Shown piece by piece: positions 1 through 64,000 of a stretch of DNA of 64,000 nucleotides (position 1 is the stretch's first letter; the number at the start of each line of letters is the position of its first letter). The DNA is from Trachythela sp. YZ-2020 (Eukaryota > Cnidaria > Anthozoa > Malacalcyonacea > Clavulariidae), in NCBI GenBank assembly GCA_016169945.1, contig JADLSH010000085.1, positions 806,001-870,000 on the forward strand, given 5' to 3'. The notes below the pieces were generated by a model, which saw nothing but the letters and a program-made list of their open reading frames with translations, did not search any database and was not told the origin of the DNA. The position numbers were made by a program, and so were the translations under genes.

Positions 1-490
1 GAATTTGTGATAACCCGTGCGACTCTTTTTTTTGTAGTGTTTGTAATTTATCAATATGTGTAACATTTCCATGATGCCACACTGTCGAACAGTATATAAA
101 ATGTGTCCTTCAGGATCAAAGGATAGCTATGCCTCAGCTTGGGTTGCCAATATATCGACCCTGCTTCACGTTGTTTACACTGCGGCACACAACTTGAGAC
201 AACATGCATGCACAGAATATTCTTTTCAGTCCCTGTTTCATTCCTCCCAATACCAGACCTTTCCTTTTGGAAGCTACCCTCAAGTACCAGGTGGCGAAGG
301 AAGTGCATGGACTGTTGATCCAAAACCCATAAGAATAAATCCCATAAGAATAAATCACTAAGGCATGCCTTTCTGTATTTTATAATGTTGAAAAGATTTG
401 ATCAGTCATTTTCGCTGAAGGGCTGTTTATTAGAACCCCAAACACATTCAAGCAAAATATGATCAAGGCATAGTCAAACTCGACAAGGAC
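1..490. repeat. Dispersed repeat, copy 1
   Basis: Positions 1-490 closely match 25972-26360 in the same orientation, including the shared segment that starts with a TTTGTGATAACCCGTGCGAC-like sequence. Copy 1 has about 110 extra bases near 323-433, with a short internal duplication of CCCATAAGAATAAAT, that copy 2 lacks. The copy 2 context lies next to a LINE reverse-transcriptase C-terminal remnant, so this may be an untranslated part of the same retroelement, but that is inference. The short ORFs here show no family resemblance and are not called as genes. Confidence 0.7.
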
Positions 491-1254
491 CCAAACACAG
501 CGGAGTATATTGACGGAATGTCAAATTCGGAATGAAATACTATTGGTTTTCCTGCACCTAGTAGTCAATACCCAAATGGCAAATGTGCGAACGCAGTTGT
601 ACATTTAATGAAATCAGTAATGGTGCTGTTTACAAGTATGGCACTCTTCCAAACTAAGGGGACTCCATGGATTTTGGTTGGCTCAAATTATTCATCCAAT
701 GGCATCCAAGCTGGAAATCCAGATGACATTTGCATCACGGTATCGCCATACGTCCATACCTCTTCAGAAGAGCTGGTCAAGTATTCAAATATGATTCATA
801 ACAAATATTAATCGCACATTGCTAACATTTTCTACTAAATCTTGCCCTATGTAAAACAAGAGGCATCCTTGCATAAAAAATTATTTTGCTATAATTATTA
901 CAGTCTAATTTTGAATATCACTTAGATCAGCCCATAGCCTTGTATAGGTCAGAAACAAATAACTTCATTATCATTAGATATTATATTTATTCCTTGCTAT
1001 ACTACCGTAGTTTGGTAAATAACTGGGGTGAATTGACAAAATTGAATAGCTTGTCCGGTTTACAGATTAATGTTTCATCACACGTGTTTCTTTCAAACTA
1101 CATATTGCATTTTATACTCAGTTAAATAACCATTAATTTGATATGTTTTTCAATGGGTTGAACTACATATATTTCATCTTATAGCTCATTCGTCCGAAAA
1201 TACTGAGAAATTGAGCTGAGTCCCCTTCTAAATGCGCGTGAAATTTATTATGTA
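491..1254. other. No gene seen
   Basis: AT-rich sequence with only short ORFs, none resembling a known protein. No RNA gene or clear repeat boundary recognised. Confidence 0.5.
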
Positions 1255-1422
1255 CAGGTGTACGTACCACAGAATACCACGGTACCACAGAATACCAGTC
1301 TTATTTATTGATCTCATAAAATTTGGAGGAAACATATACAGGTGTATGTACCACAGAATACCACGATACCACAGAATACCAGTCTTATTTATTGATCTTA
1401 TAAAATTTGGAGGAAACATACT
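1255..1422. repeat. Tandem duplication of an 84 bp terminal unit
   Basis: Two consecutive ~84 bp units (1255-1338 and 1339-1422) each contain the terminal inverted repeat, an inner doublet of ACCACAGAATACCA, and the run AAATTTGGAGGAAACATA. They differ at only a few positions. The spurious ORFs on both strands here are translations of this repeat. Confidence 0.85.
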
Positions 1423-2418
1423 GTATACTTTATTTTTGTGAATATACATTAGTTTTAGTTTTAATTGACATATAAAAAACAAAAAATGAATATTTTCATA
1501 AATTTTTTAAAATATAATCAGGATTAACAAAAAATAACATTGTATGATTTTGATAGTTTCGAAAGTTTAAAAATAAGTTTGCAAACCAGTATAATTTATG
1601 TTGATCACTACTTTTTATATGCAACACAACATTATTACTATACAGGAATCACACCGAGAAATCAATTTTACCATTGAAAAACTGAGTTTTTCGAAATTAT
1701 TGATAAACCTGGTGTCCGTCATATATTTGTAATCTATGTTTGTAAAGTTAGTAATTTTAGTTATGTATGTTTGGTAATGCAAGAGCAAAGAGACAATGGA
1801 CAATGCAAGGTGGAGCTTCCAGGGGTACGATTTGTATTCATAGTTTTAAAGTATCGTGTATCATTCTGTGTATGTCCGTATGGTGAATCGCTGTGAAAAG
1901 TAGAACTTGCCTAGCAGACAGAATGCCAGGCAGTTAAAAAGCTAAATCTATGTCAATAAATGTATTTAAAGAAACGTGCGTCGTTGTGTCTTACTGATTG
2001 AGAAGTGTTTTATCGATAGTATACAGTCCCTACGAAGCACAACTGTCTTGCCGTGTAGAGGGAGACAGAAAAGTGCAACAGTATCCTTTGGTTACACCAC
2101 TAGTATGCTGTACTGATTTTAGTATTTACCTTTCACTAAATTAAGTTAGCAATATCCTACAGTATTATGATACAACATAACACACCAAATCCTGGTACAA
2201 TCTGTGCACTGGTATTATGTGGTACATTAGAGTTTGCTCCACAGAATGTTCAATTAAACAAAAATATTTAAGTCTATGAAATCTAGCCCCAAAACCCCCA
2301 GGAGGAAAAAATATATCGATAAACTATACTAAAAAATATTAAGAAGCCACATTATATATATTTGACAAAATATATGGAACATGTAAATTTTTGCGGTATT
2401 CTGTGGTACATACACCTG
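1255..2418. mobile_element. TA-flanked inverted-repeat element (Tc1/mariner-like MITE)
   Basis: The left end begins CAGGTGTACGTACCACAGAA just after TA (1253-1254). The right end is its reverse complement and is followed by TA (2419-2420). The inverted repeats are about 27 bp with few mismatches. A TA target duplication is the signature of the Tc1/mariner superfamily. The 1.16 kb interior has no transposase ORF, so the element is non-autonomous. The left terminus is tandemly duplicated (second start at 1339). Confidence 0.6.
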
Positions 2419-2426
2419 TAATCCCC

Positions 2427-4600
2427 CGTGCGAGGGTACTAATTCCGCTCGGAGATTTACACCCGGGTATGTGAAAACATTGTGAATGCAAAGTCGTCCG
2501 CCATTTGTTTTTGTCATGGACAGGACTGGACTGGACCTTTTCGTAAGTTATGCGCATGCGCAATTCAAGCCGAGAGAAGACTTCCATTTTGCAAACTTTT
2601 TTCAAAATTAGTTTTGCACTCATTTTATAAGTAAGTCTCTATCTCTCCAAAACAAGATGAATGAAAATTATTTAGAGGACAAATTAACAAGAGGAGAAAC
2701 AGTCGAAAGACCGAAAAAGGAGCGTTTTAAACAGGCAAGTGTCAATTTTCCATGCTTGCTTTGCCGATTTTTTAACATAGCATGCAGTATAGTTTGTGAA
2801 TTTGAAAATGTGTAGATCATTCTGTGTGGTCAATACACAGCAGCCCAAGCTCACATTGTTGCTATATTATTATTTTTTTTATTAATAATTTTTTATTATT
2901 GCTGTTTGTATGTTATGGTATATTATGTGTATAGTGTGTTATGTCTGTTATGTCATGTGCCAGAAATGGTATGATGGAATTAAATATATATTTATTATTG
3001 ATGGTTAGGGTACTTTATATTAGCAAATTATAGTAGACTTAATAGTCAAATATATATTGTAAAAAAATTGCTAAAATATTGTGTCAAATGAAGAAATAAA
3101 GTTACTTACTTCTACTACAAGTTGCAATCGACTCAGTTTCGGTGTTGACTTGGTGTGATTTTAAATCCACTTTGAGGGGAAAGTCACTCATGGTATTATA
3201 TGTAATATTAAGGAGAAGGCAGGTCAACGAACTCGCATCGGCATCGAATCGCCAAAAAAACAACAGATCCATAAAGCCCATTACATTTCCCATCACATTC
3301 ATCGTCTTCAGCAAACACAAGATCTAGAGATTTTTTGTCGGTGAAAATCCATAATTTGTTCGATTTTCTGACAATCTCAGGAAGCGTGGCTGTCGATACC
3401 CGGGGATATTCAGTTGAGAGCTCGCGAGTTCGAATTACACTCTCTATTGTTATTGGTTCATTACATTGTTGTCGCGTGAACGCGTTCGAATCAACCAATA
3501 ACAATAGAGAGTGTAATTCGAACTCGCGAGCTCTCAACTGAATATCCCCGGGTATCGACAGCCACGCTTCCTGAGATTGTCAGAAAATCGAACAAATTAT
3601 GGATTTTCACCGACAAAAAATCTCTTGTGTTTGCTGAAGACGATGAATGACTGAATGTGATGGGAAATGTAATGGGCTTTATGGATCTGGGTTTTTTTTT
3701 GCGATTCGATGCATTATTATGCGACGCGAGAAGGATTTGTGAAGCCGATGCGAGTTCGTTGGAGTTGTATTGACCTGCCTTCCCCTTATACTTACTATAC
3801 TTACTATGAGTGACTTTCCCCTCAAAGTGGAATTAAAATCACACCAAGTCAACACCGAAAAGTCGATTGCAACTTGTAGTAGAAGTAAGTAACTTTATTT
3901 CTTCATTTGACACAATATTTTAGTAATTTTTTGACAATATATATATTCGACTATTAAGTCTACTATAATTTTCTAATATAAAGTACCCTAACCATCAATA
4001 ATAAATATATATTTAATTCCATCATACCATTTCTGGCACATAGCATAACAGACATAACACATACACATAAAATACCATAACATACAAACAGCAATAATAA
4101 AAAATTAATATAGCAACAATGTGAGCTTGGGCTGCCTGTGGTCAATACAACATTGATTGATCTTTAAGAGTATTTTAGTATTGATTCAAATATGTTATAG
4201 AAAAATAAAAAAATATTAAATCTCAGAAACTTCATTGCAAAACAAGCAAGTGCGAAGTATAAAAATACTCCTCGAAAAGCAGTTGAAGTTTTTTGAAAAT
4301 TTCGAAACGTTTTGTGAACGTCTAAGGTTGAATGTTACAGTAAATCAAAGCTAAAAGAGTACACAATAGCATACCCACTTTATATAGTTGGACAATTGAT
4401 AATTTTATAGTTAAAAACAAAATATGATTTCGTACAAATTAAAATATAAAAAATATACAATGTTGCGTGTTACCATGGTTACTTACATTCGTCGACTCAG
4501 TACTTCATGTTACAATAACTTTTGGGGAGTAAATTGTTTGGTTCAAACTTAACTATGGTTAAAATGGGCGAGGGGTTACTGCATGCATGTATTTCTAGTA
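2427..4600. mobile_element. Interspersed element family A, copy 1 (contains a long hairpin)
   Basis: Three blocks (about 2427-2540, 2520-2705 and 4280-4600) are found in reverse orientation and colinear at 25258-25140, 24180-23985 and 23980-23675. The two copies therefore belong to one repeat family of unknown class. Relative to copy 2, this copy has an extra ~1.57 kb (about 2705-4280) that includes a long hairpin. A 52-codon ORF starts at 2657 in the shared part and is followed by a donor-like site. It has no recognisable family and could be an old captured exon. Outer ends and target duplications were not resolved. Confidence 0.65.
2824..4150. repeat. Long inverted repeat (foldback), arms ~640 bp
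   Basis: The left arm at about 2824-3458 is the reverse complement of the right arm at about 3493-4150, with a 34 nt loop at 3459-3492. Matching landmarks are the AACTCGCGAGCTC core near the centre and the CAGCCCAAGCTCACATTG outer region. The right arm carries small insertions (for example around 3715-3765), so the arms are not identical. There is no supported ORF. It resembles a foldback transposon or hairpin MITE inside family A. Confidence 0.85.
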
Positions 4601-5549
4601 TGTAAAGTATTTACTTTAGTGGATTTCCTTTAGCTGAAACTTTATTGAATTTTAGTGATTTTCCGTATACTGAATTAGAAAAGCTAATTGCTTAATTCTT
4701 ATATGTTAACTAGGTGAACTAGGAAAGGTAAACGTATCTGTCAGAAAGGGTAATTCCAACTTACGTATATATTAGTGGATACTGTACAGTAAGAACCGTA
4801 TAATTACCATGTGATTATAACACAATTTTTAAGACTGACTGATGCAAGAGATGTATAATAGTAAAAATATATTACGAGAAGTATTAGCAAATTGTGTTCT
4901 GTATTCTCCAGCATGTAACAATCCAGTTATGCGGACAATTGGCTCGAAAGAAGTAATTTTTTTTAAATACGCCTTAAAGATAATTACAGCGGCAGTGCTA
5001 TAATTTAATTTCAGCTCAAAAGTCAAGAATACAACCGCCTATGTACATACATATATATCAGTGTAACATGCATGCATATGGATTGATTGCATTGATAGGC
5101 ATCATTGATACAAAATGCAAAACACAAGTTAATTATTATATGAATTTATATAATTACAAAATATCAAACTTTTTTTTTCGTAACGAAACTTCAGCTAAAT
5201 ACATGTAGAAACTTCCTGCCTGTCATGATTATTCTCTTGATTCTTTTGGAAAAAACATGACTGTATGATTAAATTTCATTCATTTACCCCAATGTTATTT
5301 TAACGATAAATGAATGCAAATTATCTGGTCAATGCATGATGATTTCTACACACTAGCAGATGTTTCCTCAGTAGGAGAACCTAGAATGACATGTTATCTC
5401 AGCAGTATACAGTTCTATTTTCAATTTGAAATGGGGTGTTTAGTTGGCGTACTTGAGAACCAAGTATCGTCTAAGCTTTCTTTAACAGATAATACCTAGA
5501 TAAAATCAAACTAAGAAATATTCTTCTATACTAGAAACGAATTAAGCAC
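4601..5549. other. No gene seen
   Basis: AT-rich sequence without a convincing ORF. The later part may include the 5' UTR of the LINE whose ORF1 begins at 5653. Confidence 0.5.
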
Positions 5550-5652
5550 GTTAGGCTAGAAAAGTAAGAATTTTCATATAATTAAGAAGACATGCACTTG
5601 GCGTAAAAATGAGTAAAACAAATGTTGACATTGAAAAGACTATATATTCATC

Positions 5653-6810
5653 ATGGCGGCGGGTCCTGTTTGTATGAGCTCCGACTCCGATGAAAATATA
5701 ATGACCACCGTTTGGGATGTGAAAGAAATTTACAGATATAAAACTTCCGAAATGATATATTACGATGGCGAACGAATTAGATGGTCTGCTGATCATGAAT
5801 CGCTGAAGAAATGTATCGAATATGCTTTTGCCCAGCGAGGTAAATGGTCGTCGCCAGGGGGCAATTCAAAAAAGTTTGATAGCTTTAACTTTGACTTATC
5901 ATGCACATGGTATCCTGGAAAATTGGGTTCTTTACTATTCCGTGGAAAGGCTGGCAATTTGGTAAAGGAATGCTTGATTAAGGCGTGTATGTCGAGCACA
6001 CTTCACGAATTTCAAGACCACTTAAAGGTATGCACAACTTCGATAACTAATGTCTGTGATGGGGTCAGTTCCCATAATTCTGACTCAATAACTGAAGTAA
6101 ATAGTGTTTGCCAGCCTTCCGATGTTAGCCAGACCAACGGACAGAAGCAGTGCATCGAAATCGATCAAAGTAATAATAGTCTTATAACACGGGATTGTGC
6201 CTCTCAAACACAAAACCAGAATTGTGATCATTTGTCTGCAGAATTGAGAGATGCTCTCAAGAAAGTTGATCGTCTGTTTGATTTAACAAACAATGTTTAC
6301 AATTCTATAAGTAGATTGATAAAGGAAGCCCCGGTTTCCTGTGGAAATTGTATGTTAGGAAAGAATGCGTCTGGTTCAAATGCCCAGTCGATTTCTGCTA
6401 GGGATATCGGCGAAAAAATGAGGAAGTGTAACGAATTATCTATTGAACTTGAAGGTGTGAAGTTAGATGCCGTAATAATGGAGTCGAGACTCTCCAATAA
6501 TATATACCAGAACAGTAAAGCGATTGAGCAAATTCATAGTCAAATGATTAACATGCAAAATATACAAAATATAACAGATGAGCGGTCAACCATCGCGAAC
6601 AGAGAACAATCAAATACTCATACAATTAGTAAACAAAACGAAATCAGTGAAAACCCCTGTAATAAATCAGTTGTTCTACATGATGAACAGTTTTGTCTAT
6701 CGCATGGGCATCGAAGTGATAAACTACAGAGTAAAGTCAGTAACAATTCTAATACGGTAGTGTTCGTGATTATCAATGTGAGAATTCTAAATCAAACTGC
6801 AATACCGTAG
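5653..6810 (+). CDS. LINE ORF1 protein (5' part)
   Basis: A 385-codon ORF starts with ATG in a good context (TCATCATGG). The N-terminal ~130 residues form a compact domain rich in aromatic residues (WYPGKLGSLLFRGK region), as in ORF1 proteins of cnidarian CR1-like LINEs as I recall them. Two later stretches look like coiled coils (about residues 197-225 and 255-310). It sits upstream of the endonuclease-RT ORF, as ORF1 of a LINE should. ORF1 proteins bind the element RNA. The frame ends at 6810, but a basic, Tyr/His/Pro-rich continuation is found in another frame from 6876, so a frameshift probably truncates it. No CCHC knuckle was seen. Confidence 0.7.
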   Translation: MAAGPVCMSSDSDENIMTTVWDVKEIYRYKTSEMIYYDGERIRWSADHESLKKCIEYAFAQRGKWSSPGGNSKKFDSFNFDLSCTWYPGKLGSLLFRGKAGNLVKECLIKACMSSTLHEFQDHLKVCTTSITNVCDGVSSHNSDSITEVNSVCQPSDVSQTNGQKQCIEIDQSNNSLITRDCASQTQNQNCDHLSAELRDALKKVDRLFDLTNNVYNSISRLIKEAPVSCGNCMLGKNASGSNAQSISARDIGEKMRKCNELSIELEGVKLDAVIMESRLSNNIYQNSKAIEQIHSQMINMQNIQNITDERSTIANREQSNTHTISKQNEISENPCNKSVVLHDEQFCLSHGHRSDKLQSKVSNNSNTVVFVIINVRILNQTAIP

Positions 6811-6875
6811 AAGGTAAACCACAAGGTCAACCAATTAGACGATGTAAAACCAAAACGACGCTACCTAGCCTACCT

Positions 6876-7277
6876 ATGTGTTTGGGAAACTTGCCACTAA
6901 TTGAGTTATTACCATCATCAAATATGCAGAAAAATAAACAAAGTAAGCTTCCCAATAAGAAGAAGGTTTACTCGAAGCGATACAGGCATGGCTATTATGC
7001 AAAACCCAAGCATCAAGGGAATCATCAGACATCACTCCATTCCGCTCACCTGACAAATTTTCGACGGCGCCGTTTAAATCATCGGCCTCACCCAAATCAC
7101 CCCCCTTACCCAAACCTTCGATACGATCAAAATTACCGGTCCTATCAGAATCATCGACCTCATCAGAATTTCCAGTCCTATCAAAATTTCCAGCCCAACC
7201 ATCAACCACAACAAAATCAGAAAGACTGGTTGAATTACCTAGAATTTGTTCATGGGATGACAAGAAAAAGAACTTAG
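6876..7277 (+). CDS. LINE ORF1 C-terminal part (probably frameshifted off)
   Basis: A 133-codon ORF, strongly basic and rich in His, Asn, Gln, Tyr and Pro, with repeats of the type [10 protein letters not shown]. It lies between ORF1 and the endonuclease and is in a different frame from both. A low-complexity basic tail is consistent with RNA binding at the end of ORF1. It could instead be an independent small ORF. The function call rests only on position and composition. Confidence 0.45.
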
Positions 7278-7366
7278 CTATTCCTGTTAGAATTACACAG
7301 AGACAAAATTACCACCACTGTAATTCTAATAATACCCCAAACATTAACTCAAAGAGACGTAGTAAC

Positions 7367-7736
7367 TTGGTACCTATTAATTTAACATCCACAAGAAAGG
7401 TTCCTTCGAGAGAGTCGGGTTTTGCTGTTCCTAAGTTTATGTTCATCAATATATTATGTAGTTTGGCAAAAACAAAAAATCGAGTACGAGCTGTAGTTGC
7501 ACTGGAGGCAGACTTGGTCAATAACGATATAGATGTATGTGTGGTGAGCGAGAGTCACCTGAAACCTGAAATTCACATTCACAATTATTCAATATTTAGA
7601 AGAGATAGAAGTTGGGAAGGACGCGACATGAGAGCAAAAGGAGGGGTAGCAATATATGTTCGGAACAACTTAAAAGTTATTGATATTTATCGATCCAGTT
7701 TGTACGAACTTATTGGTGTCACACTTCTGTTACCTA
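7367..7736 (+). pseudogene. LINE ORF2, segment 1: N-terminal part of APE endonuclease
   Basis: The translated frame contains typical APE endonuclease motifs of LINEs: CVVSESHL (catalytic Glu region) and [11 protein letters not shown]. The ORF runs on to 7930, but the last part after 7736 is read from the inserted hAT element. The protein continues in frame at 8849 once the hAT insert and one target-site copy are removed. The endonuclease nicks target DNA to prime reverse transcription. Confidence 0.8.
7729..7736 (+). repeat. hAT target-site duplication, left (GTTACCTA)
   Basis: The 8 bp GTTACCTA here is repeated at 8841-8848, immediately outside the inverted termini of the element between them. 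Confidence 0.9.
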
Positions 7737-8840
7737 CAGCGCTCTCACTTTTGGGGAAATTTCCCCAAAACGGGGAATTTTGCGGAATTTTGGGGAGAGA
7801 TCTGGGGAATCACATTTTTTGGGGAAATTTTTGGGGAATTTTTTTAAATAGTGGTCGACTGTTTTTGTGCACATTTTGTTTACCTTGTGTTGATTCTGGG
7901 TTTGAATATGATAATTTTGATTACATGTGACAGACATTCTCATATTCAGTCGATTCATGCACATGTATATACAATAGTTATGTTTATAACATATTTACAT
8001 ATCATTAATTTAAAATGTTCAAAATTTATTTTCCACGCAAATGATGTGATATTAATGAAATACTTCATGTTACCATGCTACGTTCATCTCTATCTGGAAC
8101 GATAACTTCAGTCATTTCGTACGGAAAAAAGTGAAGCCTTGACCTCTGGCGTCAGGCCACAACGCCATCGTCGTCGCCATCAATTCGTTATCGTACGTCA
8201 GTTTCAGTCCCCTATACGCCATCATTGTTGCGCGGTTCTGGACGTCAGTTTCAGTCCCCTATTTTTGTTGCGCGGTTCTGGACGTCAGTTTCAGTCTCCC
8301 ACAACTTATTTACTGCGCGGTCCGTACGTAAACTCTATTTTTGTATTATTTTTTTGAAAAAAACAACAGTTTTTTTGCAAATCGAAGTAGTTTCCCCTTT
8401 GTAACTGGCTAAAAAAGATTACAGAAGGAAAACTAGGAGGAAAACATATCTTTGTCACTGAAGTAAGTTAATTAAAGCAAGTTTTCTCAGTGTTTTTGTT
8501 CAAACAGCGAAAATATTTTGTTTTTTGTCTGTCGTACAGGCGTATGTTTAGTTTGTGCAAAAGTTTATGAAAGCCATAAAAATATGGGATAAGATAAGCT
8601 ATCGTGCAGGTTTTAACAGATATTCAAGTTTTTTTTCTATTTTCGTGAACTTATTTTGAACTTTGGCCGCAATCACGTTTGATGGCGTAGGCACTGTTAT
8701 TTTGGCTTCACTTTTCACCCGCCAGTTATCGTTCCAGGTTAACAAATTGAGTTCACTGCGTTCATCTAAGGAATTTTACGGATATCTGGGGAACTTTCGC
8801 GCAATCTAAGGAATTCTTAAATTCAGTTGTGAGAGCACTG
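7737..8840. mobile_element. Non-autonomous hAT element, 1104 bp, inside LINE endonuclease
   Basis: The left end is CAGCGCTCTCAC and the right end GTGAGAGCACTG, an imperfect inverted repeat starting with CAG. It is flanked by the 8 bp direct repeat GTTACCTA, which is the hAT signature. The ends carry clusters of TTTGGGGAAATTTCCCC-like sequence. The interior has three related blocks near 8190-8300 containing GACGTCAGTTTCAGTC. No hAT transposase ORF is present, so mobility would need a transposase in trans. Excision restores the LINE frame exactly. Confidence 0.9.
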
Positions 8841-8848
8841 GTTACCTA

Positions 8849-9624
8849 CAGGAAGTCGCATGTTGATATATGGCCTTTATCACCCGCCTAGGCACAATTA
8901 TCTGGAGAGCGACTTATTGGATTATTTGATAAGTATTTCTGACGACGTTCTGGACAAATATCCAGACACTGTAATTGTTTGTGGAGGGGATTTGAACAGT
9001 TTGGACATAAAACACCTTGAGGAACTATCAGGATGGGATGCAATGGTCGACTTTTCAACAAGGGGTAACGCATGTTTGGATAACTGCCTTACAAATAGAA
9101 TAGATTTGTTCTCAAAATGTTATCCTTTCCATATGTTAACTAAAACCGACCACTTAGGGGTTATTTTACCAGCAGGAACGAAACTAAAACCTATGCGCCG
9201 AAAGGTTGAATTTCGGGATTGTAGAAAGCATCGAAAGGAAGATTTCCACAAAGCTTTAGCAGAAGAAGATTGGGAGGATGTATCGCAGTCCACGAATGTA
9301 AATGACGCTGTGAATTGTCTTGAACGTAAGATCATGGATCATATGAATAAATGTATGCCCACAAAAACAGTCTCAATTTCCTCACGGGATCCTTACTGGA
9401 TGAGTCCTTTAATGAAATCTTTGCTAAAAGCTAAATCCAGAATTGCTCGGTCGCAAAACGATAGACTCAGTTTAATTAACAAAAGGATTTCTGATGTCAT
9501 TTGTCTAAACAGAAGAAATTTTAGGGCCTTGGTGGGAAGTAGAACTTGGTGGAGAAAGACGAATGATATTTCTCAGCGAAATGCATCGTCATCAAGAGTT
9601 ACTTTAGATAATGCATCACATTAA
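8849..9624 (+). pseudogene. LINE ORF2, segment 2: C-terminal endonuclease and linker
   Basis: The frame from segment 1 resumes here. Endonuclease motifs are [18 protein letters not shown] (catalytic GDLN) and LTKTDH (the Asp-His pair near the end of the domain). A charged linker follows to about 9600, where the frame breaks (stop at 9622) and the sequence continues in another frame into the RT. Confidence 0.85.
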
Positions 9625-10406
9625 ATCGCTACTTTGGCGAACTCTGCCACGATGATAGTTATGTCGAACCGACGCTCTCAATTATTGGTGATGAAGTAGA
9701 TATTCCTAGCTTCACGGAACAGCTGGTATGGAATGCCTTGAAAAGAATAAAGAGGACAGCAACAGGTCCCGATTATATTCCCTATTGGGTTTGGAATGAT
9801 CATGCGGAAATTCTAACCTAAGTTATAACTAACGTCTGGAATTTGTCCCTTTCATCACATACTTGGCCAGATTCATGGAAAAGAGCGAATATTAACCCTC
9901 TTGCAAAGGTTGATTTACCAAAGGAAGATGGTGACTTTCGTGGAATAAATATTACACCTGTAATTGCGAGGACCTTCGAAAAGCTCGTTTATAATAGTCA
10001 GGTCAAGTCGACAATTGAGGAAATTTTATCCCCAACGCAATTTGCGTACAGGCAGGGGGGAAGTTGTACAAACGCTCTGTTGACTATTCAGAACAAAGTA
10101 CTCAGCTTCTTAGATAGAGCGGACTGCAAAGCAGTTAGACTGTTTTCTATGGATTTTAGCAAGGCCTTCGACTCCGTGAAACATTCACTCCTCTCGGAAA
10201 AGTTAAAAAATGTGCCACTCAACCCTTATATCATAAATTGGTATTTAAATTTTCTAAAGAATAGAAAGCAAAGAGTCGTTTGTAACGATTTTTGTGGAGA
10301 ATGGATGGATGTTAATAAGGGTACAACACAGGGGAGCGTAAGTAGCCCCTACCTTTTTAATATTTTCCTGAATGATTTAGAGGTGGACATAGACGGCGAG
10401 AACGCT
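9600..10406 (+). pseudogene. LINE ORF2, segment 3: reverse transcriptase, N-terminal half
   Basis: RT motifs appear in order: an [10 protein letters not shown] block near 9760, [42 protein letters not shown] (motif A with the first catalytic Asp), LKNRKQRVV, and [19 protein letters not shown] (motif B). An in-frame stop (TAA near 9818) lies between the first two blocks. The reading frame is interrupted after AACGCT (10401-10406) by the giant foldback element, just before the YADD motif. Confidence 0.9.
10401..10406 (+). repeat. 6 bp target-site duplication, left (AACGCT)
   Basis: AACGCT directly precedes the element terminus AGTAGTAGTGTATG and recurs at 17802-17807 directly after the mirrored terminus. 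Only one copy fits the LINE reading frame. Confidence 0.9.
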
Positions 10407-10439
10407 AGTAGTAGTGTATGTGGTTTTCGACCCTTATTT

Positions 10440-10740
10440 TTAGGGGGGAGCAGGGGGGAGCAACGGGGGAGCACATCATTAAAAATTCAAACATCATTAG
10501 CATATGGTACATTAACATACAGGGGGGAGCAGCGTCATTAACAGGGGAGAGCAGCGTCATTAACAGGGGGGAGCACGTCATTAAAAATTCAAACATCATT
10601 AGCATATGGTACATTAACATACAGGGGGGAGCACGTCATTAACAGGGGGGAGCAGCGTCATTAACAGGGGGGAGCAGCGTCATTAACAGGGGGGGGGGAG
10701 CAGCGTCATTAACAGGGGGAGCACGTCATTAAAAATTCTT
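10440..10740. repeat. G-rich terminal minisatellite, left arm
   Basis: Tandem units of about 22 bp, consensus GGGGGGAGCAGCGTCATTAACA, interspersed with a longer unit ending in CATATGGTACATTAACATAC. Runs of up to nine G occur. The mirror array in the right arm (17480-17765) has a different unit order and number, so this is the fastest-changing part of the TIRs. Confidence 0.9.
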
Positions 10741-11639
10741 TAACATAAACATCATTATTTATGTATTGACGTCATGATGATATGCAATGCAAGTTTGGGC
10801 AAAACAGTCATTATGTTGAGTTCAGTATATTTTGTTGTCGCGAGATTTATAAACTCCTTCAATCTCGTATATAGTGAAGTATTTCTTTCTGAGTCGACCA
10901 ATACTAATAAGTTTTTAAGCGTTTATTTAGTAAAGCTTATACAAGTGAGATTTACAAACATTAAAGCGTTAGAAACATAAATATTTTGATGTTAAGTTAA
11001 ACTAAAGACACAATAGCTTAACTCATTAAAAGATTAAGTCAAAGGACTTGTTTGGGCGAAACAATCATTAAACTTAACCATCACAATAGCTAGACCTTTC
11101 CTATATATTTTATCAAACGTTGTGTTCCAAACACAGTCCGTTTCGACAACGAGTAAATATATTCTCGTATCTAATATCACCTTAAACAAGACGGCTTAGA
11201 TAACTAATATAGCGAAGCTTAACCTAGTAAAGTATTATGCGAAATAATAACAAGTAGAAATATAGCGTTCTAAAACGAGAAAAGTCTTATAGTCTAAGAG
11301 AGGTCTAAGATCTTATAGAGCAAGACAAATATATGTTTACCAAGCGGTTGTATAAACATAGTTCTTACAGGGATTTAAACCTTACAAAGTTTCAAGCGTT
11401 TTAGATGTAGCAGAGCGAAAAGCAGTGATTTTCAAGCGAGATTTACAAGCATATACAAACATTGTATATAAACATTTAGCGTTTGTTAGGTAATTACGGG
11501 CAATTAAGATTTTCTAGCTTAAACATTTGAATAAATTTAGAATATATTATTATAGCACGGGAAAATATTGTACAATGTACATACAACACACACAGAATTC
11601 GTTTAAAAACATATTCATTGCTTACAATTTCTTTTACAG

Positions 11640-11962
11640 CGTTAGTAAGGTCTGCTCCTAAGAGCATATTGTTTAGGTGTCTTTTGTATCTTTATTTTTT
11701 TTGTCTATTTTGGGGGATAATCTTGCAATTGCTAAATCTTAAGGTCTCCAATCTGAAAAGTCTACCCAATTAAATATATTTTTAACTAAGGTCTGCTCTG
11801 GGTCTGCTTCTAAGAACCTATTATTCTTAAACTCCATCACTCGCTTGGGAGTATACATTGTCCGAATCAACCTCATAGCTTTTTCACCTTTTAACCATAA
11901 CTTTACATTTATTTAACCCATACCGAGCAAGCATATCTCTGATATACTTGTTAACTAATCCA
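11640..11962 (-). pseudogene. Decayed ORF of unknown family, left-arm copy
   Basis: Mirror of 16246-16571 on the minus strand. See that entry for the translated features. It keeps the same internal stop codon as the right-arm copy. Confidence 0.35.
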
Positions 11963-11968
11963 ATTTCT

Positions 11969-12025
11969 ATGACTTATGACATATGACTTATGACTTATGA
12001 CTTATGACTTATGACTTATGACTAC
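11969..12025. repeat. ATGACTT heptamer array, left arm
   Basis: Seven to eight tandem copies of the heptamer TATGACT/ATGACTT with slight variation, mirrored at 16185-16245 in the right arm. It sits between the decayed ORF and the stem-loop units. Confidence 0.9.
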
Positions 12026-12191
12026 GACTATGACTAAGATTGAATCATTGAATCCTAAGAGATATTGTATGATCCCTTTCTCTAACCTTAACCCCAACCC
12101 TAACTCTGATACTTAAACCATTTTCATTGACCTCACAAAGTATAATTATACTGAAATCGAGAAATTAGCATATATCTTTTGATAATTTGGT

Positions 12192-12207
12192 GGCTCTGAA
12201 AAGAGCC
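12192..12207 (-). promoter_or_regulatory. Histone-type mRNA 3' stem-loop, left arm, distal copy
   Basis: On the minus strand this reads GGCTCTTTTCAGAGCC followed by ACCAAA. It is a 6 bp stem with a TTTC loop, identical to the core of the metazoan replication-dependent histone 3' end signal. It is the mirror of 16012-16027. Confidence 0.75.
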
Positions 12208-12398
12208 GGTTTGGTTGCGCTATGATATCTTAAGATACCATGTATGATATCCTAAAATGATATCTTAAGATACTGTATGATCCCTTTCTCTAACCTTAAC
12301 CCCAACCCTAACTCTGATACTTAAACCATTTTCATTGACCTCACAAAGTATAATTATACTGAAATCGAGAAATTCGCATATATCTTTGATAATTTGGT

Positions 12399-12414
12399 GG
12401 CTCTGAAAAGAGCC
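12399..12414 (-). promoter_or_regulatory. Histone-type mRNA 3' stem-loop, left arm, proximal copy
   Basis: The same 16 nt stem-loop on the minus strand, immediately downstream of the RING ORF remnant of the left arm. It is the mirror of 15804-15819. Confidence 0.75.
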
Positions 12415-12417
12415 GGT

Positions 12418-12918
12418 TTGGTTGCGCTATGCCTTTACAGACTTAGCCATATACAACCACAATAACCACATTGAAAATAAACAGACAAGGCGGTGTCTCC
12501 GACCCCATGTTGGACACTTTCAATACACGAAATGTGTACTCTTGAGTGACAACAAGAGGTGGTTTTGCTGTCTTGACTGTTTATTTTTTTCACGCAGAAC
12601 ATACAGTGGTGATCGAGCTGTAATGACTGCCTGCAAAGAGCACAGCGCGTAAGGAGCTTCCAGTCTCAGTTCTGTTCTCTATCTTCCATTTCCATCTCAG
12701 AAAGATGCGTTAGATCATCAACGTCGTTCCACAACGTTCCAATCTCTTCGAGGCAGAAATGACATTCCCCTTACCAATGATATGAAAAGTATCGACCAAT
12801 CTTCGCTTTTCTAATTCTTGCTCTGGCGATGGTAACGACTTCTTCATGGTCGATCCATTATTTTCACCGACACAGATTATCCTCAAACGCCGCCCTGATA
12901 GATCCATTATTTTCACCG
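12418..12918 (-). pseudogene. Double RING-type zinc-finger ORF, left-arm copy (broken)
   Basis: The minus strand carries the same C-terminal sequence as the right-arm copy: the last Cys pair of RING 1 and the whole second RING-like cluster. The region encoding the middle of the first RING (CCGHLCH in the right arm) is replaced by unrelated sequence at about 12655-12740, which introduces a stop codon. This copy therefore cannot make the complete protein. The two arms are not fully homogenised. Confidence 0.6.
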
Positions 12919-13204
12919 ACACAAGGACGTCCGCGGTTTAGAGAGTGTATGTTTTCAAATACTGCCTCTACAATTCCTAAAATGTGAATTCCAAAAAACT
13001 CTGTAGAAATCTTTACCTTGACAATGAGTCAACGTTTCTGTGTGGTCTATGGTTTGATTTTTTCCCATTCTGTTAAACACGCTATAACCTTACTATACAC
13101 TATATGTATTCATCTTTGCTATAATTTACCCACCCACAAAAATCGATTAGTCAATGATGATGTAGAATAAGGTTTGTCATTAGTAGAAATCAAAACTACG
13201 CATT

Positions 13205-13296
13205 TGCCAAGAGAGGGGTTCGAACCCTCGCGTGCTGAATGCACATTGGAACTTAAGTCCGATGAATGTATCAGCGTTAACAGGGACTCTCGGGTC
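13205..13296 (-). pseudogene. tRNA-Leu(UAA)-like sequence, left arm
   Basis: Mirror of 14895-14986. The minus strand has an anticodon loop CTTAAGT (anticodon complement at 13253-13255), a long variable arm and a canonical T arm GAGGG-TTCGAAC-CCCTC. The 5' acceptor half is not recognisable. Confidence 0.55.
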
Positions 13297-13824
13297 TATA
13301 AAAGTCCCGCCGGGACATAATTCAAAATGTCCCTGCGGGACTTTTTGTGTCCTGGGAGTCCCGATACGCAAGATTTCTGGGGTACTCTCCACCCAACGAT
13401 AATACACGCATGTGGTTTTGAAAATTTCTATTTTTTACACACACTTAAATATCTAAAGGAGTAGTGGAAACACCGTCCTCCAAAACTTTGTGTTTTGGAT
13501 AAAAATAACTAAAAGCTGGGCGTGTAAGGTATGCCCGACCAAGCATCGGGCCATCGGGCCTGATAGTGCATAATCGGGCCTGATAGTGCCTAATCTGGTA
13601 AAATCGGGCCTGTTCGTTCGGGCCATTATGAATTATGTATAAGCATAATTATAAAATGTTATGTTGTTCTTAAAATGAAACATTCACTGGTTAGCTTCGA
13701 TGAAGGTAGGAGCTATAGCTATCGCTTAATCGTTGGTTTAACATAAGAAGACGCGAAAGGAATACTATATACTCTGCGAGATCACAACTCAGCAGCAGAA
13801 TCTGACTCAGATCACAGTGTAGAG

Positions 13825-14363
13825 ATGGGTAGAAAAAGAAAGTACGTAGAGTCTGATGATGATACGTCAGAAAGCGATTTTAATAATTCAGATAATACAG
13901 ACAATGAAGTGGAAACTGATGCTACGCCAGAGAGTGATTTGGATAGTTTAGATAATACTGACAGTGAAGTAGATGGTGAATATGAAAGCGATCCATGGGC
14001 ACCTTTAAAAGAGGAAGCATCAAAACGAAATTTAGCAGAGTTCGAAGAGCTAACGCAGAACTTCACTGCAGATGGTCTTGCTGAAGAAGAAGCTAATAGT
14101 AAGGCGTATTTACTTATCCTACCAAAGCTTCGTGAAGATTTGCAAAATATTTATCTGGAACGTCTACTATGGATAAGAGAACTTAAGAGAGATGCAATAC
14201 ACAAAAGATTATGGAAACGAGGGATGCATTTGTGAACGATGATAACTTTGACCCTGAAGAAGCATTAGAGGCTGCTATTGATAAAAGAAAATTTCTTTTG
14301 AAAAGAATTTTCAAAGACCAACATTATCCTGATGCACACGAAAAGAGTGACAATGACTCTTAA
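13825..14363 (+). pseudogene. Central ORF: acidic N-terminus, helical charged C-terminus, one frameshift
   Basis: The only coding region in the unique centre. ATG at 13825 opens 136 codons. The start is basic (GRKRKY, a possible nuclear signal), followed by about 45 residues of Asp/Glu/Ser/Thr repeats, then a segment of likely helices with DPWAPLKEEA, EEEANSKAYLLILPKLREDL and YLERLLWIRELKRD. After a frameshift near 14210 the sequence continues as about 45 more residues (DPEEALEAAIDKRKFLLKRI) and stops at 14361-14363. An AATAAA follows at 14449. The general pattern resembles uncharacterised multicopy cnidarian proteins that I have seen, but I cannot name a family. A role in replication or structure is unproven. 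Confidence 0.55.
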
Positions 14364-14448
14364 TAAGTCTTGTACACGCTTAAATAAACTACCTATAAAC
14401 TGTATACTCTTAGAAGTATATTACCTTTACTTGTAAGTTCTAAATCGA

Positions 14449-14454
14449 AATAAA
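14449..14454 (+). terminator. Candidate polyadenylation signal for central ORF
   Basis: AATAAA about 86 nt after the stop of the central ORF. Unlike the RING ORF in the arms, the central ORF has a conventional poly(A) hexamer and no stem-loop. Confidence 0.4.
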
Positions 14455-14894
14455 TCTGTTTTCCAAAATATAATTCTCTGTTTTTTACTTTCTTCTCACA
14501 ACCTCAGAAATCTTGCGTATCGGGACTCCCAGGACACAAAAAGTCCCGCAGGGACATGGCCCGAACGAACAGGCCCGATTTTGCCCGATTTTACCCGATT
14601 AGGCACTATCAGGCCCGATTATGCACTATCAGGCCCGATGGCCCGATGCTTGGTCGGGCATACCTTACACGCCCAGCTTTTAGTTATTTTTATCCAAAAC
14701 ACAAAGTTTTGGAGGACGGTGTTTCCACTACTCCTTTAGATATTTAAGTGTGTGTAAAAAATAGAAATTTTCAAAACCACATGCGTGTATTATCGTTGGG
14801 TGGAGAGTACCCCAGAAATCTTGCGTATCGGGACTCCCAGGACACAAAAAGTCCCGCAGGGACATTTTGAATTATGTCCCAGCAGGACTTTTAT

Positions 14895-14986
14895 AGACCC
14901 GAGAGTCCTGTTAACGCTGATACATTCATCGGACTTAAGTTCCAATGTGCATTCAGCACGCGAGGGTTCGAACCCCTCTCTTGGCA
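14895..14986 (+). pseudogene. tRNA-Leu(UAA)-like sequence, right arm
   Basis: The 3' two-thirds match a leucine tRNA. The anticodon arm is TCGGA-CTTAAGT-TCCAA with anticodon TAA (14936-14938). It is followed by a type II variable arm (GTGC-ATTCA-GCAC), a perfect T arm GAGGG-TTCGAAC-CCCTC and a 3' acceptor strand ending TTGGCA. Upstream a D-arm-like CCGAG...GTTAACGC is present, but with extra bases before the anticodon arm, and the 5' acceptor strand (expected TGCCAAG) is missing. It is therefore probably a truncated or rearranged tRNA rather than a working one. The B box is intact. Confidence 0.6.
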
Positions 14987-15283
14987 AATGCGTAGTTTTG
15001 ATTTCTACTAATGACAAACCTTATTCTACATCATCATTGACTAATCGATTTTTGTGGGTGGGTAAATTATAGCAAAGATGAATACATATAGTGTATAGTA
15101 AGGTTATAGCGTGTTTAACAGAATGGGAAAAAATCAAACCATAGACCACACAGAAACGTTGACTCATTGTCAAGGTAAAGATTTCTACAGAGTTTTTTGG
15201 AATTCACATTTTAGGAATTGTAGAGGCAGTATTTGAAAACATACACTCTCTAAACCGCGGACGTCCTTGTGTCGGTGAAAATA

Positions 15284-15783
15284 ATGGATCTATCAGGGCG
15301 GCGTTTGAGGATAATCTGTGTCGGTGAAAATAATGGATCGACCATGGAAGAGGTTGGTCAGTTACCATCGCCAGAGCAAGAATTAGAAAAGCGAAGATTG
15401 GTCGATACTTTTGGTATCATTGGTAAGGGGAATGTCATTTCTGCCTCGAAGAGATCCGTTGTGGAACGACGATGATCGTAACGACGCCTTGTTGTGGACA
15501 TCTTTGCCACAGCTGGTGTCTGGCTAGATGGAAAATAGAGGCCTTCTCGAGAACTGGAGAGCTCCTTACGCGCTGTGCTCTTTGCAGGCAGTCATTACAG
15601 CTCGATCACCACTGTATGTTCTGCGTGAAAAAAATAAACAGTCAAGACAGCAAAACCACCTCTTGTTGTCACTCAAGAGTACACATTTCGTGTATTGAAA
15701 GTGTCCAACATGGGGTCGGAGACACCGCCTTGTCTGTTTATTTTCAATGTGGTTATTGTGGTTGTATATGGCTAAGTCTGTAA
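15284..15783 (+). pseudogene. Double RING-type zinc-finger ORF, right arm (one frameshift)
   Basis: ATG at 15284 opens an acidic/basic N-terminal region. The sequence continues in a second frame from about 15427. That frame has RING-H2 spacing: C-x2-C (CHFC), about 14 residues, C-x-H-x2-H-x2-C within CCGHLCHSWC, then C-x2-C (CALC). A second similar cluster follows at once: C-x2-C (CMFC), CCHSRVHISC, and C-x2-C (CGYC). Such clusters usually act as E3 ubiquitin ligases or protein-binding modules. A single-base loss at the GGGG near 15428, shared with the left arm, separates the two frames. A GTAAGG donor-like site at the same place makes an intron an alternative. The stop at 15781-15783 lies 21 nt before a histone-type stem-loop. 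A 49 bp tandem duplication (GTGTCGGTGAAAATAATGG) covers the start codon. Confidence 0.65.
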
Positions 15784-15803
15784 AGGCATAGCGCAACCAA
15801 ACC

Positions 15804-15819
15804 GGCTCTTTTCAGAGCC
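15804..15819 (+). promoter_or_regulatory. Histone-type mRNA 3' stem-loop, right arm, proximal copy
   Basis: GGCTCTTTTCAGAGCC: 6 bp stem, TTTC loop, preceded by CCAAACC and followed by ACCAAA. The metazoan histone consensus is GGYYYT-TTHA/C-ARRRCC with ACCA downstream. SLBP and U7 snRNP act on such sites to make non-polyadenylated ends. A purine-rich CAAAAGATA about 9 nt later resembles the downstream U7-pairing element. The site is 21 nt after the RING ORF stop codon and is in the sense orientation (the loop would be GAAA if antisense). Confidence 0.8.
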
Positions 15820-16011
15820 ACCAAATTATCAAAAGATATATGCGAATTTCTCGATTTCAGTATAATTATACTTTGTGAGGTCAATGAAAATGGTTTAAGT
15901 ATCAGAGTTAGGGTTGGGGTTAAGGTTAGAGAAAGGGATCATACAGTATCTTAAGATATCATTTTAGGATATCATACATGGTATCTTAAGATATCATAGC
16001 GCAACCAAACC

Positions 16012-16027
16012 GGCTCTTTTCAGAGCC
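16012..16027 (+). promoter_or_regulatory. Histone-type mRNA 3' stem-loop, right arm, distal copy
   Basis: An identical second stem-loop 208 nt downstream of the first. It lies in a tandem ~200 bp unit that also repeats the CATAGCGCAACCAAACC leader and the following TTATCAAAAGATATATG, TATAATTATACTTTGTGAGG and AGGGTTGGGGTTAAGG segments. Confidence 0.75.
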
Positions 16028-16184
16028 ACCAAATTATCAAAAGATATATGCTAATTTCTCGATTTCAGTATAATTATACTTTGTGAGGTCAATGAAAATG
16101 GTTTAAGTATCAGAGTTAGGGTTGGGGTTAAGGTTAGAGAAAGGGATCATACAATATCTCTTAGGATTCAATGATTCAATCTTA

Positions 16185-16245
16185 GTCATAGTCGTAGTCA
16201 TAAGTCATAAGTCATAAGTCATAAGTCATAAGTCATAAGTCATAG
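16185..16245. repeat. Heptamer array (AAGTCAT), right arm
   Basis: Tandem TAAGTCA heptamers, mirror of 11969-12025. Confidence 0.9.
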
Positions 16246-16571
16246 AAATTGGATTAGTTAACAAGTATATCAGAGATATGCTTGCTCGGTATGGGTTAAA
16301 TAAATGTAAAGTTATGGTTAAAAGGTGAAAAAGCTATGAGGTTGATTCGGACAATGTATACTCCCAAGCGAGTGATGGAGTTTAAGAATAATAGGTTCTT
16401 AGAAGCAGACCCAGAGCAGACCTTAGTTAAAAATATATTTAATTGGGTAGACTTTTCAGATTGGAGACCTTAAGATTTAGCAATTGCAAGATTATCCCCC
16501 AAAATAGACAAAAAAAAAATAAAGATACAAAAGACACCTAAACAATATGCTCTTAGGAGCAGACCTTACTA
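16246..16571 (+). pseudogene. Decayed ORF of unknown family, right-arm copy
   Basis: After the heptamer array, conceptual translation in two adjacent frames looks protein-like: a segment with LVNKYIRDMLARYG, a frameshift near 16310, then RTMYTPKRVMEF and VKNIFNWVDFSDW, an in-frame stop, then a basic tail (PKIDKKKIKIQKTPKQYALR). No family is recognised. The composition suggests an old coding region carried by the element, but chance translation of AT-rich DNA cannot be excluded. Confidence 0.35.
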
Positions 16572-17479
16572 ACGCTGTAAAAGAAATTGTAAGCAATGAA
16601 TATGTTTTTAAACGAATTCTGTGTGTGTTGTATGTACATTGTACAATATTTTCCCGTGCTATAATAATATATTCTAAATTTATTCAAATGTTTAAGCTAG
16701 AAAAACTTAATTGCCCGTAATTACCTAACAAACGCTAAATGTTTATATACAATGTTTGTATATGCTTGTAAATCTCGCTTAAAAATTACTGCTTTTCCCG
16801 CTCTGCTACATCTAAAACGCTTGAAACTTTGTAAGGTTTAAATCCCTGTAAGAACTATGTTTATACAACCGCTTGGTAAACATATATTTGTCTTGCTCTA
16901 TAAGATCTTAGACCTCTCTTAGACTATAAGACTTTTCTCGTTTTAGAACGCTATATTTCTACTTGTTATTATTTCGCATAATACTTTACAAGGTTAAGCT
17001 TCGCTATATTAGTTATCTAAGCCGTCTTGTTTAAGGTGATATTAGATACGATAATATATTTACTCGTTGTCGAAACGGACTGTGTTTGGAACACAACGTT
17101 TGATAAAATATATAGGAAAGGTCTAGCTATTGTGATGGTTAAGTTTAATGATTGTTTCGCCCAAACAAGTCTTTTGACTTAATCTTTTAATGAGTTAAGC
17201 TATTGTGTCTTTAGTTTAACTTAACGTCAAAATATTTATGTTTCTAACGCTTTAATGTTTGTAAATCTCACTTGTATAAGCTTTACTAAATAAACGCTTA
17301 AAAACTTATTAGTATTGGTCGACTCAGAAAGAAATACTTCACTATATACGAGATTGAAGGAGTTTATAAATCTCGCGACAACAAAATATACTGAACTCAA
17401 CATAATGACTGTTTTGCCCAAACTTGCATTGTATATCATCATGACGTCAATACATAAATAATGATGTTTATGTTAAAAA

Positions 17480-17765
17480 TTTTTTAATGACGTGCTCCCC
17501 CTGTTAATGACGCTGCTCCCCCCCTGTTAATGACGCTGCTCCCCCCTGTTAATGACGCTGCTCCCCCCCTGTTAATGACGCTGCTCCCCCCTGTTAATAT
17601 GCCATATATGTTAATGATTTGAATAATTTTAATGACGTGCTCCCCTGTTAATGACGCTGCTCCCCTGTTAATGACGCTGCTTCCCCTCTATGTTAATATA
17701 CCATATGCTAATGATGTTTGAATTTTTAATGATGTGCTCCCCCCTTGCTCCCCCCTGCTCCCCCC
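17480..17765. repeat. C-rich terminal minisatellite, right arm
   Basis: Tandem copies of TGTTAATGACGCTGCTCCCCCC, the complement of the left-arm array but with different copy order. It includes degraded units around 17595-17700 (AATGATTTGAATAATTTTAATG). Confidence 0.9.
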
Positions 17766-17807
17766 TAAAAATAAGGGTCGAAAACCACATACACTACTAC
17801 TAACGCT

Positions 17808-18475
17808 CTTTTTAAATATGCGGACGATTCAAATATAATAGTGCCAGTTTGGAGTGACGGTCCTGATATATCAACAGATACAGTTGGACAATTCCTGAGC
17901 TGGTCTGACGATAATTTTATGACTTGTAACCCTGGTAAATGTAAAGAGCTTATCATCCGGAAGAAGGGATATAATGATCAACTCGACAATGTTTATAATA
18001 TACCCCAATGCAAGGAACTTCCCATTTTAGGCATTACTTTTCAAGACAATCTCAAGTTTACCAGTCATGTGCGAGGTAAATTGGTCAAAGCAAACAAATG
18101 CTTGTACGTTATACGAACACTCAGGGCAGAAGGCTATAGCCAATGTGAGATAGATTATCTATTTAAGACCTTAGTAATATCTACTATAACGTTTGGCCTG
18201 TCCGTTTACGGTTCTTCTCCAGCCGAACTCAGTATACTCTACAACGGTTTCTTGACAGATGTTTTAAGCGAAAGTATATATCAGAACCTGTAAATATTAG
18301 ATATCTTTTAGAAATACACGACAGAAATATATTTAAGGCTTCTGTAAATCAGAAGAGTGCCATAGTCGACTTGATACCAAGAAAAAAATCCACAAGCTAC
18401 TCTCTGAGGACAGAGTTTAGTCAGTATCCAAGAGTGAACACGGAACGTTTTAAATTGTTGTTTAAAATAGATTAA
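17808..18475 (+). pseudogene. LINE ORF2, segment 4: RT palm C-terminus and thumb
   Basis: It begins right after the second AACGCT with [11 protein letters not shown], the RT motif C (YADD), in frame with segment 3. Next come the [19 protein letters not shown] block and the C-terminal region ([17 protein letters not shown]). The frame stops at 18293, and the sequence continues in a neighbouring frame to about 18475. A (TTGAA)n tail and an upstream AATAAA at about 18571 close the element. Confidence 0.85.
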
Positions 18476-18583
18476 TTTTTAACTATAACCTATTCATATG
18501 ATGTAAACTTTACTAATGTATTCTTAATATTTACTTGTAACATAAGATATGTATTTTTATCTTTTGATCTAATAAAAAGACTT

Positions 18584-18604
18584 TTGAATTGAATTGAATT
18601 GAAT
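18584..18604 (+). repeat. (TTGAA)n 3' tail of the LINE
   Basis: Four tandem TTGAA units directly after CTAATAAAAAGACTT. Short tandem tails like this mark the 3' ends of CR1/L2-type LINEs. Confidence 0.8.
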
Positions 18605-18682
18605 GTGCATGCAATTACGTGCGTTGCGTGGTTTTGATCAAACTTGCATGAAAACGAGAAGCGTGGCTTGGCCTCAATTATC

Positions 18683-18840
18683 ATCCATATGGATGTAGCC
18701 AGTCCGCCGATTTAGTCCCGCTGTGCAAATTTGTTCGTGTTCATTGACGGTGAAAACAATCAATTTCTAAAGAAATGAATAATGATAACGATTTGAAATT
18801 TGTATAGTGGGACCAAATCGGCGGGCTCGCTACGCCACTG
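18683..18840. mobile_element. Short MITE with ~30 bp inverted repeats
   Basis: The left GTAGCCAGTCCGCCGATTTA and the right segment ending CGGCGGGCTCGCTACGCCACTG are inverted copies (shared core CCGCCGATTTRGTCCC). The right terminus has a hAT-like CAGTGGCGTAGC. The interior is non-coding. A target duplication was not established. Confidence 0.6.
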
Positions 18841-18869
18841 ATCATAGTTGGCTAGTTGTACTCGTTATG

Positions 18870-19300
18870 ACTACCTATATATATATGTAATATATATACT
18901 TATGCGTATAATATAATATATTATATATATATATATAAGTATATGTATACTGACGGTATAAAGCTATATTATGAGTTTCTAAATTTGAGTAAAAACCTTA
19001 AATTCTCTAATTAAAATTGATATGACTCCTGCCGGATTTGAAACAAGCCAGTCATGTTATGATTGACACCATGCACGAATTCTCAAGTCAGACAATATTA
19101 AGTTGAGAAGTATATCATTTCGACCCAAGTCGCTATATAAAAAAACACATCACACTAAGTTGCCACTGGTGTGGCATTTTTAATTGTAAATATCATGTTT
19201 GTAAATTGACTATTATTGTGATGCGCTTTTGATCATGTCATATATGGAATTAGCGCAATATAAATTGTAAATTATTATTATTATTGTGTGGACGTGATCA
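18870..19300. repeat. AT microsatellite and LINE/SINE-type 3' tail
   Basis: An AT-rich dinucleotide stretch spans about 18873-18945. Around 19150-19290 a GTGTGGCATTTTTAATTG...GCGCAATATAAATTG sequence runs into (ATT)n. This resembles the 3' tails of RTE/L2-type LINEs and their SINE partners, but no RT sequence is attached. Confidence 0.45.
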
Positions 19301-20090
19301 TTATTGCGTGGGTTTACAATTCTATATTTCTCATGCATGTTCAAATATTGACTGAAGGTTAAGCAGTCGAGAATATATTATTCGTCGTTATATAAACGTA
19401 TACTTTATATCAAAGAAGGAAGCTTCCATATCACTATTGAGGGAGGTTTGCATTGAATTAAAGATTTGGAACTAAGTAAGGATATTCAACTGATAAGGTT
19501 TGTCACTATTATTTATAGCTACAACTATATATATTTTCAAAAAATGATAAAAAATATTTGTATTGTATATATGAAATCGATTGTTGATGCATTGATCCAT
19601 ATATATCTTAAATATCATGTCAATATATTTTGCTGTACATTGTACAAGTCAGCTATAATCTACATATCTACTTTTCACAGTATTACAGATCACTAACAGT
19701 TTCATGCATAGTTCAGGGTATTAGAACCCTACCGAACGCGGTAACCTAAGCGCCAAAAATTATTTTAACGACCTCGCGCACCACAAACAACAGTAAATAT
19801 TGACTTCTGAGTTCAGTATAGCGGAAAATTTGTGTTTACACTGCATGTCAGCATACGTATATAGGTGAAAATTGCCGGATATTCATTGGCTGAACTGGAC
19901 TCCCTACCTAACTAATTATGTCCATGTATATCGGCATATTCGTTTACAGGGAAGTAGACGAAAACGTATAACGACGTTTACCCAAATACCACGGCCAGCC
20001 GTCAATTTAACTCTGGATGCATCGCTAAATTTTATTACCGATTTATAGAAATTTTATTAGGGATTTACATGGGATCGAGGCTTTTATTTA
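19300..20090. other. No gene seen
   Basis: AT-rich DNA with short ORFs only. No recognisable RNA or coding feature. Confidence 0.5.
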
Positions 20091-21420
20091 TTATTTATTT
20101 ATTTAAAGATTTACCAAAAGGTAGGTGTTAAATGCAATAGGACATTAACAAGTACAAACAGACATAGTGTTAATTTGGCGACATTTAGGACATATTAGTT
20201 TATAAGTTCGTATATTGTCACCATCAAAGACATGGTGAAGTCTAGTGAAGTAAAAGGATTTAAGCTTATTTTTAAATATATTTATTGATGTCTCAGCTTT
20301 AATAGTGTCTGATATTGCATTCCAAAGATTAGCAACTCGAATAAAAAAGAGTCACAAAACAACCTTGTTGTTGAATGCTGGACATTTAGATACAGGGCAG
20401 TACTACCTCTGTAGATCTAGATCTAGACGATCAATCCAGACTTACACTTGAATAAAAAGATCAGATCCAGGTACTCCAACCAATAGTTAAGCGGGAGTAA
20501 ATTAAGGCATATTAAACGGTCTTTATAACTGTAGTTTTTATTACTGCATATATAAACTTGGTGGCTCGTCTTTGAGTCTTTTCAATTAGCAATAAGTTCT
20601 TAATCGTAGATTGTGGAGCCCATACTTCTGAAGCAAAACAAAAATGAGATCTTACAAGTGAAGTATAATTATAACAACGTTAAGGTATTCTTGTTCAGTT
20701 TAATGAAACAGTTTCTCTTCAGAAATCCCAACATTTTATTAGCTTTAGACACAATTCATTCATGTGTTCATCCCACTTCAGTTCCTTTGTTACAATGACG
20801 CCAATATCTCTTTCTTTACTAACTATTTCTACTTCAGTTTCATTGAGAATGTAAACACGTTCAGGACTGTTCTTCTTCCAGCTAATGCGTAAATTGTGGC
20901 ATTTGGATGGTTGAAAGCGAAGTTCGTTCGCAATTGACCATGGCATGAATGAAGTAAAGTTAGGTCAACTTGAAGGGTAGTAATATCAGCCAAGGATTTG
21001 ATTATTTTATAGCACTTGGAGTCGTCAGCAAACATTGCCAATTTAGCAGAATTTAAAACTTGAGGCATGTCATTGACAAACAGGAGAAAAATATGGGTCC
21101 AAGTACAGAACTTTGAGGTACTCCAGACTGAACTTCTGCCCATGAGGAAAAACTACCATTTATCACTACACGTTGCTTTCTGTTGGTTAAATAGCTGGCA
21201 AACCCGACTTAAATAATGAACCAGTAATTCCAAAATAATTGAGCTTTGATAGCTAGTAACTTCGCATGGCAAACGGAATCGAAGGCCTTAGAAAAATCCA
21301 AGTAGATAAGGTCAATCTCAAGGCCTTTGTCAAGGGCGCAGCCGATTTCATGGAAAACTTCAATTAATTGGGCATTGCATGATAAGCCTTTCGTAAAACC
21401 ATGTTGCTTATTGAATAAGC
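20090..21420 (-). pseudogene. Degraded LINE reverse transcriptase (jockey/CR1 type)
   Basis: The minus-strand translation, across several frames and stops, shows [15 protein letters not shown] (motif A) near 21300, a degraded GVPQ-SVLGP (motif B) near 21100, LAMFADDSK (motif C, FADD) near 21030, and a thumb-region LGI-like block near 20800 (ERDIGVIVTKELKWDEH). Scattered LINE-like residues continue to about 20100. It has many stop codons and an altered motif B, so it is an old dead copy, different from the LINE at 5.5-18.6 kb. Confidence 0.8.
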
Positions 21421-21765
21421 AAGTTTAGGCATATAAGTGCATGTGCGTGACGCGAATTCAATACAAATGGCACCTGATACGCCTTTGAAAGTTTGTGGGA
21501 GTAATGATCATTCACAATATATTAACTATTTTCTCAATTTTATTAGTTAATTTCCCTGCAAATATAACTGGGGCAAATAACACGTCAGCTGCAAATAACT
21601 GGTACAAATAATGGTCTGAGCACGCGCATTGGCCAAATTCGTTGCTCAGCTACAAATAATGATCTGCTCATGCGTAAACATTTGCAAATTAAAATGTTGT
21701 GTTTGCTTGAATCAAAAACGTGTGAAAAGAAGCCAATTTTGCAGAAAACTTATTTCGCACTGGGG

Positions 21766-23579
21766 AATCCATAGCTTCGGCGTGGAAATCAATGGGGGGT
21801 ATGCGTGGGCGTACTCGGACAAACAAACCGCGATCCTTAATAAAAATAGAGTAAAATAGGTAAAATTAAACGGCATTTTTCGCCGGAGTATGCGTTTTTC
21901 CCCAACCTTTTTTGTCTCACCCCATGAAGGATAACACAAACTTACAAATTTTTGTGCTGAGTTTGCGAAATTTTTTAAAATGCATTTGCGAGCGTACAAA
22001 GTATAAACGGGTATACGCGCTGTATGGCCGCACTATAGTTAGCTTTTATCTTTAACAGGAATAGTATGCAAAGCTACAGATTATAAAAATATGATATAAA
22101 TCCATGCACTTATGTCTAAGGAATAAACCTCTTGTCATTGCGTGGTTAATCAAGAAAGGAAATGCGTATATGGGAGCGTCAGACTAGCTTGTTGCGCAAA
22201 CGTTCTAGTTGCTATATAGTAGCATAAATAATATCTAGCGTTCAGAAATTCAGAATTACTAATTGTAAGTGTATCTTAAACTGAAATTGTGATTTATTTC
22301 AATTTTTTCTCTACAATATGGATATTAATCTCGAGGAAAAATTTAAAACTATGAAAATGCCAGAGTTAAAGAAATATCTGCAAGATCGTGGCGTTAGTGT
22401 GAACAGCCAGCTAAAGCCAGGGTTAGTCGCTATTGTGATAAATCGAATAACTATCGAGCAAGAGAAGCAAAATTGCGACGGTTGCTTATCCACGGTTGCC
22501 AGTTAGCCGACCTATTTACGATGAAAGTGGAAAATGATTTTCAGAACTCCCCTCCTTTTGGTCTTTTTGACATCTTTAACCACCTTATATACCATTCTTC
22601 TGAATATGACAAGCAAGGTCTAGCCGCATATAAAACATACAAAGATTACCGTCTCTTTCGCGCAGGGTATGTGGAATCCTTACAAACCTGTTATCAGAAG
22701 GAAACTGGTGTACACGGTTTATGTTGGTAAAGTTAAACCGACCATGAAGAGAAGGCAAAAGACGGAAAACCATTCTACAGCTTGTGGTTTATTTTAGAAG
22801 GTAAAGGAGCAAATCGTGGTAGTATTGTAGATGCATATTGTCTATGTTTAGGAGGACGTTATGGTGGGTGCAAGCACATTGCGGCTGCGTTTTACTCGTT
22901 AGAAGAACTTTTAAACAGCCGCGGAGAAGACAGCGTCACAACGGTGGACCTTGCGTGTGGATTAGAAAACCTTCCCCTCAAACCACCCCGTGCGAGTTAA
23001 AAGATCTTAAAATCGGGAAAAATAATGGCAACAACGTTGGAGAATCAAAGAGTCCCAAAAGGTCGTACATGTTTTCAGAATACATTGATTACGATCCTCG
23101 TGCTATATGGAACAGAATGCCATGTAACACGAACGAACTAATGGGTGTGGTCGAAGCGATGACTGCAATGATCGATAAACCTACCATCCTGGGCGTACTT
23201 GAGAATCAGTTACGTCTTGAAAACGATGTTTCCTCTGTTCCAGCTGTTTATCAGTAAAACAGATCCTAACCCGAATTCCAATAGCAACAAGTCGCCCAAA
23301 CGTGCAGCCATACAGCGCGTATACCCGTTTATACTTTGTACTCTCGCAAATGCATTTTAAAAAATTTCGCAAACTCAGCACAAAAATTTGTAAGTTTGTG
23401 TTATCGTTCATGGCGTGCGACAAAAAAAATTGGGGAAAAACGCATACTCCGGCGAAAAATGCCGTTTACGTTTACCTATTTTACTATATTTTTATTAAGG
23501 ATCGCGGTTTGTTTGTCCGAGTACGCCCACGCATACCCCCCATTAATTTCCACGACGAAGCTATGGATTGATATGGTTG
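21766..23579. mobile_element. DNA element with ~270 bp inverted repeats carrying a SAP/SWIM gene fragment
   Basis: 21766-22032 is the reverse complement of 23301-23579 with few differences (for example AATCCATAGCTTCG at the left end and its complement at the right). Between the arms lies a broken protein gene. No target duplication could be found, so true ends may lie further out. No transposase is recognised. The ORFs in the arms on opposite strands are mirror images of each other and probably not genes. Confidence 0.65.
22318..23257 (+). pseudogene. SAP-domain and SWIM zinc-finger protein remnant (N-terminal half of a SWIM/YqaJ-type protein)
   Basis: ATG at 22318 opens a short SAP-like helix-extended-helix (MKMPELKKYLQDRGVSVNSQ), a DNA-binding module. 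A second frame (22473-22730) continues with a linker. A third segment (22782-23000) has a SWIM zinc finger, CLCLGGRYGGCKHIAAAFYSLEELL (C-x-C...C-x-H), and the sequence shifts frame again to 23257 with GPCVWIRKPSP and FSEYIDYDPRA. This order is typical, from memory, of cnidarian proteins in which a YqaJ-like exonuclease domain follows. That domain is absent here. At least three frameshifts or stops make it a pseudogene. It may have been captured by the surrounding inverted-repeat element. Confidence 0.65.
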
Positions 23580-24168
23580 CGATCGAAAACCTTTTACAGC
23601 TGAACAAGGAAAATTTACGGGGACAAAGGCGATGAAAAACAACGATAAGCTTTATATAGTGAGTTTTTCCTTATAACTAGAAATACATGCATGCAGAATC
23701 CCCTCGCCCATTTGAACCAAAAAATTTAATTACTCCCCAAAAGTTATTGTAACATGAAGTACTGAGTCAACGAATGTAACCATGGTAACACGCAACATTG
23801 TATATTTTTTATATTTTAATTTGTACAAAATATTATTTTGTTTTTGACTATAAAATTATCAATTGCCCAACTATATAAAGTGGGTAAATGCTATTATGTA
23901 CTCTTTTAGCTTTGATTTACTGTAACATTCAACCTTAGACGTTCACAAAACGTTTCGAAATTTTCAAAAAACTGTTTTTCCTCTTGTTAATTTGTCCTTT
24001 AAATAATTTTCATTTATCTTGTTTTGTAGAGTTAACATATAAACTTACTTACATAGAGACTTACTTATAAAATGAGTGCAAAACTATTTTTGAAAAGAGT
24101 TTACATGCAAAATGGAAGTCTTCTCTTGGCTTGAACTTGCGCATGCGCATAACTTACGAAAAGGTCGA

Positions 24169-24176
24169 GTCCCGTC
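24169..24176 (+). repeat. hAT target-site duplication (GTCCCGTC)
   Basis: GTCCCGTC here and at 25148-25155 flanks the hAT element exactly. Confidence 0.9.
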
Positions 24177-25147
24177 CAGTGAACTATAAGTATACTGGAA
24201 GGCTAACTCAGGGGGGGGGAAATTGAAGCTAAGGCGTGCTTTGTAGGTAGTGCCACTCCCTTTTAACATATTTTTTTCAAAAAATACACTTTTTATATTG
24301 CAAAATTTTACCCTTTTAATTTCCTTTTATACTTTCACTATTTATCTTTGACTACACTAGAACAATTAAACTTTTTACTCAAGTACTTACAATGAACAAA
24401 GGTCGTTCAGTTTCTGAAATATTACTGGATAAAAACAAAATTTGTCAAAAACCGCGCGAAAATGTTTGGTTTTTCTGAGTTATGAGACTTTCCAAAATGA
24501 GTTAAGAGATTTTATGATACAATTTATGTAGAAAAATATAAGATACATTGAAAAATTGCTTTTCAAGCATGCAGTAACTTATTTTTGACAGTTAAAATAA
24601 GGATTATATAAGCTAGCTCAGCCGTCATATTCAAAGTGCTCACTGATGACCAACAAGAAGGCGCGAAGACAAAAATAGCACCACATCGTCAATTTGTTTA
24701 TATTTTAGAAGGGTTAAAGCAAGGACTAAAAGCTCAAGATAAAAAGCAATACCTGGAGTATAGTGCAAAATCAATTTGGGGACTGTCGAAGTGTTTTGTA
24801 GTATATTTTTTCTGAGTTAAAGAGCAAAGTTTGCTTCGGCACGTTCAAACATTTGTAATTTTTTTCCATATACGATAACGATCCGCCTCATTTTTGCTGC
24901 AGATAGATGTAAAACAGTCAAAACTAATCGCAAAACCACATTTGAATTCCAAAACATTGAAGTCTTCTGATGTAAAAAGTATTTTTCTTGCAAATTTTCG
25001 CTCAAAAACAAACTTTTGACGGAATTTGTCTCACTCCTCGGAACTCTCCTCAGTCCTTTTGAAAGTTCAAATTCCCGCGCATTGGCTTCAACGAATCATA
25101 GGACTTGATCATAGGAGTTAGCGTTCCAGTTTACTTATAGTTCACTG
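24177..25147. mobile_element. Non-autonomous hAT element, 971 bp
   Basis: The termini are CAGTGAACTATAAGTATACT and, inverted at the right end, the same sequence with one difference (AGTAAACT). The inverted repeats extend to about 35 bp (GCTAACTC). The 8 bp TSD and CAG start define hAT. The interior has no transposase, only short ORFs. Confidence 0.9.
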
Positions 25148-25308
25148 GTCCCGTCCCGTCCATGACAAAAAAAAAATGGCGGACGACTTTGCATTCCACA
25201 ATGTTTTCACATATCCGGATGTAAATCTCCGAGCGGAAATTAGTACCCTCGCACGGCGCATCGCGCCGGCTCGGGGATTAATATCTTTCATGAAGTGAAT
25301 GCTAAAAC

Positions 25309-25427
25309 AATTATTGAACTCAGTTATCGCAAAATATCGTTGTTTGTCAGTGGCTCGCAGATAAAATACTTGATCTGCTCGCCACTGACAAATCAAGATA
25401 TTTTGCTCAACCTCGTCCAATAATTGA
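25309..25427. mobile_element. Hairpin MITE (palindromic, ~119 bp)
   Basis: Imperfect palindrome with outer CAATTATTG and inner arms GTTTGTCAGTGGC / GCCACTGACAAATC. The outer part (AATTATTGAACTCAGTT) is shared with the hairpin at 51645-51800, so the two belong to one family. Confidence 0.65.
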
Positions 25428-25639
25428 ATTAATATTATCTTTACTTAGTACTTCTCACGGTACTATATACCTATATAGGTACATAACTTGATGACAATTT
25501 CTGCTAGCAAGGTTCTAGAATTTTTCAGAAAAACGTATATAAGCTACATGTGACAACAAAGAAACGGTTATTCAATAAGTACCTTCTTTTAAATTAAGCT
25601 GCGTATCATGGTTTCCTCTCTATATAATGCATCTAATAA

Positions 25640-25960
25640 GACTACTTCAGCTTGAATTCATCGTTTGAATGAATTTAGTGAGATACACTCATACTTGTCA
25701 ACAATTTCATGAGGAAGACTATTCCATGATACTGCTCCGCGGTATGAGAAACTATTTTTAAGAAATTTTGTGTTTGGTTTTGGTAGATTAAGTTTTCGGT
25801 CGTTACTTCTCGGCGCATAATTATTGTTGGAGCATGTATTAAACAGTTCTGTTCAGTGTCTCGGTGTCATTTCTCGTATTGCCTTAAATGTCATTAGTTC
25901 GTCGCGTTGTTTAAAGATATGTCCAACCAGTTCCCATTTTAGTTTTTTGAAATCTCTGCC
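25640..25960 (-). pseudogene. LINE RT C-terminal remnant
   Basis: The minus-strand frame reads KQRDELMTFKAIREMTPRH, a stop, then LNLPKPNTKFLKNSFSYRG and AVSWNSLPHEIVDKYECISL. The SYRGAVSWNSLP block is the widely conserved end of CR1/RTE-type LINE polyproteins. Only the extreme C-terminus is left. Confidence 0.8.
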
Positions 25961-25971
25961 CTTGAAGTTTT

Positions 25972-26360
25972 AATTTTGTGATAACCCGTGCGACTCTTTT
26001 TTTGTACTTTTTGTAATTTATCAATATGTGTAACATTTCCATGATGCCACACTGTCGAGCAGTATGTAAAATGTACGTGTCCTTCAGGATCATAGGATAG
26101 CTATGGGTTGGGTTGCCAATATTTCGACCCTGCTTCACGTACGTTGTTTACACTGCGGCACACAACTTGAAAAGAGACAACATGCATGCATAGAATATTC
26201 TTTTCATTCCCGGTTTCATTCCTCCCAATACCAGACCTTTTATTTTGGAAGCTACCCTCAAGTACCAGGTGGCGAAGGAACTGCATCGACTGTTGATCCA
26301 AAACTGGAACCCCAAACACATTCAAGCAAAATATGATCAAGGCATATAGTCAAACTCGAA
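25972..26360. repeat. Dispersed repeat, copy 2
   Basis: Same sequence as 1-490 without the ~110 bp insertion. Adjacent to the LINE RT remnant. Confidence 0.7.
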
Positions 26361-26495
26361 AATCCAAAAGAACTACAATAGCCTCTTCTAACCATCACGT
26401 ACTATAAAGGCCATGTTACACGACTATAAGCAATTTCGGCTGCAACATGCAACTCAATTTCTTCACAGAACAATGTTATCTAGAAATCTACGCAT

Positions 26496-26938
26496 CATAG
26501 GCGTACGGGCACAACTTTCTTTGGGGGGGCAGCCAAAATTTTGCCCGAATTTTAAAGCTTAGCCAAATTGCCCGAATTTCGATAACAACATCTTGGTAAC
26601 ACTAATAACCACTTTTAATTGTATTTAACAAATCAAGTATCTATTTTTTTGTTGACGGGGGGGCCGGGGTTTAAAATTTTACCGGAAACTCTTAACTTTA
26701 ATATCTCTTCTTAAGTGCAAAACCCGGATATTTATCTTATAAACCATAATTTTTCAACAAGACGCAAACCAGATAAATAAACAGTAGTGTAAATTATAAA
26801 ATTCTGGTTTTTTTTAAGTTCAGACTAAATAAATCTATTTTGCCCCAATATTCGTGAACCATTTGCCCGAATGACTTGAATCCCCAAATTTTTGGGGGGG
26901 CAGGTGCCCCCCCTGCCCCCACGTCCCGTACGCCTATG
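26496..26938. mobile_element. hAT-type MITE, CATAGGCGTA family, copy 1 (443 bp)
   Basis: The ends CATAGGCGTACGGGC and GTCCCGTACGCCTATG are inverted repeats. Flanks CTACGCAT (26488-26495) and CTACGCAC (26939-26946) are an 8 bp duplication with one mismatch. Copy 2 is at 47904-48347 with the same length and layout (G-rich left end, TTGCCCGAAT repeats). No ORF. Confidence 0.85.
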
Positions 26939-26949
26939 CTACGCACAGA

Positions 26950-29700
26950 AAAACATTGAACATGGCCCGCATTTAACATTACCGATATATATTATCATTC
27001 TCATTCGTTTTTCTGTTGACTTCTGATGGGCATGATTAGCAAAGGAAAAATATCGACAAAGTCAAACGAGATACGATATACTTTTCACCTAACATTGCTC
27101 TGTGTCCGAAATTGCGTTGAAAGTTGCAGGAAAAATAGCCTCGTGTAAGAAACTTTGATCCAATTTTTTTTCATTTTCTTAATTTTCATTTCAACTATCA
27201 TTATATGTGACACCCACTATAGCCTATGATTACAATATATAACGTGTATAATTAAAAGTATGTTTCTATTTGTTGCCATGTAAAACTTACGAGGAACTTG
27301 TTAAGGAGTATTTCTATTCAGTTTGAAATCAGTTCATATTTGCATGTCTGGTACTTTTCAAATCCTGTATTTAATATGTTATCCGTCTGTTAATCTGTCG
27401 ATAATTTCTACGCATTGACGATGATAACTCGACTGAAGGATATCTCGATAGTTTCTTTTGGGAAACAGTTGGTATATCTTTTTAATTCAGTAATTGCATG
27501 CTTAGTTTTGACAGTGACGGAAATTCACTCTTTCTGATGGGGGACAAACTCTCCTTAATTTCCCACAAAACGTCTAAATATCCGACAACCCCCCTTTATA
27601 CTCAAAATCGGCTGTTTTTAGCCTTTTCGGTCACCCCACCTCATCGAAATTTCGGCCACTGCGTTTCGATTCGCTATTCCATTATAATTATATCATATGA
27701 ACCTGACTATATATTTTGCAGATATTCATAAATAGAGATAATTGTTTATTATATGTTGCTCATATAAAGAATATGTTTACACGATACCAGTAAAATTCGG
27801 TACAACATGGAAATTTTCACTGTTCAATCTGTTTAGATGAAAGGTCGACTGTAAGGATTTTTGCTGTATAGTTGTTAATGTTAATGTTGATGTTGTTAGA
27901 GTTGTAGTAGTAGTTGGCGGTGGTTGTGAGTGTTGCCTATATGGCCGCCTTGCAATTTACGTATTTTGTCTCTAAATTGACTGACGATTAGAAAATTGTT
28001 CTTAAAAACGTGCTTGTAATCGAACGAAAATATAAAAGCACATCCCCTGAAAGCATATATGGCCTTCGTATGCAACTATGAATGGCTGACTGAGTAGTGA
28101 GTCCTTAACTGTGACATACTCAGTAATGAGAAGATGGATGGACCAATTGACTAATGGATAGATTGACTGCATGCGGGAAAAAATACATATGAGCTCATGG
28201 AAGGAAATTATCAGTAAAACTATAATAATTGTAAAACTTTCAGATTTTAATCTTTTATAGTTTTATTATAGATCCTTGTTCCTTGATGGGAATAAAATTC
28301 CCAACCACTGTGATGTAGATAACAACTCTATTCACGCTTCAACATAAGGGGGATACAACATGCAATTCGATTGGCTAATATGCGTGCATTATTTAAATTC
28401 AGCTGTAGGTATACAGTATGACGTCATAACGTGGTAAGAACAAAAAATTGCTTTTTAAAATAGCCTGAATTGTAGAATAACCGTACATTTGAAACCTTAC
28501 ACCTTACACCTACACCCAGATTATTTCTAACTGCCTCGTTCTTCAAACACATACACGTATCAAATTTGATTAAGTGACATTTATTATTGCCATTTAATCT
28601 TTAAACTTTAAGTTTAAACCTTTTTCAAATGATTGTTATGTTTCTTTCCGTGTTTAAACGAACAAGGAAAAGTATACGGGTATTATAGAACACCATAATT
28701 ACCTGTAAACACTTTTTCAAAATAAGTTATTTATAAGTGCCTCATTCTTGAAAACCACTTATGCAATATCGTGCGCTGAGTTTTTTGAGCACCTAATAGT
28801 TTGAAATTCAAAGTATCTGAATGCTGTAAACGAGTAATTTCAACCAAACGCTATTTATTTCAAGGCAAACAACACACTCGATGAGAGGTCGCCATATTAG
28901 TTGGACGAATTATAACTGAAAACAAATATGTAATAATGTAATATAGAATCCACTTGTGACTTCGCTCCTCAATGGTGAAACTTTGCGATAACTTAGAAAA
29001 TTGTTGATGGATTTCGTTCAGCAAATCTTGCAAAAGAATGAGCGTGATTAGAAAAACAAACATACTTTATACACTTACATCTTAAAAGAACTTTTAAAAT
29101 GATAAAAAATGGCAAAATCTATAAAAATGACGTAATTATCTATTTTGTGCCGATCGACGAAAATTGGAGATTTTTGGGCAGAAACCTATAGTTGCTGTTG
29201 CCCCAGCAACTAATTGTATCCAAACAACATGATTTTTTACGTTGGTTGCTTTTCATATTTGACCACACCTTCTGCTAAATCTGTTTTGATAATTCATTTG
29301 CTCATTCAGAAAAAAAACTGCATAGATTTAAAATATTTCCGTCATTTTTTATGTCGTAAGAACAAAGCAATATTTGTGGGACGTAATTCTGCGCGTCTGT
29401 CCTCTAATAGATCATAGCTCTCGACCAATGAAATTGTTTGAATTCTTTAGATTATTGTATAAATTATAATTTATTTCTATGCAAGCTTCTTGTTACGATT
29501 TTAGATTTATTATTTTAATTTTTCGTGACATTTCTCGTGTATTGTGATGATAAAGGTGATAATATTTATATACTAATAATAAACTTCTGTGATTATCATG
29601 CATTTCATCAGATTAAACATTTCATATTGCTTTATAATATTATTACTATACTTAGTCTAGAGTGTACGTAATATTATCAAACTGTTTAAATTAATATCAC
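26950..29700. other. No gene seen
   Basis: About 2.7 kb of AT-rich DNA. Small items only: a GTT/GTA-rich patch at 27865-27935, a TTACACC triplet near 28500, and an imperfect palindrome near 28215-28270. ORFs of 60-77 codons show no family resemblance. Confidence 0.5.
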
Positions 29701-29720
29701 ATCTTATATCTGCTCCATGC

Positions 29721-30110
29721 ATGGCGACCGAAAAAGGTTTTGGAAATTACGAAATGCATCAATTTGTTCTTCGCATTGGATCTCTTTTCCAATTTCCAAT
29801 ATCATTCCTCGTTGTTCAACAATATTTATCGGATTATCTTCGTATGTCTTACACGTCGTTGGACTATAATAATGGATCCCTTAAAATGTTTCAAAAATTC
29901 TTCCTCTTACATAATAATGAATCTTGCAATTACCGATATTTTAACGTGTCTCTCACGGTTTTTGATTCATTACTGGAAACCACGCATATTGATAAGTTCA
30001 GTATTCATCTATTGACTCATTTGCCACCTTATATTTCATGCTCGTCAATTTTTATGTACCATGACTTTGACCGCTACATGAGTTGTGCATGTTCATCCAT
30101 TCAAATATAG
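29721..30110 (+). pseudogene. Class A GPCR pseudogene fragment (TM1 to intracellular loop 2)
   Basis: Overlapping frames give a GPCR-like series. DPLKCFKNSSSYIIMNLAITDIL (intracellular loop 1 and TM2 with the conserved N-L-A-x-x-D) lies in the frame from 29740. A degraded TM3 follows, ending FDRYMSCACSSIQI (DRY-like) in the frame from 29721. An LRIGSLFQF region before TM2 is a poor TM1. The segments are in different frames and the remaining four helices are missing, so it is a broken, truncated copy. It is unlike the intact GPCR at 54.0 kb in sequence. Confidence 0.6.
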
Positions 30111-30690
30111 AATCATAATGCACCCAAGGCCGGCGAGAGCCAGTCACGGGCCCAGGGCAGATTGTTGAAAGCGGGCCCCCTCACTCTCTCAGACTTTGAA
30201 CGGGCAAAACAACATATAGATTCGGATCGAAATACGACCGCCAACGGTCCCCCGGAGATATTTTGAATTTCTAGGGTCTCTAGAACAGCATTTGACGCAT
30301 TCTGAGACGAGTTCTGATGAAAAATGATAACCATGAAAAAAGCTATTTCTATTGTTATTCCTGCAGGCAATGCACTTTCTCCCCACTTTCTTCCCAGATT
30401 TAAACTTTTCACAAAGTTGGTGTTTGGCTGACATGCAGTTATGATTCTATTATGCCATTTATTTCAGAAATGTATAATATATTATATATATATTAAATAA
30501 ATAGGCGCCCATACATAAAGCTTTACATGTGACGCGAACATCCTTAAGCCCCGGTCAAACGAGAATGAGAGTTGGCATTGGAAGCGTGTAAAACTCGAGA
30601 AGCGTGTAAAACACTCGGCTGCGCCTCGTGTTTTACAAGCTTCTCTCGTATTCTCCCAACATTCTCCCCTCGTGCATTATTACACCATAA
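30111..30690. other. Non-coding; possible repeat and short palindromes
   Basis: Inverted pieces AGAATCATAATGC (30108-30120) and its complement near 30442 border a 330 bp block that starts GGCCGGCGAGAGCC. It may be a MITE, but ends are weak. GC-rich palindromic AGCGTGTAAAAC repeats lie near 30590-30645. Confidence 0.35.
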
Positions 30691-32510
30691 CGGCACGCGA
30701 CTCGTTTTTTAATTCTTAAATAAACTGTTGCACACTGGAGAAAATGTATCTATTTTGGACTAATGACAATTCATCTTCACCACTTAGAAGTATTCGTATT
30801 TTCGTTGAATCTGATTTCCTATACCAGCTGTCTCCTAAAATTTCTAGTGCAACTGAGAGCAGAATAAATCTAGTTATCTAGGAGCAGCATATCTTGGACA
30901 ATACAGAAAATAATGAATTACCGATTCACAATGAAAACCGCATTTACAAACTGGTGACGGAATGCAGCCTATTTTAAATAAATGATAATTAAGAGCACAG
31001 CAATTTAAACGGAGACGAGTATGTAAAATTGAGCTGTATCGATCAAGAGTAAAACTAAAACGTTTTTTATAATTTGAAATATCAAAAAAATCCTTTAGAT
31101 GTTTCTTGTAAGTGTTTAATAAGTTTGAGTCCCTTATAACGTTGTCAAGAGCATTCCATAACCTAGTAGAATCAGGAAAAAACGATCTTTTAAACCTTTC
31201 GGTTCTACAGGGATAAAGTGTCAAGTTATCAGCAGATCTTAGCAATAATCCAGATCTTTGCTGTGAAGTTGCAGGAAGTAAATCAGTTAAATAACTAGGT
31301 ACCAAGTTATTAACTATTTTAAAAAACAATACAAGTTTATGCAAGGACCGCCTTGTTTTTAATTCCTCCCATGCAAGCTCATCCAATAATTTCCTTTGAC
31401 TTGTGCCTTTCATAGCACCAGTGACCAATTTAGCAGCTTCATACTGAACTGATTCTAATAAGTCATTAAGACCATCTGAACAACCATCCCAAACAACATC
31501 GGCATATTCCATTTTAGGTCGAATTAGACATTTATAGAGCACTACCAATGTATCCCTATTAATTTTAAATTTTAGTCCTTTCAGTAAATTTAATGTTTTT
31601 GAAGCTTTTCCATGAATTGTCATAACATGTTCTCCCCAAGACAAATTAGAAGAAAGTGTAACACCAAGGTGTTGATGATTTGGGACAAGTTTAATCACTT
31701 TATTATCAAAATATATGTCGGGATGCTGTGGCTTATTACGTTTAGTCGAAAAAATCATCGATTCTGTCTTACTTGGATTGATAGTGACAAACCAATCCTT
31801 TGTCCATTTTCCTATTTTATCTAAATCACTATTAAGTTTGACAGACGAAGAGTTAATATTGTCAACCACATCAATCAAGGAAGTATCATCGGCATAAAGA
31901 AAACAATCAGTTTCAAGATCGGTGGTAATATCATTAATGTAAACCAAAAACAATAAAGGCCCCAGCACTGAACCTTGAGGTACTCCGGCCTCTATATCTT
32001 TCCACTCTGATGCTTGGCCATCAATAACAACACGCTGTTTTCTATCAGTTAAATAACTTTTTATCCAAGCTAACAGAGGGTCTGTGATTCCTAAGGATTT
32101 AAGCTTAAACAAGAGACCTTTGTGCCAAACCTTATCAAAAGCTTTAGTCATGTCCAAAAAAACAGCTTGCACTTCTTTGCCTTGTTCGAAAGCTTCATGG
32201 ATCTTATGAACAATAAGAACAAGTTGGTTGACCGTTGAGTCTCCTGGCCGAAAACCGGACTGAAAGGGAGTGAAAAAATTTATTTCCAACAAAAAATTAT
32301 ATAATCGAATAAATACAATTTTTTCAAGAATTTTGGATAAACATATCAAAAGAGAAACTGGGCGATAATTAGCTTTTGATTGTCGATCATTGTTTTTGAA
32401 AATTGGTATGACATTAGCAAATTTCCACGCGGATGGAAAATGCCCTGCATTGAGTGAAATATTCAAAAATCTGGATAACGACGGTGCTATGGCATTTGCG
32501 CATTGTTATA
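30690..32510 (-). mobile_element. 5'-truncated LINE with long RT ORF
   Basis: A minus-strand LINE remnant. RT coding begins near 32510 and runs through the ORF at 32466-30874. Beyond its stop, protein-like sequence with stops continues to about 30690 (QRKYEYF, NNARGENVGRIR). The 5' endonuclease and ORF1 are absent, as in typical 5' truncation. Confidence 0.8.
30874..32466 (-). CDS. LINE reverse transcriptase ORF (5'-truncated)
   Basis: 530 uninterrupted codons; the first codon is not a true start, because the upstream part is missing. All RT blocks are present: NYRPVSLLICLSKILEKIV, FQSGFRPGDSTVNQL, AVFLDMTKAFDKVWH (motif A), AGVPQGSVLGPLLFLVYIND (motif B), FLYADDTSLI (motif C, YADD), and HLGVTLSSNLSW. 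The thumb/connection follows, and a C-terminal Cys-His cluster (CKCGFHCESVIHYFLYC) typical of several LINE clades. The catalytic Asp residues are intact. The length of open frame suggests a fairly recent copy. It differs from the LINEs at 5.5-18.6 kb and 20.1-21.4 kb. Confidence 0.9.
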   Translation of the reverse strand: MNISLNAGHFPSAWKFANVIPIFKNNDRQSKANYRPVSLLICLSKILEKIVFIRLYNFLLEINFFTPFQSGFRPGDSTVNQLVLIVHKIHEAFEQGKEVQAVFLDMTKAFDKVWHKGLLFKLKSLGITDPLLAWIKSYLTDRKQRVVIDGQASEWKDIEAGVPQGSVLGPLLFLVYINDITTDLETDCFLYADDTSLIDVVDNINSSSVKLNSDLDKIGKWTKDWFVTINPSKTESMIFSTKRNKPQHPDIYFDNKVIKLVPNHQHLGVTLSSNLSWGEHVMTIHGKASKTLNLLKGLKFKINRDTLVVLYKCLIRPKMEYADVVWDGCSDGLNDLLESVQYEAAKLVTGAMKGTSQRKLLDELAWEELKTRRSLHKLVLFFKIVNNLVPSYLTDLLPATSQQRSGLLLRSADNLTLYPCRTERFKRSFFPDSTRLWNALDNVIRDSNLLNTYKKHLKDFFDISNYKKRFSFTLDRYSSILHTRLRLNCCALNYHLFKIGCIPSPVCKCGFHCESVIHYFLYCPRYAAPR

Positions 32511-32720
32511 TAGACACAGTAATAACGTGTTATTTTATTAAGTTTGTGTATAATGCTTATAGAAAGGCCAAAACACTAGTCTGACTACAGTTGTTTCAAA
32601 TTCTTATGTAACTCTCATGATCCGTCAAACGAGCAAAACTCTCATCAACTCTCATCGTTGATAAGAGCGCATGAGAGCCGATGAGAGTTGGTTGTCAAAA
32701 TAATGCAGGTAAGAGTTACA

Positions 32721-32946
32721 ACTCTCATCAACTCTCATCAACTCTCATCAACTCTCATCAACTCTCATCAACTCTCATCAACTCTCATCAACTCTCATCA
32801 ACTCTCATCAACTCTCATCAACTCTCATCAACTCTCATCAACTCTCATCAACTCTCATCAACTCTCATCAACTCTCATCAACTCTCATCAACTCTCATCA
32901 ACTCTCATCAACTCTCATCAACTCTCATCAACTCTCATCAACTCTC
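32721..32946. repeat. 10 bp minisatellite (ACTCTCATCA)n
   Basis: Twenty-two exact tandem copies of ACTCTCATCA plus a partial one, with diverged copies upstream at 32635-32690. All three forward frames are open through it, giving artificial repeats such as STLINSHQLS. No gene is inferred. The related word GAGAATGAGAGTTGG occurs at 30562, on the far side of the LINE. Confidence 0.95.
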
Positions 32947-32949
32947 GCC

Positions 32950-33570
32950 GGCCTTGTAATCACCCGAAGAGTAACGCTCGCTATGATCCTTTTGCAGTGG
33001 TTACTTTGCATGGAAAATTTGGTGTTTGAAATGTATGTGGACTGGTCAACTTATTTAAGGTGCACCGCTGCTTTATTCATATTGCTTAAGGCGGCAATTA
33101 TATTATGTACCGTAAAGCAGCATATGTTTTGAAGCATATGTTTGGTATTTAAAGAGTGTAACGGGAGTTTCATCATGAACTACACAGAATACAGCACGTC
33201 AAGTGAACGAGTCACAGAGCACTTGCACGTACGGCCAGCGCGACCGATTTTGTGCGGCCGTCAAGTTTTTAACCAATCAAATTTCACGAAAGTATAAACA
33301 CATACATGCGTGCAATTGTGCGTACGTACGTGCAAGTGGAGCCCGGCCTTTACTACGTTACTTTTCGTTAACTTTTCAATTAATCCGTTTATGTATATCT
33401 GTCGTTTGAAGAATTACATGCAGAAAAACATTTAAAGTACTTCTTAAAAAGATACGTTTCGTTAGAGATGTTAAACAAGAATGGACCGAAGTTCGCATCG
33501 ACATCAGTTGTATTTTAACATTCAGTTAATTAACATCTAACTTATATAGGTTGAGTAAGAAATATATTAC
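32950..33570. other. No gene seen
   Basis: No supported ORF or repeat. Scattered CGTACG/ACGTAC words near 33220 and 33320. Confidence 0.5.
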
Positions 33571-33571
33571 A

Positions 33572-33814
33572 GGGGCCGGTTGTATACGAAGGCCGTTTAG
33601 CTTAAACGGTGGATAAGCCAAAACTAAATAACACTTTCACACATTTTGTGAATGACTGAGCTTAATTCTTATGCACTTAATATTTAGTTGCAAACATCAT
33701 TGTTCTATTCAAGTTGAAGAAATTTAGCTTGGTTGTTCGATGAATGTAAAGACTTGATCGATATTTTCGATTTATCAACCGGATAGGCTAAACAGGCTTC
33801 GTACAGTCGGCCCC
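33572..33814. mobile_element. MITE with GGGGCCG termini, 243 bp
   Basis: The left GGGGCCGGTTGTATACGAAG and the right CTTCGTACAGTCGGCCCC are inverted repeats with a few differences. The interior has related AGCTTAAACGG / AGGCTAAACAG pieces. Termini resemble PIF/Harbinger MITEs, but the target duplication is unclear. Confidence 0.6.
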
Positions 33815-34382
33815 AGGAGATAAAAGTGTCGTTTAATTATACTCACAGACTAATTGAATCAGTCTCTATAGTTTCATGCAGTCATGCAGTAAGCTGAATT
33901 TGTTGTTAACGATTTGTTTATAAGTATATGATATAGTTATAAACCTTTTTCTATAGTATAGACTAGTAGACCTATTGCATTTTATATTGACGCGCAAAAC
34001 AGTTTGCTAGCTTATAATGAAAGAAACTGTAATTCAATATTCCCTCTGCTGCACAGTGGTTCCTTTTAAGATATCCTCAATATGTCATACATAAGCTCAT
34101 TCATAGTCAACTGCAGAAACATACATGTTAATATAGTCGATATATAGCTGGCAAATATTCAATAACACTATAAACTTGGATTTCTTATTTAAAATACTCT
34201 GTAACATATGTTACATCCGCCTATATATGTGAAGTATACATAACATTCACATCAAACTTAAGATCTGTTCTTTTTTCTCCTGAAATTACTCAAATACAAT
34301 GATGTATAAAAGCAAATTAGTTCTGTCTAGCATTTTAAATATACACCCCATATATATCTGAGACAAAAGTATGCATGTAGTA

Positions 34383-34414
<32 letters not shown>

Positions 34415-36050
34415 GAAAGAGAAAGTGAGACCCTCTCTAACATACTCTTGAAAGCACTTCACTTCTTCCGCAGCTGCCTATAATTACACGTACAGGAAAT
34501 GTGTGCATGCATGCATGCAATCATATATTTCATGCAAATCTGTATTTATCTGAAGTCAGTGAAGGGAATTCTGGCCAGACGCGGATTTTGTCGCGGCTTG
34601 CGGAATTGGTCTATCGGCAAGATTGCAAAGTTGAAATGTTTGCAAGATGTTCAGGCATGGAGTCCGCGCGCCTATATATATATATTTATTATAGATAACT
34701 TTTCATTTATATGGAAGGAATGCCTTCTGCATGGTCTGCACTTGATATAAAAAAACACAAACTATACTTCATTCCCTAACGAAACCCAAACACCTAATAC
34801 CTAAATCCCTATACCTATAAATCCAAACCAAACCTCACCGATATAGTGTGCCGAGAATTAGATAAACTAATGGCATGTATTATTAATTATCTTGAATTCA
34901 TCAATGAGAATGCTTTAACTTGATTCATTAGCTGTTTACATAGAGTTACTATATGAATTCAAGCTAGAGCAGTGTTTATATATCAGTGCTCTACATTGGG
35001 CGAGTGCATGGGTGCAACCACTCTCTACGACATGTTTTATTAACTTGAATATATGGAGGTTGCATGTGTCGTCTTGTAGCAATGTAGGCCTCTAACAAGC
35101 AATACATTTTGTGCATGCATGCATGCATGTGCTTCATGCAGTCTCGTTGCATGGCCAGCAACAAATAAGAAATATTCTGTGTAGGCTCGCAGTCATTCGC
35201 CAGCAACAAACAATACATTTTCTGTGAAGACTCGCAGGTCGATTAGCAATAAACAATGGATTTTCTGGGTAGTAACAAAAATGTAACAAATTTTCTGCGT
35301 ATAGATTCGTACACGACAATTTCAGCATGAGAGTTATTGTTCCGCGAGTAATGTATTTATACGCGTTGAACGCGATGACAAAAATTGTTATGTACGAAAC
35401 GAATTCATTACTGAGGAACATCGGTTTTTTAAACTAGTATACACAAATATGGCTTCCATATATTATTATTTGGTATTTTTATGTTTATCAAGTTTATATC
35501 TATTTCACGCTATCACGATTCCCGCGATAAACTATACATGCAGCAGTTGAGGCGATCGTGTTTCGAGAATCAATTAATTAGATGTTTTAGAAGTAACGAA
35601 AAAATATTGTTTCAATCCTATATACAAATCAAACCAACGTATTTTAAAGCCTGTTTTCATATATCGCTTATGGATGTCTACAATGAATGTCGACAACTAT
35701 AGTTCTTATATATATCGATGTTAGCGAATTTTCAGGCCGGTGTGATGCTCCGCTTTATTAGGTACAGCAGCAACTATAGGATTCGGCTCGCATTTTTTTT
35801 CTTCTTCGTCGTTGGACACAAAATGCACCTACGTCAATATTTTGATGTCATGAAAATTATCCATCAGTAACCCAAATCTTCCCAATTTAGTTTTTAATAT
35901 CCAAAGGTTTATCTCTAAATATCCCATATATACGCGCCAGACTTCACTACGCCATGTGCCATGCAAGAAGATAAACAATGCGATCGCGAATTTCTGTAAT
36001 TTTAGAATTAATATCTTTACATTTTCGGATTTTCAAAGCTCGTGCTACTA
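33815..36050. other. Non-coding, microsatellites and degenerate repeats
   Basis: An (AT)n tract at 34382-34410 and TGCA runs at 34504-34518 and 35113-35130. Between 35080 and 35310 a degenerate ~55 bp unit with CAACAAACAATACATTTTCTG recurs about four to five times. No gene is supported. Confidence 0.55.
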
Positions 36051-36361
36051 TAATACTTTATACATCTAAAAGAGCGTGAAAATATGCACAACATAGTCGA
36101 TTTTCGACCCAATCGTGTGTCTGGATTTTGTGCAAATTGCTTCTGAATATAGAACTCTAAAGTCTAAACAAAAGCGGCAGTGTAATTATATATAGTATAA
36201 CTGAAGATGTAAACATGCACAATTGTAGTTCGCACATTTTGCAGAACATAGCCGAATTTCGATGCAATCGTATGACTAGAACTCTAAAGCGGCGGTGTAA
36301 TTCTATATAGTCTAACAATATTTTTCATGCACAATAGTAGTTTGAATATCAATCTGTACTA

Positions 36362-36508
36362 CACCTTCTGCCCCGCATTAAACACAAACAAACATTCAAT
36401 AACATTTTTCGATACACCAATAAAACTTTAGTATATTCATTTAAACGAGCAGAAAATCATTAACATTTATTAATTTTCAATTACATGAATTGTTCACTTA
36501 AGAATAAA
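36362..36508. repeat. Left TIR of the Tc1/mariner element
   Basis: 147 bp, identical by inspection to the reverse complement of 37785-37931. Confidence 0.95.
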
Positions 36509-36665
36509 GGTCAATTTCAATAGCATTTACACAAGTTCAATAAGCATAACTAAACAGTCAATATGAACAAAAGCATATTCATTTACACGTTTAATACACA
36601 CAACGAGAAATACATATCACGACAACATATTTACTCATTAGCGGAGAAAATATGTATGGGGTAAG

Positions 36666-37736
36666 TTAACCTTCGATGACATTGCCGTTAAGACATCGAG
36701 GTAAGTAAGTTTGCATGTGCCTGAACCACGCATTGCATTTTCTGATTGTTATTGTATCCATGTGCCGTTCAGCAGCAGCTACCAAAACTCTTTTCCTGTA
36801 TTCCCCTAACGGAATACGTTCTTGACGCGCCATGACTCTGTTATTCATCTCCAATTGGATTTCAGGTCGTGAAATATCGTTTTTGATTGCGGCTTTCAAC
36901 GCACTTATGGCATTCTCGACGATGTTGAGAAAAGGGGAATATGGTGGTAGCATCCGTAGCGAGATTTCTTCAGCAGGACTTACAGCTCCCCGATGAGCTG
37001 GTGCACCGTCATAAATAAAAACCGTCTCGTTACCCGCCACATTTTGAGCACATTCATCTAGAAATAACTGAAACCGATCTCTGTTTGTGCCTCCTATGTG
37101 CATTGAGTGATGCACAAGGCCAAATGTGGAAGAAACTGCAAGAATAATGCTGATGTTGCGTCCTTTTTGTCCTGACACTTGGCGATATGCTCTATCTCCT
37201 CGAAGGGCTCTGCCTTGACTCCTCGCCGTCCAGACATTAAAACCGCATTCGTCAATAAACACGATTTGCCTCTGGATCGCTTCTCCCAAAAACCACGCTG
37301 CATAATCGCGTCTGCTTTGGATCACGTCAGGTCTGTTTCTTTCTGCAGGGCATCGCCGAACAAGTTTGAATGTGTATAGCATACCATTCAATACCTTTCC
37401 AACTGTCCGTGAATGTATTCGGGGCTTATCAGGCAATCTTTCCTGAAGCAATCGGTTTATGCCATCAAGTGTGAGAACAGGGTTCTCGTTCAGAATTTCT
37501 TCAATGCATTGCTTCATTTCATCATCAACTTTCCTGTGGTTGGGGCCGCCTCGTGGTCTTTCAGCTATCTGTCCTTCTTGCAAATGTCGTCTGACTATCC
37601 CTCTCGCTGTCGAGCGGTTAACGCTGATGGTATCAGCAACAGAAAGATAATCTTGGGCTGGATCATTGAATGCTCTTATCAAGCACTCTCTATTTTCCAA
37701 ACTCACACGTTGTCGTCTAGGTCTTGCTACCATCAT
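36666..37736 (-). CDS. IS630/Tc1/mariner-superfamily transposase, DD30E spacing
   Basis: 356 residues from ATG at 37736. The nearest upstream in-frame alternative is a TTG, so the ATG pair at 37736/37733 is preferred. N-terminal helix-turn-helix region: SVADTISVNRSTARGIVRRHL. Catalytic DDE core: FIDECGFN (Asp ~162), FIYDGAPAHR (Asp ~243), PPYSPFLNIVEN (Glu ~274). Thirty residues separate the second Asp and the Glu, shorter than the 34 of Tc1. The family is seen in cnidarian genomes, from memory, as IS630-like proteins. It cuts and pastes the element at TA sites in the nucleus. No frameshift or missing catalytic residue. The promoter must lie within the ~195 bp between the start and the right end. 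Confidence 0.92.
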   Translation of the reverse strand: MMVARPRRQRVSLENRECLIRAFNDPAQDYLSVADTISVNRSTARGIVRRHLQEGQIAERPRGGPNHRKVDDEMKQCIEEILNENPVLTLDGINRLLQERLPDKPRIHSRTVGKVLNGMLYTFKLVRRCPAERNRPDVIQSRRDYAAWFLGEAIQRQIVFIDECGFNVWTARSQGRALRGDRAYRQVSGQKGRNISIILAVSSTFGLVHHSMHIGGTNRDRFQLFLDECAQNVAGNETVFIYDGAPAHRGAVSPAEEISLRMLPPYSPFLNIVENAISALKAAIKNDISRPEIQLEMNNRVMARQERIPLGEYRKRVLVAAAERHMDTITIRKCNAWFRHMQTYLPRCLNGNVIEG

Positions 37737-37784
37737 GTACAATATTGTATGTTAACTTTGACGAAGTACTCAATTTTTGGAGCG

Positions 37785-37931
37785 TTTATTCTTAAGTGAA
37801 CAATTCATGTAATTGAAAATTAATAAATGTTAATGATTTTCTGCTCGTTTAAATGAATATACTAAAGTTTTATTGGTGTATCGAAAAATGTTATTGAATG
37901 TTTGTTTGTGTTTAATGCGGGGCAGAAGGTG
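37785..37931. repeat. Right TIR of the Tc1/mariner element
   Basis: Reverse complement of 36362-36508 with no difference seen. Followed by the TA duplication. Confidence 0.95.
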
Positions 37932-38281
37932 TACATGGTCGCATTTCGATGCAATCGTGTGATTGATTTTGAATAATATATAACTCTACAAAAATAAAGC
38001 GGCGGTGTAATTCTATACTATAACAATTTGGCTGCGAATAAGTTAAGTTAAACTAACAAGTGCGTAAATTACTCAGAACTATATTTAAAAAGATCCAGCA
38101 ACTTAACGCTCAACAGAGCGTCTTGTTTTATTTTATTTGCTGTTCCCGCGGCACATTGTCAGTAACGCAGTGTAACCTTTCATGTAGCGGACACTATGTA
38201 TAAAAGATACCTCCATTCATACGCCACTGACATGCAGTAAGTTACGTTCAGGTTCTGATTGGTTTTACTTACTATGAGATC

Positions 38282-38315
38282 TATATTATATATATATATA
38301 TTATATATATATACA
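38282..38315. repeat. AT microsatellite
   Basis: ATATATAT tract next to the start of the 38320-38515 direct repeat. Confidence 0.8.
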
Positions 38316-38319
38316 GCGT

Positions 38320-38515
38320 ATGCTTAATTAAATAGTGGATTAAAATTTGGTCGAACGAACAGCACAAAAACAGGAAATTTGAAAAATTTTTGTGCATTTC
38401 AAATTTACGGCATTGTCTGTTTTAGAAAACAGTTGCGGAAATGTCTGATATAGGCCACCACGAAACGAGGAAGAAATGTAGATTGAATATTATGGTTGCG
38501 GGGAAATATGGAATT
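38320..38515. repeat. Direct repeat, left copy (partner 39617-39817)
   Basis: Shares TGCTTAATTAAATAGTGGAT, CGAACGAACAG, and the stretch from GAAACAGTTGCGGAAATGTC to GGGGAAATATGGAATT with 39617-39817, same orientation. The two copies flank a Penelope-like remnant. They may be its pseudo-LTRs or a segmental duplication. Confidence 0.75.
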
Positions 38516-38521
38516 CTGGCT

Positions 38522-39105
38522 GCATGAACAATATCAAGTCAGTAATCACTAAACACAATGCACGCATATCTAGGAATAACAGGCCACAAGGGAAGGACAC
38601 TACCAATTGCAGTTGTAGAGAAAACACCATTTGCCCGCTTCAAAAACAATGCATGACTATATAGGGACATAGTATACAAAGCAACAGTCACAGTAAGCAA
38701 CACAAACACGATCAAAAATTACATTGGCATGACTGCAACCACATTCAAAGAGCGATTGGCCAACCACACTAAATCTTTTCAGCATAAAAAGCATGCAACT
38801 GACACGGAACTTTCGAAATATATTTGGACATTGAATGAAAACAATAAGGATTTCAGTATTAATTGGGAAATTTTAAAACATTCTATTTCGTACACGGGAG
38901 GATCAAAACGATGCAATTTATGTTTAGAAGAAAAATCTTGTATTTTGAAAGAAAAAAACAAGATTGTTTACTCAACAAAAGAGCTGAAATAATTTCACGA
39001 TGTTGTCATCGTAACGAATTTCGCGTAAACAACGCAAACAAAGCCATGCATGCACACATTGTCTCCCACATACGCCCCCACGTCCCGGCAGGAAGCATAT
39101 AAGCG
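38522..39105 (+). pseudogene. Penelope-like element remnant: GIY-YIG endonuclease
   Basis: The conceptual translation, with a stop and frame changes near 38655 and 38990, has a Cys-rich linker (CSCREKTPF, then CPLQKQC). This is followed by the GIY-YIG core: YKATV, NYIGMTATTFKERLANH (catalytic Arg and His region), TELSKYIW (Glu), and a terminal CNLCLEEK with a basic tail. This arrangement is the C-terminal endonuclease of Penelope-like retroelements. The RT part is missing. The best open piece is 38729-38992. Confidence 0.8.
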
Positions 39106-39616
39106 GTCATTTCTTTCGATACTTGTCACTGCCTGATGATTCTTTTACAGATGAAACAGCCTGTTGCAGACAAGTTTTGACACCATTCCGATTACAAATT
39201 GATCAAATGCAAGTAAAACAACCTCTATATACATTACGGACAATTCGTATAAGTATATCCGTATATATATAGAACACTATTATAACAATGTGCATATAAC
39301 AGTGTGGATAAAGTTTATCCCATGTAGTATCTCAATTCATACATGTATATATGTAGATTCTGGAAATTTGGAAACATACTTGAAAGCTAGTGAAACACTT
39401 GGCTATCACCGGCTATGCACTAAACCTTGACAGGCGAGACGTCCAAACAACGGGCAGCATGCTTCGGTTCCAAAGTGTCTGTTGTATGGAGATTCCACTG
39501 TAAATAAGAGGGCGTTTCTATCAATGAGAAAATCACGGAAAAGACGATTTGGGAATATTTTGCAGTTTAACTTTTTCCAATGGTGGGGCAAGGCCTCAGA
39601 ATATGTCGCCGGCCAT

Positions 39617-39817
39617 GCTTAATTAAATAGTGGATTCAAATTTGGCCGAACGAACAGAACAAAAACAGGAAATTTGAAAAGCTTTTGTGCATTTTCAATT
39701 TGAATTTACGGCATTGTCTGTTTTAGGAAACAGTTGCGGAAATGTCTGATATAGGCCACCACGAAACGAGGAAGAAATATAGATTGAATATTATGGTTGC
39801 GGGGAAATATGGAATTT
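39617..39817. repeat. Direct repeat, right copy (partner 38320-38515)
   Basis: Second copy of the repeat. It runs into a hairpin element at 39792. Confidence 0.75.
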
Positions 39818-39922
39818 ATTTCGAGTGTTGAAGAGAATATTGCCCACGAGTGAGCGTAGCGAACGAGTGAGCAATATTCTCTTCAACACGAGAATTAATT
39901 CCATATTTCCAAGCAACCATGT
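39792..39922. repeat. Hairpin element with AAGAGAATATTG arms
   Basis: Outer arms ATGGTTGCGGGGAAATATGG / CCATATTTCCAAGCAACCAT and inner arms TGTTGAAGAGAATATTG / CAATATTCTCTTCAACA flank a core of GAGCGTAGCGAACGAG. A foldback MITE or insertion in the direct repeat. Confidence 0.75.
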
Positions 39923-40370
39923 ACTATTCTGTTTATTTTATAAACAAATTATAAACAAACGACACTTCATATAGAAACTCAAAACAAATATACTAAATAG
40001 TATTGGCTTGCAAAAATGATATTTTCACACGTAAAAATATCGTATTTTTTACGTTTGTTTAAATACGATTTTTCTCAGTGGCATAAAACTCTATATAACA
40101 CTTATGTTTATATAATAAAGCGCAATATTGTTGAGTTGTTTGGGTCAATAAATGTAAATATGTTACCCAGGAAACAACGAGATATGTTCGTATAGGTCAG
40201 AAGAGTTTTGAAGTTGATCAAATTCAACATTGTGTTAACCAGCTATACTCTGCATGGGTAGCTGGCCATTTTACAACGTTTGGAATTTTGGGTTGAATGG
40301 CCAGTTCGATCGGCCTGACGATACAAGCAGCAAAAAGCAAGACAAGTTGTGCATGTTTCAGCAATCATAA

Positions 40371-40604
40371 AGGCCCAGACAGACTGAACGCGATTCTACA
40401 ACGCGGCGCGATTTTTCGATTTTCACTGACATATAACTTTGATCCTGTTTTATGTTTTTCAAATATTCAGAAGCGCTATGACAGTTTGAGTTATTTTCTC
40501 TGCATATATTTTAAAATTTCCTTCCATAGACGGTTTTATCTACTTTTAAAAACTGAAAAATCGCGTCGCGTTGCCGAACCGCGTCCGGTGTGTCTGCATG
40601 GTTC
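40371..40604. mobile_element. PIF/Harbinger-type MITE, AGGCCCAGACACACC family, copy 1
   Basis: The left end AGGCCCAGAC after TAA (40368-40370) matches the MITE at 44021-44248. The inside is in the opposite orientation. The right terminus stops near GTGTGTCTGC, so it is truncated or recombined. Confidence 0.7.
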
Positions 40605-41760
40605 GGCAAGGTCTTTGGTTGCAGAAACTAAACGACGATTCGAGCTAGCATAATTGATCCTTCATTAGGAAGACGTTCTTCGTACTTAGCCTTAGGATAT
40701 AATTATGGCCACTTTATTTATAGTTACTGTATAAATCAGCGTTCTAACAAATGCCGGCGTTTCCTCAAACTCGTCCGTCTGCTGTAGCTTAGTCCTAACT
40801 GCGTAGCAACTTTGTACAAAGCATCGGCCTGTTGTTACCATTTTCGAGTAGTTTCTACAACCACTGCAACAAACGCTCTAAAACATTGAACTCTCAATCG
40901 TTTCGAATTGATTTTCAACCTTGTCAACAGTGTTATGTTAGACAATGAATGATTTAACGAGTGAAACTGGGAAGTATATTTTAAATGGTTGAAAGTTTAT
41001 TAGTTTTTCTGATGTAAGATTGTGAACTTTTCTCTCCACATCCACTCATATAGAAGCTATTTCAATATAGTATACTTCAGAAAGAAAAGCAATTTAAAAC
41101 ATTAAAATATATTTAACTCTTTCGGTTGAAAAGGAGGAACATTTTCGGTAATAATTTCCATCGCAACTAATTTTGTATTGCGGAAATTGATTTCCGAGCA
41201 CGGCGGCACTCTGGCTCAAAATATTTTTAAATTTTGAGCACCATAAGGTTGAATTCCGTGCTTTCCGATGGTTTGCAGCGACGCTATCATAAGCATGCAT
41301 AAGAAAAGTGAGCAACAACAAAACAAAAGAATCAAGCGGAGTATGTGACACATGGGCTTCGCTATACTGTGTGTCCCAAAAAACGGAACCTTGTAAGAAA
41401 TAAATTATGTGATATTTCTTTCAAAAACGACAAGGAATATGAAAAGAATACTACATAAATAATTTCTAAAGTGGTCTCTGTTTTGGGGACACACTGTACA
41501 CGTATACATGCATGCATGCAGGGAGGGTGAAGACAACAAGCGTGAAGGGAACAATTGTTCACGACAATTAATTCACAATGTAAATAATTAGCAATTATTG
41601 GATGAGTTTGAGCATGATATGGAGAATCGTCAACACCAAAGTTTGCGTTATCTGCCAAAGCTGAAAGTGTAATCTATAACCAAAGCAACTGATCACACTT
41701 GTGACCTAATGTGTCACTCTAAAACAACACCATATTAAAAACATAAGGTCCGGCAGTAGG
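40605..41760. other. No gene seen
   Basis: AT-rich, short ORFs without family resemblance. TGCA repeats at 41506-41519. Confidence 0.5.
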
Positions 41761-41815
41761 TTAATACGCACATACAGGGTCGGAAGTAATTAGTATTCAG
41801 AATATGTTTAAGCGA

Positions 41816-41983
41816 TGACGTCATCAGGGTGTGCGCACAAGGGTGTGCGCACAAGGGTGTGCGCACTTAGGGTATTCACATGACGTCACTAGGGTGTGCC
41901 CACTAAGAGATGTGCGCACTAAGGGGTGTGCGCACTAAGGGATGTGCGCACAAAGAGTGTGCGCACACTATCTGTGTGAGTAC
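41816..41983. repeat. GTGTGCGCAC minisatellite with two CRE-type sites
   Basis: Seven to eight degenerate copies of a unit with the palindrome TGTGCGCACA followed by AAGGG or CTAAGG. Two exact TGACGTCA palindromes (the CREB/ATF consensus) at 41816-41823 and 41881-41888 mark the first half. No gene starts nearby, so a regulatory role is only a possibility. Confidence 0.7.
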
Positions 41984-42213
41984 AAGTATTGGCCATTATA
42001 TATCATAAAAATAGTGTCGTCTATATCACGGGTTTTATATCATCCAGGCACCTCTAACAATTGGCCACGGGGCTCAAACATGCGATGAAATAGTCTCTTT
42101 CTTTCCCCCCCTTAGTCGTGTCCAGAAATACCGAAAACAAGTAAAACAACAATCAATGCCGACGGCAACGCCGCAACTGGCAATTCAAACTGAATATCAA
42201 ACAGTAATTAAAC

Positions 42214-42455
42214 CATAGACGTAGGAAGCAACTTCAAGTTGGGAGGCACTTTGTCTCTTCTATTATAAAAGGGAACTTTTTCCATTATTTTAGCTGAAGA
42301 AAAGGGCACTTTAATTGCACACGCACGAAATAGGGTTAGGGTTAGGGATTGGGTCGGGATTGGGGTCAAGATCAAAGAGAAATATTCGTGATTGCGTGTC
42401 ATGGAATTATAACCTTAATTGCCCCCTGTGCCCCACCCCGGTTCCTACGTCACTG
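42214..42455. mobile_element. hAT-type MITE, 242 bp, with an inner MITE piece
   Basis: The ends CATAGACGTAGGAAGC and GGTTCCTACGTCACTG (inverted) are flanked by the exact 8 bp repeat AATTAAAC (42206-42213, 42456-42463). Inside, 42315-42415 matches part of the MITE at 46514-46626 in reverse, including the TTAGGG-like run. Confidence 0.85.
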
Positions 42456-42464
42456 AATTAAACT

Positions 42465-44015
42465 ATTGGATCCAGACACAAGCTACCTTCGAAATAACAT
42501 GCTCTGACAACATTATAATTCAGAAGATTCATGCAACCCCATGCAAATGACTTGTAAAAACTACCTTTACCAAACTACGTTAACTCAAGTTCAATAACCT
42601 AACCTTAATGATAGTCTATTAATTTCGAAATTGAAACCTCCTAATCTGGACAAAAGCAGTTCATTCTGTCCATATTTTTCTATTTTAATTTCCGCTCCAC
42701 TCGCTCCCATTTCTGCATAATCCGTTGTTATTGTCAAAATATTTAGCATACTTTTAATTTTCATGAACTTGATTTCTAAGCACAAAATCTGGTGGTAAAT
42801 CAACACATTTAGTTTAACATACAATTATAATAAAAATTATGCATAGTAAAACCTAATCTCTCTCTATATATAACAGGGAAGCGTTTCAGCTTTATCCCTG
42901 CATTGAAGGGACAGGAAATTACCGAAAAAGGTTGGCTTCAAATTTCAATGAGTGTAGTTTAATTTCTAACCAATTCTGAGTTCAATTATTCGACAAATGT
43001 GTTGTTTCCGAAAATGCAGCTAGGTGCAGATTTCCTGATTGAAAACGCATTGACGTTTATTCCACACGCATTATATAGCTAATATATAGCCCATAGCGAT
43101 ATTAAAAATTCGAAGACGATATTTACATTATACTGCTCGAATAAGACTTCGGCCAATCAACCGTGAACTCGTTTATATACAGTTTATATATAACATTACT
43201 ATATTATATACAAGTATGATTTATACAACTTGTTATATTTGTTATATTTGTTATAAACAGTATCTGGTCATCGCCAAAATACACAACCAAACTTTTCTAT
43301 ATATGGATGAAAATTATTTACAAAATGGTGTAACGAAGTACAAAGAGACAAGTTTGTTATAATAATACAAAGAATATTGGATAACAATATTTCGAAAACA
43401 GAAGTCAAGTTCTTGTGGTAACTACCGGAATTATATTGGCCTACATCTGAGTGTTGATATGCTGCCTTTTGCATGACAGTTTCCCTATTATGCATTTACT
43501 CAGTTTGATCCAATCGCATTTTCTTAAAAATCCCGACATCCGAGTGGATGGCCCAAACAAGCGAACCTAATTCTTCCTCTATTTTACGTAAGTTTATACT
43601 AGAGATAGAGTGCAGCGGAACTTATCTAAGACTAAGCCCTTTCAAGTTAAGATCTCGCCCGAGAAAGACGTGAAATCTGTTGTCTGCTCAAGAACTAGTA
43701 TTAGCGGTGAGTACAACTATATATACGCGTATAAATCATAGCTAAGTTATACATATCTGAGAAGGGACTAAAATTAACTAATAGGAATGTTCAACTACAG
43801 AAACCAACTGGAACGTCTATATTTATACAGAGATGAGGAATTTTTGTTGAATTTGGAAGGCAATTTTATTGTTCGCAATAGATTTTGCGCTTAACTATAA
43901 TTTATCAGCATGAAACGGGATAACAAGGAAAAGGGGGAAGTATGACGCGATGCGGGTTGAGAAACGAAAACGGTACGAGATAGCGCGAAAATTTCAGCGC
44001 TGGATTCGGTAGTAT
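42465..44015. other. No gene seen
   Basis: AT-rich DNA. The small ORFs are unsupported. Confidence 0.5.
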
Positions 44016-44020
44016 ACTAA

Positions 44021-44248
44021 AGGCCCAGACACACCGAACGCGATTCGGCAACGCGACGCGATTTTTCACTTTTTAAAAGTAAATAAAACCGTCTATGGAA
44101 GGAAATTTTAAAAGATATGGAGACCAAATAACTCAAACTGTTATAGCGCTTCTGCATGAATATTTGAAAAACATAAAACAGTATCAAAGTTATATGTCGT
44201 CAGTCAAAATCGAAAAATCGCCGAATCGCGTTCGGTGTGTCTGGGCCT
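44021..44248. mobile_element. PIF/Harbinger-type MITE, AGGCCCAGACACACC family, copy 2 (228 bp)
   Basis: Near-perfect inverted ends AGGCCCAGACACACCGAACG, flanked by TAA on both sides (44018-44020, 44249-44251). TWA three-base duplications are typical of PIF/Harbinger. Confidence 0.85.
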
Positions 44249-44254
44249 TAAGTC

Positions 44255-45760
44255 ATACTATATAGAGTCTCATTATCGCGTAAACGTGCGAATTGAGACA
44301 AACTCGCGCCTTATGGAAAATGAGTAAATTGACAGTGTGTGTTTTAATTAAACAATATTAATGACACAGTTTGTTTACGCATACATTCATTTTTAAACTG
44401 AAACATATACGCAGCTAGTTACATAATATATTATATCAGCACGGTGCATCAATCACTTTATGATTTAAATGAATGTAATTTCTGTGTAGAATAAATTTGC
44501 TCTATATTGTTATAACGGTTCCTTGTACTGCAAGAAAGTAGAAGAATTACTGAGGACAAGAAAATGTAAATGAAAGATCAAAGCAGATCTGATCGGACAA
44601 TTAAGTTTGTAAATATACACTTACCACTGTTAATGATCTATAGTCTGAGGTTCTTACGACCTTTGGTAACGTAGTACTGTATCATTGTCATAATATAGAT
44701 TATATTATATTTTTGACTTTCTGCCCACGTAGTACACTTTCCTATATATAGTATTAAATTACTATAAACTTAGTGATTGTTGTTGCCGTTGTTACTGATG
44801 TTACAGCGGATGTATATAGAATTGATGCATGAATATGTGTTTTTTTAAGTAGAGAAAGTGGTAAACAATGAGAAAATTGCATGAGAAAATAGAACATGTA
44901 CCTGATAAACACGCATTCATTTGATGGTTTGAATATATTATATTCCTTTTCAGGAAGCAGCTGGTTACTGTTTATATTGTTTACCTAACTGACATTGAAG
45001 TTGATTGATTTGTAAACGCAAACCATGATTGATTCAGAGATTTGTATATGCTTCAGTTTATTAGGCTAATACCGTTTGGATATAATCAATTTGTTCTAAG
45101 TTTTACTTTTACATACTATAAAAACTAACTGAACTTTGTCTAAACGTTGAAAAATAAATTATTGATATATCCATATGGACTATAAACATATTGACTTGCT
45201 ATTTTACCGAACTCACGCACGAAATTGAACTGTTCAAACAAAGCATATTATAATTGTCAAAGCGCATGCAGCTGCAGAATAATTACATGAAGTGATCGAT
45301 TTATAAACAATTGATAAACACAATATATATATATATATTTTACGATTTTTACATTTTGTGTTATGTGTTCTGATATTGTTCTAGATTTGCCTTAGACGAC
45401 AAAGAGTTTTGCATGTGCTCTGCGTGTGTTTTGCATGCCCATATTAGCCTAATTTAAAGAGCCAACGTTGTCTTTAATATGTATAGCCTACATCCGATGC
45501 ATAAAACGATTCTTTATGATATTGCTTTCGCACGGTTGGTTGCCCTTTAGTATTGGCTCTATATATTAACCTTGGTGAATTTCAAGTTAAGTTTATAATT
45601 ATATAATTATAGTCATTTTATTTATAGCATGAATGTGTGAAGACTGAAGTATTAAAATATCGATAAAAGATTAAAAGGGTTTTTGTACAAAATTTAGAAT
45701 ATTACCCTTATAGCTACCATGGCACACTGGTATCACCCTGGTTAATATATATACATGAAC
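44255..45760. other. No gene seen
   Basis: AT-rich DNA with an AT tract near 45325-45340. No supported ORF. Confidence 0.5.
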
Positions 45761-45763
45761 TTG

Positions 45764-45845
45764 TGGTTATAGCTCTTAATTAGCAACTGGACTCTGTAAC
45801 TCCGGAATCGCAGGGCCTCAGGTTCAATTCCTGCCAGAAGGGCCA
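45764..45845 (+). repeat. tRNA-derived SINE-like head
   Basis: GGTTATAGCTCTTAATTAGC resembles a pol III A box region, and GGTTCAATTCC at about 45832 is a good B box, spaced as in tRNAs. The cloverleaf is imperfect and no consistent anticodon loop forms, so this is more likely a tRNA-related SINE fragment than a tRNA gene. Confidence 0.45.
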
Positions 45846-46513
45846 AAGTTTCATATTTCGTAACTTCTCTTGGTTAGGTCTAAAATCTTAATTTTCGCTG
45901 GAAATTTCCATCTACAAAAATCCTTCAACGTTCAGTTCTATCGAGCGAGATGCCCAAAATTAGAAATAGATAAAAGAATGATAATGCTATATACACAACT
46001 GGAAATGAGCTACTTATTACCTAATAAGCTGATAAAACACAATATACAAAACGTTCTGGCAGTTTATAGCACCTTTTTGTCAATTTTTAATTTGTTTTCA
46101 ATTTCTATAGTACGAAATTTCCACTTTAATACAATAAGATAGAGCATAGCCGATATACGCGAGAGGATGCCACTCTAATGGTGAATAATTTCCGGAAGAT
46201 ATTAGCGGATTATAAAAATATCAGTTTAGTATGCAGACATGCAGTCGGACTCGTAGACTTGCTCCAAGTCGACCTCTGCTAGTCGAGCACTTCCTTGAAA
46301 ATTCCTTCGTTATAAAGACGATTCTAAAGACGAGGGAGTTTGAGAAAGTCTATCGGACTCGCAGTCGGACTTAATGCGCAGGGAACCCTTTGAAGTATTT
46401 ATGAATGCAAATAATCCAATCCAGTTCACATTAGTTTGGTTGATTCATATATTGACTGTTTTAGCAAAACGAGTTGTATAAGACGAAAAAATAACAAGAA
46501 TTGTGGCAGAATT

Positions 46514-46626
46514 GGGTTATAATTCCATGACACGCAATCACGAATATTTCTCTTTGATCTTGACCCCAATCCCGACCCAATCCCTAACCCTAACCCTATT
46601 TCGTGCGTGTCATGGAATTGTAACCC
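46514..46626. mobile_element. 113 bp MITE with telomere-like core
   Basis: Ends GGGTTATAATTCCATGACAC / GTGTCATGGAATTGTAACCC (inverted) lie between two AGAATT repeats (46508-46513, 46627-46632). The core has CCCTAACCCTAACCC next to related CCCAATCCCGACCC. Part of it recurs at 42315-42415. Confidence 0.8.
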
Positions 46627-46634
46627 AGAATTGT

Positions 46635-47050
46635 GCAATACTTGGCAGAAATTGCGCAATTATCCCTCACTATCCACTGTTACCACCCTCTTGCCTATAA
46701 AATTATTCCATAACTCTGCCGTTTACTACCGAGTTGCCTGCGGAGGAGGCTAAGGCACAGTGTTGTTCTGTAGTATCTGCATGATACAGCTATAGAGTAC
46801 TAATAACACATTAGAACAACTAATAACTCAATTAATAGTTAATGTTGATATCATAAACGAATAGGGGTTATTTAATTAGTATTCTGTATCAGCCTATCAG
46901 GTATAAGTGTTTAGAAAGCCAAGATGTGGTTGGAGTATAGATTTACAACGGTGAATGTAATGGCCACTGAGCTCTATACAGTATATTATATTACTAGTTA
47001 TTACTAGTAACACTAATCCTAACAGTACCATTACTAAACCCGGTCTTACC
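46635..47050. other. No gene seen
   Basis: Non-coding. Short ACTAGTTATTACTAGTAAC palindromic words near 46990. Confidence 0.5.
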
Positions 47051-47889
47051 TTAAGGTGGTACACCACAACAAATTATTATTTTTTTAAAAATGGCTATTT
47101 CAAGAATTTTTTTGCCCAGAACTATTCCTCTGATCAAATGATGACCAATGACACAGTTTTCAAAATTATGGTTGCCATGTTTACCAATATAATTACCCCC
47201 AGCAGTCAAAGAATGGTGTCTCGATAAAAACGATTACAAGACAACCAAACATGACAAATCTTCAAAAATGGTAAAAATAGGAACCAACATATGACGTGTA
47301 TGCTGTGAACTAGGATCTTTAAAAAATATTGAGTTTTAGTTATTTTTTTCTGAAGGAGTTGATGTCGCATATATTTTTATGTCGTTTCGGTCAGAAAAAT
47401 TATGATTGTACATCACAGATTTAGCCAATTTCAAAAATCCTAGTTTACAGCATAGATAAGGTATATACAAAGCTTCACTGAAAATTAGGCCAAAATTGAA
47501 AACTGAATAAAAGCTTTTATTTACTTATATTATAAGCACAAATGAAAAATTGGACATGGAGCTCCCTATATTTTCAATGCTCACAAAATATACTAAGACT
47601 AATTCGGGGTCGAAGTCACATAGCCAAACATATCCTAAACGGGAGAGGTAGGCCGGCATATATATCATGAAAATGCCATGCTAGATTTTTTGAAAAATGT
47701 TTATCACGCACTATTTCAACACCTAAGTTTGGTTCCCAGCTGTGACCTCCGCCGTTGCCGTCTTTAAAAAGACACCAATGTTTAACCCTTCGGTTCTTTG
47801 AAAAGTTATGGCAGATCGACTTTCGTCGGACTTTACATGATGTCCTCAATCAGTCATAGCCTTGAAGTGGAACCGTAATTATACAAAAT

Positions 47890-48963
47890 ATACCGGTTGG
47901 GGCCATAGGCGTATGGGCACAACTTTCTTTGGGGGGGCAGCCAAAGTTTTGCCCGAATTTATATAACTTTGTCCAATTGCCCGAATTTCGATAACAACAT
48001 CTTCATAACAATAATAACCAATTTTATTTCTATTTAAACATAAAGTATCTTTTTTGGGTGTCGACGGGGGGGGGGGGCTTAAAAAATTTTTTCCGGACAA
48101 TCTTACCATTACAATTTAGTTTTTAGGTCCAAAACTCGGATTTTTATGATTAAAATCACAAATTTTTCAACAACACGCAAACGATGTAAATAAAAATGAC
48201 TTTAAATTATAAAATTATGTTTTTTCGTTTAAATACAAACTAAATAAATCTATTTTGCCCGAATATTCCTTAACCATTTGCCCGAATTACTTCAATCTAC
48301 AAATTTTGGGGGCAGTTGGCCACCTGCCCCACGTGTGTACGCCTATGGTTGGGGCAAAAAAAAGTACGACTGTTTGATTTAGTATAACTTAAAAGCTAAA
48401 AGAGCTATTACACTTAAACAAGTTTCTTTGCATTCAGCAATGTCTAACTTAAGTTTTAGTATATGCTATGTGCATTTTCATACAATATTTACTTAGATAG
48501 CTGCGTTTAAACTTGACTAAACACTTTTGGAACTGTCGAGAATTAGCTAAATACGGCATATTAAACTAATTTGATAACCGTTACCATTTTATAAGTATTA
48601 TTTAAATGAAGTGAAGTTGAAGTTAGAAATGTTTCTTGAATAGATATGCTCTTTTATTCTAACATTTGGCCTTCTAACTTCAACTTCACTTCACTGTTGA
48701 AACGAATACTTGCGTAAAATGCTAATGGTTATCAAATTATTTAATAGGCCATTTTTAGCTAATTCTCGACACTTCCAAAAATGTTTGCTCAAGTTTAAAC
48801 GCAGGTATCTCGGTCAATATTGCACGCAAATGCATATGGCACATATCAAAATTTAAGTTATACATCGCTGAATGCAAAGCAACTTGTTTAAGTGTAATAG
48901 CTCGTTTAGTTTTTAAGTTATACTAAATCAAACAGTCGTACTTTTTTTTGCCCCAACCGGTAT
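47890..48963. repeat. Foldback element with ~300 bp arms, interrupted by a hAT MITE
   Basis: The outer arms are TACCGGTTGGGGC (47891-47903, resumed at 48356) and GCCCCAACCGGTA (48950-48962). They continue inward (AGTACGACTGTTTGATTTAG, CTTAAACAAGTT, AATTAGCTAAA) to GTGAAGTTGAAGTTAGAA (48611-48628) and its complement (48673-48690). The loop is 48629-48672. The left arm was cut by the MITE at 47904-48347. Confidence 0.85.
47904..48347. mobile_element. hAT-type MITE, CATAGGCGTA family, copy 2 (444 bp)
   Basis: Ends CATAGGCGTATGGGC and GTGTACGCCTATG. Flanked by the perfect 8 bp repeat GTTGGGGC (47896-47903, 48348-48355). About one base longer than copy 1 at 26496-26938. Confidence 0.9.
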
Positions 48964-49636
48964 AGTATGAATACAATTTGCTTTCACGCCATTATAACGC
49001 CTCTCCCGCATAAATATAACCGACTTGTACTTGGTGTAATTTGAAATAAATTCGTTTAAAATCACTATATAGCTAGGGAGGGGTAGGTGGGTACTCATTT
49101 GGATAAAAAAACCTTTTCGTAAATGCTCCAATGCTCGCGATTTTCCAATAACATGTCGTTGCTATGGTGGTTGCTACGGGATAAAATTTCAAACAACCTG
49201 CTATTTTCCCCTATTTATCCATTTTCCGCAAAACAAATAGAAATATTAACGCAAAAAAACGAAAAAGGGATCATTAATGATGCATAACATGGCTTAATTT
49301 CAAAATAGGATTTTCCTTTAAAATTTTGTAGTGTACCCCTTTAACACAAACCCTATACCGGTACCACTAGCACTAACCCTAACTTTTGCATTTGCATGCC
49401 ACTCCGCCTTTAACATTCACCGGATTTGCAAGACTGCCTCGTGATTAATTTCTGCTTTCTGATTGAACAAAAGCATCATTAATCACTTTATACAAATAGC
49501 TATTTATGTTATTTCGGATATTATATATGCACACATGAAAGTTTGAGAAGAGTTAAGGTTTATGATTTTATAATTTTAACCGTTCACTTTTTTCTATCGT
49601 ACTTCGACAGTATACAATTGGACTAAGGGAGTGTTC

Positions 49637-50115
49637 ATTACTTTTTTTGTACATGCAGGGGGGTCCCGGGGAGAGACATCTAAAGGAAATATATTTTACA
49701 ACTAAAGACATTTTCCTGTCTTAGGAGTTGGGAGGGGCCCAACTCCTAAGACAGGAAAATAGATTTTGGACCCCACCCAGGTCTCTAACTTTTGATACAG
49801 AACACAAAAATCGTAGGCTAAAGAATTGTGTATTTTTACATTTTAACATGTACTAGTATTTTATGAAACAAAATCTAGTTACAGAAGACTTAATAAACAC
49901 GTACGTCAGTTTATGCAAACTAAACTAAATATGAAGATATTTGAGTTATTTTTGTCAAACGTGCACTGCAATACTATTACTGTTAAAGATAAATAAAGTT
50001 TCAAAGCCCCCCCTTCTGCTTATTCCTATTTGCCTTGAGAGCCCCCCTTTCACAGTCAAACATTTTTAAAGGCCCCCCAGTTTTTCCTCAGGCCCCCCTG
50101 TACAATAAATAATGA
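49637..50115. mobile_element. MITE with G-rich/C-rich termini
   Basis: The left TTCATTACTTTTTTTGTACA(TGC)AGGGGGG and the right CCCCCCTGTACAATAAATAATGA are inverted. The interior holds poly-C patches (50006-50100) and a perfect hairpin. Exact ends and target duplication are unresolved. Confidence 0.6.
49710..49760. repeat. Perfect 23 bp hairpin
   Basis: 49710-49732 pairs base for base with 49738-49760 (arms contain CCTGTCTTAGGAGTTGGG). The loop is AGGGG. Confidence 0.95.
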
Positions 50116-50119
50116 GCGG

Positions 50120-51640
50120 CGGTCCCCAAATTCTAGAAGTATAAAATGTGTTTTCAGCCAATTCTCAATATATAATAGAGATTAGATCATCATGACGTCA
50201 AACGGATAAGGATACCGGATATGCGGCAGCATTAATTCCAGATATTAACTAGACAGCCACATGCATGAATCACAAAGACAAAATGGCTTTGCTTTTAAGT
50301 TTTATTGTATATTTGAATACAGTATATGAATTTTGATTACATACATTGAAACAAACTGGCGTTTGAACACATTAATTGCTATTGTTCAGTTCATGCCAAT
50401 TATTTCATCATTAGAATATAACCTCTTCTTAAACTCTACAAGGTATTGTTACGCGGTACTGCTCTGATTTTTAAATGCTTTTATTACATTCTGACATTCC
50501 TTCATGATCCAACCTCATTTTTCCCCACACTCGATTCTTCGGTTTCGGTTATCAACCACTTATAATTATAGCCTGTCCGAATAATGGGATGTTTTATACA
50601 GATTGAAACCTTTCGTTATTCTTTATAAATCATCAACAAATACTACACATTCATTATGAAAGAAGAGAAATTATGAGTAAAAATGGTTTGGTGTTAAATG
50701 TCTTGCAAAAACCCAGGGTATTCTTTTGCTGCGGGCGCTATGATAATTCAATGCGATTGTTCTATGTGAAAAAAAGTTACCTTAGGAGTTAAAGTGCAAA
50801 TATCGATATCCAACAGTAAACCTCATATTTAGCCACATAAGGCAGCAGGAAAGTATAGTTTGTATCGGTTTGTTAAAATGAGAATGCCTTATTAGTGCAT
50901 GCCATTCAGAAAGGCACAAGATGTCCATGTAAGGGCCAATATGAGTCATAATATTTTCTATGGGCAGCTAGTTAAACAATATTTTGACCTTTTCGAGTAA
51001 TATATCTTCTTCATGTGTATGTTCTGGATGTACAGCGGTATCTATGCGTTGTCCCGGCTGAGTAGAGACGATTATATATTTCTCTTGCCAGATTCTGGAG
51101 CTTAGGAAGAGACGCGATAGTTTTCATGGGGGTTGTGAAGACGACGAACGTAATTTAAATGAGATAAGCATCTTGATAAAGATATAATCTTTGTACATCT
51201 ATAAGATGTATTCTTTGTACTTTTCCCCAACGGTTAAATGCGTATTATTATACATTGTAGTCACTACGTGTCTTCAGATTGGCTAATTAATTGCTTACAG
51301 TTTATAAATATGGCAATCACTCAACCTACAGATAACCCACAGTACGTCGCCGGTACTCTTTTAGCGAGTGGCAGTTTTACATAAATAATAGAAACAAGAG
51401 AATTGAAAAACAACATGAATAAATTATGTTTTTAAAAGTTTTGCGTAAAAAATACACTCTTTTGAAACTTTTATCAGAACTATAGCAGGTAAATTAGGTT
51501 TCTAATAATTTTTCGATCTTGTAGTTTTAATTATATAAATGGCTTTTACCCCAATATTTTAGAACTATAAACGTGGTTTTGTGCAAACAGAATTTAAACC
51601 GTTGTTTATCGAAGGAGTTTAATAACAATCCAATGTATAA
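50120..51640. other. No gene seen
   Basis: AT-rich, no supported ORF or RNA. Confidence 0.5.
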
Positions 51641-51644
51641 TAAA

Positions 51645-51800
51645 ATAATTATTGAATTCAGTTTTTGTTATATCCGGAATTAACAAGGTCTCGGTAAGTG
51701 TTATCAGTCTCAGCATTCGGCTTCGTCTGATAACACGTACTTACGTTGACCTTGATAATTCCGGATATCATAAAAACCTCATCCAATATAATTGTTTGTT
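51645..51800. mobile_element. Hairpin MITE related to 25309-25427
   Basis: Arms with ATATCCGGAATTAACAAGGTC / GACCTTGATAATTCCGGATAT, inner GTGTTATCAG / CTGATAACAC. The outer AATTATTGAATTCAGTTTTT matches the outer part of the hairpin at 25309. Confidence 0.75.
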
Positions 51801-51804
51801 ATAA

Positions 51805-52738
51805 CATACAGTATAATCCTAGAAATAGCTTAGCTCCACCCGCTAATTGATGATTTAAACCGCCGGATTCATATTGCCATTGAACTCTACTTTAAGACTA
51901 CGCCTAATGGATGGCCCAACAAACGTGTTGTAACATCAAGAATCATTGAGCAGTTTCAAGTTCAATTTCCTTTTCAATAGGTAGATCATTTATTATTTCC
52001 AGAGAAAACTCAATAAACAGAAAATTTGAGCTGCATGAATCAAAACACTTGGATCACATTAACATGATCGCACTTTTCCGGGACGGGATTGAAAGCGGGG
52101 AATTTTGATGTATTGAAATAAGTCAGGGTTTATATATGTTTATATATACAGGATCTTTTCAATAAATTCGTTCGTACACTGTCTGTCGCTGAGAAATCTC
52201 GCGTGATCTCCCGGGTGATTACTATTTTATGTAGAGGAAGAGGTACAGGTTCTTAAATTTGGCCCATATGTTTGTTATGGCATCGAAACTCAACAATCAG
52301 CATATTAAGTCATTGCGATTCAAAATTTATGGCTGTAAAACGTATGTAGCTATCATCACGGAGAGGAAGCGTTGAGAAATATGATACATTTGGCAAAGTG
52401 ATATATTATTTATTTACTGTACTGGACAACAAAACACTGTCACTGATACATTTTTTAAATATTACTTGAAATGAATACTATTATCATTCTCTATTGAGAA
52501 GTAATCCCAGGGTTTGGCAAATAAATTATCAGTCTTTATAACATAAACTGTAAAGTATATCATGTGAGACGCTGCCAGGACTGACTCTTGTTTGTGCATG
52601 TCTACATGTACACGTTTCAATAACTTGCGCACAAAACTGAATTTCGTTTAGCGGTCACATCTTTCATTCCCGATGTTACTTGCGGCAATTACCCAGAGAT
52701 CCTTTGCGGCCTTAAAACGAAGCAAAGTGAGATTCAAT

Positions 52739-52740
<2 letters not shown>
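51805..52740. other. No gene seen
   Basis: No supported gene or repeat. Confidence 0.5.

Positions 52741-52741
<1 letters not shown>

Positions 52742-52780
<39 letters not shown>
52742..52780. repeat. (AT)n microsatellite
   Basis: About 19 AT dinucleotides. The minus-strand ORF through it translates as an Ile-Tyr repeat and is an artefact. Confidence 0.95.
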
Positions 52781-52782
<2 letters not shown>

Positions 52783-53139
52783 TCCGCTTACCTCAAGGTA
52801 TCCACTACAGCCTGCTTTACGCAATAAGCGATCATCAAGTGGCAAAAGATTTCGAAAATATTTTCCCTGCTTAAATAGTATATGCATCCGTGATGATATA
52901 GGGAGTTTTTTCAATTAAGAGTCAAATCGAAATTGTCTCATTTTATGGTAAAAAAAGGTCACGTAAACAAGAGTGCACAAGAGAGTGTTTTGGTTCACGA
53001 AATACCAAAGAGTGCTCGATATCATATAGATAGAGCAAATGTAGTTTTCGCTTACCTCGAGGTATTCACTACAGCCTGTTTCACGCAATATGCGATCATC
53101 AAGTGGCGAGGGATTTCGAAAAGATTTCCATGCTTAAAT
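52780..53139. repeat. Direct duplication of a ~99 bp segment
   Basis: 52780-52878 and 53041-53139 share TAGTTTYCGCTTACCTC, GCGATCATCAAGTGGC and GATTTCGAAAA...GCTTAAAT, about 85% identical, separated by 160 bp. Confidence 0.8.
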
Positions 53140-53179
53140 CCTGGGGACTCATGACACTTATGTGAGAAGAGTCAGTCGA

Positions 53180-53410
53180 CGCTCTACCGAAAGTCGAGGG
53201 TTTTCTCCGGGTACTCCGGTTTCCTCCCAAGGGGATGTTGACAGGGTGGGTTTGGATAAGCCCCACACTAACCCTTCCATCGTGGTCCCTGATCAGACAT
53301 GAGTCATACGGTGGCAGCCAGAGGCGCCTTTAATAAGCCTTCGACCCGATCAAGTCGAGCTGCGTCCTTCGTAATTCAGCCCAGCCCTCAGCTGCAAGTA
53401 AGGATGATTA
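53180..53410. repeat. Dispersed repeat with GGGTTTTCTCCGGGTACTCC
   Basis: The GC-rich block contains GTCGAGGGTTTTCTCCGGGT followed by ACTCCGGTTTCCTCC, a sequence that I recall as abundant in marine invertebrate genomes, probably part of a SINE or MITE. No B box or tail is evident. Confidence 0.5.
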
Positions 53411-53986
53411 GCACACTGCCACTTATACTCCCACTTATTTAACCTCGCCTAAAACAAAATATCTATATTTATATATACTAATTACTTACATTATACAAAA
53501 TACCTAATAAAGGATAATTGAAATAAATAATTTACACAAGTATACTTTTTGCATTTTTGTTGAAGGCATTGACAAGATTTCCTTGACAAGTTTTATTTTC
53601 TCGTGTGTATGAGAAAAAATTGACAAGTTTTCCTTGACAAGGAGCCTTGTTTAAAAGCTAGTCATACCAGCTTTTGATAAATTGTTCGAAAAACTTGTTT
53701 GCTTCACACGCAAACAAATAAACTCGTCAAGTACGGGGCTTTAAACCATATCAAATGTTTATTCTTTTACTGCAAAGTGCGTGGTTCTTATACTTTGTTC
53801 TTAAATAGATTTAAGTATCTTTTAAAATTCCGTATATTGTGTAAAGGAATACTTAAGAAGCCACGAATTAATTATTAAGGTAAAAGGCTTGCTGTGCTGC
53901 ATCACATAAATTTATTTATCACTTAAATCATTATTGCAAATCGTAAGACAAACCTTCAAACAAAATTTCAAGGCATTGAATACATC

Positions 53987-54000
53987 TTTATTATTTTCAG
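53987..54000 (+). promoter_or_regulatory. Candidate 3' splice site before the GPCR start
   Basis: TTTATTATTTTCAG is a good acceptor (pyrimidine tract and CAG) 11 nt before the ATG, suggesting that the gene has an upstream untranslated exon. Confidence 0.5.
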
Positions 54001-54011
54001 AAATCGTAAAT

Positions 54012-54950
54012 ATGGCTCCTCCTTCACAACATCCGGCTTCACGTACGATAATTGCCTTGATTGGCATTGCAGCAATCCTTGGTAATGCACTTGTTCTCTG
54101 GGTTTTCTTCCGAAGAAGAAACAAGTCGGTGAAAACTGCATTCGATATATTCATCATCAACCTAGCTGTGTCAGATTTCCTTGCTGGAATATTTATCCTC
54201 TTCGGTCGGTTCGTTTTCCAGCCTCAGATCCCAGAAAACTACACAAGTGCAATGACGTACTGTTATCTATTATGGGGAGGTTTTATCTTATTCGGATGTG
54301 GGTATGTGTCTATTTACACATGCTTGGTTTTGACATTCGAGCGTTGGCTGGCAATTGTGAAACCTCATTTCTACCAAAAAGTGAAAGCCAAACATGCCAT
54401 GGTTACCATAACTTTTGTCTGGATCTGGGCTTTTCTTATTAACTCCACCGTGTTCTTCAGCGTCAAAGCGAACTTCGACAAAAGGATTTGCTACTGGGTG
54501 GACCCTAAAACTGGGAGAGCTTTCTTTGCATTCATTGAAATCAGTATGTCCAGTGTCCTACCTTTCACAACTATTATCATTCTCTACTCCCACATTTACT
54601 ACAGAGTTCGTCAAATGAAAAACATGAAGAGAAACAATGAAGACTTCAAAAGAAGACTCACCATCATTGCTTCGGCCGCTTCAGTGGCTCTAATTATTGG
54701 ATGGTTGCCAACCAAAATCAGTTTCATGCTGCGGTATACAAGTGTTGGAGGAAAACATCTTGGAGGAGCTGCTCATTTGGTCTTTGTAATGCTTGCGTTG
54801 AGTAATAGCTTTATTAATCCAATCCTGTATGGAATTTACAGCTCGAAGTTTAGAGATGAGTACAAAGGAGTGCTCATTGACATACTGTGTAAGTTGCCAA
54901 AATGCTTTAATCAGGAGGAGGAAATTACGGAACAGACGAGTGATACTTAG
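54012..54950 (+). CDS. Class A (rhodopsin-like) GPCR, orphan
   Basis: 312 residues from ATG at 54012 (AAATATGG context). An upstream in-frame TTG is not a likely start. A pyrimidine-rich TTTATTATTTTCAG ending at 54000 looks like a 3' splice site, so a 5' UTR intron is probable. Seven membrane segments: TM1 G24-N25; TM2 NLAVSD with Asp55; Cys84 and Cys160 for the TM3-ECL2 disulfide; ERW (110-112) instead of DRY; TM6 GWLP (230-233) instead of CWxP; TM7 NPILY (269-273). The N-terminus is short (~11 residues), with a possible N-glycosylation site in ECL1 (NYT, 76-78). The C-tail has a Cys pair that could be palmitoylated, then acidic and Thr/Ser residues. It is a plasma-membrane receptor; the ligand is unknown. 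Peptide or amine receptors are possible. Confidence 0.92.
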   Translation: MAPPSQHPASRTIIALIGIAAILGNALVLWVFFRRRNKSVKTAFDIFIINLAVSDFLAGIFILFGRFVFQPQIPENYTSAMTYCYLLWGGFILFGCGYVSIYTCLVLTFERWLAIVKPHFYQKVKAKHAMVTITFVWIWAFLINSTVFFSVKANFDKRICYWVDPKTGRAFFAFIEISMSSVLPFTTIIILYSHIYYRVRQMKNMKRNNEDFKRRLTIIASAASVALIIGWLPTKISFMLRYTSVGGKHLGGAAHLVFVMLALSNSFINPILYGIYSSKFRDEYKGVLIDILCKLPKCFNQEEEITEQTSDT

Positions 54951-55424
54951 ATCTAGAACAACCGTGCTCATGCAAATTTTATTAAACTTTCTTGAACTTG
55001 CTACAAACTATACGTATAGACCTACAATTTTCTTTAGTCAGAACTATTGATGAAATGTGCGGCCTAATAATGTTTTTAATGGAATTTAAAGAATCCCAAT
55101 GTAGCATATGACGAAACAGACTCCGAATAGAATTTTCATCTTGAAACTCAATATTTGAGACAAACAAGAGGGACGAAATGTTCAAAGTTTGAAAGATCAA
55201 AGATGTAAGTTCCATTCGGAGTCTGCAAGGTTAACTGTTACCGGAAACTTCTTGTCCTCTATTCAAATTCTTTCATTACAAGTTATAACGTTAAAACAGT
55301 GTAATACAGTGTTTTCAGAAGAATCAAATTACTACTGCATCAATTTTGAATACTGGTAACCTATACACATGGTTGTAAAGCTTTTCCTGTAAATATGCCT
55401 CATTCTGAATTCTTAATATAGTTT

Positions 55425-55430
55425 AATAAA
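55425..55430 (+). terminator. Candidate poly(A) signal of the GPCR gene
   Basis: AATAAA 475 nt after the stop codon, in a plausible 3' UTR. No closer hexamer was noticed. Confidence 0.45.
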
Positions 55431-55599
55431 AACCTTCAATAGTGCACCGTATGTCTAGTATATGTTACTTTTGATGCAAATTGTTAAACTATTTGCAAAT
55501 TGTTAAACTATACAGTTTGGAGAGATACTGACTGATTCTGGGATATTTATCTCAAAAAATTTAAATCGAATTTTAATTCTTGTCTTAATAATACTAGGG

Positions 55600-56760
55600 G
55601 TTTAAAATGGCATTACTTAATATAGATGTCTTCCTGAAACATGTTGATGAATTGCATATCTCTCTTTTCTCCATTTGATCTGCTTGCTCTGAATGAAACT
55701 AGACTGGATTCATCTATCTCTCGGATGGTCTTCATTAGCTACGATATCGTGATATACGACAGATCACGTAGAGAAGAGGGGGAGGTGTTTGTTGTATCTA
55801 CGTATCAGTATCTATCAGTTATAAAATCCGAAATGATCTGATGATATGATGATATTTTGTTGAAATTTTTTGAAATAAATAACCAAACGAAAGAAACTTA
55901 TCGTATCGTCCGTTTATCGTCCACGTCCACCTAGTTTTGAACATTTTTTTAAAAAACATTTGAAAAATGATTAAAATGATTTGAACTTCAAATAAAGAAC
56001 TTCACATCCTAGGAGACCTTGGAATATGTATTTTGCTAATTTAAACTAATCAACAAAATTCTTGAAACATATCATTCTTCTCAACATATCAATGATCTCA
56101 ACATAGTCATGGCTAGACGAATAACTCTTATGATCATCTATAATACATATATATATATAAAAACATCTAGTAAAGAAAAAATTACACAGAGTGGAGTAAT
56201 ACATAATTAAATTAGTGGACTATTTAAATAAAATAAGAAAATAAATCCTGTAAAAAAAAAAAGAAAAAAAAAAAAAAAAAAAAAAAGAAAAAAAAAGTGA
56301 AAAGCATGAAAAGATGGTTTAGAAGAAGTTTAATTAGGATTCTTTACAACCAAAATTGGGACAAAATTGTAATAAAGATTTCTGGAGATTGTTGGTGGCT
56401 GCTGGATGATTAAACATATGAATTTTGATAAACATTAGAAAATTCAAGTCTAGTGAAAACGATCGTCCGTTGTATAAAAAAATACTATAAAAAAGATAAA
56501 AAAAACAAGTAAAGAAGATTACTAAACAGAAAGTACCGATTGGGATTACTAAACAAAGTACCGATTGGGATGTGTACAAAACATATAGGAATCTGGAAAA
56601 TATTAACTTAAAATAAACTAATAACTCAACAAAATACAAAATAATATGATACAAGAAAACAATCAAACAATCAGACCATTAATGATCTCATAATGAATAT
56701 TACAGAAATGAATTGAATTGATGATTCTCTAATGATTTTTAAAAATGATGATAATGAATG
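55600..56760 (+). pseudogene. Degraded CR1/L2-type LINE, endonuclease and linker
   Basis: Scattered over frames with many stops: FSPFDLLALNETRLDSSIS (endonuclease Glu motif) at 55670-55730, VSSVYRPRPPSFEHFF near 55900, LGDLN-like remains near 56010, NWDKIV near 56355, and linker pieces (YDTRKQSNNQTINDL) near 56650. No RT follows, so it is a 3'-truncated or decayed copy. Small deletions are common. Confidence 0.7.
56250..56297. repeat. A-rich tract
   Basis: Almost pure A with single G interruptions, inside the LINE relic. It is a secondary expansion or the tail of another insertion. Confidence 0.85.
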
Positions 56761-56769
56761 CCTTTAATG

Positions 56770-59160
56770 AATATTTCACCAATATTATCTTATAACTGGT
56801 CTTCTATCATACTTTAATCTGCTAAATCTCTCGTTAGCTTATCTTGAAATGGAAAAATGGGAATCTAAATGGGATCATTTTGAAAAAGGCAAAGGATCGG
56901 CTTATGCTTAAGCTTTTGAAGGATTAAAAGCTTTTAAAATTGTAAAATAATAAAAGTTGCTTTGTGTTTAATACTATACTATTACTCATATTTTTAAATT
57001 GCTCTTTTATTGATATTGCAATCATGGCTGATTTCAATTGGGCTTGGCTTGTAAGGGAATTTAAAGGAAAATGAAATTTAATTTAATAGATGGTGAAAAT
57101 TCAGAGAATAAATTTCCAAATATTTAATGGCCAAAAAAATAACCAAATTTCAATTAGATAATATATTAGTTTACTAATGTTACTTCTGAACACCAATTAC
57201 TTGACCAATTGCATTTACTCACTACTTCGGCATTCGCACTACAATACAAAGTTACGATATGTTTATAAAGTAACATGGTAGAATAATTTTTTTGTTGAAG
57301 AGTTGGTAAAGGCATTTATTACATAGAAATTGGTGGCTGTGTTTAGAATTACTTTATGGCTTAAGGGGGAGAAGTTTGAGCACGTTGACGTTCACTGGCA
57401 TAAATTATCTTGTCAAAAATCGTACTTATGACCTCTGAATCAAACGTGTTCAAATATAGCACATTGTCTATCTTCATGGTCTATTCTTGGCCTCTCTTCG
57501 TAATGCTTAAAATCTCTGTCCCTTTCCCACTACTCAACCTTGTGGCTGCTCTCCGACAGGCGTTTACATTAGCTGGCAGTGAGTTGAAAGGAAGTGAAAT
57601 TGAATCATGAAGTTGAATGTGAATCTGAGTTTGAGTTGCTGTGAAGAGTGAATAAAATGAGAGTAACTTTATAAGAATAAAACATACTCATAGTTTAAAC
57701 TCATAAACTTTGTTACACAACTAAACAAAGTAAAATTAAAGATTAAAAAAATTAATCATAAAAAAATTAAACAAGTCTGATAAAACGCTATGTAACGAGT
57801 AGGACATTGATAAAGTTTCTTAAAAACAAGACACAGATATAAACATTAATCAAAGTTAAGACTGTGAGTGGAGTTTAAAATTCGTTATTTCCAGATTTCT
57901 GCTTTTCGGAAACTATCTATTTGATTCCTGTTAATTAATTTAAGATCATTATATTGAGTATTGGATTTCAAACATTCAACTTGGGGTGTTTGACTTCAAA
58001 AAGGAGCATAAAGAGTCATGATATGAATGCTGGAGTATGGAAATGGAAAGGAAATTCCAGGCCAACTAAAAAAAAGTCAATAATGGTCAGGATGGACAAG
58101 ATGAAAGAAAGCGCAAATACAAAAAAAATGTGTTGCAAAAAGAAAGGTTTTACTCTCCGAGGCCTTTGAAGGTTTTTGCAAAGAAAAGAAATATTACTCA
58201 ATACGACCTCAGGGCTCTTTAACCTGTCTCAGCAAATGCTCAGAAAAAAACTGAAAGTTTCTCAAACGATGGAGCTAGTGTGGAGGATCTAAGCACCTGT
58301 TTCTGCCTAAACTATTGCGCGATTTGGCGACCAAAAAAATTATTCATTCCTATATTCGTTCTCAAACCTTTTAAAAAATTTTTCCTATTAAATCTTATTC
58401 AATTTTCAAATTTTTTATGTTTAAATTTAAATTTATTTGTTCATTTATTTATCATAAATGTGTCTAGTATATTTTATTTATTTATGTTATTTAATATGTA
58501 TAATATGTATATAATTGTATAATATTATGTTCATTAATATATTTATTCACACGCCCTTATTAAAACCAACTAAAGTTGACGATTTATTTTATGTAACTTT
58601 TAACTTTAAATACTTACTCTACTATTGATAAAGTTATGTTTTTGCAGCAACTAATATCGTGTGAGATGAAAATATCTATTTGAGTAGAGCAGTATTTAAA
58701 GGAATTTTTGAACTTAAAGACTTGAAAGAAAAACTTTTAATTTTTCTCCGCCATAATAGAGATTTTACGATGTGGGAGGGCAACATGACAATGACGGCTA
58801 TTAATAAAATGAAATTCATAATATTTTAGAAAAGAAACGAATTATTACTATCCCACGGCAGTTTTAGACGTTGTTCTCGCTCTGTTTGCAACGGCAAACC
58901 ACAGATTTTTTGGATTGTTTACAACGCCTACATTTCAAGCCGCGAGACTGAAGTGGTATTCAGAAGATTGGCTATCAGTAGAAATCTCCTCAAATATAAA
59001 GCCCCCAGCCTTTGCCTCCTCAAAGTGTATTAAATTCATACGATTGATAATACACGACAAGCCGTTGTCTTCACGTTGCTGTCCTACATTAGTAAGGTCC
59101 CTATTTGATGACCATGTGACGTCAGCACGAGTACCGAATCCCAACATGACGTATATAACT
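56770..59160. other. No confident gene
   Basis: AT-rich sequence. A lysine-rich ORF at 57954-58169 and a Phe/Leu-rich ORF at 58280-58522 have no family resemblance. The 175-codon ORF from 58915 runs across the left end of the Harbinger element at 59165, so its later part is transposon sequence. It is not accepted as a gene. Confidence 0.45.
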
Positions 59161-60030
59161 AATAGCGACCTTAAGCAAGCGCTTTTTTACGACGGGAACG
59201 CTCGGCCGGAAGTGCTAAAGAGTATGGACACTAGGTCTTGTCTGCATTTTTCCCGTCGCCGTCGCTGCCTACAACGGGAGTTGAGTAGTTTTGCCGTCGT
59301 AGCAGAAGTGCGAAGGGCGCGAAAATCATTTTTCAACAAAAGTAGTGTTTTAAACCCAGGTAAGTTCTATATTTTGTTGGAACATCATTTTTTGTTAAAG
59401 AGCAAACTTTTTGTACTTATTTTAAGTATGTTTATCATTTGAACAAGGTCAAAGAAAGGTCAGGATATTTAATTATGCAAGCCGTCACGGGACCGGAACA
59501 AAAGGTGCCGACCAAGTGGGTACAAGTATTGTTTACAACTTAATTTATATGCAAAAGCTTTTAGAAATGGCTCCTTTTAACTCGTTATCTGATATTGTGG
59601 CAAGGGAAATTAAGTTTTCCGACTATGGAGGGTGTTTTAATACTACAACTAGGGGAATTCAGTATCGGCATCGGTGTAAATACAGGACTGACGACTCTTG
59701 ACACAAAAAAAGCCTGCGTGAGAAGTGAAAACACTTGCGATAAATTCAAGACTGCTGTGTGCATCGCCTTTGTGACGAAAGGACTTTAAATATAGTTTAA
59801 TATTTTAATCGTATTCTTATGTACAGCATGGAGCTGCTTATCAAGTTGCCAAATTGAAAAACAATGGTAGTCCAAGTTTTAAAAGGCTCCATATTCTTTA
59901 CAGTATCAAAATCTACATGTGTCTTGTGAATCAGAATAACATAGTATTGAATGTTGCCATATATTTTAATAATTAACCACTCTAGCACACTATTGTCATT
60001 TATCATTTTAGGACGAATAAAGGGACCCAA

Positions 60031-60756
60031 ATGATATGGACAGATCTACATGATGAAATGCTGTGCAGAGAGGTAATTGGGGTGGACGTATTTACAGGAA
60101 CAAAGAAGGGAACGGTTAAGCGGAGTGAGAAATGGGCCGAGGTGGTGGAGAACTTGTCAGCTGTGGAGTGTTTACACTTCAAAGTTGACAAGCGGGCTGT
60201 ACGGGATCGGTACAACCTACTACGGAGCACCTACCAAAGAAAATTGAAGAAGGAAGAAAAGGCAAGTGGAGTAGCTGTGGAGATGAGTGAGGTGGAGAGG
60301 GCATTGGAGTTTGTTATGGAGAAGGAGGATGCTGCTGAAGAGCTACGACAAGAGGGGAAATTGAAAAAAGTCACAGATGAAGCAAAGAAAGTTAATGCGG
60401 AAGATATAAGGAAGAAAGCTATGGAGAGTCTTGGGGAAACGCAAAAGAGGAAGAGCGCTGAAACACCAACAAAGAAAAAGAGAAGCAATGGGAGTGACAC
60501 TGTCAGGTATTTGAAGGAGAAGCACGAGAAGATGTTGGATGTGGAGGAGAAAAAGTTAGAAATGGAAGGAAAAAAAATTGAGGCAGCAAATCAAAGGCAT
60601 CAGGAGTTGATGATGACCCGACAACAACAACAACAGCATCAAATGGAAACATTTCAAGTAATGATGTTACAACAGCAGCAACAGATGCAGCAAATGCAAC
60701 AAACACAACAAAATGAAGTGATGTTGAAATTGTTTGGTATGTTGAACAATAAATAA
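60031..60756 (+). CDS. Harbinger Myb/SANT-like DNA-binding protein
   Basis: 241 codons. Residues ~1-75 form a Myb/SANT-like trihelix: IWTDLHDEMLCREV, KRSEKWAEVVENL and KRAVRDRYNLL, with the Trp spacing of the family. A charged helical middle (about 80-200) has a basic patch (TPKKKRS) likely to be a nuclear signal. The end is Gln/Met-rich coiled coil (about 190-235). In Harbinger elements this partner recruits the transposase to DNA and the nucleus. An acceptor-like ATCATTTTAG just upstream suggests that a short 5' exon may exist. The ORF is intact. Confidence 0.85.
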   Translation: MIWTDLHDEMLCREVIGVDVFTGTKKGTVKRSEKWAEVVENLSAVECLHFKVDKRAVRDRYNLLRSTYQRKLKKEEKASGVAVEMSEVERALEFVMEKEDAAEELRQEGKLKKVTDEAKKVNAEDIRKKAMESLGETQKRKSAETPTKKKRSNGSDTVRYLKEKHEKMLDVEEKKLEMEGKKIEAANQRHQELMMTRQQQQQHQMETFQVMMLQQQQQMQQMQQTQQNEVMLKLFGMLNNK

Positions 60757-61261
60757 TTTAATAACTCGTATTATAAACTTTATATGCTATTATGTTTTAA
60801 TCAAATCGTCAAAAATTGAGTGTTAATAAAAATAATGTTACTAATTCACAGAATTGTTAATTTTATATGAAATTTATATTGTACAATAAATATTATTTTA
60901 AAAGGGCGATCCAGTCTGGTGGGCTGATGTGCAACTTGTTTTTTGAGAATGTTTTATTTAATATAAAATATGATGCCTAATATCACTCCGGTTAGCAATG
61001 CTTTTAAATGAATATAGATTGGACATTAATAACCCATTGGCAATGCGCCCTACTTTAGTATTTACTCTGTCTAACGCCAGACAATTTTACTCGTCAGTGG
61101 TAAAGTACATCTAAGGATCTTTGCATATTTGGTGCACAACAGACTTGACTGCCCCTTTAATCTTTTGACAATAATAAAATATTTTGTAATAAATTATATA
61201 AAATTATTTACATGCATTAATTGTAACATAGTAATAAATATCAATTGCTCGTTTGCAATCG

Positions 61262-61457
61262 ACGCCATCTTGGTTGATTTTCGTGGCAACTAAAAATCTA
61301 TATTCTTCATTCGTTGTCGTATTGTGCCAGAAATCGTAAACTATTGATGATACAATAAAATGTTTTCAAAACAAACCAAAAATAGTAAAGTAACTCAACT
61401 ATTTCGATCTAAACGGCTGGACAAAACTTTAAAATCAACCAAGATGGCGCCTAATGA
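61262..61457. repeat. Inverted-repeat insertion in the Harbinger interior
   Basis: GACGCCATCTTGGTTGATTTT and AAAATCAACCAAGATGGCGCC face each other across ~150 bp of non-coding DNA. A MITE-like unit. Flanking GGCAATGYGCCC... segments at 61030 and 61633 are a further imperfect direct duplication. Confidence 0.7.
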
Positions 61458-61869
61458 CACGTAGTGACGTCATGTGCAAGCAAAGAAAAATTATTTTTTA
61501 AATTAAATTATTTTTTAATTATTATGTTATACTAATAAATCTTAATAAACACATAAAAAATAAAATTCTTAATGTGGAATTAATTGTATTAAGAACATCC
61601 TTTGTTGGAAGCACCTAATGTTGGAAGTTAACACCTCCAACTGGCAATGTGCCCAGATGTGCCCTACCTATTTTACTCATCTGTGGTATGGTACTTTTCG
61701 TAGGGTAAATTGCAAAGTACATGTACCCTAATTTGTCATCTTATATTTCTATTTAGTGTAACATGCAATACACTCCCATGCACGTTTGGAGAAAAGGCAC
61801 TTTGTAAAGTAGATTTGCAAGCAGTGTGGATATCCTATATACCTTTTCCCCATTGCAGTGAATGGTTAA

Positions 61870-62077
61870 AGGAGCAGTGTCACCGTCTGTGCATCTTTGA
61901 TGCACATATTCTCGGAATATGTCGGATATTGTCAGAAAATGCTACATGTGTCATGACGGCATTGGTTAAATATGGAAATGATGCATATTTTTGCATTCTT
62001 TCTTGGAGAATTGGATGTTGGATTATCAAACTTGGAAAAGTTGGCCCAACTAATGTGCAGACGGTGACACAGCTCCT
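61870..62077. mobile_element. TTAA-flanked MITE, 208 bp
   Basis: Ends AGGAGCAGTGTCACCGTCTG and CAGACGGTGACACAGCTCCT (inverted), with TTAA on both sides (61866-61869, 62078-62081). The 123-codon ORF over this region is a by-product. Confidence 0.85.
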
Positions 62078-62127
62078 TTAAACAGTACCAAACAGGTTTA
62101 CATTTGTGCGAAGCTAATTTATACTAA

Positions 62128-63405
62128 TTATCTAAAATATTCTTGCAAAGTTGGTGCCTCTAAATTAAAAAAGTAGGAGGTTTGATTCTGATAAAGACAA
62201 GTCAGAGCATTTCGTATAATTGCACACACTACATACGTCTTGCCAACTGATGAGAGCCCAATTTTCAGATTTTTCTTGAAGTCCACAAACTTAAAATAAT
62301 TAATTATATCCCCAAAGAGCCATTCAACTGATACCCGCACTGTACTCATTGACCTGTTGAATTCCTGCATTTGAGGTGTCAACACAGCAGCTCTATACGG
62401 CGCTTGCAAATGTACCCGGAGAGGATAGGCAGGATCTCCATAGATGCACAATGGTTGGCCTGTGTGTGAGTAAGCATGTTGCTGCAAACTGTCGAGCACA
62501 CCGGACTCCACAAGCAAAGCTGCATCATGTCTTTTTCCCTCTATCCATGCCACGCCTGCAAGCAAGCCGACTAGTGGTACCCCCCACACCCTGTCTATTG
62601 CACCCTTGCCCTGATAGCTTCGTTTTACGTATTTAATAAATAGGGTCAAGGATAGGCTTGTAATTGGGACCAAAGGGAAACAGGAAATTGGGAATTGCTA
62701 AAACAGGCAAACATGAAAACAAGGTCAATTTTATATATGCAAAAGTGTAATTATAAACATTTTATACTGAACACATTTACATACCCATAGGTCATAGGAC
62801 CATACAAGTTAGCAATTAGACCATTCGGAATCGCAACCGATTGAAATTTCAAAGCGTGATTCACATTTGGCCGGCATATTGGTCTAACAGTGCCATCCAC
62901 GAAACCAAAACAATTGTTTAATGCGCTTCCTTTCGCGTGTATAGCTGCTGCATAGCGCTCAAGACAGTCCGTATTCAAAATATCATCGTTCCACTCCGTT
63001 ATTCTTCGACAATGGTTTTCATAGACGAAGTCTGCCACTGTGGTTGTTATCATCGATATCTCAGGCACTGGTCTGCCAAATCTTGGGATAAGGTCGCTGT
63101 ATCGGCAAGGGTAGGGCAATCTTCTCAACAGCATGCACAAACCCTCCATTCCATCACAAACACTTCTCTGTTCACACTTGAACACTTGAGGAATCCTTAG
63201 GGCTTCCACTTTTCTCGAACCGAAACTCTGCTTTGCACTCAGCTTCATTCATGTCGGTCAACTCAAATCTTTCGCCGTTTTCGTACGGAAAAACGGGATT
63301 TTTTGAAGTATTCAAATCATACAACATCACCAACTCTTCTTCGTCGATTAAACCATCGTCGTAACTGTCCAATAACATTAATCTAGCTTCTCTAAACGAA
63401 GCCAT
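62128..63405 (-). pseudogene. PIF/Harbinger DDE transposase (HARBI1-like), broken
   Basis: The minus-strand start ATG is at 63405. Exonic blocks: FREARLMLLDSYDDGLIDEEEL; then, after a frameshift near 63215, EALRIPQVFKCEQRSVCDGMEG and PYPCRYSDLIPRFGRPVPEIS; then FVDGTVRPICRP (first Asp). The last block at 62128-62600 has EGKRHDAALL, CIYGDPAYPLRVHL (second Asp) and SVEWLFGDI (Glu). Between CRP and ALKFQSV about a dozen residues usual for the family are missing. Around 62650-62790 either an intron (GTATGT donor at about 62785) or an insertion separates the blocks. The catalytic triad is present, but the frameshift and deletion make activity unlikely. Confidence 0.85.
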
Positions 63406-63456
63406 TTCTCCTAGCAATATTTTCTCAGTAATACTCCGAAATTTGGTAAAGACAGC

Positions 63457-63506
63457 CTAAATTTCAGACGCTTATTCGTCATCAAGTAAGCGGCTGAAAT
63501 TTAGGC
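63457..63506. repeat. Short hairpin near the Harbinger right end
   Basis: CCTAAATTTCAGACGCTTA and the reverse complement-like TAAGCGGCTGAAATTTAGG with a 12 nt loop, just upstream of the transposase start. Confidence 0.7.
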
Positions 63507-63659
63507 TGCCATTACGTTCCCATCGTAAAAACAAACACTTGCTTAATGTTTGTTTACATTATTTTACGACGGGAAAATCTTCCCTCGCCCCAGTACTTTC
63601 GCGCCGTTTTATTCACGTTCCCGTCGTAAAAAAGCGCTTGCTTAAGGTCGCTAATAGCG

Positions 63660-64000
63660 ATAAGCGACCTCACGAAGGAAAACTCTACGTCTATGGTCAT
63701 ATAAAGTCAGTTATTTGCGGGAATAGCCAAAAGATCTAGACTGAAAGATGAATTACGAGATAACAATGTACATCAGGGCCACAAAATATTGCCTCGAAAC
63801 ATCGGCCAAATTTACACGCGTCTAGGCAACCAGACAGCTACACTCTAGCACACTGACAAACACTATTAAATCATGCCTTTTGTTCGCTTTACTTCGAATA
63901 ACTGTGCTCTATTGTGAATTTTTAAAAGGAATATGTTTACATACACTTATTGTAGTTGTAGTTCTCTAAACGCCTGTAAAACAGCTATCCTTGATGCTGA
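63660..64000. other. No gene seen
   Basis: Flanking host DNA after the Harbinger element. No supported ORF. The window ends here. Confidence 0.5.

Follow-up and report, generated by a model that had tools for sequence, protein, structure and literature searches.

The window, by which we mean the whole stretch of DNA that was analysed (64 kb), contains a palindromic repeat element with a RING gene and histone-type stem-loops on each arm (Table 1). The element is a near-perfect palindrome, the arms of which are nearly identical except for approximately 220 bp in the RING gene and a unique centre. Arm-to-arm difference is strong, and includes indels, precisely in the RING core (12659–12741 versus 15456–15559). 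The insertion site is a LINE-type reverse-transcriptase ORF, the right-hand continuation of which was judged by eye. Both ends could be located in six of 26 copies (the window copy and those at loci L011–L035), and all six are flanked by a perfect 6-bp target-site duplication, each of different sequence. The 6-bp duplication, the (AGT)n//(ACT)n ends and the terminal inverted repeats are features of Maverick/Polinton elements. Only two ORFs of at least 100 aa lie wholly inside the window element, and neither is one of the Maverick/Polinton core genes (protein-primed DNA polymerase, integrase, ATPase, capsid); the element is therefore a non-autonomous derivative at most.

Table 1. Positions of the element and its features in the window. 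Strands and supporting evidence are given where available.
Feature	Position	Strand	Evidence or remark
Whole palindromic Maverick-type element, 7,395 bp, (AGT)3...(ACT)3 ends	10407..17801	.	
Left target-site duplication AACGCT	10401..10406	.	
Right target-site duplication AACGCT	17802..17807	.	
AAAAGA after left-arm stem-loop 2	12175..12180	-	minus-strand reading and Rfam alignments
Histone-type stem-loop 2, left arm	12192..12207	-	pattern search and Rfam
Histone-type stem-loop 1, left arm	12399..12414	-	pattern search and Rfam
Mirror RING gene, interrupted by stops	12428..12780	-	approximate limits
Central acidic ORF of an unnamed 171–174 aa family	13825..14235	+	shortened here by a frame change
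Open frame with complete RING-H2 motif and second Cys-rich half	15433..15783	+	ATG-started ORF 15472–15783
Two tandem units, one stem-loop each	15787..16159	+	165 nt aligned, 208-nt spacing
Histone-type stem-loop 1, right arm	15804..15819	+	pattern search and Rfam
AAAAGA, U7-site-like, +12..+17 after stem-loop 1	15831..15836	+	
Histone-type stem-loop 2, right arm (tandem 208-nt unit)	16012..16027	+	pattern search and Rfam
AAAAGA after stem-loop 2	16039..16044	+	

The central acidic ORF belongs to a protein family that is present in 24 of the 27 sequences searched; 82 of 103 candidate relatives were found at E≤0.01, a few of them named from Paramuricea clavata. By eye, positions 14920–14990 (+) and their mirror 13200–13275 (-) resemble the 3′ half of a Leu/Ser-type tRNA. 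No tRNA was called by ARAGORN in the window, or in the element with introns allowed, and none by Rfam at either place; the 30 low-scoring candidates from a relaxed-score ARAGORN run were taken as noise. Elsewhere the window encodes a GPCR 86% identical to a GPCR of Dendronephthya gigantea, which places the host among the octocorals. It also has a perfect 10-bp tandem repeat, CAACTCTCAT, in 22.8 copies at 32719–32946. A DDE_3 transposase ORF at 36666–37742 (-), which we take to be Tc1/mariner-like, is unrelated to the stem-loops.

The stem-loop GGCTCTTTTCAGAGCC is present in four exact copies in the window, with no further match at up to three mismatches, whereas shuffled sequence gave a mean of 0.22 matches and reached four in none of 100 shuffles. 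A sequence-only reading of this DNA had placed the stem-loop, followed by ACCA, twice in the right arm and twice in the mirror arm. All four coordinates proved exact, and ACCA directly follows each copy; the spacing of 208 nt it gave for the right arm is likewise correct, and the corresponding distance on the minus strand is 207 nt. It had also proposed a scan with the Rfam Histone3 covariance model (RF00032), which all four copies pass (38.2, 38.2, 38.2 and 36.5 bits, gathering cut-off 34; E 1.3e-7 to 5.4e-7 for 64 kb against 4227 families). The alignments span all 46 model positions, including the A/C-rich 5′ flank, ACCA and the stretch beyond. The signal in the window comprises an A/C-rich 5′ flank, a 6-bp stem, a U-rich tetraloop, ACCA and a downstream AAAAGA. 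The stem-loop had been described as identical to the metazoan histone core; it matches 15 of the 16 bases of the Rfam consensus, but has the loop UUUC rather than UUUA. Many other copies of the element have a single unit in place of the tandem pair. A degenerate telomere-like TTAGGGTTGGGGTTAAGGTTAG lies within the 208-nt unit at 15905–15935 and 16113–16143. When the element was rescanned alone with relaxed Rfam limits, no further family scored above its own gathering score.

The gene upstream of this signal encodes a RING-type protein and not a histone, as a replication-dependent histone gene would. Its stop codon (TAA, 15781–15783) lies 20 nt before stem-loop 1, in line with the earlier description of the stem-loops as following a double RING ORF; that ORF is, however, broken in the window, in both arms, and the right-arm ATG at 15472 falls inside the first RING, with the frame upstream closed. 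Across the 49 arms examined, the stop is 20 nt before the stem-loop in 40. The RING frame has at least 150 open codons in 27 arms, 21 of which have an ATG at the 150-codon point; it is these 21 of the 49 that hold an intact ATG-started 150-codon ORF with its stop 20 nt before the stem-loop. Among 20 distinct ATG-started ORFs pN was 0.021 and pS 0.052, a ratio of 0.41; the ratio had been 0.74 on 26 distinct frames, from which six with no ATG at the start (rearranged or shifted) were dropped. On these figures, the RING gene looks to be under constraint. The only Pfam match in the frame upstream of the stem-loop is RING (zf-RING_2), with 19.7 bits for the window frame and 22.4 for an intact copy at locus L032, below the cut-off of 27.3. 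A protein search with the RING ORF gave no candidate.

To survey the copies in the host genome (578 Mb), the 9 + 9 bases flanking the stem-loop were fixed, its 16 positions were left free and at most one mismatch was allowed. This pattern occurs at 101 places, compared with 10 for the reversed control. Of 100 places listed, 95 match all 18 flank bases exactly, and in these the stem-loop is unchanged in 90 and has a single change in five; the five with one flank mismatch comprise four intact stem-loops and one unrelated sequence. Leaving out the latter, the 99 places form 48 clusters (10-kb limit), 36 of which point outward (-...+) and 12 of which are one-sided. Every opposite-strand pair within 10 kb (56/56) has the order -...+, with the stem-loops sense to the outward RING gene. 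Loci L011–L035 contain 57 Histone3 matches (18 + 39).

A search of the host genome with the Histone3 model gave at least 75 matches above the cut-off, all 75 of the scored ones among 109,016 candidates, and the element's own copies were not among the matches listed. From those listed, 14 stretches were read. One of them, L047, is a histone H4 gene, in which GGCTCTTTTAAGAGCC lies 34 nt after the stop and is followed by ACCAAATCTTTCAAAAGAATATG. Its stem-loop is the same as that of the element except for one loop base (UUUA in H4, UUUC in the element), and ACCA is present in both. We regard L047 as a built-in positive control.

Three further stretches, L044, L045 and L050, hold RING-type genes with a stem-loop 15, 23 and 18 nt after the stop, respectively. 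Their proteins aligned to the element RING with scores of 127, 114 and 113, against shuffle maxima of 50, 53 and 51 (300 shuffles each); with Pfam zf-RING_2, L044 passes (28.8 bits) while L045 (22.1) and L050 (16.2) fall below 27.3. Over the 187 coding nt that precede the 3′ UTR, identity to the element is 45.6–50.5%, where shuffled sequences gave means of 45.5–46.5% and maxima of 49.7–52.0%, and yet 15 of 16 stem-loop bases agree with the element in each of the three. As far as these alignments go, the signal has been kept behind RING genes so diverged that their upstream coding DNA is saturated. The clearest example is L050, the protein of which aligns to the last residue; in L044 and L045 the alignment takes in only the first RING and the beginning of the second half, and the sequence immediately before their stop codons may therefore be non-homologous.

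The purine-rich, U7-like element that had been noted downstream of the stem-loops fared unevenly. AAAAGA follows three of the window stem-loops (Table 1), and left-arm stem-loop 1 is followed by AAAGA, one A shorter. In the host H4 gene AAAAGA lies at +13..+18, one base from its position in the window. We tabulated 17 signals (the two right-arm window copies, the 14 loci and L032:619), and in 15 of them an AAA+GA core starts at +11..+13 (+12 in the window, +13 in H4), while the core is absent from L044 and L032:619. The chance of such a core at a given position is 0.7%, or 1.0% in AT-rich stretches. Pairing with a human U7 5′ end did not support it: the duplex energies were -4.4 and -5.4 kcal, and 83% and 68% of element windows pair at least as well. 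The Rfam U7 model found no match in the genome and none in the controls either, and so says nothing about a host U7. The spacing in H4 answers the U7 point better than the human duplex, which failed, and we treat AAAAGA as a putative U7 site.

The signal also follows genes of other kinds. Six of the 14 stretches (L037, L038, L040, L041, L042 and L049) contain a gene ending ...YWREDRL with the stem-loop 69–78 nt after its stop. Pfam placed this gene in no known family; three of the six ORFs start MECLHGKP, like the GRF zinc-finger genes beside the element family. At L039 an ORF ending ...RDFDTSLL stops 28 nt before the stem-loop, and at L032:614–660 a different histone stem-loop, GGTTCTTTTAAGAACC (34.8 bits), lies 19 nt after an ORF ending ...NFDTSLLE. 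No recognised ORF precedes the stem-loop at L043, L046 or L048. Genome-wide, at least 16 pairs of Histone3 matches point inward (+...-), 0.9 to 13.7 kb apart and with equal scores at both places in 14 of 16 (for example C384:2380648/2383897, C89:385155/390072 and C50:829244/837629), in contrast to the window element, the pairs of which point outward. These inward pairs suggest that one or more additional repeat families have 3′ ends of the histone type. Chance resemblance to a histone signal was considered and rejected on the strength of the shuffles, the Rfam scores, the genome copies and the genome-wide Histone3 matches.

Some members of the family carry further genes. GRF-like stretches are present in 21 of the 27 sequences searched; in L026, three tandem GRF zinc-finger ORFs (2064–4402), two of which were Pfam-scanned, separate the stem-loop from the element end. 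In L032, a longer relative, a Maverick-like left end is accompanied by the RING gene and its stem-loop, by a GRF gene, by an LRR-like ORF (weak, below the cut-off) and, near the far end, by a fragment resembling a packaging ATPase (Pox_A32, 19.1 bits, E 9.5e-4, cut-off 22.8). A further fragment of L032 is B-family polymerase-like by eye alone (MDTDSAY), Pfam giving no polymerase. An ORF at L032:6459–6887 is weakly Bcl-2-like (E 0.013, below the cut-off). In L036, the contig neighbour of L032, the RING gene and its stem-loop recur on the other arm. These gene contents are suggestive of a link between the element family and autonomous elements, but are not proof of one.

Conservation of the stem-loop among the element's own copies had been put forward as a test, random substitutions in the 16 nt being taken to refute the idea. 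Although the stem-loop is unchanged in 90 of the 95 exact-flank copies, its rate of change is about that of the downstream flank, and the test decides nothing. Parsimony was applied to 68 copies of the stem-loop at 26 loci (64 identified via flanks and four via stem-loop similarity). The number of changes per site was 0.31 for the stem-loop, 0.38 at +20..+40 and 0.41 at +41..+165, and 98 of 300 16-nt windows were as quiet as the stem-loop. Columns upstream of the stem-loop were more variable (0.8–1.3 changes per site) and were left out because they are mixed with non-homologous sequence before second stem-loops. Among the 21 intact copies the stem-loop had 0.125, third codon positions 0.153 and the sequence further downstream 0.070. 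We therefore rejected within-family conservation as proof of selection: the rate equals that just downstream and is not clearly below that of third codon positions. The family is young, and the comparison does not demonstrate selection on the stem-loop. Two RING subfamilies (17 and four intact copies) have eight fixed differences in the ORF and none in the stem-loop or its flanks, numbers too few to decide. Compensatory changes in the stem, which it had been proposed to look for, were not seen within the family, and among L011–L036 the only stem with a swapped base pair is that at L032:619.

We consider it probable that this is a non-autonomous palindromic Maverick/Polinton-type octocoral element, the RING mRNA of which ends by host histone-type processing. 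Such processing of an element gene, as first suggested from the sequence, is well supported at the sequence level, although the substitution test on the element's own copies does not decide it. We favour it because of the parts of the signal, the 20-nt distance from the stop of an intact ORF in 21 of 49 arms and the persistence of the signal behind diverged genes. Animals have both SLBP and the U7 snRNP, and histone pre-mRNA is cut 4–5 nt after the stem. Host SLBP would bind the stem-loop of the RING pre-mRNA and the U7 snRNP would bind AAAAGA, the cut falling after ACCA, a few nt past the stem. The RING mRNA would then be exported and translated with no poly(A) tail, and it would be restricted to S phase, when DNA replicates and histone mRNA is stable. 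Its product is presumably an E3 ligase that may act on the cell cycle or on host defence, and S-phase timing could be useful to an element that needs its own DNA replicated.

The same signal might instead be a captured host 3′ end, whether of a histone gene or of a host RING gene already ending in this way, carried along unused. Capture is known in such elements, and captured rRNA pieces are treated as probably non-functional in the portion of PMC12220804 consulted; moreover, the host H4 3′ end is very similar, L044, L045 and L050 could be host genes, and within the family conservation of the stem-loop does not exceed that of the flank downstream of it. Against this, Pfam shows RING only, and no histone, in the upstream frame, and in 40 of 49 arms the signal stands 20 nt after the gene that belongs to the element itself. 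The diverged RING genes keep the signal despite saturated coding DNA, and other repeat genes carry it too. In our view an unused passenger is distinctly unlikely.

Ordinary polyadenylation is possible, as the sense strand has AATAAA at 16299, 16518 and 17289; one of these might provide the normal end, with the stem-loop giving a second end in S phase only, in the manner of histone mRNAs with dual ends. The part of PMC9756948 available describes such a histone gene, with ends of both types. However, the number of AATAAA motifs in the window is close to the chance expectation (170 against 163 on shuffles), and the nearest lies 480 nt past stem-loop 1 and 272 nt past stem-loop 2, so that we hold a fallback role for the stem-loop to be not very likely. 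A role as a DNA hairpin, in recombination, as a cruciform or as a replication signal in the palindrome, would make the histone likeness coincidental. The location in a giant inverted repeat and the tandem duplication would suit it, but the likeness reaches past the hairpin to the A/C flank, ACCA and an AAAAGA near the H4 spacing, all 56 opposite-strand pairs are sense to the outward RING gene, the Rfam E value is 1.3e-7 and similar signals follow other genes. This we think highly improbable. Returning to histone-type processing, and extending it beyond the RING gene, we lean slightly towards the view that Maverick-type elements, possibly octocoral proviruses, adopted histone 3′ processing for the RING gene and at least one or two others, which would yield poly(A)-less, S-phase-restricted mRNAs.

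The histone field regards the stem-loop ending as confined, in animals, to histone genes. If the proposal is true, poly(A)-less S-phase mRNAs from non-histone genes would break this rule; the Maverick element itself is of a known kind, and it is the 3′ end that would be new for non-histone animal genes if confirmed by RNA. The element would test how far SLBP and U7 serve other genes, and would suggest a way for a self-replicating element to tie its expression to S phase. The stem-loop also offers a searchable mark for further such elements. Outside the host, the stem-loop pattern occurs at two places in viral contigs, neither with an Rfam match; in the same contigs the element-end pattern was not found, and queries with the RING, central-ORF, A1 and polymerase-like sequences gave no confirmed relative. 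Prokaryote genome contigs likewise gave no confirmed relative and phage records no match. Among the best-ranked matches in open-licence literature, as far as their accessible text goes, histone stem-loops in Mavericks were not found beyond a count in PMC12220804, and the excerpt of PMC6303110 names histone mRNA as the only known metazoan coding mRNA ended by a stem-loop.

It is useful to set the element beside the systems that it most resembles. Giant-palindrome or foldback elements presumably share its very long inverted arms and the short tandem repeats near its ends, but the ends and target duplication of the window element are of Maverick type. Vertebrate Mavericks, as described in the part of PMC8097293 consulted, have 6-bp target duplications and (AGT)2//(ACT)2 ends, and have in common with the element the 6-bp duplications, the (AGT)n//(ACT)n ends and long terminal inverted repeats. 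The element differs in being 7.4 kb long, mostly palindrome and devoid of polymerase, integrase and capsid genes, and in its histone-type 3′ ends, of which that part of PMC8097293 makes no mention. In the corresponding portion of PMC12220804, six ‘histone 3′UTR stem-loop’ matches are counted in a collection of PLVs and virophages, which thus also includes Polinton-like elements with Rfam histone stem-loops; those are protist elements, and the matches, none of which is in a cryptophyte PLV as that text words it, are counted with neither placement nor interpretation. With metazoan replication-dependent histone 3′ ends (RF00032) the element shares the stem-loop, the A/C-rich 5′ flank, ACCA and the downstream purine element, whereas its upstream gene is a RING-H2 gene and its loop is UUUC, where that of the host H4 is UUUA.
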